Origin: Salinicola peritrichatus
GTDB lineage: Bacteria; Pseudomonadota; Gammaproteobacteria; Pseudomonadales; Halomonadaceae
DNA: 38,807 nucleotides
Direction: 5' to 3'
Assembly: GCF_003206715.1 (NCBI RefSeq)
Contig: NZ_PZJU01000042.1
Location: 1-38,807 of the forward strand
The first letter of the stretch is position 1; the number at the start of each line of letters is the position of its first letter. Under the pieces are notes generated by a model. That model was not told the origin of the DNA. It was given only the letters and a program-made list of their open reading frames with translations, and did no database searches. Below are positions 1 through 38,807 of the stretch, piece after piece. The position numbers and the translations under genes were made by a program.

Positions 1-94
1 AATCCTCACATATAAACCCATATGCTGCGCTCCGTGCGCCTTGCGACGGAGTGCCGCCCACTTCATCCTGCTCGCCGATTTACTCAGTATTCCC
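1..94. repeat. Partial copy of a ~150-bp intergenic repeat, cut by the window edge
   Basis: The stretch aligns in the same orientation with 38725-38807 at the other end of the window. Shared blocks are aatcctcac at the start, gctccgtgcgccttgcg in the middle, and ttcatcctgctcgccgattt followed by a/t-tcag at the end. This copy lacks part of the central block and carries about 15 extra bases (around 46-60) that partly repeat cggagtgc. The outer end, near 80-94, matches the terminal inverted repeat seen in the complete copy. It encodes nothing I can recognise and lies downstream of the DAHP synthase terminator. Confidence 0.7.
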
Positions 95-130
95 GGGGTG
101 TCGCAATAGAAAATCCTGGACAGTAAACGA

Positions 131-160
131 AAGCGCCCGATACCAGTGGCATCGGGCGTT
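131..160 (-). terminator. Rho-independent terminator of the DAHP synthase gene
   Basis: On the minus strand an 11-bp stem (134-144 with 148-158, one G-T wobble, 3-nt loop) is followed by CTTTCGTTT. It begins about 25 nt after the DAHP synthase stop codon, which is where a terminator is expected. Confidence 0.8.
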
Positions 161-184
161 GTCGTTGAGGATGGACAGTGGCGC

Positions 185-1267
185 TCAGTCGTCGGCCGTC
201 TGGCGGCGTTTGAGCGGCTGCGCCAGCGTCTCGGCCATCTGGGTCAGCGTGCGTTCGGTGGTCGGCCAGTCGATGCAGGCGTCGGTGATCGAGACGCCAT
301 ACTCGAGTTGACTGCGATCCTCGGGAATCTTCTGGCTGCCCCAGCCGATGTTGGATTCGATCATCAAGCCGATGATCGAGCGGTTGCCGTCGAGAATCTG
401 GTGGGTCACGTTCTCCATCACCAGCGGTTGCAGTGCCGGGTCCTTGTTGGAGTTGGCATGTGAGCAATCCACCATCAGATTGGCTTTCAATCCGGCCTTG
501 TGCAGTTCCTGCTCGGCCAGGGTCACGCTGACGCTGTCGTAGTTGGGCTTGCCGTTGCCGCCGCGCAGTACCACGTGGCCGTAGGCGTTGCCCCGGGTGC
601 GGATGACCGCGACCTGGCCGGCCTGATCGATACCCAGGAAATTGTGCGGGCTGGCGACCGACTGCAACGCATTGACGGCGACATCGAGACTGCCGTCGGT
701 ACCGTTCTTGAAGCCCACGGGACCGGATAGGCCCGAGGCCATTTCGCGGTGCGTTTGCGACTCGGTCGTGCGCGCCCCGATCGCCGACCAGCTGATGCAG
801 TCCTGCAGATACTGTGGCGAGATCGGATCGAGCGCCTCGGTGGCCAGCGGCAGGCCGATCTCGGCCAGGTCGACGAGCAGATGCCGGGCGATGTGCAGAC
901 CTTCTTCGATATCGAAGGAGTCGTTGAGATGGGGGTCGTTGATCAGCCCTTTCCAGCCCACCGTGGTTCGCGGCTTTTCGAAATAGACGCGCATGACGAT
1001 ATAGAGGCTGTCGCTGACGGCATCGGCAAGCCGACGCAGACGCCTGGCGTAGTCGCGGGCGGCATCGGGATCGTGAATCGAGCAGGGGCCGACCACGACC
1101 AGCAGGCGCGGATCCTCGCGATCGAGAATGCGCTGGATGGTCTGGCGGCCTTCGATGACTGTCCGCTGTGCCGCTTCGCTGAGCGGAATGTGCTGCTTGA
1201 GCACTTCGGGGGTGATCAGGACGTCCTGAGACAGGACGTTGAGATTGTTGACCTGCTGTTCCGACAT
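185..1267 (-). CDS. aroG: Class I (AroFGH-type) 3-deoxy-7-phosphoheptulonate synthase
   Basis: Condenses phosphoenolpyruvate and erythrose 4-phosphate to DAHP, the first step of the shikimate pathway, in the cytoplasm. The 360-residue product has the usual length (E. coli AroG is 350). It shows the metal-site motif VVVGPCSIHD (Cys62), GWKGLINDPHL, the substrate motif GARTTESQ, FKNGTDG, VDCSHANSNK (metal His), MIES (metal Glu) and SITDACIDW (metal Asp). The ATG at 1267 is chosen because the product then begins just before the conserved N-terminal arm; an upstream in-frame start at 1333 would add an unconserved Arg/Ala-rich tail. The N-terminal arm and the GLSGPVG loop suggest allosteric control by an aromatic amino acid. 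I cannot tell the Phe-, Tyr- and Trp-sensitive isoforms apart, so the symbol is provisional. It is monocistronic. Confidence 0.93.
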   Translation of the reverse strand: MSEQQVNNLNVLSQDVLITPEVLKQHIPLSEAAQRTVIEGRQTIQRILDREDPRLLVVVGPCSIHDPDAARDYARRLRRLADAVSDSLYIVMRVYFEKPRTTVGWKGLINDPHLNDSFDIEEGLHIARHLLVDLAEIGLPLATEALDPISPQYLQDCISWSAIGARTTESQTHREMASGLSGPVGFKNGTDGSLDVAVNALQSVASPHNFLGIDQAGQVAVIRTRGNAYGHVVLRGGNGKPNYDSVSVTLAEQELHKAGLKANLMVDCSHANSNKDPALQPLVMENVTHQILDGNRSIIGLMIESNIGWGSQKIPEDRSQLEYGVSITDACIDWPTTERTLTQMAETLAQPLKRRQTADD

Positions 1268-1310
1268 GCTGGGCCCGTTGGTTCTTCTACTGAATGCGCG
1301 TGGAGCGCGT

Positions 1311-1340
1311 ACTATGGCGGCTGCACGGTACAAAAATCAA
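1311..1340 (-). promoter_or_regulatory. Candidate sigma-70 promoter of the DAHP synthase gene
   Basis: On the minus strand TTGATT (1335-1340) and CATAGT (1311-1316) are separated by 18 bp, about 44 bp before the ATG. The -35 is good and the -10 matches the consensus at four of six positions. I see no obvious aromatic-amino-acid repressor box or leader peptide. Confidence 0.35.
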
Positions 1341-1514
1341 CTTCGAGAGTGCTGACAAGCGACTGCGCTCGTGCTCGTGACGCTTGTTAGTATCCTTTTT
1401 CGGTCACTTCTGAAGATTGCATGCCGCTATTCCATGCCACTATCGCGCGACTTGATGGTTGGCCGCAAAACAGGAACACTGGATCGGTTTCGCCGCGTGC
1501 TTATCCACCGTTTC

Positions 1515-1523
1515 TGTTATAAG
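1515..1523 (+). promoter_or_regulatory. Extended -10 element upstream of rpoE
   Basis: TGTTATAAG (TG-N-TATAAG) is a good extended -10 about 135 bp before the rpoE start. The -35 position is poor (around 1493-1498). This would be a sigma-70 promoter with a fairly long leader. Confidence 0.35.
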
Positions 1524-1658
1524 TTGCACGCCTGTCACCGAATCGTGAGTCCCAAGGCTCCAGGTTGAATCATGAGCGTATCGTTACCCAATCACCATTA
1601 TCGTCACCGCTGTGTCCTTTTGCGATGTGCTGCGCCCATGAACATGGGGAGGAGTTGA

Positions 1659-2264
1659 ATGGGTGCCAGAGAGACCGATCAACAACTCGTCGAGCGCGCC
1701 CAGAAGGGGGATACCCGAGCCTTCGATCTACTGGTCAAGAAGTATCAGCACAAGATCCTCGGCCTGATCGGCCGTTACGTCCAGGACCACGCCGAAGTTC
1801 AGGACGTAGCCCAGGAAGCCTTCATCAAAGCGTATCGCGCCCTGGGCAGTTTTCGCGCCGAGAGCGCGTTCTACACCTGGATGTACCGCATCGCCATCAA
1901 CACGGCGAAGAATTATCTGGTGTCGCGAGGGCGGCGGCCGCCGGGCAGCGACCTGGACATCAGCGACGCCGAAGTCGTCGATCAGAGCGGGCGGCTGTCG
2001 GATATCGAGTCACCGGAAGCGGCCATTGCCCGTGACCAACTGGAAGCGGCGGTGTTCGAGGCGATCGAGAACCTGCCGGACGACTTGCGTACCGCCATCA
2101 CGCTGCGGGAATTCGACGGTCTCTCCTATGAGGACATTGCCACCATCATGGAGTGCCCCGTCGGCACGGTGCGTTCACGCATCTTCCGCGCTCGGGAAGC
2201 GGTCGACAAACATATCCATCCGTTGCTGGAGCGAAGTGCGCAGGATGCCGCGAACGAATCTTGA
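1659..2264 (+). CDS. rpoE: RNA polymerase sigma factor RpoE/AlgU (sigma-E)
   Basis: Extracytoplasmic-function sigma factor that directs RNA polymerase to envelope-stress promoters. The 201-residue protein has an ECF region 2 (FDLLVKKYQHKILGLIGRY, then DVAQEAFIKAYRAL and YTWMYRIAINTAKNYL) and a region 4 helix-turn-helix (LPDDLRTAITLREFDGLSYEDIA, then CPVGTVRSRIFRARE). These read like the Pseudomonas AlgU/E. coli RpoE subgroup along the whole length. The ATG follows an excellent ribosome-binding site (GGGGAGGAG). The next genes encode its anti-sigma factor RseA and RseB, with the protease DegP after them. Activity is expected to be set by RseA binding at the inner membrane. Confidence 0.97.
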   Translation: MGARETDQQLVERAQKGDTRAFDLLVKKYQHKILGLIGRYVQDHAEVQDVAQEAFIKAYRALGSFRAESAFYTWMYRIAINTAKNYLVSRGRRPPGSDLDISDAEVVDQSGRLSDIESPEAAIARDQLEAAVFEAIENLPDDLRTAITLREFDGLSYEDIATIMECPVGTVRSRIFRAREAVDKHIHPLLERSAQDAANES

Positions 2265-2357
2265 AATCGCACGGCACTTTTTGACGATAAAGATGAATCG
2301 AAAATGAACTGTTGGCGATTTCCATCGTCATACAGGAGCAAGCAGAACACTGATGTC

Positions 2358-2388
2358 GTTGAATGGCGACGTGTCGCCTTCATTCAAC
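2358..2388 (+). other. Stem-loop in the rpoE-rseA intercistronic gap
   Basis: GTTGAATG (2358-2365) pairs with CATTCAAC (2381-2388), and inside it GCGAC (2366-2370) pairs with GTCGC (2373-2377), with a 2-nt loop and a 3-nt bulge. It lies about 40 nt before the rseA ATG in a 162-bp gap. No T-run follows, so it is not a standard terminator. It may be a processing, stability or attenuation element that tunes anti-sigma against sigma-factor synthesis. Confidence 0.55.
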
Positions 2389-2426
2389 ACGTGGCAAGCC
2401 GCAAGGCCGAGTGTGAGGGTGTGACT

Positions 2427-3176
2427 ATGAAGCAGGTACGTGAGTCGTTTTCCGCGCTGATGGACAACGAAGCCGACGAATTCGATCTACGCCGGGTTCT
2501 CAAGAGCCTGGGAAGCGCATCGGAAGAGTCGGACACGTGGCGACGCTACCATTTGGCTCGCAGCATGATGCAACGCGAGCGGGACGCGGTCGTCAACATC
2601 GACATCTCCGGGGACGTGATGGCAGCGCTGGCCGATGAACCCCAGCCGCTCTCGGCGCCGGGGCACGAATCGACGAAACGTCACTCGTTCTCCTTCATGG
2701 GCGGTGCTGCGGTGGCCGCGGCGGTATCGCTGATGGTGATCGCCGGCGCCCAGGTCTACAACGGTCGATTCGCCGGTGATACCGAGAGCTCCCCTGACGT
2801 CGCCAGTGGTACCGTGCTGCCGCCCTCGAGCGGTACTCAGCCATCGTTTGCGTCCGAGACCTCGTCCGGCGGCAATGGTGTCATGCCCGCCTCTATGCAG
2901 GCGCCTGCCTCCGACGGGCTGCCGTATTTCTCGGCCAACGGCGCCGGCAGCGGCCTGATGACGATTGGCGAGAACGTCATGTCGCCGATGTTTCTTTCCT
3001 CCGGTTCCGAGCAGCCAAGCATCGATAGAGAGCAGGCGGAAACGTTGCAGTCCTATCTCGAACGTCACTCGCTGGGCGCGGCCTACAGCACTGGCGATAG
3101 TTGGATGCCGCTGCTGCGCGCGCCGGGTACGTATGCCAGCCAGTTGAACAGCATCGGAGCCACGGAAACGCGCTGA
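2427..3176 (+). CDS. rseA: Anti-sigma-E factor RseA/MucA
   Basis: Inner-membrane anti-sigma factor that holds sigma-E inactive until envelope stress triggers its proteolysis. The 249-residue product has the RseA N-terminal sigma-binding domain (residues 1 to about 80: VRESFSALMDNEADEFDLRRVL, then the WRRYHLARSMM helix). One membrane span follows near residues 92-112 (GGAAVAAAVSLMVIAGAQVY), then a Ser/Gly/Pro-rich periplasmic part of about 135 residues. The ATG at 2427 follows GAGGGTG and starts directly at the conserved domain; the frame is open upstream to 2304, but that part is not RseA-like. The stop overlaps the rseB start (TGATG), indicating translational coupling. The periplasmic C-terminal segment is the expected site for DegS-type cleavage and RseB binding. 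Confidence 0.93.
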   Translation: MKQVRESFSALMDNEADEFDLRRVLKSLGSASEESDTWRRYHLARSMMQRERDAVVNIDISGDVMAALADEPQPLSAPGHESTKRHSFSFMGGAAVAAAVSLMVIAGAQVYNGRFAGDTESSPDVASGTVLPPSSGTQPSFASETSSGGNGVMPASMQAPASDGLPYFSANGAGSGLMTIGENVMSPMFLSSGSEQPSIDREQAETLQSYLERHSLGAAYSTGDSWMPLLRAPGTYASQLNSIGATETR

Positions 3177-4235
3177 TGTCGCTGCACCGCGTAGGGAGCG
3201 TTGCGCTGTTGATGGCGGTCTCGGTCGGTGCCGCGGTAGCGCAAGACTCACCCTCGTCATCTCCGGCCGCTGAAGAAACGTTCGATTGCGCTCGAATGGC
3301 GGAAGTCGACAAGGACGACGCGACACCGGAGGCACTCTTCGAGCGGAGCCTGTGGGCGGGGCATTGCTATCGCTTCAGCGCAAGAGCCGTGCGTATCAGC
3401 TTCGACGGCGTTCGCACACTGGCGCTTACCCACTCGATCGACCAGGGCATCGAAACCGAGGCCGCGAGATTCCTCGATGGTCCGCCGGTGGCGATCGAAA
3501 AGCGCGGCGGGGTGAACAAAAGGGCGGCTGGCAGCGGCGTGCTCGACTTCTCCACCGGCATGTCGCCGGCCCAGTTGGCCCGCCACGTGGCCCGGTACTA
3601 CCGCCTGCAACCCGTTGAACTCGAGCGTATCGCCGGGCGAGCGGCCTGGCGGCTCGATATCGAGCCGCAGGACTCCCTGCGCTATGGCTATCGGCTGTGG
3701 CTCGATCGGGAAACCGCACTCCCGCTCAAGCAGGAGATGATCGATATCAATGGCCAGGTCATCGAGACCTTCCAGATCACCGAACTTCAGAACCCTGAGC
3801 TCTATCAGGGAGTCTTGAGCCTGGGACCCGAGCGCAATCCGACAACGTCGCCTTGGGATGCCCAATGGCTGCCCGCCGGATTCATCGCGCAACCGGTTCC
3901 CGCGCGCAGTCCCGGAGAGATGGCGCGTACCGAACATCGTCTCTACAGTGATGGCTTGACCAGCATCAGCCTGTTCGTGGAGCCGATTACCGGTTCGCGC
4001 CCACCGCTCAAGGCCGGCGTGCATCGGCTCGGTATTTCCTTCGCTGCCGTGTCACGTCGTGCACGACGGGCGCCCGATGCAGATTCTAGTGCTGGGCGAG
4101 GCGCCTGCGGAAGTCCTGGCGCGGATCGCCGTTCAGGTGAGCTGGAGCGGCACCGGAAACGCCGGTGCCGCCACGGCCAATACGGGTGAGGGTGCGTCCA
4201 GGGATGATCCTTCCTCCGCCGACACTGGCTCCTGA
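3176..4235 (+). pseudogene. rseB: rseB/mucB, sigma-E regulatory protein, with an apparent frameshift near the 3' end
   Basis: RseB/MucB is a periplasmic lipid- and porin-sensing protein that binds RseA and shields it from cleavage. The frame opening at 3176 has a signal peptide (LLMAVSVGAAVAQ) and a normal body: a first domain with LFERSLWAGHCYRFSARAV, then GYRLWLDRETALPLKQEMID and ITELQNPEL. After GVHRLGISFAAV (about 4048) the frame turns into an Arg/Gly/Ser-rich tail and ends at 4189. The +1 frame from about 4053 reads HVVHDGRPMQILVLGEAPAE and continues VLARIAVQVSW before a Ser/Gly/Ala-rich tail, ending at 4235. That looks like the conserved RseB C-terminus. One extra base, or two lost, between about 4043 and 4059 explains this. 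It could be a real mutation or a sequence error. As read, the product is 337 residues with about 45 residues of wrong C-terminus. Confidence 0.8.
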
Positions 4236-4286
4236 ATTCCTACCGACTTGCCGGCCACTCAATGCAAAGAATCTTTACATCTCATT

Positions 4287-4313
4287 GAACTCTTCACGTT
4301 TTTTCGCATCAAT
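4287..4313 (+). promoter_or_regulatory. Candidate sigma-E promoter of degP
   Basis: GAACTC (4287-4292), a 16-nt spacer with a T-run, and TCAAT (4309-4313) closely resemble the sigma-E pattern GAACTT-N16-TCAAA/TCTGA. The site lies about 140 bp upstream of degP, a classical sigma-E target, and downstream of rseB, so degP could be transcribed separately from the rpoE operon. Confidence 0.6.
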
Positions 4314-4456
4314 GGGAGTGGCAGCGACATCCCGTCGGCGGATGTCCGCCATTCCGATGGCGCAAGGTTCAGTCGGTAGGTGTTATCCCTTGCGTTCGTC
4401 ATCATGTTCATCAACGTACGGCTCGCTTCGAGTCTTCACGATGTTAGGAGTGCTTA

Positions 4457-5875
4457 ATGGAACGCATGACAAGATGGTTCGCTCCCTGGCTGCTGATGGC
4501 CGTGGCCTTGCTGTCAGTCCAGACGGCTCAGGCGCGCGAACTGCCGGACTTCACCGAACTGGTCAAGCAGGCCGCCCCCGGCGTGGTCAACATCTCGACG
4601 ACCAGCACGATCAGTGCCGCGAGCGGTCCTTACGCTCAACAGGACATCCCCGAGATCTTTCGGCGGTTCTTCGGTGACCAGATGCCGCCGATGCCCGGCA
4701 TGCCCGGCGGCAACGAGGAACGCAAGTCGCTGGGCTCCGGATTCGTCATCCGCAAGGACGGTTACATTCTGACCAATGCGCACGTGGTCAAGGATGCCGA
4801 CGAGATCATGGTGCGCCTCAACGATCGGCGGGAACTGCCCGCGAAACTGGTGGGTTCCGATGCGCGCACCGATGTGGCGCTGCTCAAGGTCGATGCCGAT
4901 GATTTGCCGACATTGAAAATCGGCGACTCGGATGACTTGCAGGTCGGCGAGTGGGTGGCGGCCATTGGCTCGCCGTTCGGCTTCGACCACTCCGTGACGG
5001 CGGGCATCGTCAGCGCCATCAATCGCACGCTGCCTAGCGACACCTACGTACCGTTCATCCAGACCGACGTCGCGATCAACCCCGGTAACTCCGGCGGTCC
5101 GCTGTTCAACCTGGACGGCGAAGTGGTGGGTATCAACTCGCAGATCTATACCCGTAGCGGCGGTTTCATGGGGCTCTCCTTCGCCATCCCGATCAGTGTC
5201 GCGATGGACGTCGCCGACCAGTTGCGCACCGAAGGCCATGTCAGCCGTGGCTGGCTCGGCGTCGTGATCCAGCCGGTCTCCAAGGATCTGGCCGAGTCCT
5301 TCGGGCTCGACGACACGCGCGGCGCCCTGGTCTCCGATGTCACCGACGACAGCCCGGCCAAGAAAGCCGGCCTGAAGGCGGGCGACGTGATCCTGAGCGT
5401 CAATGGCGAGGCCATCGACGACTCCACCACCTTGCCCCGACTGATCGGTCGGGTATCCCCCGGCGACGACGTCAAGCTCAAGGTCATGCGTGATGGCGAC
5501 CAGCGCAACATCGATGTCACCGTCGGCGACTGGCCGGAGGAGATGACCGCGGATGGCTCGTCGTCAACCGGCAAGGCGACCGACGATCAGGCCAAGCTGG
5601 GTATCGCCATCAGCGATCTCAACGATCAGCAGAAGCAGCAACTCGACATCGACAGCGGCGTGCTCGTACGTCGTGTCGATCCGCGCGGTGCCGCGGCGGC
5701 TGCCGGCATTCAGCCGGGGGACGTGATCGTCAGCTTCGATCAGAAGCCGGTCGACAACGCCGACCAGTTGATCGAAGCGGTCAAGCAGGTCGACGAGGAT
5801 CGGGCCGTACCGGTGCGCATCGTGCGTGACGGCAACTCGTTGTTCGTGGCGCTGCGATTGAAGGCCCAGGACTGA
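4457..5875 (+). CDS. degP: Periplasmic serine endoprotease DegP/DegQ/MucD (HtrA family)
   Basis: Degrades and refolds misfolded periplasmic proteins. The 472-residue protein has a Sec signal peptide ending near ALLSVQTAQA (residues 15-24). A trypsin-like domain carries the catalytic triad His109 (TNAHVV), Asp139 (RTDVALLK) and Ser212 (GNSGGPLF). Two PDZ domains follow, at about 265-355 (GWLGVVIQPV...GALVSDV...GLKAGDVI) and 380-470 (LGIAISDL...GVLVRRV...GIQPGDVI). The start follows TTAGGAG. Its position right after rseB is that of mucD in Pseudomonas, but no mucC lies between. MucD-type proteases damp sigma-E signalling by removing the misfolded proteins that activate it, so the product would close a feedback loop on RpoE. 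DegP and DegQ cannot be separated by sequence alone here. Confidence 0.95.
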   Translation: MERMTRWFAPWLLMAVALLSVQTAQARELPDFTELVKQAAPGVVNISTTSTISAASGPYAQQDIPEIFRRFFGDQMPPMPGMPGGNEERKSLGSGFVIRKDGYILTNAHVVKDADEIMVRLNDRRELPAKLVGSDARTDVALLKVDADDLPTLKIGDSDDLQVGEWVAAIGSPFGFDHSVTAGIVSAINRTLPSDTYVPFIQTDVAINPGNSGGPLFNLDGEVVGINSQIYTRSGGFMGLSFAIPISVAMDVADQLRTEGHVSRGWLGVVIQPVSKDLAESFGLDDTRGALVSDVTDDSPAKKAGLKAGDVILSVNGEAIDDSTTLPRLIGRVSPGDDVKLKVMRDGDQRNIDVTVGDWPEEMTADGSSSTGKATDDQAKLGIAISDLNDQQKQQLDIDSGVLVRRVDPRGAAAAAGIQPGDVIVSFDQKPVDNADQLIEAVKQVDEDRAVPVRIVRDGNSLFVALRLKAQD

Positions 5876-5905
5876 ACGCCCCGCGACGCAACGTACGCGG
5901 AACCC

Positions 5906-5940
5906 GCAGCCCCGCCCGTTCAGGCGGGGCTGTGTGGTTT
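5906..5940 (+). terminator. Terminator downstream of degP
   Basis: A 9-bp GC-rich perfect stem (5908-5916 with 5923-5931) and 6-nt loop are followed by GTGTGGTTT. The T-tract is weak, but the stem is strong and placed about 33 nt after the degP stop. Confidence 0.65.
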
Positions 5941-5959
5941 CGGCGTGTCGCTGTCCTTG

Positions 5960-5980
5960 GTACCGCCATGTCGGTACAAT
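5960..5980 (+). promoter_or_regulatory. Candidate lepA promoter -10 with overlapping palindrome
   Basis: TACAAT (5975-5980) could be a -10 element 82 bp before lepA. A perfect inverted repeat GTACCG-N6-CGGTAC (5960-5977) overlaps its upstream edge and could be an operator or small hairpin. The -35 position (near 5952-5957) is poor. Confidence 0.3.
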
Positions 5981-6061
5981 GCCGCCATTTCGTAATCAAC
6001 CGCGCGACCGCAAACCACGCACTGTGTCCGTCAGCGCGTACAAATGACCGGTAAGGACTCA

Positions 6062-7879
6062 ATGGCAGACGCCGCAAGTAACGAAAAGCTCAAGTACATT
6101 CGGAACTTCTCGATCATTGCCCACATTGATCACGGCAAGTCCACCTTGGCGGATCGCATCATTCAGGTGTGCGGCGGGTTGAGCGACCGAGAGCTCAAGG
6201 AGCAGGTACTCGACTCGATGGATCTGGAGCGCGAGCGCGGTATCACCATCAAGGCGCAGTCGGTGACGCTCGACTACCTGGCCCGGGATGGCAACACCTA
6301 TCAGCTCAATTTCATCGACACGCCCGGACACGTCGACTTCTCCTACGAGGTATCGCGCTCGCTCTACGCCTGCGAGGGCGCCTTGCTGGTGGTCGATGCC
6401 GCCCAAGGCGTCGAGGCGCAATCGGTGGCCAACTGCTATACCGCCATCGAGCAGAATCTCGAGGTCCTGCCGGTACTCAACAAGATGGACCTGCCGCAGG
6501 CCGATCCCGATCGGGTCGCCCACGAGATCGAGGAGATCATCGGGCTCGAGGCCCAGGACGCGGTACGCGTTTCGGCCAAGAGCGGGCTCAATATCGACGA
6601 GCTGCTCGAGCGACTGGTACGCGACATTCCGCCGCCCAAGGGAGACCGCGACGGCGACCTTCAGGCACTGATCATCGACTCCTGGTTCGACAATTACCAA
6701 GGGGTCGTATCGCTGGTGCGCATCTTCGACGGCACGCTGAAGAAGGGCGACAAGATCCGCATGAAGTCGACCGGCGGCGACTGGGAGGTGACCGATATCG
6801 GTTACTTCACGCCCAAGCAGAATTCCACCGGTATCCTGCGTGCCGGCGAGGTGGGCTTCGTCATCGCCGGGATCAAGGACATCCACGGGGCGCCGGTCGG
6901 CGATACCATCACCCATACCAGGACCAAGGACGTGCCGCGCCTGCCTGGCTTCCAGAAGGTCAAGCCGCAGGTTTACGCCGGCATGTTCCCGGTGAGTTCC
7001 GACGATTACGAGGATTTCCGCGACGCGCTCGAAAAGCTGGCGCTCAACGATGCCTCGCTCGACTACGTGCCCGAAAATTCCGATGCTCTCGGCTTCGGCT
7101 TCCGTGTCGGCTTCCTCGGCACGCTGCACATGGAGATCATCCAGGAGCGCCTGGAGCGGGAATACGATCTCGACCTGCTGACCACGGCACCGACGGTCAT
7201 CTACGAACTGGTGATGGACGATGGCGAGGTGCAATACATCTCCAACCCGTCGAAGCTGCCGGATCTGGCCAGCGTCGCCGAGATGCGCGAACCGATCGTG
7301 CGTGCCAATATCCTGGTACCGCAGGAGTTCGTCGGCAACGTGATTTCCGAATGCGTCAATCGGCGCGGCGTGCAACTGGACATGCAGGTGCTCGGCAACC
7401 AGATGCAGCTGGTCTATGAACTGCCGATGGCGGAAGTGGTGATGGACTTCTTCGATCGGCTCAAGTCGATCTCCAAGGGCTACGCCTCGCTGGACTACAG
7501 CTTCGAGCGCTTCGAAGCGGCCAAGCTGGTACGCCTGGATATCCTGATCAACGGCGACCGTGTCGATGCCCTGGCGCTGATCATCCATCGCGACCACGCC
7601 CACTCACGTGGCCGAATCCTGGTCGACAAGATGAAGGAACTGATTCCGCGGCAGATGTTCGACGTCGCGGTGCAGGCGGCGATCGGCGGCCATGTCGTGG
7701 CGCGCTCGACGGTCAAGGCGCTGCGCAAGAACGTCACGGCGAAGTGCTACGGCGGCGATGTCACGCGCAAGAAGAAACTGCTGGAGAAGCAGAAAGCCGG
7801 CAAGAAACGCATGAAGCAAGTGGGGCGTGTGGAAATTCCCCAGGATGCGTTCCTCGCCGTCCTCAAAGTGAACGAGTAG
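6062..7879 (+). CDS. lepA: Elongation factor 4 (LepA), ribosome-associated GTPase
   Basis: Translational GTPase that acts on stalled or mis-translocated ribosomes and in 30S biogenesis. The 605-residue product is nearly the E. coli length (599). It shows G1 AHIDHGKST (residues 20-28), switch [10 protein letters not shown]3 DTPGHVDF, G4 NKMDLP, and the LepA-specific C-terminal domain ending [18 protein letters not shown], with [10 protein letters not shown] and RGVQLDM before it. The ATG at 6062 follows AAGGA; an in-frame ATG at 6044 lies just upstream but lacks a good ribosome-binding site. lepB follows after 11 nt, as in most gammaproteobacteria, so the two are co-transcribed. Confidence 0.98.
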
Positions 7880-7890
7880 GAAAACGTCTC

Positions 7891-8679
7891 ATGGATTTTT
7901 CGTTGTTACTGGTGTTGGCGGTTGCCATCACAGGGCTCGTCTGGTTACTCGACAGCCTGTTCTGGCGCCGCGCTCGCCGCCAACGCCAGCGGGCCGCCGC
8001 CGCAGAGAAGGGTGATGACAAATCGGTCACCTACAAGGACCCCTGGCCGGTCGATTATGCCCGTTCCTTCTTTCCGGTCCTGCTGGTCGTTCTGGTGCTG
8101 CGCAGTTTCGTGGTCGAGCCGTTCCAGATCCCTTCCGGTTCGATGCGGCCGACGCTGGAAGTCGGCGATTTCATCCTGGTCAACAAGTTCGCCTATGGGT
8201 TGCGCCTGCCGGTGATCAACACCGAGATCGCCGATGTCGGCGAACCGCAGCGTGGTGACGTCATGGTGTTCCGCTTTCCGCAGGACCCTTCCGTCAACTT
8301 CATCAAGCGCGTCATCGGTCTGCCGGGCGATCATATCCGCTACGAGAACAAGCAGCTCTACGTCAACGGTGAGCCGGTGCCGAAGTCACTGATCGACCCC
8401 GAACCGGCCGAGGCCCCCGGAGAAGAGCGCTACCAGGAGCAGCTCGGCGACGTCGAGCACAGCATCTTCAACAACCCGCAGATGCCGGGACCGCAGATGC
8501 GCGAGATCGTGGTGCCCGATCACGAATATTTCATGATGGGCGACAACCGCGACCACTCCAACGACAGTCGCTATTGGGGTTTCGTGCCGGAGGCGAACAT
8601 CGTCGGCAAGGCGTTTGCGGTGTGGATGCACTGGGATGGCGGCTTGCCTAGCTTCAGTACGGTACGCCAGATAGACTGA
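7891..8679 (+). CDS. lepB: Signal peptidase I (LepB)
   Basis: Inner-membrane protease that removes signal peptides from secreted preproteins. The 262-residue protein has two N-terminal membrane spans (residues 4-22 and about 60-75) separated by a basic cytoplasmic loop. The catalytic Ser84 sits in QIPSGSMRPTL, the general base Lys139 in NFIKRVIGLPGD, and the family motif MGDNRDHSNDSRYWGFVP is present. It is shorter than E. coli LepB (324) but typical of the Pseudomonas/Halomonas forms. It lies just after lepA. The small gene (PA0769 type) that I recall between lepB and rnc in Pseudomonas is absent here. Confidence 0.96.
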   Translation: MDFSLLLVLAVAITGLVWLLDSLFWRRARRQRQRAAAAEKGDDKSVTYKDPWPVDYARSFFPVLLVVLVLRSFVVEPFQIPSGSMRPTLEVGDFILVNKFAYGLRLPVINTEIADVGEPQRGDVMVFRFPQDPSVNFIKRVIGLPGDHIRYENKQLYVNGEPVPKSLIDPEPAEAPGEERYQEQLGDVEHSIFNNPQMPGPQMREIVVPDHEYFMMGDNRDHSNDSRYWGFVPEANIVGKAFAVWMHWDGGLPSFSTVRQID

Positions 8680-8718
8680 ATTCGAGAATGCGTAAATTCT
8701 GAATTAACGATAAACGCG

Positions 8719-8760
8719 GTAGCGCTACCCATGGTCTTGATCGGTCATGGGTATACGCTA
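8719..8760 (+). other. Stem-loop in the rnc leader
   Basis: TAGCG-C-TACCCATG (8720-8733) pairs with CATGGGTA-TA-CGCTA (8746-8760), giving about 13 bp with a small bulge and a 12-nt loop. It lies about 85 nt before the RNase III start. There is no T-run, so it is a poor terminator. It could be an RNase III self-cleavage hairpin, by analogy with the E. coli rnc leader. Confidence 0.5.
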
Positions 8761-8842
8761 GCGTGCCAACGGATTCGCTCAGCGGGCGACGGACTGACCC
8801 GCGCCCGCTTTGCAAACAAGACCAATGAAAAATGGGAATGAC

Positions 8843-9538
8843 GTGAGTGATCCTCTACAAGGCTTCAGTCGGCGTATCGGCCACGAATTTCACGATCCGG
8901 CGCTGTTGGAGCTGGCTTTAACTCACCGCAGCGTCGGCGGTGCCAACAATGAGCGACTCGAGTTCCTGGGCGACTCGATCGTCAACTTCGTCATCGGCGA
9001 GGCGTTGTTCAAGCGCTTTCCCGCGGCCCGGGAAGGGCAACTGTCACGTTTGCGCGCCGGTCTGGTGAAGGGGCAGACACTGGCCGTGGTGGCGCGCGAG
9101 TTCGAACTCGGTGGCTGCCTGCGCCTGGGGTCCGGTGAAATGAAGAGCGGCGGCCACCGGCGTGATTCGATCCTCGCCGATGCGCTGGAAGCGGTGATCG
9201 GCGCGATTTATCTCGATGCCGGCATGGATGTCGCCCGTAGTCGTGTGCTGGCCTGGTTCGGCACCCGGCTGGAGTCGATCGATCTGCACAATACGCAGAA
9301 GGACCCCAAGACGCGACTGCAGGAATTTCTTCAGTCGCGTCAACAGGCGCTGCCGCGTTACGAGGTGATCTCGGTGGAAGGCGAAGCGCATGCCCAGACT
9401 TTCAGCGTCGAATGCCACGTCGCCATGCTGGGCGAGACGCCGACGCTGGGCGAGGGCACCAGCCGGCGTCTCGCCGAACAGCAGGCCGCCGAACTGGCGC
9501 TGGCCAAACTCGAACCTACCAAGAGCAAGCGCGGATGA
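8843..9538 (+). CDS. rnc: Ribonuclease III
   Basis: Cleaves double-stranded RNA in rRNA precursors and in structured mRNAs. The product of 231 residues from the GTG at 8843 has the catalytic signature [20 protein letters not shown], the second acidic cluster [15 protein letters not shown], and a C-terminal dsRNA-binding domain (KTRLQEFLQ...[21 protein letters not shown]...[12 protein letters not shown]). The GTG is chosen because GGGA lies 5 nt upstream. An ATG at 8825 would add six residues (MKNGND) but lacks a clear ribosome-binding site. The stop overlaps the era start (ATGA), the usual rnc-era coupling. The hairpin upstream may mediate autoregulation. Confidence 0.95.
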
Positions 9539-10434
9539 CACAGACTTGTGGCTTCGTCGCCATCGTCGGGCGTCCCAACGTCGGCAAATCGACGCTGATG
9601 AACCGTATCCTCGGACAGAAGATTTCCATCACCTCGCGCCGTCCGCAGACGACGCGGCATCAGATCATGGGGATCAAGACCGTCGACGAGGCGCAGTTCA
9701 TCTACGTCGACACGCCCGGCATGCATCTGCAGACCGGCGATCGCAACAAGGCGATCAACCGTTTCATGAACCAGGCCGCGTCGCAGGCGCTGCGCGACGT
9801 CGATTGCGTCGTGTTCCTGGTCGACCGCACGCGCTGGACCGACGAGGATCAGGTCGTGCTCGACAAGCTCACCCACGTCGAGGCGCCGGTCATTCTGGCG
9901 GTCAACAAGGTCGACTGGCTCGAGGACAAATCCACGCTGCTGCCGTGGCTGGAGTCGCTCTCCGCGCGGCGTGAGTTCGCGGCGATCGTGCCGATTTCGG
10001 CCAAGCACGGCACCAACGTGCCGGAGCTGGAAGCGGAGGTCGCCAAACGCCTGCCCGAGGGCGTGCATTACTTCCCCGACGATCAGGTCACCGACAAGAG
10101 CCAGCGCTTCCTGGCGGCCGAACTGGTGCGCGAGAAAGTCATGCGTCAGCTCGGCGACGAACTGCCGTACCAGATGACCGTCGAGATCGAAGAGTTCCGC
10201 GAAGAGGACAAGGTGATCCACATCAGCGCCCTGATGCTGGTCGAGCGCCAGGGGCAGAAAAAGATCCTGATCGGCGACAAGGGCGAACGGATCAAGAAGA
10301 TCGGCATCGAGGCGCGTCAGGAGATGGAACGTGCCTTCGACAGCAAGGTCATGCTCAACCTGTGGGTCAAGGTCAAGCGCGGCTGGTCGGACGACGACCG
10401 GGCACTGAAGAGCCTGGGCTACGATCTCGAGTAG
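9535..10434 (+). CDS. era: GTPase Era
   Basis: Essential GTPase that binds the 3' end of 16S rRNA during 30S assembly. The 299-residue protein has G1 GRPNVGKS (residues 12-19), switch [11 protein letters not shown]3 DTPGM, G4 NKVDW, and the C-terminal KH RNA-binding domain with [13 protein letters not shown]. The length matches E. coli Era (301). It overlaps rnc by 4 nt, and recO starts 6 nt after its stop, so the three form one translationally close unit. Confidence 0.97.
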
Positions 10435-10440
10435 GCGTCC

Positions 10441-11151
10441 ATGCAACCCCAGCCGGCCTATCTGCTGCACAAGCGCCCCTACCGCGAAACCAGTGCGCTG
10501 GTCGACGTGATCACGCTCGAGCATGGACATGTCCGCGCCGTGGCGCAGGGGGTGCAGCGGGCCGGCAGCAAATCGCGCGCCAAGCTGCAGCCGTTCACGC
10601 CGCTGCACCTGACCTGGATCGGTGAGGGCGATCTCAAGCGCCTGCGCATGATGGAGACGACCCAGAGCGCCGTGCTGCTGGCGGGGGAGGGGCTGTTGTG
10701 CGGGCTCTATGCCAATGAGCTGCTGACCCGGGCGCTGCCCGTCGGCTTGCCGGTGGGCGAAGTCTTCGCGATCTACGCCTGGGCGCTCGATCGTCTCACC
10801 CGCCCCGCCGAGCGCGCGCCCACGCTGCGGCGTCTCGAAATGACGCTGCTGGAAGCGCTGGATGCCGAGCCGGTCTTTCTCGATCAGGACGACAGGCCGC
10901 TCGATCCGGCGGGCCGTTACGTCTATGCCCCCGACATCCGTCGATTTCGACCGGTCGCTTCCCGGCAGCCCGGCTGGGATGGACGCAGCCTGAAACTGCT
11001 GGCGCGCGGCGACTGGGAGGCTCCGGGGCTCGCGGGGCTGAGCAAGGGCCTGGCGCGCGCCGCACTTGCGCCGCTGATCGGCCAGCAGCCGCTGCGCTCG
11101 CGGGAACTGATGCAGCGACTTAGCGAACGGCGCCGGCGCAGCACGACCTGA
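10441..11151 (+). CDS. recO: DNA repair protein RecO
   Basis: Works with RecR (and RecF) to load RecA on SSB-coated gaps. The 236-residue protein has the N-terminal OB-fold (PAYLLHKRPYRETSALVDVITLEHGHVRAVAQGVQR, residues 4-39) and the helical C-terminal domain with LCGLYANELLTRALP. It lacks the Cys4 zinc motif, as usual in gammaproteobacterial RecO. The last base of its stop codon is also the first base of the 142-bp repeat that follows, so the element is inserted right against the end of this gene and separates it from pdxJ. Confidence 0.94.
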   Translation: MQPQPAYLLHKRPYRETSALVDVITLEHGHVRAVAQGVQRAGSKSRAKLQPFTPLHLTWIGEGDLKRLRMMETTQSAVLLAGEGLLCGLYANELLTRALPVGLPVGEVFAIYAWALDRLTRPAERAPTLRRLEMTLLEALDAEPVFLDQDDRPLDPAGRYVYAPDIRRFRPVASRQPGWDGRSLKLLARGDWEAPGLAGLSKGLARAALAPLIGQQPLRSRELMQRLSERRRRSTT

Positions 11152-11292
11152 GAGAGTGTTTACAAAAGGGCTGCATCGGCAATACAGCGTTGAAATCGTC
11201 CTCACAATGCTCATTTACACCCTGTAAACTGCGCTTGTTCAGACGATTTCGCCTTGTCTTGCCTTCGTTCGCCTGTTTTGTAAACACCCTCT
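11151..11292. repeat. 142-bp MITE-like element with 17-bp terminal inverted repeats, copy 1
   Basis: The ends agagagtgtttacaaaa (11151-11167) and ttttgtaaacaccctct (11276-11292) are inverted repeats with one mismatch. Inside are a further short palindrome TTTACA-ccc-TGTAAA (11214-11228) and oppositely oriented copies of a cgatttc-type block. CTGA occurs at both borders (11148-11151 and 11291-11294) and may be a target duplication. The reverse complement aligns over nearly its whole length with 14426-14570, sharing gcgaaggc-agacaaggc, gtttaca and gtaaatgag. It has no coding capacity, so it would need a transposase in trans. Confidence 0.85.
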
Positions 11293-11354
11293 GAGCCGCC
11301 GTGTCTGTCGACTTCCGAAAACCAACAACCCGTCATGCCAAGGATTCCCACACC

Positions 11355-12149
11355 ATGATCGCCACCCGCATCCAACTCGGCGTCAACATCGACCATGTCG
11401 CGACACTGCGCCAGGCGCGCGGCACCCGCTATCCCGATCCCGTGCAGGCGGCGTTGCTGGCCGAGGAGGCGGGAGCCGACGGTATCACGCTGCACCTGCG
11501 TGAGGATCGCCGGCACATCCAGGAGCGCGACGTCGAACTGATCGCGGCGGTGCTCAATACCCGCATGAATCTCGAAATGGCGGTCACCGAAGAGATGATC
11601 GCCTTCGCCGAGCGGTTGCGGCCGTCCGATGTCTGCCTGGTGCCGGAGAAGCGCGAGGAGCTGACCACCGAAGGCGGGCTGGACGTGGTGGCGGGGCGCG
11701 AGGCGATCGCCGAGGCCTGTCGTCGATTGACGGCCGCGGGTTGTCGGGTGTCGCTGTTCATCGACCCGGAGCCGGCCCAGATCGAGGCGGCGCACGCCGT
11801 CGGCGCGCCGGTGGTCGAGCTGCATACCGGAGCCTACGCCGAGGCCAGCGGCAGTGCCGTGCAAGTGGAGTACGAGCGACTGGCGGCGGCGGCGGAATTC
11901 GCGGGGGAGCTGGGGCTGATCGTCAACGCCGGCCATGGCCTGCATTATCACAACGTCGAGGCGATCGCGGCCATTCCCGGTATCCATGAGCTCAATATCG
12001 GCCATGGCATCATTGCGCGGGCGCTGTTCGTGGGGCTCAAGGAAGCGGTAGCCGAAATGAAGCGCTTGATGATTGCCGGCCAGGATGCCGGATTGGTCGC
12101 GCAGATCGAATCATTCGAGGGCGATCACGACCACGCGCACGCTCACTGA
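11355..12149 (+). CDS. pdxJ: Pyridoxine 5'-phosphate synthase PdxJ
   Basis: Condenses 1-deoxyxylulose 5-phosphate with 3-amino-1-hydroxyacetone 1-phosphate to form pyridoxine 5'-phosphate (vitamin B6 synthesis). The TIM-barrel protein of 264 residues shows [17 protein letters not shown], the substrate motif [44 protein letters not shown] and [11 protein letters not shown]. The C-terminal tail is slightly longer than in E. coli (243) and His-rich. The ATG at 11355 follows AAGGA with a 10-nt gap. pdxJ usually directly follows recO; here the inverted-repeat element lies between, so it may need its own promoter. The 3' end overlaps the convergent kinase gene by 7 nt. Confidence 0.95.
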
Positions 12150-14332
12150 TCGCTCGCATGATCGTGGCAGGCCGCGTCGACGATCTTGCGCTCATCGGCC
12201 CACGAAAGCAGCCGGTCACAGGCCGTCAGCAGTGTCTGCCACTCGGTTTCACAAGCCATCAGTCCGTCGCTGCGCAGTCGGGTTTCAAGCGCTTCGCAAG
12301 CCGCGGAGAGCGCCGGCACGCCGCAATAGCGGCAGGCGCCGCCCAGTTTGTGCACGGCCTCGCTGAACGCGGCGCTATCCCGTCGTCGCCATGCCCGGGC
12401 CAGCTGGCGGCGCTGGCCGGGTAACTCTCCGATCAGGCGCGCCAGCATTTCGTCGGCCAGGGTTTCCCGGCCGCCGCTGAGATGCAGCGCCAGCTCGCGA
12501 TCCACCACGGGGCGTGTTGCCGCGTTGGCATCGGCGAGGCCGGCGGTCCGTGTGCCGAGGACAGCGGATGCCACGGCAGCAGTCATGCGATGAGTCGACG
12601 CCAGCGGCAGATAGCGCGACAGAAGCTGGCGGAGCCGCCTTTCATCGAGAGGTTTGACGATCAGGTCGTGGAAGGGCCGCGCGTAGGTCGTCCAACGAGT
12701 GTGGGCCCCGGCATCTGCCGTCATGGCGATGATCGGCTTGTCTCTCCACTCGCCGCCCAGCGCCCGCAGACGCTTGCTCGCTTCGACACCGCAAGCCTCG
12801 CCAAGGTGTAGATCCATCAGCACCAGATCGATTTCATGGCTCGCGGCCACGCCGAGTGCCTTTTCGACACTGCCGACGATCAGTGGCCTGGCGCCGACGA
12901 TCGGCATCAGCGCATCCAGATAGTGTTGACTGAGCTCGTCGTCGTCGACGACCAGAATGCGCGCATGATGCGGCGTCGCTGATGCGCTGTTGGCTTGTTC
13001 GAGATCGGACTCGGCCGGGCGCACGAAGGGTTCGCGGGTACCCAGCTCGATGCGGACAACCACGGTATTGCGGTCCGCCGAACGCGGCTCCAGGCCTATC
13101 GAGCCGTTCAGGTCCGTGGTCAACCGGCGACAGATCGCCAAACCCGTGCCTTTGCTGGCGTCCGTGACCGGCGTGCTGCCCGCGAGCGCTCGACGCAGGC
13201 GCCGGCGGTGCTTTTCGTCGCCGTTGTCGCTGCTTTCGACACTGATGCGCAACCGGACGCGATCGCCATCTCGGTGGTCGAGGACGACGTGGGTGATGGC
13301 ATCTCCCCGGCCTGCGTATTTGATCGCGTTGTTGATCAGGTTGGTCAACAATTGCCGAACGGCGATCGGGGAACCGACGAGGTGCGGTGGCACCTCGTCA
13401 TGGACGATGCCCAGCAGCACGATGCCCTTCGCTTGGGCCAACGGTGCCTGAAGGCTGTTGATCTCCCACAGCAGATCGGCGATATCGAAAACATTCTCCG
13501 CCTGACGGCGCCGGTCGTCCCCGAGTACGTGATCCACCGTGTCCAGCAGCCCGTTCGATGCCAGCTGGATGTGCCGAAGCCACGCACGCTGCTGCCTATC
13601 GAGCGAGGTGTTTTCCAGCAGGCGGCAAAACCCGAGCATTCCCGAGAGTGGCGCGCGAAGCTCGTGACTCACGTACGCCAGATCGTCGCTGGCCGGCCCC
13701 GCGCCGCCGGTCGGCTTCCCACCGTCGCCGGTGTCGGGAAGTGCAGATTCGATATTACGGCGCCGCGCCATTGCGAGAGTGGCGATCAGCAGCAGGATGA
13801 CGGCTGCCAGCATCAGCAGCCAGGAGCCATGAAAGTGCCAGCGTTCCGTGGACGAAGCGCCCGGTTCGAGACGGAGATCCAGCCACCATTGCTGTGCTGG
13901 ACCGGTTGAAGCGAATAGCGGAAGCGGCAAGAACCAACGCAGGTCGTCGCCCCGTTGCCGGATTTCGTCGAGATCCACGGCAGCTGCCGACGAAGCGTTG
14001 GGTGGAAGGTCGCCGAAGTCCCGTTCGTCGCCATCCGGGGTGCGCAGCGTGGCATTACGGATTCGAGGGTCGCTGACCAGTCGCGCCAGCAACTCATGGA
14101 TGCGCGCTGCATCGTCGTGTTGGATGGCGTCGGCCAATGAAGGTGCCAACTCCCGGCTGATGGTGCCGATTCGCTGTAACGTCACGCGCTCGTCGGCTCG
14201 GTGCATTTCCCAGAAATGCCAGCCGGCAGAGGCAAAGAGTAGCGTCGCGAACAACAGCGACAACGATGTCAGCCAGCGTGAAGCCATCGAAAGCGAAAAA
14301 CTCCGTACGTTCGTACCTGATCTATCGGCCAC
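12143..14332 (-). CDS. gacS: Hybrid sensor histidine kinase, GacS/BarA-like
   Basis: A tripartite kinase that would phosphorylate a GacA/UvrY-type response regulator, which is not in this window. The 729 residues contain one membrane span at about 21-38 and a periplasmic sensor of about 130 residues, a second span at about 171-188, and the H-box [13 protein letters not shown] (His223). Then come the N-box [10 protein letters not shown] (Asn335), the G2 box KGTGLAI (394-400), a receiver domain with DDD 463-465, Asp507 and Lys560, and an Hpt domain with His661 ([13 protein letters not shown]). No HAMP domain fits between the second span and the H-box (about 35 residues), and the G1 box is degenerate (SSDNGDE instead of DxGxG). 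Position next to cysM-rlmD-relA-mazG supports GacS. The GTG at 14332 lacks a clear ribosome-binding site; an ATG at 14284 is an alternative start. Confidence 0.85.
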
Positions 14333-14425
14333 GCGGCCAGGATTTATATGGTTTGTTTCATCATATCCGCTTTATGTTGGTTTAATGTAAACACGGTCAG
14401 CTCTTCATCACCGGTCAAAACTCGC

Positions 14426-14570
14426 TAGGGCGTGTACGAAAAGTCGGCGAGCGAAGGCCAGACAAGGCAAAAATCGGCGAAAGAACGGAGTTTACATGCA
14501 GTAAATGAGTATCTTGAGTCGATTTTTAACGCCGTATGGCCGAGCGCAGACAGTTTTCGTACATGGCCTA
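14426..14570. repeat. 145-bp MITE-like element with 17-bp terminal inverted repeats, copy 2
   Basis: The ends tagggcgtgtacgaaaa (14426-14442) and ttttcgtacatggccta (14554-14570) are inverted repeats with two mismatches. Inside, AAAATCG and CGATTTT blocks flank a TTTAC-N-GTAAA palindrome, so the whole unit can fold into a nested hairpin. It is homologous to 11151-11292 but in the opposite orientation. CTA is present at both borders. No open reading frame of note lies in it. Confidence 0.85.
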
Positions 14571-14585
14571 AGCTTGGCGTCGAGC

Positions 14586-14615
14586 TGTCATGCCCCCAGC
14601 CGGCTTCGATATACT
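14586..14615 (+). promoter_or_regulatory. Possible cysM promoter
   Basis: TATACT at 14610-14615 is a fair -10 element. The -35 is weak (TGTCAT, 18 bp upstream). It lies just downstream of the inverted-repeat element and about 90 bp before cysM. Confidence 0.3.
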
Positions 14616-14705
14616 GTCTTCATTCACTGCCGACCCTCACCGGGCTTACCATCACGGTCCAGTTCGGCGCGGTCGGGCTCGTATCGGCTTTAGGACATAC
14701 TCGCC

Positions 14706-15602
14706 ATGGCATTTCCCACGCTTGCGCAAACTGTCGGCAACACGCCTCTGGTCAGACTCGCCCGTATCACCGCCGGGCGCGACAACACCATTCTGGCCAA
14801 GCTGGAAGGCAATAACCCGGCCGGTTCGGTCAAGGATCGCCCGGCGCTATCGATGCTGCGCGAAGCCGAGGCCCGCGGCGACATCTCACCCGGGGATACG
14901 CTGATCGAGGCGACATCCGGCAATACCGGTATCGCGTTGGCGATGGCCGCAGCGGTCATGGGCTACAAGATGATCCTGATCATGCCCGACAACGCCTCGA
15001 GCGAGCGCAAGCAGGCGATGGCGGCTTACGGCGCGAAGCTGATCGGCGTCAGCAAGGAAGCCGGCATGGAAGGCGCGCGGGATCTGGCCGAGGAGATGAT
15101 CGCCCGCGGCGAGGGCAAACCGCTCGATCAGTTCGCCAACCCCGATAACCCGTTGGCGCACTACCGCACCACCGGCCCCGAACTGTGGGAACAGACCGCC
15201 GGACGGATCACCCATTTCGTCAGTGCCATGGGGACTACCGGCACGATCATGGGCACGTCGCGCTATCTCAAGGAGCGCAATCCGTCGATCCAGGTCGTCG
15301 GTCTGCAACCGGCGGACGGTGCCAGCATTGCCGGCATCCGCCGCTGGCCGCAAGCCTATCTGCCGCAGATCTTCGAGCCCGAGCGCGTCGACAGCGTGCT
15401 CGACATCGGCCAGCAGGAAGCCGAGGAGCACATGCGTCGCCTGGCCCGTGAGGAAGGCATTCTGGCCGGGGTATCGTCGGGCGGGGCGTTGGCCGGCGCG
15501 TTGCGGGTCGCCGAGCAGGTCGACAACGCGGTGATCGTGTTCATCGTCTGCGACCGCGGCGATCGCTATCTCTCCACCGGCCTCTACGCGCCGGACGCCT
15601 GA
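14706..15602 (+). CDS. cysM: Cysteine synthase B (CysM), O-acetylserine sulfhydrylase
   Basis: PLP enzyme that makes cysteine from O-acetylserine and sulfide or thiosulfate. The 298-residue protein shows the PLP lysine Lys43 in AGSVKDRPA, the substrate loop EATSGNTGIALAM, the CysM-type YKMILIMPDNASSERK, and the PLP-phosphate loop VSAMGTTGTIMGTSRYLKE. Length and motifs fit CysM (E. coli 303) rather than CysK. It heads the tight run cysM-rlmD-relA-mazG, with rlmD starting 1 nt after its stop. This order is also found in Pseudomonas. Confidence 0.95.
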   Translation: MAFPTLAQTVGNTPLVRLARITAGRDNTILAKLEGNNPAGSVKDRPALSMLREAEARGDISPGDTLIEATSGNTGIALAMAAAVMGYKMILIMPDNASSERKQAMAAYGAKLIGVSKEAGMEGARDLAEEMIARGEGKPLDQFANPDNPLAHYRTTGPELWEQTAGRITHFVSAMGTTGTIMGTSRYLKERNPSIQVVGLQPADGASIAGIRRWPQAYLPQIFEPERVDSVLDIGQQEAEEHMRRLAREEGILAGVSSGGALAGALRVAEQVDNAVIVFIVCDRGDRYLSTGLYAPDA

Positions 15603-15603
15603 C

Positions 15604-17070
15604 ATGGCGAGACTCACCACAACGGGACTGGGCAAACGACGCGTGCCGCTCGCTAAAGGAGCGAACAAGCGGGAGAAATTGTCGTCCAGGCCGGCGGCGG
15701 CCTTTGGCCCGATCGGCGGCGCCGTGACGGTGGAGCGGCTCGCCCATGACGGTCGCGGCATCGCCCGTGATGCCCACGGCAAGACACTGTTCATCGACGG
15801 TGCGCTGCCGGGCGAGCAGGTCGAGATCGCGATTCACCGTCAGCGCCGCCGCTTCGACGAAGCCCACGTGCGGGAACGTCTCACGGATGCGCCCGAGCGC
15901 GTCGTTCCGCCCTGCGAATATGCCGAACGCTGTGGCGGCTGCGATCTGCAGCATCTCGCCGTCGAGGCCCAGCGCGAGCACAAGCGCCGGGTGCTGGTCG
16001 AGCTGCTGCGACGCCAGTCGATCGAGGTGCCTCATGCGCCCTCGCTGCTCGCCGGCGATGAAGGCGGTTACCGTCGACGTGCGCGCCTCGGCGTCAAATG
16101 CGACGGAGAAGGCAGGGTGCATCTCGGTTTTCGCGCGCGCGGCAGCGAGCAGTTGGTCGACATCGCTCGCTGCCATGTCCTCGTGCCGCGACTCTCCGCG
16201 CTGCTGCCCGCACTACGCGTTCAGCTCGAAACGTTGGCGGTGCCGCGCCATGTTGGCCATCTGGAACTGCTGGCGACCGATGGCGAACGGCCGGTCGTGG
16301 TGGTGCGTCAGCTTCGCGACGTGCCCGAGGACGCCGCGCGCTGGCGTGAATTCGCTGCGCGGGAGAACGTGGCCCTGGCATTGCTGCGCGGTCGTGAGAC
16401 GATCACGCTCGATTGGTTGAGCGATGTTCCACGGCTGACGACGCAGGTTGCCGGTAGCGCCGGCGCGGTGACGCTGGGACTGGCGCCCGGCGATTTCCTG
16501 CAGGCCAATGCCGAGATCAACCAGCGCCTGATCGATACCGTGCGCGACTGGCTCGCGCTGGGTGGCAGCGAGCGTCTGCTCGATCTGTTTGCGGGCATTG
16601 GCAACTTCTCGCTGGCGCTGGCGGCGGACGTCGCCAGCGTGACCGCTGTCGAAGGTAGCAATGCGATGGTCGAACGTCTGCGGGACAATGCCCGACGTAA
16701 CGAATGCCATGACGTGACCGCATTGCAGGCGGATCTCAGCGCACCGGGCGAAGCCATCGACGCGCTATTTGCCGAGCACGATACGGTGTTGCTGGACCCG
16801 CCCCGCGGTGGCGCCGATGCGTTGTGCCGGCGTCTGGCGGCGAGTTCCAGCGGTCGGGTGCTTTACGTATCCTGCGACCCCGCCTCGCTGGCGCGCGATG
16901 CCGGTCATCTATTGGCAGGCGGGTTCAGGCTGGAACGGCTGGCGGTTGCCGATATGTTCGTGCATACCGCGCATCTTGAGTCGTTGGCGCTGTTCACTCG
17001 CCCTCGTCGCCGTCGTGCTGGAGAAGGCGCCGATGGCCTTAGCTCTGTAGCCACGGGAGGCAAACGCTAA
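15604..17070 (+). CDS. rlmD: 23S rRNA (uracil-1939-C5)-methyltransferase RlmD
   Basis: SAM-dependent enzyme that methylates U1939 of 23S rRNA. The 488-residue protein has an N-terminal TRAM domain (about 38-95), [4Fe-4S] ligands in PPCEYAERCGGCDLQHL (Cys104, Cys110, Cys113, with a fourth Cys near IARCHVLVP), the SAM motif LLDLFAGIGNFSLAL, the motif LLDPPRGGADALC and the nucleophilic Cys in VLYVSCDPASLARD. It is longer than E. coli RlmD (433), with a basic N-terminal extension and a short Arg-rich tail. It sits 1 nt after cysM and 1 nt before relA, so translation is probably coupled. Confidence 0.94.
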   Translation: MARLTTTGLGKRRVPLAKGANKREKLSSRPAAAFGPIGGAVTVERLAHDGRGIARDAHGKTLFIDGALPGEQVEIAIHRQRRRFDEAHVRERLTDAPERVVPPCEYAERCGGCDLQHLAVEAQREHKRRVLVELLRRQSIEVPHAPSLLAGDEGGYRRRARLGVKCDGEGRVHLGFRARGSEQLVDIARCHVLVPRLSALLPALRVQLETLAVPRHVGHLELLATDGERPVVVVRQLRDVPEDAARWREFAARENVALALLRGRETITLDWLSDVPRLTTQVAGSAGAVTLGLAPGDFLQANAEINQRLIDTVRDWLALGGSERLLDLFAGIGNFSLALAADVASVTAVEGSNAMVERLRDNARRNECHDVTALQADLSAPGEAIDALFAEHDTVLLDPPRGGADALCRRLAASSSGRVLYVSCDPASLARDAGHLLAGGFRLERLAVADMFVHTAHLESLALFTRPRRRRAGEGADGLSSVATGGKR

Positions 17071-17071
17071 C

Positions 17072-19318
17072 ATGGTCAGAGTGCGTGAGGATCAGCCGCT
17101 GATCGACGCCGGTGGCGTCGATCTGGAGTCATGGTTGACACGGCTGCAGGAAGAGATCGGCCTGCGCGCGCCCGAGCGCATGCGCCAGGCCTGTGAACTG
17201 GCGCGCCTGGCCGGAGAGAAGGACGCCGGTGGCGTGGTCGAGTCCATTCCCGGCCAGAGCCTGCTCACCGGGCTCGAAATGGCCGACATTCTCAGCCAGC
17301 TCAAGCTCGATCAGACGACACTGGAGGCGGCGGTGCTATACCGCAGCGTGCGTCGCGGCCTATTGAGTCTCGACAGCGTCGCCAGGCAGATGGGCAGCGA
17401 GGTTGCCAAACTGATCGAGGGCGTGCTCAGCATGGCGGCGATCAGTCAGCTCCAGGCGCCGAAGCACGGCCTCTCCCAGCACAACCAGCAGGAGAACCTG
17501 CGCAAGATGCTGGTAACCATGGTCGACGACGTGCGCGTCGCCCTGATCAAGATCGCCGAGCGAACCTGCGTGTTGCGCCAGGTCAAGGACGCCTCGCGCG
17601 AGAAACGCCTGCGTGTCGCCCGCGAGGTGTTCGACATCTACGCGCCGCTGGCGCACCGCCTGGGGATCGGACAGGTCAAATGGGAGCTCGAGGATCTCGC
17701 CTTCCGTTACCTGCACGAGGCCGAGTACAAGTCGATCGCCAAGCAGCTGGCGGAGAAACGCCTGGATCGCGATCGTTATATCCATGAGGTGGTCGAGACG
17801 CTCAAGACCTTGCTCGAGCGCCAGGGCATCCAGCGTTATCAGGTCGATGGCCGGGCGAAGCATATCTACTCGATCTGGCGCAAGATGCAGCGCAAGCAGA
17901 TCGACTTCTCCCAAGTCTACGATGTGCGCGCGGTGCGCATCCTGGTACCGGAGATCGCCGACTGCTACACCACCCTGGGCGTGGTTCACTCGCGCTGGCA
18001 CCATGTGCCCAACGAGTTCGACGACTACATCGCCAACCCCAAGAAGAATGGCTACCAGTCGCTGCACACCGCGGTGATCGGTCCCGAGAACAAGGTGCTC
18101 GAAATCCAGGTGCGCACCTTCGCCATGCACGAGGAGGCGGAACTCGGCGTCTGCGCCCACTGGCGCTACAAGGGCACCGATACCGATCCCAAGAGCCGCA
18201 GCTACGAAGAGAAGATCGCCTGGCTGCGCCAGGTGCTCGAGTGGCAGGAGGAGGTCGGCGACCTCGGTGATTTTCGCGAAGGATTGGCCAGCGACGTGGC
18301 GCCGGATCGCATCTACGTGTTCACGCCGGATGGCCACGTCATCGACATGCCCCAGGTCGCGACACCGATTGACTTCGCCTACCGCGTGCACACCGAGATC
18401 GGCCATCGCTGCCGTGGCGCCAAGGTCGATGGCCGCATCGTGCCGCTGACCTATCTGCTCAAGACCGGGCAGCAGGTCGAGATACTGACCGCCACCAAGA
18501 GCGCGCCGAGCCGCGACTGGATCAATCCCAACCTCGGCTATGTACGTACCTCGCGGGCGCGCTCGAAGATTCAGGCCTGGTTCAAGCAGCAGGCGCGGGA
18601 TCAGAACATCGAAGAGGGCAAGGCGATCTTCGACCGTGAGTTCCGCCGTCTCGATATCGAGGGGATCGATCTCATTCGGCTCGCCGAGGCGGTCAACTAC
18701 ACCGGCGCCGAGGACATGTACGCCGCCATCGGTGCCGGCGACCTGCGTATCGGCCAGGTGCTGCACCAGGCCCAGCAATTGTTCGGCGATAGCGACGACC
18801 AGGAGCAGCTCGACCGCCTGCTGACCAAGCCCAAGCGCCACCAGGGCCGCGAGCCCAGCGACGACATCACCGTGCTCGGGGTAGGCAATCTCAAGACGGC
18901 GATGGCCAACTGCTGCCATCCGGTACCGGGCGATCAGATCATCGGCTACATCACCCAGGGACGCGGCGTCACCATCCACCGCCAGGACTGCCCCAACGTG
19001 CTGCAGTTGCGCAGCGAGGAGCCGCGGCGCATCGTCGACGTCGAGTGGGGTCAGAAAGCGCGCGCCCAGTATCCGGTGGATATCGAGATCGAAGCCTGGG
19101 ATCGCTCGGGTCTGCTGCGCGACGTGACCCACGTGCTCTCCAGCGACCGGGTCAACGTGACCTCGGTCAACACCGCCACCGACAAGCTCGACAACATCGC
19201 CCGCATGCGCATCATGCTCGAAGTGGAAGGCCTGGAAGCGCTGGAACGAATCTTCTCGCGCATCCAGCAGTTGCCCAACGTGATCGACGTCAAGCGACTG
19301 AGACAAGGCCAGGGATAA
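17072..19318 (+). CDS. relA: GTP pyrophosphokinase RelA, (p)ppGpp synthetase I
   Basis: Ribosome-associated alarmone synthetase that responds to uncharged tRNA in the A-site. The 748-residue protein (E. coli 744) has a dead hydrolase domain: where active SpoT-type proteins have LHD, this one reads AAVLYRSVRRG. The active synthetase domain has YDVRAVRILV and the RelA-type acidic EFDD (residues 315-318) before KNGYQSLHT. A TGS domain (RIYVFTPDGHVIDMP), a zinc-finger/helical part with NCCHPVPGD, and a C-terminal ACT domain complete it. This identifies a monofunctional synthetase rather than SpoT. GGGAGG precedes the start. Its stop overlaps the mazG ATG by 1 nt, so alarmone synthesis and MazG are co-expressed. 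Confidence 0.97.
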   Translation: MVRVREDQPLIDAGGVDLESWLTRLQEEIGLRAPERMRQACELARLAGEKDAGGVVESIPGQSLLTGLEMADILSQLKLDQTTLEAAVLYRSVRRGLLSLDSVARQMGSEVAKLIEGVLSMAAISQLQAPKHGLSQHNQQENLRKMLVTMVDDVRVALIKIAERTCVLRQVKDASREKRLRVAREVFDIYAPLAHRLGIGQVKWELEDLAFRYLHEAEYKSIAKQLAEKRLDRDRYIHEVVETLKTLLERQGIQRYQVDGRAKHIYSIWRKMQRKQIDFSQVYDVRAVRILVPEIADCYTTLGVVHSRWHHVPNEFDDYIANPKKNGYQSLHTAVIGPENKVLEIQVRTFAMHEEAELGVCAHWRYKGTDTDPKSRSYEEKIAWLRQVLEWQEEVGDLGDFREGLASDVAPDRIYVFTPDGHVIDMPQVATPIDFAYRVHTEIGHRCRGAKVDGRIVPLTYLLKTGQQVEILTATKSAPSRDWINPNLGYVRTSRARSKIQAWFKQQARDQNIEEGKAIFDREFRRLDIEGIDLIRLAEAVNYTGAEDMYAAIGAGDLRIGQVLHQAQQLFGDSDDQEQLDRLLTKPKRHQGREPSDDITVLGVGNLKTAMANCCHPVPGDQIIGYITQGRGVTIHRQDCPNVLQLRSEEPRRIVDVEWGQKARAQYPVDIEIEAWDRSGLLRDVTHVLSSDRVNVTSVNTATDKLDNIARMRIMLEVEGLEALERIFSRIQQLPNVIDVKRLRQGQG

Positions 19319-20190
19319 TGACATTGCCGAGTGATGCGGTCCAAGAACGCCACGGTCTCGACGACTTGCTGACGCTGATGGCGGTGTTGCGCGACCCGCA
19401 ACACGGTTGTCCCTGGGATCTCAAGCAGCGCTGGGAGACCATCGTGCCGCATACGCTGGAAGAGGCCTACGAGGTGGCCGACGCCATCGAGCGGCGGGCG
19501 TTCGATGAACTGCCCGGCGAGTTGGGCGATCTGCTGTTCCAGGTCGTCTATTACAGCCAGTTCGGTCGGGAAGAAGGGCGTTTCGACTTCGACGATGTGG
19601 TGCATACCCTGACCGCCAAGATGCTGCAACGCCACCCGCACGTCTTTCCCGACGGCACGCTCGATTCCCGGCGCGGCGACGGCAGCGTCGCCGAGGCCGA
19701 GATCAAGGCGCGCTGGGAAGCGCTCAAGACCGAGGAGCGCGAGGCTCGCCGCGCCGCGGGGCAGGAGCCCTCAGCGCGGAATGACGAGCCCTCAGCGCTG
19801 GATGACATTCCCGCCGCGCTGCCGGCCCTGAGCCGGGCCGCCAAGTTGAGCAAGCGTGCCGCCGCTCAGGGTTTCGACTGGCCCGACGAAGACGGCGTGA
19901 TCGACAAGATTCGCGAGGAACTGGCGGAGGTGGAGGCCGCGCTGGCCGAAGGTGATCGGGCGCACGCCCAGAGCGAAGTCGGCGACCTGCTGTTCGCGGC
20001 GGTCAATCTCGCCCGCCGGCTCGGCTGCGATCCGGAGCAGCAACTGCGGCGTACCAACCGGAAGTTCGAGCAGCGTTTTCGTTATGTCGAAAGTGCGGTG
20101 AATATCGAGGGCCGGTCGCTTGCAGAAACTTCGCTGGAGGAAATGGAACGTCACTGGCAGGCGGCCAAGCGTGTGAAGAGGCACGGTTGA
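19318..20190 (+). CDS. mazG: Nucleoside triphosphate pyrophosphohydrolase MazG
   Basis: Hydrolyses (d)NTPs to monophosphates and, in E. coli, limits (p)ppGpp accumulation during starvation. The 290 residues form two MazG folds. The first has CPWDLKQRWETIVPHTLEEAYEVADAIE and LGDLLFQVVYYSQ; the second has FDWPDEDGVIDKIREELAEVEAAL and EVGDLLFAAVNLARRL. The linker is longer than in E. coli MazG (263) and contains an in-frame tandem heptad EPSARND/EPSALDD (residues 150-163) from a 21-bp near-exact duplication at 19765-19806. The start overlaps the relA stop. It is the last gene of the cysM operon; 55 bp later comes the convergent lysR. Confidence 0.95.
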   Translation: MTLPSDAVQERHGLDDLLTLMAVLRDPQHGCPWDLKQRWETIVPHTLEEAYEVADAIERRAFDELPGELGDLLFQVVYYSQFGREEGRFDFDDVVHTLTAKMLQRHPHVFPDGTLDSRRGDGSVAEAEIKARWEALKTEEREARRAAGQEPSARNDEPSALDDIPAALPALSRAAKLSKRAAAQGFDWPDEDGVIDKIREELAEVEAALAEGDRAHAQSEVGDLLFAAVNLARRLGCDPEQQLRRTNRKFEQRFRYVESAVNIEGRSLAETSLEEMERHWQAAKRVKRHG

Positions 20191-20245
20191 GTGGTGAGGG
20201 GAAGAGTCTGCGAGAGGGATCTATCTCAGGCATTCCCGCCTTGCG

Positions 20246-21118
20246 TTATCTCGCCTCGCGCCTCAGCCAGTCAACGAAGCGCCTGACCTTGGGCACGCGA
20301 AGATTTTGATAGGGGCAGACGATCCAATGAGTATGGCGCTGTATTGAGGGCGGGCCATTGACCGGACACACTAGCCTGCCCTCATCGAGATAGCGCTGCG
20401 CCATCCGTTTGCCCTCCAGCGCGATACCGCCTCCTTCGGCCGCGAAGTCGAGAGCCATATGGCCGCGGTCGAACAGAATGCGCTGCCAGCGCCAGGGAGG
20501 CTTAATTTCCGCCTGCGTGAACCAATGATCCCAGTGGATCATGTTCTTTATCGAGTGAATCAGGCGAAAATCGAACAGATCGGCGGGCGTCAAACTGGCG
20601 GCTGCGGCGGTCTGTGGCGCGCATAACGGCACGATGTCGTCCTCGATCAGCGGTTCGATGTAAAGTCCGCTCCAGATTCCGGAACCGTAGCGAATATCTA
20701 TATCCACCCGCTCGTCGAGAAAGTGAGGCGGCTCGCTGTTGCCGTCGAGGTGGATTTCGATATCGTCGTTCTCGCTCAGAAAACCCCGAATTTTCCTGTT
20801 AAGCCATTGGGCGGCGAATGTCGGCGCCGCACGAATACTCAATGTCTTGATATCCCGATATCCCTTCAATTTTAGCGTAGTGCTTTTGATCTGCACGATC
20901 TCGGCCGCGATGTCGGAATAGTACTGCTCCCCCACTTCGGTCAGGGTGATTTTCCTGCCGCTCCGATTGAAGAGTTTGACCCCCAGATGCGCCTCCAACT
21001 GATGAATCTGCTGATGGACTGCGGAGGGAGTGATGCTCAGTTCTGCACCCGCCGCAGTCAGGCTGCCGTTGTAGGCAACTGAGTGAAAGATGGCGATAGC
21101 GCGGTAGGGAATTGTCAT
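20246..21118 (-). CDS. LysR-family transcriptional regulator (GcvA-like), divergent from the TRAP genes
   Basis: The 290-residue protein has a LysR winged helix-turn-helix (residues 5-65: IFHSVAYNGSLTAAGAELSI, TPSAVHQQIHQLEAHLGVKL, FNRSGRKITLTEVG) and a type-2 periplasmic-binding-like effector domain with VDIDIRYGSGIWSGL and AAEGGGIALEGKRMAQ, which resemble the GcvA subgroup. The ATG follows AAGGAAAG. It is transcribed away from dctP across a 161-bp AT-rich region, the usual layout for a LysR protein that represses itself and activates its neighbour in response to a substrate. The inducer is probably the TRAP substrate or its catabolite, but this is inference. It does not look native to the mazG-ppc interval. 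Confidence 0.92.
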   Translation of the reverse strand: MTIPYRAIAIFHSVAYNGSLTAAGAELSITPSAVHQQIHQLEAHLGVKLFNRSGRKITLTEVGEQYYSDIAAEIVQIKSTTLKLKGYRDIKTLSIRAAPTFAAQWLNRKIRGFLSENDDIEIHLDGNSEPPHFLDERVDIDIRYGSGIWSGLYIEPLIEDDIVPLCAPQTAAAASLTPADLFDFRLIHSIKNMIHWDHWFTQAEIKPPWRWQRILFDRGHMALDFAAEGGGIALEGKRMAQRYLDEGRLVCPVNGPPSIQRHTHWIVCPYQNLRVPKVRRFVDWLRREAR

Positions 21119-21189
21119 TTTTAGCTTTCCTTAAAAACTCTAGGCGAAAAAGTCGATTGTGCTTCAAATCGTCGCCAACGAGTATGTTG

Positions 21190-21218
21190 TATAAATAAAA
21201 AACAGCTAAAAACAGCAA
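21190..21218 (-). promoter_or_regulatory. Candidate lysR promoter
   Basis: On the minus strand TTGCTG (21213-21218) and TTTATA (21190-21195) have an ideal 17-bp spacer, about 70 bp before the lysR ATG. The -35 abuts the palindrome at 21218-21233. Confidence 0.5.
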
Positions 21219-21238
21219 CTTATAGACATAAGTATAAC
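21218..21238 (+). promoter_or_regulatory. Candidate LysR operator and dctP -10
   Basis: ACTTAT-AGAC-ATAAGT (21218-21233) is a perfect 6-4-6 palindrome. It touches the lysR -35 on one side and the dctP -10 TATAAC (21233-21238) on the other. The dctP -35 position is poor, fitting an activator-dependent promoter. The spacing is one base short of a textbook T-N11-A box. Confidence 0.5.
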
Positions 21239-21279
21239 AGACCAAAGTACAAATAATCCCTGAAATCCAGGAGTCACTT

Positions 21280-22260
21280 ATGCTCAACAAAACGATAGCG
21301 ATTGGTGTGCTGGCGATCTTGGCCGCCCAGTCCGCGGCCGTCGAGGCGAAAACCCTGCGTCTGGGGCACAGCGCTACCGAGTCCAACCCTCGCCACGAAG
21401 CGGCACTCTTCTTCGCCAAGCGCATCGATGCACTTTCCGATGGCGATCTACAGATCAATGTTAGTAGCAATGCCCAATTGGGTGACGACCACCAGATGCT
21501 GTCGCAGATCCGGCTCGGCTCGCTAGCGCTATCGATTAGCAGTCAGGGAGCGCTGGGCACGGTGATACCCGAAGCCAACATGATCGGTCTGCCATTTCTT
21601 TTCAGCGATGTAGAAACGGCTTGGCGAGTGATGGATGGCAAGGTCGGCGAGAGACTATCGGAGAAAGCGCAGGAAGACGGCATCGTGATGCTGGGCTACT
21701 GGGATAACGGGCTGCGTCAAATTACCAACAACGTCAGGCCGATCGAACATCCTGACGACCTACAAGGACTGAAAATACGCGTCCCGCCGGACGAAATGGG
21801 CAAGGACATCATTGCCGCTCTAGGCGCCACCCCGACCCCCATCGATTTTTCCGAAACCTATCTGGCATTGCAGCAGGGGGTGGTCGATGGCCAAGAGAAT
21901 CCCATCGCTAACATCTACTCACAGAAGTTCTATGAAGTGCAGGATTACCTGTCGATGACCAATCACAAGTACGAAATCCTGCCCTTCATGGCCAGCGCCA
22001 CTATCTGGAATACACTCTCCGATGAGGAGAAGGCGTGGATGCGTCAGGCAGCCAAGGAGGCACTCGGTTATCAGCGTAACCTGATGCAGGAGCAGCAGGC
22101 CGACCAGATAGACACCATTCGGGATAGCGGAGTGCAGGTCGCCAAAGTCGATGCCGACGAGTTCCGAGCATCGACCCGTTCGGTCTACGACAAGTGGGAG
22201 AAGCAATATCCCGACTTCAGTAGTCTGATCGAGTCCGCCGCCGAGGAGGCTCGACAGTGA
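21280..22260 (+). CDS. dctP: TRAP transporter solute-binding protein (DctP family)
   Basis: Periplasmic receptor that hands an organic anion to the DctQM membrane complex. The 326-residue protein has a signal peptide (LAILAAQSAAVEA, cleavage near residue 23) and DctP motifs: GHSATESNPRHEAALFFAKR, NAQLGDDHQML, the ligand-carboxylate arginine Arg167 in GLKIRVPP, and QQGVVDGQENPIANIYSQKFY. AGGAG precedes the ATG. The Arg predicts a carboxylate-bearing ligand; the exact substrate (C4-dicarboxylate, sugar acid or other) cannot be read from the sequence. The gene name is the family name only. It is followed by overlapping dctQ and dctM. Confidence 0.93.
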   Translation: MLNKTIAIGVLAILAAQSAAVEAKTLRLGHSATESNPRHEAALFFAKRIDALSDGDLQINVSSNAQLGDDHQMLSQIRLGSLALSISSQGALGTVIPEANMIGLPFLFSDVETAWRVMDGKVGERLSEKAQEDGIVMLGYWDNGLRQITNNVRPIEHPDDLQGLKIRVPPDEMGKDIIAALGATPTPIDFSETYLALQQGVVDGQENPIANIYSQKFYEVQDYLSMTNHKYEILPFMASATIWNTLSDEEKAWMRQAAKEALGYQRNLMQEQQADQIDTIRDSGVQVAKVDADEFRASTRSVYDKWEKQYPDFSSLIESAAEEARQ

Positions 22261-22829
22261 CTACCCGCGAGCGACAGCGTGTCGTTGCCGGCCGGTGGCC
22301 GGCGGTCGATACCTTGCGGCGAATGCTGTATCTAGTGGCCGTCGCAGCGGGAGTAATTGCCTCCACTGCACTGTTTGTGGTCATCATGGGTGCGGTCATC
22401 TCGCGCTATTTCGAATTGCCATTGGGCAGTTGGATGCAGGCACTGCCGCGGGTGCTATTTCCATGGCTGGTATGTGCTGGCTTCGGCGTAGCCGGTCTGA
22501 CAGGGCAGCACATCGCCATGGAAGCGTTGACCCAGCGAGTCGCTGCCTCCAGTCGACGACTGATGGCGATTGCCTCTTGTGTGCTGATGATTGTCCTCTA
22601 CACCTTTCTGAGCTGGCAGGTGGTATTGGTACTGCAGATCGTTGGCGGTATGCAGTACCCGCTACTCGGTATTTCCCAGGGCTGGGGCTACGGCGCGCTG
22701 TTGTTGGGGCTTGGACTGCTGGCACTCGGTGCGTTGCTGGAAGGAGTCAGTGCGCTCTTGGTACCCACGGTAGTCCCGGATACGACCGTTTGCGTTTCCC
22801 GTTTGACGGGGAAGGATTGTGTCCCATGA
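22257..22829 (+). CDS. dctQ: TRAP transporter small permease (DctQ family)
   Basis: Small membrane subunit of the TRAP complex, 190 residues, with four predicted spans: about 22-45 (LYLVAVAAGVIASTALFVVI), 62-82, 100-120 (LMAIASCVLMIVLYTFLSW) and 140-165. It shows the DctQ-type arrangement of hydrophobic helices and GQHIAMEAL. The GTG start overlaps the dctP stop by 4 nt (GTGA) and follows GGAGG. The C-terminus ends in an unusual Cys-containing tail (TVCVSRLTGKDCVP). The stop overlaps the dctM ATG. Weak conservation is normal for this subunit, so context is part of the call. Confidence 0.88.
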   Translation: MTTRERQRVVAGRWPAVDTLRRMLYLVAVAAGVIASTALFVVIMGAVISRYFELPLGSWMQALPRVLFPWLVCAGFGVAGLTGQHIAMEALTQRVAASSRRLMAIASCVLMIVLYTFLSWQVVLVLQIVGGMQYPLLGISQGWGYGALLLGLGLLALGALLEGVSALLVPTVVPDTTVCVSRLTGKDCVP

Positions 22830-24085
22830 CAACCTTGATGATGGGGCTCTTCTTCACCGTGATGCTGCTTGGCGTGCCTATCGGAGCGGCGCTGCTGTTA
22901 GGGGCCACGGGAGCCGTGGTGTTGCTTGGCGACATGCCAGCCAACATCGTGGTCATGAACCTGTTTCGCCCGATGCAGAACTTTACCCTGGTAGCTATTC
23001 CCTTCTTCATCATGTCCGGCGCACTGATGATGAGCGGCGCCATGGGGCAGAAGATCATCGGCTTGGCCTCGCTACTGGTGGGGCGCTTTCGCGGTGGGTT
23101 GGGGCAGGTCAATGTGCTGGGCTCGGCGCTGTTCGGCGGGGTTTCGGGCTCGGCGGTAGCCGACACCTCGGCGATGGGCGCGGTGATGATTCCCTGGATG
23201 GGGCGTGAGGGATACCCTCCGGCGCTTTCCGGCGCGATTACCGCCTCTTCTTCGATCATCTCGGTGCTGATCCCGCCCTCCATTCCGCTGTTGATCTTCG
23301 CCACTATCTCCAACAGTTCGGTCGCTGAGCTGTTCTTAGCAGGAGTGATTCCAGGTCTCTTGCTGACCGTGCTGATGATGGGTATCTGCTACCTGCTAGG
23401 CCGTTTTCGGCACTTTCCTGTGTCGCGGGTTGTCGGCAGTCGGCGAGAGGTGTTTGTCATGGTGATATCGGCGCTACCGGCCATCGCGCTGCCGATCATG
23501 ATCCTTCTGCTGCTGCGCCTGGGGATTGCCACTCCTACCGAGGTGAGCGTGACTGCGGTGGCCTACGCGCTGCTGGTGCGTGGAATGTTCTACCACGACT
23601 TGAGCCTTCGATCGCTACTGGCCGGTATCATCGCCACCGTTACCACCACCGGCGTCGTAATGCTGGTGATCGCTGCCTCTAGCGTAGTCAGCTACGTGTT
23701 GACGGCGGAGAACATTCCCGCCGTGATCGCGCAGTGGGCGCTCTCGTCGATCGGCGAGCCCTGGAAAATTATCGCGCTGATGAACGTCATCATGCTGCTG
23801 GTGGGAATGTTCATTGACTTGTCGGCAGCGATTCTGCTGCTGGGACCGCTGTTCGTGGTGCTGGCCAACGCCATCGGCCTGAGCCTCGTCCAGTTGGGTG
23901 TGATGATGACCCTCAATCTCGCCATTGGACTATTTACCCCGCCGGTCGGCACCACGCTGTTCATCGCTGCGGCATTAGCGAAAAGAAATGTCGGCAGCGT
24001 TGCCCGCGAGCTGTGGCCCTTCTATCTGGCCGCCGCCCTCGTGCTGATGTTGGTCTCCTACGTCCCTCTCTTTACCCTGCAATAA
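22826..24085 (+). CDS. dctM: TRAP transporter large permease (DctM family)
   Basis: Na+-coupled ion-transporter-superfamily subunit that moves the substrate across the inner membrane. The 419-residue product has about 12 hydrophobic segments and DctM landmarks: FTLVAIPFFIMSGALM, FGGVSGSAVADTSAMG, GREGYPPALSGAITASSSIISVLIPPSIPLL, and LAIGLFTPPVGTTLFI near the C-terminus. It starts in a 4-nt overlap (ATGA) with dctQ. The oxidoreductase gene starts 10 nt after its stop, so the four genes form one operon. Confidence 0.94.
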   Translation: MTTLMMGLFFTVMLLGVPIGAALLLGATGAVVLLGDMPANIVVMNLFRPMQNFTLVAIPFFIMSGALMMSGAMGQKIIGLASLLVGRFRGGLGQVNVLGSALFGGVSGSAVADTSAMGAVMIPWMGREGYPPALSGAITASSSIISVLIPPSIPLLIFATISNSSVAELFLAGVIPGLLLTVLMMGICYLLGRFRHFPVSRVVGSRREVFVMVISALPAIALPIMILLLLRLGIATPTEVSVTAVAYALLVRGMFYHDLSLRSLLAGIIATVTTTGVVMLVIAASSVVSYVLTAENIPAVIAQWALSSIGEPWKIIALMNVIMLLVGMFIDLSAAILLLGPLFVVLANAIGLSLVQLGVMMTLNLAIGLFTPPVGTTLFIAAALAKRNVGSVARELWPFYLAAALVLMLVSYVPLFTLQ

Positions 24086-24095
24086 GGATACTATA

Positions 24096-25439
24096 ATGAA
24101 TCTTTATACCCGTCTGATCGCGCGTGAAAACGACAACCGGCCCATTCGTGTTGGTCTGATTGGTGCCGGCAAATTCGGCTCAATGTTTCTGGCCCAGGTA
24201 CGCCATATTCGCGGCATGCAACTGCTGGGCATCGCTGATCTCTCCCTTGAGCGCGCCCAACAGGCGTTGGCCGCTACCGGGTGGGAAGCGGAGCGGGTGG
24301 TAACGGATTCGTTTCCGAAAGCGCTCGAACAGGGCCTTACCTGCCTGACCGAAGATGCCGAAACGTTAATCGCGGCTTCCGGCCTCGATGTGGTGATCGA
24401 TGCCACCGGCAATCCGGCGGCCGGTATACGTCATGCGTTGCTGGCGGCGGAGCACGGCCGCCATATGGTGATGGTCAACGTCGAGGCCGATGTGCTTGCC
24501 GGCCGCTATTTGGCCCGCGCCTTCGAGCAGGCGGGGCTGGTCTATACCATGGCCTACGGCGATCAACCTGCGTTGGTATGCGAAATGGTGGATTGGGCAC
24601 GTACTTGCGGTTTTTCGGTGGTGGCGGCCGGTAAGGGCACCAAGTTCCTACCCCACTACCGACAGTCGACCCCTGACACCATCTGGGATTACTACGGCCT
24701 GACACCCGAGCAGGCGCGTGCCGGTGGCATGAACCCGCAGATGTTCAACTCCTTCCTCGACGGCACCAAGTCGGCCATCGAGATGGCAGCAATCTCCAAC
24801 GCTACCGGCCTGGCGGCGCCTGAGTCAGGGCTAATGTTTCCGCCCTGCGGCTGTCACGATCTGCCGCGGGTACTGAAGCCACGGAGCGAAGGGGGCTTGC
24901 TGGAGCGGGCGGGTATGGTGGAAGTGGTTTCCAGCGAGGAACGCGATGGCCGCCATGTGTTCAACGATCTGCGCTGGGGGGTCTATATCACTTTCGAGGC
25001 GATGGATAGTGACCGGCGTGGTGACTATGCACGTCGCTGCTTCCATGAATACCATGTCAATACCGACGACAGCGGCCGCTACGCTTCGCTGTTTCGCCCC
25101 TCCCATCTGATCGGGCAGGAATTGGGGGTCAGCGTCGCTAGCGCGGTGATTCGCGGCGAGGCAACGGGGGTGTCGCGTGCTTTCCATTCGGACGTGGTAG
25201 CAGTAGCCAAGAAGGGGCTGACAGCCGGCGAAAAACTGGATGGCGAAGGCGGTTTCACGGTATGGGGACGGCTGATGCGCGCCGAGGAGTCGCTGGCCAT
25301 GGGTGCACTGCCGATCGGGCTGGCCAGTCGGGTAGCGCTCAAGCGCGACGTGGCGGAGGGCGAGGTAGTGCGATGGGAGGATATCGAGATTCCCGACAGC
25401 CAGGCGGTCGCCGTGCGCCGTGCGATGGAGGCGATGTAG
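24096..25439 (+). CDS. NAD(P)-dependent oxidoreductase with C-terminal SAF-like domain (homoserine-dehydrogenase-like/DRL family)
   Basis: The 447-residue protein has an N-terminal Rossmann fold with GxGxxG in VGLIGAGKFGSM (residues 19-30), a dehydrogenase body with DVVIDATGNPAAG, GKGTKFLPHYRQSTPDTIWDYYGL and MNPQMFNSFLDGTKSAIEMAAISNATGL, and a C-terminal SAF-like segment (about 395-440: LPIGLASRVALKRDVAEGEVVRWEDIEI). I recognise the family often annotated as a predicted homoserine dehydrogenase with SAF domain; from memory it includes the Brucella DRL enzyme that replaces DXP reductoisomerase. Linkage to a TRAP transporter suggests it acts on the imported compound, but the reaction is unknown. 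No kinase, aldolase or second catabolic enzyme follows it. Confidence 0.8.
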   Translation: MNLYTRLIARENDNRPIRVGLIGAGKFGSMFLAQVRHIRGMQLLGIADLSLERAQQALAATGWEAERVVTDSFPKALEQGLTCLTEDAETLIAASGLDVVIDATGNPAAGIRHALLAAEHGRHMVMVNVEADVLAGRYLARAFEQAGLVYTMAYGDQPALVCEMVDWARTCGFSVVAAGKGTKFLPHYRQSTPDTIWDYYGLTPEQARAGGMNPQMFNSFLDGTKSAIEMAAISNATGLAAPESGLMFPPCGCHDLPRVLKPRSEGGLLERAGMVEVVSSEERDGRHVFNDLRWGVYITFEAMDSDRRGDYARRCFHEYHVNTDDSGRYASLFRPSHLIGQELGVSVASAVIRGEATGVSRAFHSDVVAVAKKGLTAGEKLDGEGGFTVWGRLMRAEESLAMGALPIGLASRVALKRDVAEGEVVRWEDIEIPDSQAVAVRRAMEAM

Positions 25440-25473
25440 CTGTTCGCCGTTTAGAGTAGGCGCGGTTGGCGGA

Positions 25474-25495
25474 CCCGAGCCTCGTTATGCTCGGG
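25474..25495 (+). terminator. Hairpin after the TRAP-oxidoreductase operon
   Basis: CCCGAGC (25474-25480) pairs with GCTCGGG (25489-25495) across an 8-nt loop, 35 bp after the oxidoreductase stop. No T-run follows, so it is only a possible terminator or 3'-end stabiliser. Confidence 0.4.
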
Positions 25496-25597
25496 CTCCG
25501 CTAGCCGCCTGGTCGATGGCACGTGACGGCGACTATGCTAATTCCCTAGGGGGCGAATCATTGCGCTATTATCGGTGGCCTGCCTGGGGAATCTTTC

Positions 25598-28270
25598 ATG
25601 AGTCCTGACCATGAAGAATCGCTGCACGAATCGCTGCGGGACAACGTGAGGCTGCTGGGCGACAGTCTGGGCCGAACCATCGCCAAGGATCTCGGCACTG
25701 AATTCGTCGACCGTATCGAAACCATCAGAGCTCTGGCCAAGCGCGGGCGCCAGGGCGTCGACGAGGCCGACCGGCGTGAGCTGATCGATTACCTGCGGGC
25801 CTTGCCCGAATCGGAACTGCTGCCGGTCACCCGGGCCTTCAACCAGTTCCTCAACTTTTCCAATATCGCCGAGCAGCACTATCGCGCCCGCTTTCGTCGG
25901 GTAGAGGATTACAAGCCCGGCACCCAGCCCGATCTCGGCGAGTTGCTGAAGCGTGTCGCGGCGTCGGGCAAGACGCCGCGTCAGCTGGTCGATGCGCTAG
26001 CGACGATGCAGGTGGAGCTGGTACTGACCGCGCACCCCACGGAAGTCATCCGGCGCACGCTGATCCAGAAATACGACGCCATCGATGACTGTCTGCGGGT
26101 CATCGAGAGCAGCGCGGATCACCCCGAAGTCCTGCAGCGCGCGCAGGGCAGACTGGAGGAACTGATCGCCCAGTCGTGGCATACCGACGAAATTCGCCAT
26201 GAACGGCCGACGCCGGTGGACGAAGCCAAGTGGGGCTTCGCGGTGATCGAGAACTCCTTGTGGCAGGCGGTGCCGATATTTCACCGCGACCTCGATGCGC
26301 TGCTGCTGGAGAACGCCGGGGAGCGACTGCCGTTGGGCGCCTCGCCGATTTGTTTCGCTTCGTGGATGGGCGGCGACCGCGACGGTAATCCCAATGTCAC
26401 CGCCAAGGTCACCGAGGAAGTCCTGCTGCTAGGCCGCTGGATGGCGGCCGATCTCTACCTGCGCGACCTGGAGCAGCTCAAGGCCGAGCTGTCGATGTGG
26501 AAGGCGAATGCTGCCTTGAAGGCCGAGGTCGGGGACGACCCCGAGCGCGATGCCGAACCTTATCGCGCGCTGCTCAAGCGGCTTTCCGCACGGCTCGAGG
26601 CAACTCGGGACTGGGCCTGGGCGCGTCTCGATGGCGCACCGGTCGGCGATGAACCAATCATCGAAACCCGCGAACAGCTGTTCGAACCGCTGCTGAGCTG
26701 TTATCGCTCGCTGTGCGACGTCGGTCTGGAGACCATCGCCAATGGAGTATTGCTCGATACCTTGCGTCGAGTGACGGTTTTTGGCGTCACGCTGGCGAAA
26801 CTCGACGTGCGTCAGGACGGGGCCCGCCATGCGCAGTTTTTCGCGGAACTGACGCAATATCTGGGTATCGGCAACTATCACGACTGGGGCGAGTCGGCGC
26901 GCCAGGATTTCCTGCTGGCGGAGCTCGCCTCGCCGCGACCACTGATTCCGCCCCGCTGGGAATGCTCGGCCGAGGCGCGGGAAGTGCTGGACACTTTCCG
27001 CGTGATCGGCCGCGAACATCGCGAGGCGCTGGGAACCTACGTCATCTCGATGGCCCGGCAGCCCTCCGACGTGCTGGCGGTGGCGCTGCTGATGAAAGAG
27101 GCGGGTGGCGATGTCCAGCTACCGATCGCGCCGCTGTTCGAGACCCTGGACGATCTCGAGCGTGCCGGCGACGTGATCGACCGGCTGCTCGAGCTGCCGG
27201 GTTATCGGCATTATGCCGACTATCAGGAAGTGATGATCGGTTATTCGGACTCCGCCAAGGATGCCGGCCAGCTCGCCGCGGCCTGGGCGCAGTATCGCGC
27301 TCAGGAACGCCTGGTCGAGGTGTGCCGCGGGCACGGGGTCGCGTTGACGCTGTTCCACGGTCGTGGCGGCACGGTGGGTCGCGGCGGCGGTCCGGCCCAC
27401 GCCGCCATCCTGTCGCAACCGCCGGGCTCGGTGAACGGTAGCCTGCGCGTGACCGAGCAGGGCGAAATGATCCGCTTCAAGTTCGGTCAGCCGGAGATCG
27501 CCCTGCGCTCGATGGAGATCTACGCCTGCGCGGTACTCGAGGCGACCTTGCTGCCGCCACCGGCGCCGCGTCCGGCCTGGCGCGAGGAGATGGACCGCCT
27601 CGCCGATATCGCTCATCGCGCCTATGTCGGCGTGGTGCGCGAGAACCCCGACTTCGTGGCCTATTTCCGCGCGGTGACGCCGGAAAGCGCGCTGGGTCGA
27701 CTGCCGCTGGGCTCGCGCCCCGCCAAGCGCCGTCAGGAAGGCGGTATCGAAACGCTGCGTGCGATTCCCTGGATCTTCGCCTGGACCCAGACCCGTCTGA
27801 TGCTGCCGGCCTGGCTGGGCAGCGGCGAGGCCTTTGCCGCGCGGATCGAAGAGACGGGCGGGCTCGAACGGCTGCGCGAGATGCGTGCCAACTGGCCATT
27901 CTTCGGCACCTATCTGGACATGCTGGAGATGCTGCTGGCCAAGTCCGATCCACAGATCGCCGCCTACTACGAGCATCGGCTGGTCGACGACCCGACGCTC
28001 GAGCGTCTGGGCCGATTGCTGCGGCAGCGGCTCGTCGACCTGGAGCAGGTATTGCTGCGGATACTCGATCAGCGCACGCTGCTGCAGGAGACGCCGCTGA
28101 TTCGCCAGGCGATCGAAGTCCGCAATCCCTATATCGATCCGCTCCACGGCCTGCAGGCGGAGCTTTTGCAGCGCAATCGCGATGCCGGTGGCGATTTCAG
28201 CCCGGAGCTCTCGCGGGCGCTGATGGTGACCATGGCGGGGATCGCGGCGGGGCTTCGCAATACCGGCTAA
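25598..28270 (+). CDS. ppc: Phosphoenolpyruvate carboxylase
   Basis: Carboxylates PEP to oxaloacetate, replenishing the TCA cycle. The 890-residue protein (E. coli 883) has catalytic His146 in LTAHPTEVIRRTL, WMGGDRDGNPNVT, GYSDSAKDAGQLAAAW, the glycine loop with His587 in FHGRGGTVGRGGGP, the allosteric-site lysines around GSRPAKRRQEGGIETLRAIPWIFAWTQ, and the typical C-terminal RNTG. All major motifs are intact. It is monocistronic and separated on both sides by hairpins. It marks the return to housekeeping genes after the accessory cassette. Confidence 0.98.
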   Translation: MSPDHEESLHESLRDNVRLLGDSLGRTIAKDLGTEFVDRIETIRALAKRGRQGVDEADRRELIDYLRALPESELLPVTRAFNQFLNFSNIAEQHYRARFRRVEDYKPGTQPDLGELLKRVAASGKTPRQLVDALATMQVELVLTAHPTEVIRRTLIQKYDAIDDCLRVIESSADHPEVLQRAQGRLEELIAQSWHTDEIRHERPTPVDEAKWGFAVIENSLWQAVPIFHRDLDALLLENAGERLPLGASPICFASWMGGDRDGNPNVTAKVTEEVLLLGRWMAADLYLRDLEQLKAELSMWKANAALKAEVGDDPERDAEPYRALLKRLSARLEATRDWAWARLDGAPVGDEPIIETREQLFEPLLSCYRSLCDVGLETIANGVLLDTLRRVTVFGVTLAKLDVRQDGARHAQFFAELTQYLGIGNYHDWGESARQDFLLAELASPRPLIPPRWECSAEAREVLDTFRVIGREHREALGTYVISMARQPSDVLAVALLMKEAGGDVQLPIAPLFETLDDLERAGDVIDRLLELPGYRHYADYQEVMIGYSDSAKDAGQLAAAWAQYRAQERLVEVCRGHGVALTLFHGRGGTVGRGGGPAHAAILSQPPGSVNGSLRVTEQGEMIRFKFGQPEIALRSMEIYACAVLEATLLPPPAPRPAWREEMDRLADIAHRAYVGVVRENPDFVAYFRAVTPESALGRLPLGSRPAKRRQEGGIETLRAIPWIFAWTQTRLMLPAWLGSGEAFAARIEETGGLERLREMRANWPFFGTYLDMLEMLLAKSDPQIAAYYEHRLVDDPTLERLGRLLRQRLVDLEQVLLRILDQRTLLQETPLIRQAIEVRNPYIDPLHGLQAELLQRNRDAGGDFSPELSRALMVTMAGIAAGLRNTG

Positions 28271-28307
28271 CACCTCGTTGGCCGGATGCGATATAACCGA
28301 TAGGCGG

Positions 28308-28335
28308 CGGCCCGCGCGGCGGGCCGGGCCGCTTT
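28308..28335 (+). terminator. GC-rich hairpin between ppc and cbpA
   Basis: CGGCCCGC (28308-28315) and GCGGGCCG (28319-28326) form an 8-bp stem with a 3-nt loop, followed after a few bases by CTTTCC. It is 37 nt after the ppc stop and probably ends that transcript, though the T-tract is weak. Confidence 0.45.
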
Positions 28336-28360
28336 CCTGCGCCGATTCTGGGAGCGTGGC

Positions 28361-29356
28361 ATGGAGTTCAAGGACTATTACACGATTCTGGGCGTCGAAC
28401 GGGACGCCACTCAGGACGAAATCAAGCGCGCCTATCGCAAGCTGGCGCGCAAGTATCATCCCGACGTCAGCAAAGAGGCCGATGCCGAGGTGCGTTTCAA
28501 GGAACTCGGCGAGGCCTATGAGGTACTCAAGGACCCCGAGAAGCGCGCCGCCTACGACCAGCTCGGTCAAAACTGGCAGGCCGGCGAGGAGTTTCGGCCA
28601 CCGCCGGATTGGGATGCCGGATTCGAGTTCAGCGGCGGTGGTTATACCCAGGAAGACGCCGCCGCCTTCAGCGACTTCTTCGAATCGTTGTTCGGCCAGC
28701 GCCGGGGATATCGCGATGCGGGATTCGGCCATGCCGGATTCGATCCCGCCGGCTTTACTGGCGGATACCGTCGCAGCCGCTCGCAGGCGCTGCGCGGCGA
28801 GGATCACCACGCCAAGGTAATGATCGAACTCGAGGATGCCTATCACGGCGCCACGCGCGCAATCACGCTGCAGAGCGCCGAGGTCGATGCGCAGGGCCGT
28901 GTCCAGCCGCGCCAGCGCGCGCTCAATGTGCGCATCCCGAAGGGCGTCAAGCAGGGCCAACGCATCCGCCTCAGCGGCCAGGGCGGTCCCGGCTTCGACG
29001 GCGGCCCCGCCGGCGATCTCTATCTGGAGATCGAGTTCCAGGCGCATCGGCACTATCGGGTCGAGGGCCGCGACGTCACCCTCCAACTACCCGTTGCCCC
29101 TTGGGAGGCGGCGCTCGGCGCGACGGTCCAGATCCCGACTCCGGAGGCGCCGGTGGAGCTCAAGATCCCGCCGGGATCGAACGCGGGGCGGCGCCTGCGT
29201 CTCAAGGGGCGGGGCATTCCCGGTGAGCCGCCGGGGGATTTCTACGTGGTGCTCGATATCGTGCTGCCCCCGGCGGATTCCGAGTCGGCGAAAGCGGCCT
29301 ATCGTCAGTTGGCGGAAGCCACGGCGTTCGATCCGCGTTCCGGAATGGGAGGTTAA
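28361..29356 (+). CDS. cbpA: DnaJ-family co-chaperone/curved-DNA-binding protein CbpA
   Basis: Stimulates DnaK and, in E. coli, coats curved DNA in stationary phase. The 331-residue protein has an N-terminal J domain (residues 1-70) with the HPD motif at 33-35 (KYHPDVSKEAD). A Gly/Phe-rich linker carries three short AGF repeats. Two C-terminal beta domains (LNVRIPKGVKQGQRIRLSGQG and LKIPPGSNAGRRLRLKGRGIPG) are joined without the DnaJ zinc finger. That architecture is CbpA rather than DnaJ. The downstream neighbour is its dedicated modulator, 6 nt away. Confidence 0.95.
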   Translation: MEFKDYYTILGVERDATQDEIKRAYRKLARKYHPDVSKEADAEVRFKELGEAYEVLKDPEKRAAYDQLGQNWQAGEEFRPPPDWDAGFEFSGGGYTQEDAAAFSDFFESLFGQRRGYRDAGFGHAGFDPAGFTGGYRRSRSQALRGEDHHAKVMIELEDAYHGATRAITLQSAEVDAQGRVQPRQRALNVRIPKGVKQGQRIRLSGQGGPGFDGGPAGDLYLEIEFQAHRHYRVEGRDVTLQLPVAPWEAALGATVQIPTPEAPVELKIPPGSNAGRRLRLKGRGIPGEPPGDFYVVLDIVLPPADSESAKAAYRQLAEATAFDPRSGMGG

Positions 29357-29362
29357 GGCATC

Positions 29363-29692
29363 ATGACATTCGATCGGTCGATTGCGACGCAAGGACTCGA
29401 GGGCGAAAACCTTGACGAAACGCCGATGGTGACGCTGGGCGAACTCTGCCGTGCCTGCACGGTACATGCCGAGTGGGTCATCGAGCTGGTTGAAGAAGGC
29501 ATCATCACCCCGGTAGGTCGGCGTCGTGAGCAGTGGCGTTTCTACGGCGGTAGCCTCAAGCGGGTCATGGTGGTCAGGCGACTGCAGCGTGATCTCGGCG
29601 TCAATCTCGCGGGGGCGGCGCTGGCGCTGGAGTTGATGGATGAACTCGAGACGCTTCGTCGGCGGGTGGAAAGTGACTCGCCGGGAGATTGA
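29363..29692 (+). CDS. cbpM: Chaperone modulator CbpM (MerR-like)
   Basis: The 109-residue protein is the usual length of CbpM, which binds the CbpA J domain and blocks its co-chaperone and DNA-binding activity. A MerR-type winged helix is visible (TLGELCRACTVHAEWVIELV, EEGIITPVGRRREQWRFYGG), then VVRRLQRDLGVNLAGAALALELMDELETLRRRV, a dimerisation helix. GGAGG lies before the ATG. The N-terminus is about 25 residues longer than the compact CbpM core. Its 3' end overlaps the downstream kinase gene, indicating one operon. Confidence 0.9.
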   Translation: MTFDRSIATQGLEGENLDETPMVTLGELCRACTVHAEWVIELVEEGIITPVGRRREQWRFYGGSLKRVMVVRRLQRDLGVNLAGAALALELMDELETLRRRVESDSPGD

Positions 29693-30392
29693 ACCGTCTC
29701 ATCTTCAAGCGCCGTACGACGACGGCAACCGGCTGATATCGATCGACATCGACGCGCCGGTCGTGGACGCCGCCCGTGGCCTGATCGATGCATCCAGGCG
29801 GCGAATTCTCGGTTTGGCCGGTGCGCCGGGGGCCGGCAAAAGCACCTTGTCCGCGGCGCTGCTGTCGGCGCTCGGCGATCAAGCGCGGGTCGTGCCGATG
29901 GACGGTTTTCATCTTTCCAACCGTCAGTTGGCGCGGCTCGGACGGGCCGAACGCAAGGGCGCGGTGGATACCTTCGATGCACATGGCTATCGCGATCTGC
30001 TAAGCCGCTTGCGTGCGGGTCGTGACAGTGGCGAGACGGTCTACGCGCCGGGTTTCTACCGCGAAATCGAGGAACCGATCGCCGCCAGTATCGATGTGCC
30101 GCCGGAGACGCCATTGGTGATTACCGAAGGCAATTATCTGCTGCTGGAGGAGTCTCCGTGGCCGCAGGTTCGCGCATTGATCGACGAAATCTGGTTCCTC
30201 GATGTCGATGCCGAACTCCGTGAGCAACGGCTGATTGCCCGCCACATGCGGTTCGGACGCAGCGAACGAGAGGCCCATGACTGGATGCGCGATGTCGATG
30301 CCCCCAACGCCGCCAGGATCGCAGCGGTTGCCGCCAACGCCGACCGTCAGCTGTGGTGGAGCGGTACGCATATCCGCTTCAAGACCCCATGA
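29673..30392 (+). CDS. P-loop nucleoside/uridine-kinase-like protein (YggC family)
   Basis: About 239 residues in the uridine kinase/pantothenate kinase superfamily. It shows the Walker A motif GLAGAPGAGKST, PMDGFHLSNRQLARLGRAERKGAVDTFDAHGY (the acidic substrate-binding loop), YAPGFYREIEEPIA, ITEGNYLLLEE (Walker B region) and the lid RHMRFGRSEREAHDWM. This matches proteins such as E. coli YggC; their substrate is not settled as far as I know. Start choice is uncertain: the GTG at 29673 overlaps cbpM by 20 nt, an ATG at 29640 by 53 nt, and neither has a clear ribosome-binding site. It forms the 3' end of the cbpA-cbpM operon. Confidence 0.82.
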   Translation: MTRREIEPSHLQAPYDDGNRLISIDIDAPVVDAARGLIDASRRRILGLAGAPGAGKSTLSAALLSALGDQARVVPMDGFHLSNRQLARLGRAERKGAVDTFDAHGYRDLLSRLRAGRDSGETVYAPGFYREIEEPIAASIDVPPETPLVITEGNYLLLEESPWPQVRALIDEIWFLDVDAELREQRLIARHMRFGRSEREAHDWMRDVDAPNAARIAAVAANADRQLWWSGTHIRFKTP

Positions 30393-30458
30393 ACCGGGCC
30401 GGGCCGTTGCCGGCGTGCGGTGCATGACGCGAATGCAATGACATCCGCCGGCGCGGTA

Positions 30459-31406
30459 TCAGCCTGGCGTCGAGGAATACAGCGCGCGCAGCGCGGGAAC
30501 GTCGAGTGCATGGCGCTCGGCGGCCTCGAGCAGCGGGCCGAGTATCGCGTCGCGTTCGGTCGGTCGCCCGGCGAGCACGTCCTGGAGCATCGAGGACTGG
30601 TTGGCGGCGCTGTTCCCGATCGCCCGTTGGACCAACGCCATCCAGCCGGCCTCGGGCGGTTCGATCCCTTCGGCCGCCATGAGCCGGGAGATTTCACCGA
30701 CCAGGGCGGTGACTTCCCGCTGCCGGGCCGGGTGGGCGAGTTCGCCGTTGGGAATGCGATACCTGGCGGTCAGCGGATTGATCACCGCATTGATCGCCAG
30801 CTTGTGCCACAGGCGCCGCCGAATGTCGGCGCAAGCGCTGGCTGCCAGACCCGCTTCATTCATCGTTTCGGCTATCCGCTCGGCCAGTTCGGCGTGCTCT
30901 CCCGCGAGATCGCCGATCCAGGTATGCCCACGAGCCGCATGCACCACGTCGACGGCGGGCTCCCCCGAGGTCGAAGGAGACGTTGGCCGGTAGGCGGCTT
31001 CGGTGGTCGAGGCGCAGAGCACCGGACCTGGCCAGCATGTCGTGAGGCGTGGCTGCAGGCGAAAGCCGTTCTGCAGCAGCAGTAACGGCGTCGTCGGGTC
31101 GAGCCGGGGCTCGAGTTCGGCCAGGGCCGCTTCGCCGTCGTGGGCCTTGGTGGCGAGAATGACCAGTGCGGGGGGCGGCGAAGGGCGCCAATCCCGCAGC
31201 CGCAGGCGGGGTAGCGCGATCCGTCGCTGTTCCCCCTCGGCGGTAAGATAGCCGAGCGTCGATGGCGCGTCGCGCCGTCCGAGCAGCGTCACCGCCCGCT
31301 GGCTGGCGAGATGCGCCGCGAACAGTTGCCCGAGGGCGCCGGCACCGACGATCAGCCAGGATGAGGCGCGATCGGTCAGGACGGGAGGGTTGGAAGGCTG
31401 GGTCAT
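30459..31406 (-). CDS. panE: 2-dehydropantoate 2-reductase-like protein (PanE/ApbA family)
   Basis: NADPH-dependent reduction of ketopantoate to pantoate, for CoA synthesis, is the family role. The 315-residue protein has the dinucleotide motif IVGAGALGQLFAAHLA, VILATKAHD, LLLLQNGF, the catalytic lysine region LWHKLAINAVINPLTA, and the substrate region NQSSMLQDVLAGRPTERDAI. Length fits E. coli PanE (303). The ATG lies in a 4-nt overlap with the topB stop (ATGA), so it is translationally coupled to topoisomerase III. PanE paralogues with other substrates are common, so the exact reaction is less sure than the family. It converges on the kinase gene with a 66-bp gap. Confidence 0.88.
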   Translation of the reverse strand: MTQPSNPPVLTDRASSWLIVGAGALGQLFAAHLASQRAVTLLGRRDAPSTLGYLTAEGEQRRIALPRLRLRDWRPSPPPALVILATKAHDGEAALAELEPRLDPTTPLLLLQNGFRLQPRLTTCWPGPVLCASTTEAAYRPTSPSTSGEPAVDVVHAARGHTWIGDLAGEHAELAERIAETMNEAGLAASACADIRRRLWHKLAINAVINPLTARYRIPNGELAHPARQREVTALVGEISRLMAAEGIEPPEAGWMALVQRAIGNSAANQSSMLQDVLAGRPTERDAILGPLLEAAERHALDVPALRALYSSTPG

Positions 31407-33385
31407 GACGATCTCCGGGAGCTTCGACGCGGACGCGCCGGTGGGTTGCCGTTTTCGCCGGCGGCGCGCTTGCTCCGGCGGCGGCGAGGCATGCTGCCCT
31501 TGCTTTTTTCCTTGCGCGATTTCGGTGCTTCGGGAGCCGGGCCCAGGCGGGCGTCTTGCAGGGCGCGATTCAGTTGCCCGGCGTTGGCCTGGCCGAGTAG
31601 TTGGCGCAGATCGCCGATCAGGGCTTCGAGGAAGGGAGTGGGCGCATCCTGGTTTTCGGCGATCGCCGACAGGCGTTGTTCCCACAGCGCGGTGCGCTCC
31701 GGACGTGATGCCGCCGGCGGCAGCGAGTCGATCAGCGCATGGCCGGTGCGGGTCGCGCGCAGTGCTTTTTTGTCGCGGACCAGGTAGCCCCGCGTCAGCA
31801 GCGTTTCGATGATCCCGGCGCGGGTCGCCTCGGTGCCGAGGCCATCGGTGTCGCGCAGGGTGCGCTTGACCGCCGGGTCCTCGACATAGCGCGCGATGTT
31901 CATCATCGCCTTGATCAGGCTGGCATCGGTGAACGGCTCGGGTGGCCGCGTCTCCTTCGTCTCGGTGCCGGCATCGGCAACCGTCGCGGTCTCGCCCCGG
32001 GTCAGCGGCGGCAGCGCCGGGACTTCGTCGCGGGTGGTGAACAGCGGCTTCCAGCCGGGCTGAAGAATCTCGCGGCCCTGGGCACGGAAGCGCTCGTCGA
32101 GAATCTCGAAGGTCGCCTGGGCCTCGAAGGTCTCCAGCGGCGGATAGAACTGGGCCAGCACGTTGCGGGCGATCAGCCGGAACAGGTTGGCCTCGTCGCG
32201 ATTCAGTTTGTCCATATCCGCCGGGCGGCCGGTGGGTGACAACGCGTGGTGGGCACCGACCTTGGCATCGTCCCAGGCCTTGGAGCGCAGGCCGAAATCG
32301 GCGGCCTCGGCCCAGCCGCGCAGGGTATCGTCGTGCCGGCATGCCGCCGTCAGCACCTGGGCCGCCTCGCGATGATGCGCCGCGGGCAGGTAACGACAGT
32401 CCGAGCGCGGATAGGTGATCAACCGATGGCGCTCGTAGAGCGTCTGGCAGGTGTCCAGCACGCGCTTGGCGGAAAGCCCGAAGCGGCGGGCGGCGTCGAC
32501 CTGGAGCGCCGACAGCGAATAGGGCAGCGGCGCGGCCTGGCGTTTGCGCCGCTGGTCGAGTTCGACGAGCCGGCCCTGGGTGCCGGGCAGTCGTGCGGCC
32601 AGCGCTTGCGCCGGGCGTGGATCGAGCAGGCGGCCCTGTTCATCAAAAGACCGGCCATCCAGCGGGTGGTGTTCGCCGGGTTGCCACCAGGCGCGTAATT
32701 CGCCTTGAGCGACCTGGAGGTCGACCCACAGTATGTAGAAAGGTTTGGGCTCGAAGGCGGCGATGTCGCGGTCGCGGCGCACCACCAGGCCGAGTACCGG
32801 AGTCTGCACGCGGCCCACCGAGAGCAGGCCGTCGAAGCCGGCCTGGCGGCCGATCAGGGTCCAGGCGCGGGTCAGATTGATGCCGTAGAGCCAGTCGGCG
32901 CGGGCACGCGCTTCGGCGGCGGCGAACAGCGGCTGATAGCGACGGTTGTCCTCGAGCCGGGCGAGCGACCTGGCGACGGCGGGACGGTTGAGATCCTGTA
33001 CCAGCAGCCGCTGTACGTCGCCACGCCAGCCGAGATGATCCAGCACCTCCTGCACCAATAGCTGCCCCTCGCGGTCGGGGTCGCCGGCGTGGACCACGCT
33101 GTCGGCCTGTTTGAGCAGCCTGCGCAATACCGTGAGCTGGCTTCTGGCCTGGCTTCTCGGCACCAGTTGCCAGCGTTCGGGGACGATCGGCAGGTCATCG
33201 AGCCGCCACTGCTTGTATCTCGGGTCGTAGCGCTCGGGCGGCGCCTGTTCGAGCAAGTGGCCGAGACACCAGCTCACCCGCGTGTCGCCGGCTTCGAGAT
33301 AACCCTCGCGACGGATTGCCTTGGTGGGCAGGGCCTCGGCGATGGCGCGGGCGAGACTCGGCTTTTCGGCGACGATCAGACGCAT
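31403..33385 (-). CDS. topB: DNA topoisomerase III
   Basis: Type IA topoisomerase that decatenates replication and recombination intermediates. The 660-residue product begins with a Toprim domain (MRLIVAEKPSLARAIAEAL, acidic pair in HAGDPDREGQLL). It has LSVGRVQTPVLGL, the catalytic tyrosine Tyr325 in RLITYPRSDCRYLP, LSPTGRPADMDKL, DTDGLGTEATRAGIIETLL, and a basic C-terminal tail that probably binds DNA. Length equals the usual 650 or so. The ATG at 33385 starts exactly at the Toprim strand; the upstream extension to 33427 is not conserved. It follows the membrane-protein gene by 7 nt and overlaps panE. Confidence 0.95.
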   Translation of the reverse strand: MRLIVAEKPSLARAIAEALPTKAIRREGYLEAGDTRVSWCLGHLLEQAPPERYDPRYKQWRLDDLPIVPERWQLVPRSQARSQLTVLRRLLKQADSVVHAGDPDREGQLLVQEVLDHLGWRGDVQRLLVQDLNRPAVARSLARLEDNRRYQPLFAAAEARARADWLYGINLTRAWTLIGRQAGFDGLLSVGRVQTPVLGLVVRRDRDIAAFEPKPFYILWVDLQVAQGELRAWWQPGEHHPLDGRSFDEQGRLLDPRPAQALAARLPGTQGRLVELDQRRKRQAAPLPYSLSALQVDAARRFGLSAKRVLDTCQTLYERHRLITYPRSDCRYLPAAHHREAAQVLTAACRHDDTLRGWAEAADFGLRSKAWDDAKVGAHHALSPTGRPADMDKLNRDEANLFRLIARNVLAQFYPPLETFEAQATFEILDERFRAQGREILQPGWKPLFTTRDEVPALPPLTRGETATVADAGTETKETRPPEPFTDASLIKAMMNIARYVEDPAVKRTLRDTDGLGTEATRAGIIETLLTRGYLVRDKKALRATRTGHALIDSLPPAASRPERTALWEQRLSAIAENQDAPTPFLEALIGDLRQLLGQANAGQLNRALQDARLGPAPEAPKSRKEKSKGSMPRRRRSKRAAGENGNPPARPRRSSRRSS

Positions 33386-33392
33386 GTCGTGA

Positions 33393-35303
33393 CTACTCCA
33401 GGTGGCGGCGTGCCCGCACCAGTGCACGATACCATTGGCGATGCGGTGTGCCGACAGCGGGCGGCGCCAGGCTGAGATAGCTGACGCTGGGCGTCTCGCT
33501 GCGCTCCAGATTGAGATTGGTCAGCATGGTGAGCGTGGCCTCGCGGGCGCCGTACTGGCGTTGCAGGAATGCCATCGCCTCGGGCTCCAGCGCCACCCGG
33601 TAGTGGCGCACCAGCGCCAGCGCCAGCGATTCCGCCGTGCGTGACAGATCGGTCTCGATCTCGCGCACCATCGCCGAGCCCATCGCCGCCTTGGCGGCCG
33701 CCGACAGATTCGGCTCCAACTGGCCGAAATCGGCGGCATTGGAGCTGTTGATGGCACGCTGCACCGCCGGCCGCGACAGATGCACATGAGGCTCCAGGGC
33801 GAGGAAGATCTCCACCGCCACCCGCTTGGCGCTGTCGACGCCGACGCTCAGTTGGGTATCGCGCTCGGCCTGGCGCAGGCGATCCCGCAGCGTGCCGATA
33901 TTGGCCTTTTCCAGATAGCGGCCGAGATGCTTGCACACTTCCGCCTTGGCTTCATCGTTCAGTGCGATCTTGCTCTCGCGGATGCGCAGGCCGCGCCGGC
34001 CGGGGCCGAGACGCAGACGCGTCGAGCTGTCGGAGAGCTCCGCGCTGACGGCTTCCCAGCGCTCGGTCATGCGCAGGCGGTGGGCATGACTGCGCCCGAC
34101 CGCTTCGTAGGCGCTGGAGACGCTCTTGTAGAGCTTGATCGCGTTGGTCAGCACCTCGGCCTTTTCACGCAACGCCTGGCGGTCGTCGCTGCGTCCGGCC
34201 TGGATGGCGTGCGCCAGTGCATGGATCTGCTCGCTCAATTCGTCGATCGCCGCCACGCTGTGCGTCAGCAGCGCCTCGGCGCGCTGCCCCGATACGCTCT
34301 CCGCCACGTAGGTGGTCGACTGCTCGGTCAGATACGTATTCAGCGCCTTGAGGCGCGACAGCCCGGTGGCCTGCGCGATACGGTGACGCGCGCGGGCCTC
34401 TTCCAGGTTGTCGAAGGCGCGGGCCAGCTTCCAGCGGCCGCGATACTCGAAGGAGAGCACGGGAATCTCGCGACCGCTGATCAGCTCGAAGGCCAGGATC
34501 ACCATCTCCTCGACATCCTGCAGCGTCATCAGCAGGTCGTTGTCGTTTTCGATCGCGGCCATCACGCGTTCGATGAAGTGTTCGTCCCGCGGTACCCCGT
34601 AGCGCGGGTCCGGTGCATGGCCTTCGAAGCGTTCGCGCAGCAGCGCAATTGCCTGCGGTGCGAACTCGTACAGCTCGTTGAAATGCGGCTCGATCCGGTC
34701 GCGGTAGAGCTCGACCAGATCGCTGATGCGCGCGTGCAGGCCGACCCGGCGGTAGACGTCGATCTGGCCGATCAGGCGGGCGGCGTCGGGGTCGTCCAGC
34801 AGTTCCAGGGCGGCGAGTTCCACGCCTTCCGGGGAGAGATCCTGCTTGCGCAGCAGCATGGCGGCGGCTTCCCGACGCCGGGCATCGCCCTCGAGACTCT
34901 CGACGATCAGGTTGCGGGTCGCCAGCAGCAACTCTGGCAATGTCTTGATGACCCGCTCTATGCGCTTCGAGGTGCGTTCCAGCCGTCCGCCGCCGGTGAG
35001 CTGATGGAGCAGGTTGGCGATGATTCCGGCGGCGCCGGTGATCACCGTGAACGAGATGAAGAAGATGTAGTTCTCTAACGTCGGCGCCTTGCCGTAGCCC
35101 AGCAAGTAACCGCCCCAGGCGCCGAGCAGGGTGACCGGGCCGGCGGTCCATAGAATCTGTAGCAGGCTGATGGTCCAGGGGACCTTCTCGACGGCGGCGG
35201 TGATACGCCGGATCTCTTTGCGGCCTTCCCGCTCCAGACGGACCTGCGGCGTATCGCTGGCGGTTGGATGGGAGCGGCGTCGAAAGGGAATCGGCGAGAG
35301 CAC
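33393..35303 (-). CDS. Uncharacterised membrane protein with two N-terminal spans and a long helical cytoplasmic part
   Basis: A 636-residue protein of unknown function. Two hydrophobic segments near residues 43-70 (SLLQILWTAGPVTLLGAWGG) and 76-100 (NYIFFISFTVITGAAGIIAN) form a hairpin. About 530 mostly charged, helix-rich residues follow, with Arg/Glu/Leu-heavy stretches that could be coiled coil. I see no P-loop, catalytic triad, zinc ligands or signal peptide, and recognise no domain. The GTG start at 35303 follows AAGGAG with ideal spacing. Its stop is 7 nt before the topB start, so it is the first gene of an operon with topB and panE. It is divergent from the SEC-C gene across 127 bp. 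The composition is typical of its neighbours, so it looks long resident. Confidence 0.85.
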   Translation of the reverse strand: MLSPIPFRRRSHPTASDTPQVRLEREGRKEIRRITAAVEKVPWTISLLQILWTAGPVTLLGAWGGYLLGYGKAPTLENYIFFISFTVITGAAGIIANLLHQLTGGGRLERTSKRIERVIKTLPELLLATRNLIVESLEGDARRREAAAMLLRKQDLSPEGVELAALELLDDPDAARLIGQIDVYRRVGLHARISDLVELYRDRIEPHFNELYEFAPQAIALLRERFEGHAPDPRYGVPRDEHFIERVMAAIENDNDLLMTLQDVEEMVILAFELISGREIPVLSFEYRGRWKLARAFDNLEEARARHRIAQATGLSRLKALNTYLTEQSTTYVAESVSGQRAEALLTHSVAAIDELSEQIHALAHAIQAGRSDDRQALREKAEVLTNAIKLYKSVSSAYEAVGRSHAHRLRMTERWEAVSAELSDSSTRLRLGPGRRGLRIRESKIALNDEAKAEVCKHLGRYLEKANIGTLRDRLRQAERDTQLSVGVDSAKRVAVEIFLALEPHVHLSRPAVQRAINSSNAADFGQLEPNLSAAAKAAMGSAMVREIETDLSRTAESLALALVRHYRVALEPEAMAFLQRQYGAREATLTMLTNLNLERSETPSVSYLSLAPPAVGTPHRQWYRALVRARRHLE

Positions 35304-35430
35304 GAGCGCTCCTTGCAGGCGACATCGAATAGGGCGAGCGGCGGTAACTTAGCACCCCGCGGTGGCGGTCGCCAGCGTTGTTGTCCGGCGTGCTACGATG
35401 AACCCAATTCAGGCTCCCGGGAGGAACGCC

Positions 35431-37248
35431 ATGCTGACTGCTTGGGTCGAACAGCTGCTGGGGTACGCCAGCGGTGCCCTCGAAGCGATTCGCGCCAACG
35501 AACATTATCCGGCAATGATGGCATGGGCCCGAGCCGAAGGCGCCGAACATTGTGGCGGCAGTCTCGATCTGGCGCAGGCTCTGGCTCCCATCATCTGGAA
35601 CCAGACACCGCTGGTGCGGCGTCACTTCGACTGCGAACCCTTGGCGGAGCCCAAGCGCGACGAACCCTGCTGGTGTGATTCCGGGCGGCTCTACAGTGAC
35701 TGCTGCGCGCGCGTCGAGATGCCGAGCGCGATACCCAGCCACCTGATGTGGATGCTGTCGCTGCGCGAATGGCGCGGCGAGACATTGAGGGCCGCCTTGG
35801 AAAGCCGCAAGGCGCCGGCGCAGGCGCTGTTGGAGGCGGGGATCGTCTCCGCCGAGAGCGGACACAACGGGCGTGCGCAGCAGATTCTGGAATCGCTGTT
35901 TGACGATGAGCGTGACTGGGCGGCGCTCGAGGAGCAGATCGAACCGGCGTTCGAGATCCTGGTCGATCTCTATCAGGAGCGCGGCTTCTACCGTAAGCGC
36001 GCCGCGCTGCTGGAGCGGGTGATAGGCGACGGTCCCAACTTCCTCAAGGGTGCCGCACTCGAACGCCTGTGCCTGATGCACCTGGACAGCGGCGATCTCG
36101 CCAGCGCCCGCGAGGCGTTTCAGAGTGCCCAGCGCACCCTGCCTGACTCGCCGTCACTGGCTTACATCGAAGCGATGGTGCTGCTGCACGAGGGCAACGT
36201 GGGCAAGGCTCGCCAGCGTGCCGCCTTCTGGTGGCGGCGCTTGGCGCGTCAGCGCAGTCTCGATCCGGATCAGCTCGATTTCATTGCCGAACTGGCCGAT
36301 GACCCGGAGACGACGCTGGCCGAGCAGGTCATTCAATCCGAAGAGATGCTGGCCGGGCCGTTGACGGCGCTGCAGGCGCTGCTGCACACCCGGCATCGTC
36401 CGCCGCGGCTGGCACTGTCGCGCGCGGAGGATGGCGCGCTGCTCTACGAGCCGAGCGCACGCGAAGCGTCGCTTTACGCCGGCTGGATCGAGGCCTGCGA
36501 GATCGAAATCGACGAAGAGGCCGCGCTGGGTTTTCTCGGCGATCCCTGGCACACGGCGCCGCAGTGGCTGCAGGCGCTGTGCGCCAATCCGGAATGGCTC
36601 GATGCGCCGCGTGTCATGCAAGCGCTGGCCCTGGCCTTGGCGAGTCGCTTCGGTAGCCTGCCGTGGATGGTCGACGTCTTCTTCGTGCCGCTGGCAGAGC
36701 GCTATGGCGTGTGGCTGAACCAGCTGGAGGAAGCGGGAGGGACCTTCTCCTGGCATGACGCCGACAACGCCACGCTGTTGCGCACGGGCCTGGCGCTGGT
36801 GATCGGCATGGAGCGAGGCGCCGGAAAGCGGGCGCGTGAGCTGGCGCAGCGACTCCTGGCGCTGGATGTCGAGGATAGCCTCGGCCTGCGCGAGCTGGTG
36901 ATCGATCAACTGCTGCGCGAGGGCCGCGACGAGCAGGCGCTGGCGGTCAGCGAGCAGGGGCCGGAAGGCGCCGACATGCTGGGTGTGCAGATGGGACGGG
37001 TACTGGCGCTCTATCGGTTGTCTCGGCATGACGATGCCCTCGCCGTGCTGCGAGAGGTGTGTTCGTCCAACCCCTATATCGTCCGTGTGCTGTGCGAGGA
37101 CCGGCCCAGGCCGGCCCGGCTCGGTGACGACATGCCAGAGCCGGGAACGCGAGCGGAAGCCTGGCAATATCGCCAACTGATGCGCGATCAGTGGGTGGCC
37201 TCCGAGGGCGCGCTGAAGTGGTTGTCACGGCAAGCCTGTTCCATGTAA
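35431..37248 (+). CDS. SEC-C motif protein with TPR-like helical repeats, function unknown
   Basis: The 605-residue protein carries a SEC-C zinc motif (CXC-X8-CC) at Cys80, Cys82, Cys91 and Cys92 in EPCWCDSGRLYSDCCA. It is followed by long helical repeats resembling TPRs (for example AALERLCLMHLDSGDLASAREAFQSAQRTLPDSPSLAYIEAMVLLHEGNVGKAR). SEC-C modules bind metal and often attach proteins to SecB or ribosomes, so a role in protein handling or assembly is possible but not shown. The ATG at 35431 follows GGGAGGA. A 23-residue upstream extension is open but unsupported. It ends 13 bp from the convergent ampG gene and is divergent from the membrane-protein gene. Confidence 0.85.
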   Translation: MLTAWVEQLLGYASGALEAIRANEHYPAMMAWARAEGAEHCGGSLDLAQALAPIIWNQTPLVRRHFDCEPLAEPKRDEPCWCDSGRLYSDCCARVEMPSAIPSHLMWMLSLREWRGETLRAALESRKAPAQALLEAGIVSAESGHNGRAQQILESLFDDERDWAALEEQIEPAFEILVDLYQERGFYRKRAALLERVIGDGPNFLKGAALERLCLMHLDSGDLASAREAFQSAQRTLPDSPSLAYIEAMVLLHEGNVGKARQRAAFWWRRLARQRSLDPDQLDFIAELADDPETTLAEQVIQSEEMLAGPLTALQALLHTRHRPPRLALSRAEDGALLYEPSAREASLYAGWIEACEIEIDEEAALGFLGDPWHTAPQWLQALCANPEWLDAPRVMQALALALASRFGSLPWMVDVFFVPLAERYGVWLNQLEEAGGTFSWHDADNATLLRTGLALVIGMERGAGKRARELAQRLLALDVEDSLGLRELVIDQLLREGRDEQALAVSEQGPEGADMLGVQMGRVLALYRLSRHDDALAVLREVCSSNPYIVRVLCEDRPRPARLGDDMPEPGTRAEAWQYRQLMRDQWVASEGALKWLSRQACSM

Positions 37249-37261
37249 GGGTGCCAGCCGG

Positions 37262-38641
37262 TCAGCTGCTGCGTACGGACGTTTCCCCAACGGGTTCGGG
37301 GTCGTCGATCGACGATAGCCGCCGTCCCAGCCACCAGGCCAGCGCCACTGCCGGCAGGCCGATCAGGCAACTGACGATGAAGAAATTGGCATAGCCGAAG
37401 TCGGCCACCACCACCCCGGAGAAGCCGCCGATGAACTTGCCCGGCAGCGTCATCAGCGACGAAAACAGCGCATACTGGGTGGCGGTATAGGTGCGCGAGG
37501 TCAGGCTCGACAAAAAGGCGATGAACACGGTGCTGGCGAGCCCGTTGGCCAAATTGTCGCCGGTGATCGTCACGATCAGCAGTCCCATATCGTCGCCGCC
37601 GACCGCCAGCGCCACGAACAGCAGATTGGTCAACGCGACCGCCAGTGCACCGATGAGCAGCATGCGCGCCAGTCCGTAGCGCACCACCAGCAACCCGCCG
37701 AGCACGCCGCCGCCGATGGTCATCAATACGCCGAATACCTTGGTGACGCTGGCGATGTCGCTTTTCGAAAAGCCCAGACTCAGATAGAGCGGATTGGCCA
37801 TCGCCGCCATGGCGATATCGCTGATGCGATAGATGCCGATGAAGACCAGCAGCATCACGGTCAGGCGTCCGTAGCGCTGGAAGAAGTCGCTGATCGGGCA
37901 GACCACCGCCGCGATCAGCCACGCACCGGCCTGGCGTTGCCAGTGGCTGCGTCCGGCACTCGAGCGCAGAAATTCCTTCACGCGGGGATGGAGCAACACG
38001 ATGGCCAGGCTCTGTGGCCGCGGCGGCTCGGGGCGGATCAGCACCGTCAGCATGCCGATGCCGACCAGCGCCGCCATGCTCAGATAAGCCACCGACCAGG
38101 AAACGGCATCGGCGATGTAGAGCGCGCCGGCGCCGGCCATGACGATGCCGATGCGGTAGCCGATGATGTAGGTCGAGGCCATGGCGGCCTGGATCTCGGG
38201 CTCGCCGGATTCGATGCGGTAGGCGTCGATGACGATATCCTGGGTCGCCGCGCCGAAGGCGGTGAGCAGCGCAAAACCGGCGACCAGCGGCAGATGCCCG
38301 AGCGGATCGACCCCGGAAAGCCCGAACAGGCCACCCGCGATCAGCAATTGGCCCGACAGCATCCAACTTCGCCGTTGGCCCAGCATGCGCCCGAGCAACG
38401 GCAGGCGCACACGATCGACGATCGGCGCCCAGAACAGCTTGATCGAATAGAGCATGCCGACCCAACTGAAGAAGCCGATGGCGGCGACCTCGACGCCGCT
38501 GTCCTCGAGCCATGCCGTCAATGTCGAGAACACCAGCAGATAGGGCAGGCCGGCCGAAAATCCCAGAAAGAGCAGTGTCACCACCGGCGCCCGCAGATAG
38601 ACGCGGCAAGATGTCAGCCAGTCACGTGGCTCGCGTTGCAT
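37262..38641 (-). CDS. ampG: AmpG-like muropeptide permease (major facilitator superfamily)
   Basis: Inner-membrane importer of anhydro-muropeptides for cell-wall recycling, and a link to AmpC beta-lactamase induction where AmpR/AmpC exist (none here). The 459-residue protein has about 12 hydrophobic spans. AmpG-type motifs include FLGFSAGLPYLLVFSTLTAWL, FFSWVGMLYSIKLFWAPIVDRVRLP, LLGRMLGQRRSW, TAFGAATQDIVIDAYRIES and GDNLANGLASTVFIAFLSSL. It is shorter than E. coli AmpG (491) mainly at the C-terminus. The ATG at 38641 follows GGAGG. The repeat element at 38654-38807 begins 13 nt upstream, so the leader, and perhaps the promoter, lies in or behind it. Confidence 0.93.
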   Translation of the reverse strand: MQREPRDWLTSCRVYLRAPVVTLLFLGFSAGLPYLLVFSTLTAWLEDSGVEVAAIGFFSWVGMLYSIKLFWAPIVDRVRLPLLGRMLGQRRSWMLSGQLLIAGGLFGLSGVDPLGHLPLVAGFALLTAFGAATQDIVIDAYRIESGEPEIQAAMASTYIIGYRIGIVMAGAGALYIADAVSWSVAYLSMAALVGIGMLTVLIRPEPPRPQSLAIVLLHPRVKEFLRSSAGRSHWQRQAGAWLIAAVVCPISDFFQRYGRLTVMLLVFIGIYRISDIAMAAMANPLYLSLGFSKSDIASVTKVFGVLMTIGGGVLGGLLVVRYGLARMLLIGALAVALTNLLFVALAVGGDDMGLLIVTITGDNLANGLASTVFIAFLSSLTSRTYTATQYALFSSLMTLPGKFIGGFSGVVVADFGYANFFIVSCLIGLPAVALAWWLGRRLSSIDDPEPVGETSVRSS

Positions 38642-38653
38642 GCAACCTCCAAA

Positions 38654-38807
38654 GGAAACACTGCATAAATGTCTGCGCAGGCGAATCGCTGCGTTGCGCG
38701 GTACTGGAGCGCCAGCCCGGTCGGAATCCTCACCTATACCCCATAGGCTCCGGTTCCTGCGCTCCGTGCGCCTTGCGCTTCATCCTGCTCGCCGATTTAT
38801 TCAGCGT
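38654..38807. repeat. ~150-bp intergenic repeat with inverted ends, upstream of ampG
   Basis: The left end ggaaacactgcataaat (38654-38670), then gtctgcgcagg, is imperfectly inverted relative to the right end cctgctcgccgatttattc (38784-38802), then agcgt. Inverted, both read ac-ctg-ataaat followed by a GC-rich part ending gcagg. The last 83 bp match 1-94 in the same orientation. The window stops at or within a few bases of the element's outer end. It contains no gene and is a different family from the elements at 11151 and 14426. Confidence 0.75.

What the first reader, a model, noticed from the sequence alone, without database searches (positions are those of the whole stretch)
4030..4235. 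Apparent +1 frameshift destroys the C-terminus of RseB
The frame from 3176 is RseB-like up to GVHRLGISFAAV, then becomes an Arg/Ser/Gly-rich tail ending at 4189. The neighbouring frame from about 4053 reads HVVHDGRPMQILVLGEAPAE and VLARIAVQVSW, which looks like the missing RseB C-terminus, and stops at 4235. The break lies between about 4043 and 4059, with no long homopolymer there. If real, RseB would protect RseA poorly and sigma-E would be partly derepressed, as in mucB-defective mucoid Pseudomonas. If it is an error, it marks an assembly problem.
Basis: partly seen in the sequence, partly recalled or inferred. Interest (0 to 1): 0.72.

Follow-up and report, generated by a model that had tools for sequence, protein, structure and literature searches.

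The report
Frameshifted stress-sensor gene rseB in Salinicola
A salt-loving bacterium carries a broken copy of rseB, a brake on its envelope-stress response; related species have deleted the same gene more than once and their RseA proteins then lost the patch that RseB would grip, so this may be an early stage of a repeated loss, though a sequencing error is not excluded.

Summary
The frame break is really in the sequence. The window is a Salinicola draft genome with algU-rseA-rseB-mucD-lepA. In 10 of 10 congeners with rseB the C-terminal segment lies in the same frame as the rest; the window is two nucleotides shorter than the nine aligned there, so the last third of the RseA-binding domain is replaced by an Arg-rich tail seen in no relative read. 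The displaced segment still shows a protein-like substitution pattern and RseA's docking segment is untouched, so the change is recent or an error.

The setting adds interest. RseB is absent from 7 of 18 Salinicola genomes and 50 of 275 family genomes (some incomplete). Within Salinicola the losses number at least two, three on the best tree. RseA's C-terminal docking segment is intact in 77 of 77 rseB-positive genomes checked, window included, and in 2 of 37 rseB-negative ones.

Best reading: a recent inactivating mutation, the first step of a loss that related lineages have completed. A draft error stays possible (about 0.3). Partial sigma-E derepression is an inference, not shown. Read mapping or resequencing decides.

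The parts
1659..2264 (+). algU (rpoE, sigma-E), intact
   Evidence: Sigma70_r2 and Sigma70_r4_2; 93-97% identical to AlgU of 13 loci L035-L047, 12 titled Salinicola and one Gammaproteobacteria bacterium MFB021
2427..3176 (+). rseA (mucA), intact anti-sigma factor
   Evidence: RseA_N PF03872, E 8.6e-17
3045..3119 (+). RseA C-terminal segment LQSYLERHSLGAAYSTGDSWMPLLR, proposed RseB-docking element; intact in the window
   Evidence: both motif elements present in 77 of 77 rseB-positive genomes and 2 of 37 rseB-negative ones; equivalence to MucA helix alpha-I is inferred, a profile search to anchor it failed
3176..4189 (+). rseB (mucB) reading frame, C-terminus frameshifted; its ATG overlaps the rseA stop
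   Evidence: MucB_RseB PF03888, E 6.9e-27; MucB_RseB_C PF17188 matched only at profile 3-65 of 97
3329..3796 (+). RseB N-terminal domain, intact
   Evidence: PF03888 residues 52-207, profile 3-166 of 178
3842..4036 (+). first two thirds of the RseB C-terminal domain
   Evidence: PF17188 residues 223-287
4043..4053 (+). frame break; two nucleotides fewer than in nine congeners
   Evidence: 12 nt between conserved blocks in L038-L046, 10 here
4052..4189 (+). out-of-frame Arg-rich tail, not found in the relatives read
4053..4235 (+). displaced RseB C-terminus in the other frame
   Evidence: 52-68% identical to the tail of L038-L046; synonymous differences exceed nonsynonymous in 8 of 9 and equal them in L039
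4055..4068 (+). perfect 14-nt palindrome next to the break
   Evidence: palindromes of 14 nt or more occur 51 times in 276 kb, so it may be chance; predicted single-strand DNA fold not unusual, z 0.09
4266..4279 (+). conserved element AAAGAATCTTTACA upstream of mucD
   Evidence: pattern found 174-192 nt before mucD in 18 of 18 Salinicola, rseB-negative ones included, and in 0 of 5 outgroup loci
4457..5875 (+). mucD (DegP/DegQ-type periplasmic protease), intact
   Evidence: Trypsin_2 and two PDZ_2 stretches

Best explanation
A recent, real frameshift in rseB of this Salinicola strain has destroyed the last third of the C-terminal domain of RseB. Shown from sequence: the frame break, the truncated domain match, the intact neighbours. 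Inferred: the C-terminal domain does not fold, RseB no longer docks on the C-terminal helix of RseA, RseA is less shielded from the site-1 protease, and AlgU (sigma-E) activity rises somewhat and loses the lipid/LPS input that passes through RseB, while the protease route that senses misfolded outer-membrane proteins still works. It is best seen as a first step of a loss of RseB that at least two other Salinicola lineages and several other genera of the family have completed by deletion; there the RseA docking segment is mostly eroded. In the window it is not, so the break is young.
For: Frame break against 10 of 10 congeners with rseB. PF17188 covers 3-65 of 97 positions here and 3-96 of 97 in S. 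salarius L041. In the model of that intact protein the break position falls inside strand 290-299, and strand 302-310 and helix 314-323 follow, at block pLDDT 86-87; in the model of the window protein most of the N-terminal domain stays confident but every block from residue 221 on is 34-55. RseB is absent by PF03888 from 7 of 18 Salinicola and 50 of 275 family genomes, or 41 of the 254 that are at least 90% complete and at most 5% contaminated. The rseA-mucD gap is 313-565 nt in the 7 against 1232-1596 nt in the 11 with rseB. The tree needs 3 changes; one single clade of all seven is disfavoured, p-AU 0.013. RseA docking elements are both intact in 77 of 77 rseB-positive and 2 of 37 rseB-negative genomes. 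Nine conserved genes of this part of the window have open frames.
Against: A single draft genome, no reads, no second strain. The displaced C-terminus and the RseA docking segment show no decay, as an error would also leave them. A palindrome sits beside the break. No measurement of sigma-E activity. AlphaFold is not a reliable judge of damaged proteins, and the linker at 221-260 is poorly modelled in the intact protein too. A joint loss in clades A and B is not excluded (p-AU 0.208). The docking patterns were written after the alignment was seen.
Confidence: 0.62

Rival explanations
1. Sequencing or assembly error: the strain has an intact rseB and the two-nucleotide shortfall is an artefact of the draft.
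For: The displaced C-terminus still looks selected as protein and RseA is unchanged. The assembly is a draft of 109 contigs and holds runs of two N. A palindrome lies at the break. One congener assembly, G017, has lepA in three pieces whose frame changes and returns, so faulty genomes do occur in this collection.
Against: Not a homopolymer. The window has no N; the 7 N pairs in the sampled stretches lie, by eye, at repeats, in an rRNA operon or between genes. A codon-usage frame census of 276 kb of this genome (271 kb of it not masked) gave 44 same-strand frame switches; the 5 with run-on of 39 nt or more were looked at by eye and read as neighbouring genes, the other 39 were not examined singly. 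The method saw 71 of 82 simulated mid-gene breaks and 41 of 68 late ones, and it did not flag the rseB break itself. Completeness 100, contamination 0.03.
Confidence: 0.3
2. The frame as written makes a working variant RseB, or a translational frameshift restores the C-terminus.
For: N-terminal lipid-binding-type domain intact; the reading frame stays open to 4189.
Against: None of the 19 relatives, nor those read, has this tail; no slippery or stop-codon-type frameshift motif is apparent by eye (no tool was run for it); the C-terminal domain match is cut and its model has low confidence.
Confidence: 0.06
3. A pre-existing relaxation (compatible with a real break): RseB had already lost its role in this lineage before the frameshift.
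For: Congeners live without RseB.
Against: RseA in the window keeps both docking elements, and over 30 codons of the displaced segment the window differs from nine relatives by 7-18 synonymous against 5-7 nonsynonymous codons.
Confidence: 0.08

Closest known systems
MucB of Pseudomonas aeruginosa and RseB of Escherichia coli
   Same: Same two Pfam domains and gene neighbours algU, rseA/mucA and mucD; the Foldseek matches of the intact congener's model with the lowest E-values are MucB and RseB chains (6jau_A E 2.0e-18)
   Different: The C-terminal domain is cut at profile position 65 of 97 in the window
mucB-deficient, mucoid P. aeruginosa
   Same: Loss of the periplasmic protector of the anti-sigma factor; delta-mucB raises alginate, less than delta-mucA does (PMC7400510, passage)
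   Different: No phenotype known here; RseB-negative relatives are ordinary named species, so the strain need not be mucoid
   Same: No functional RseB expected; AlgU, RseA and MucD kept
   Different: rseB wholly absent and RseA docking segment eroded; in the window rseB is only frameshifted and RseA intact

Membership tests
RseB/MucB | MucB_RseB N-terminal domain (PF03888) | tested here: met
   E 6.9e-27, profile 3-166 of 178
RseB/MucB | complete C-terminal domain (PF17188), the domain that binds the anti-sigma factor | tested here: not met
   profile 3-65 of 97; intact congener 3-96
RseB/MucB | gene between rseA and mucD downstream of algU | tested here: met
RseB/MucB | protects RseA from cleavage by the site-1 protease | not testable with these tools
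   needs protein work
RseB/MucB | signal peptide and periplasmic location | not tested
   no signal-peptide tool; the N-terminus looks like one by eye
inactivated gene (pseudogene) | frame disrupted relative to intact orthologues | tested here: met
   10 of 10 congeners with rseB keep the frame
inactivated gene (pseudogene) | disruption present in the organism and not only in the assembly | not testable with these tools
   no reads and no second strain held
inactivated gene (pseudogene) | relaxed selection after the break | tested here: not met
   displaced segment and RseA docking segment still conserved: too recent, or an error

The most novel reading that the evidence does not exclude
In Halomonadaceae the RseB sensor is lost again and again, and each loss frees the docking segment of RseA to decay while its cytoplasmic anti-sigma domain and a G-x-M-T segment before the docking segment stay; the window catches the opening step, with RseB just broken and its docking site not yet eroded. 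Sigma-E in these bacteria would have changed from a two-signal gate (lipid and outer-membrane protein) to a one-signal gate several times over.
Probability: 0.5. Interest if true: 0.58.

Novelty: new member of a known kind. Interest (0 to 1): 0.42.

Why it matters
RseB makes sigma-E activation depend on two signals. A family in which it is lost repeatedly, with the partner's docking site decaying afterwards, is a natural experiment on which residues of RseA serve RseB alone and on what RseB is worth outside the enterobacteria and pseudomonads. A strain at the very first step would let the cost and the effect of the loss be measured before compensation.

Tried and rejected
Programmed frameshifting: no relative read shows it and no motif is apparent by eye. 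Templated repair of a quasi-palindrome as the cause of the break: considered because of the 14-nt palindrome, but comparison with congeners by eye gave no sign that the change improves the pairing, the DNA fold is ordinary and such palindromes are common. Remnants of rseB in the gaps of the seven RseB-negative Salinicola: only short matches, best E 0.002 over 30 nt. Profile search of the RseA C-terminus against PDB sequences to anchor it on MucA: failed, best hits unrelated at E 0.23, so the equivalence of its conserved His with MucA H170 rests on pattern and position and on my recall of MucA. A Pfam scan at E up to 5 gave no C-terminal RseA family for the window's RseA. The first named-genome search with RseB itself found nothing; AlgU was used instead. 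Frame census by codon usage: helpful only as a loose bound, and blind to the rseB break. The docking test uses patterns written after the alignment was seen; its Fisher values ignore relatedness. Papers: PMC7400510 and PMC8545111 were seen as found passages only; all others as search listings. Searches for earlier reports of RseB loss in this group (8, 1, 2, 5 and 2 papers) listed none whose title or start of abstract deals with it; most subscription journals are not held.

Full report
What the window is. The window is contig 48 of a 4.62 Mb, 109-contig draft. Its AlgU is 93-97% identical to that of 13 loci (L035-L047; 12 titled Salinicola, one Gammaproteobacteria bacterium MFB021), closest S. 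rhizosphaerae at 97%. The operon is algU, rseA, rseB, mucD, then lepA.

The observation. The frame from 3176 is RseB by Pfam (MucB_RseB E 6.9e-27; MucB_RseB_C E 1.3e-9), but the C-terminal domain match stops at profile position 65 of 97; the intact protein of S. salarius matches 3-96 of 97. In 9 of 9 Salinicola-titled loci with rseB the missing segment follows in frame, with 12 nucleotides between the conserved blocks where the window has 10; the unnamed congener G014 also keeps the frame, making 10 of 10. Ten loci of other genera read to their stops keep it too. In a wider check of 77 sequences (window, 10 congeners, 66 others), 55 match a strict pattern of the in-frame C-terminus; 20 others are divergent but in frame by eye as far as printed, one runs off its contig, and the window is the only one with a broken tail. 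In the 17-row alignment the window alone diverges after the AAV that follows HRLGIS.

Age of the break. In the first 30 codons of the displaced segment the window differs from nine relatives by 7-18 synonymous and 5-7 nonsynonymous codons (equal, 7 and 7, in one of the nine); the 60 codons upstream give 20-25 and 16-21. The segment has thus been selected as protein until recently. RseA in the window also keeps its conserved C-terminal segment.

Structure. The model of the intact S. salarius RseB has mean pLDDT 70.3, and the PDB chains with the lowest E-values are MucB and RseB. The break position falls in strand 290-299; strand 302-310 and helix 314-323 are lost. In the model of the window protein blocks over residues 131-210 keep pLDDT 76-93, while blocks from residue 221 to the end are 34-55. 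In the intact protein blocks 261-320 are 76-87, though its linker at 221-260 is low as well, 37-57. Against 6jau_A the TM-score (target) falls from 0.69 to 0.47. In the solved complexes the C-terminal domain of MucB/RseB holds the main binding helix of MucA/RseA (residues 157-177 of MucA), and MucA changes at W158, R162 or H170 stop binding (PMC7400510, passages). The expected effect is therefore loss of RseA binding; this is inference.

RseB loss around the window. PF03888 is found in 11 of 18 Salinicola and in 225 of 275 genomes of the family, or 213 of the 254 good-quality ones. The 7 RseB-negative Salinicola keep algU, rseA and mucD, with 313-565 nt between the latter two, only short matches to the rseB part of relatives, and the conserved element upstream of mucD. 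On a tree of eight neighbouring proteins they fall in three places: A (G002, S. halophilus), B (S. endophyticus, G006, MFB021, G017) and S. rhizosphaerae; names were tied to handles by equal contig length. Three changes are the fewest. Holding all seven together is disfavoured (p-AU 0.013), as are B with S. rhizosphaerae (0.0045) and A with S. rhizosphaerae (0.0147); A with B is not (0.208). So two losses at least, three on the best tree; the window would be one more. Some rows were thinly filled (MFB021 26%, three outgroups 26-41%), deep branches had weak support in the first tree (40-66), and G017 is a poor assembly. Of the 43 RseB-negative family genomes outside Salinicola, 42 were searched for RseA_N (handles taken from their absence in the listing): 40 have it, and the two without are 66% and 71% complete.

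RseA after the loss. In 77 of 77 rseB-positive genomes checked (66 loci of other genera and 11 Salinicola, window included) RseA ends in a Y-L-x-x-H-type element followed by W-[ML]-P-[LMI]-[LM]-R. Of the 7 RseB-negative Salinicola none has both; 2 keep the first. Of the 40 RseA genes in other RseB-negative genomes 30 came as loci: 2 have both elements, 6 only the first, 2 only the second, 20 neither. One of the two exceptions (G131) ends its contig 16 nt after rseA, so the absence of rseB is unproven; the other (G133, 79% complete) has only 113 nt between rseA and mucD and may be a young deletion or a faulty bin. In Salinicola the three RseB-negative groups have eroded the segment in different ways, while a G-x-M-T segment before it stays. 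The patterns were chosen after seeing the alignment, and relatedness is not corrected for.

Real or error. For a real mutation: the change is not in a homopolymer, the genome is complete and clean by the listed figures, nine neighbouring genes are open, and the gene is one that this genus loses. For an error: one draft, no reads, no decay anywhere, and a palindrome at the spot. A codon-usage census of 276 kb of this genome gave 44 same-strand frame switches; the 5 with run-on of 39 nt or more were judged by eye to be neighbouring genes and the other 39 were not examined singly. The method missed 11 of 82 mid-gene and 27 of 68 late simulated breaks and did not flag rseB itself, so it bounds the error rate only loosely. 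I put a real mutation at about 0.62 and an error at about 0.3.

Verdict. A confirmed frameshift in an otherwise ordinary gene; the interest lies in the repeated loss of RseB in this family and in the matching decay of RseA, of which this may be the first step.

Noticed in passing
L037:8443-9942 (MFB021); G015:C22:27244-29043 and 66617-66715: lepA is split: a short stub beside mucD (match to LepA residues 2-34 with a stop inside) is followed by a tyrosine integrase (Arm-DNA-bind_3, Phage_integrase), and a lepA copy matching from residue 12 lies about 37.6 kb away on the same contig, as if an integrative element uses the 5' end of lepA and restores it. In S. endophyticus (G005) lepA also matches only from residue 12; Halomonas loci L076, L095 and L101 show lepA matches of only about 25 residues.
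   Followed up: partly
G017:C1:3882865-3884694: lepA lies in three pieces whose frame changes and returns in this single-contig genome (93% complete), a sign of an error-rich assembly.
   Followed up: no
window 4266-4279: AAAGAATCTTTACA-type element 174-192 nt upstream of mucD in 18 of 18 Salinicola and in 0 of 5 outgroup loci; function unknown, perhaps part of a promoter.
   Followed up: partly
rseA-mucD gaps of G005, G006, G015, G017, G002, G008: A GC-rich hairpin stands just after rseA in RseB-negative clades A and B, different in sequence between the two, like new terminators that close the shortened operon (seen by eye, not scanned).
   Followed up: no
L161 (G133), rseA to mucD: RseB-negative genome with an intact RseA docking segment and only 113 nt between rseA and mucD: a possible second very recent loss, or a faulty bin.
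   Followed up: partly
window 3649-3668: Perfect 20-nt palindrome GCGGCTCGATATCGAGCCGC inside rseB, the longest of 11 palindromes of 14 nt or more in the window.
   Followed up: no
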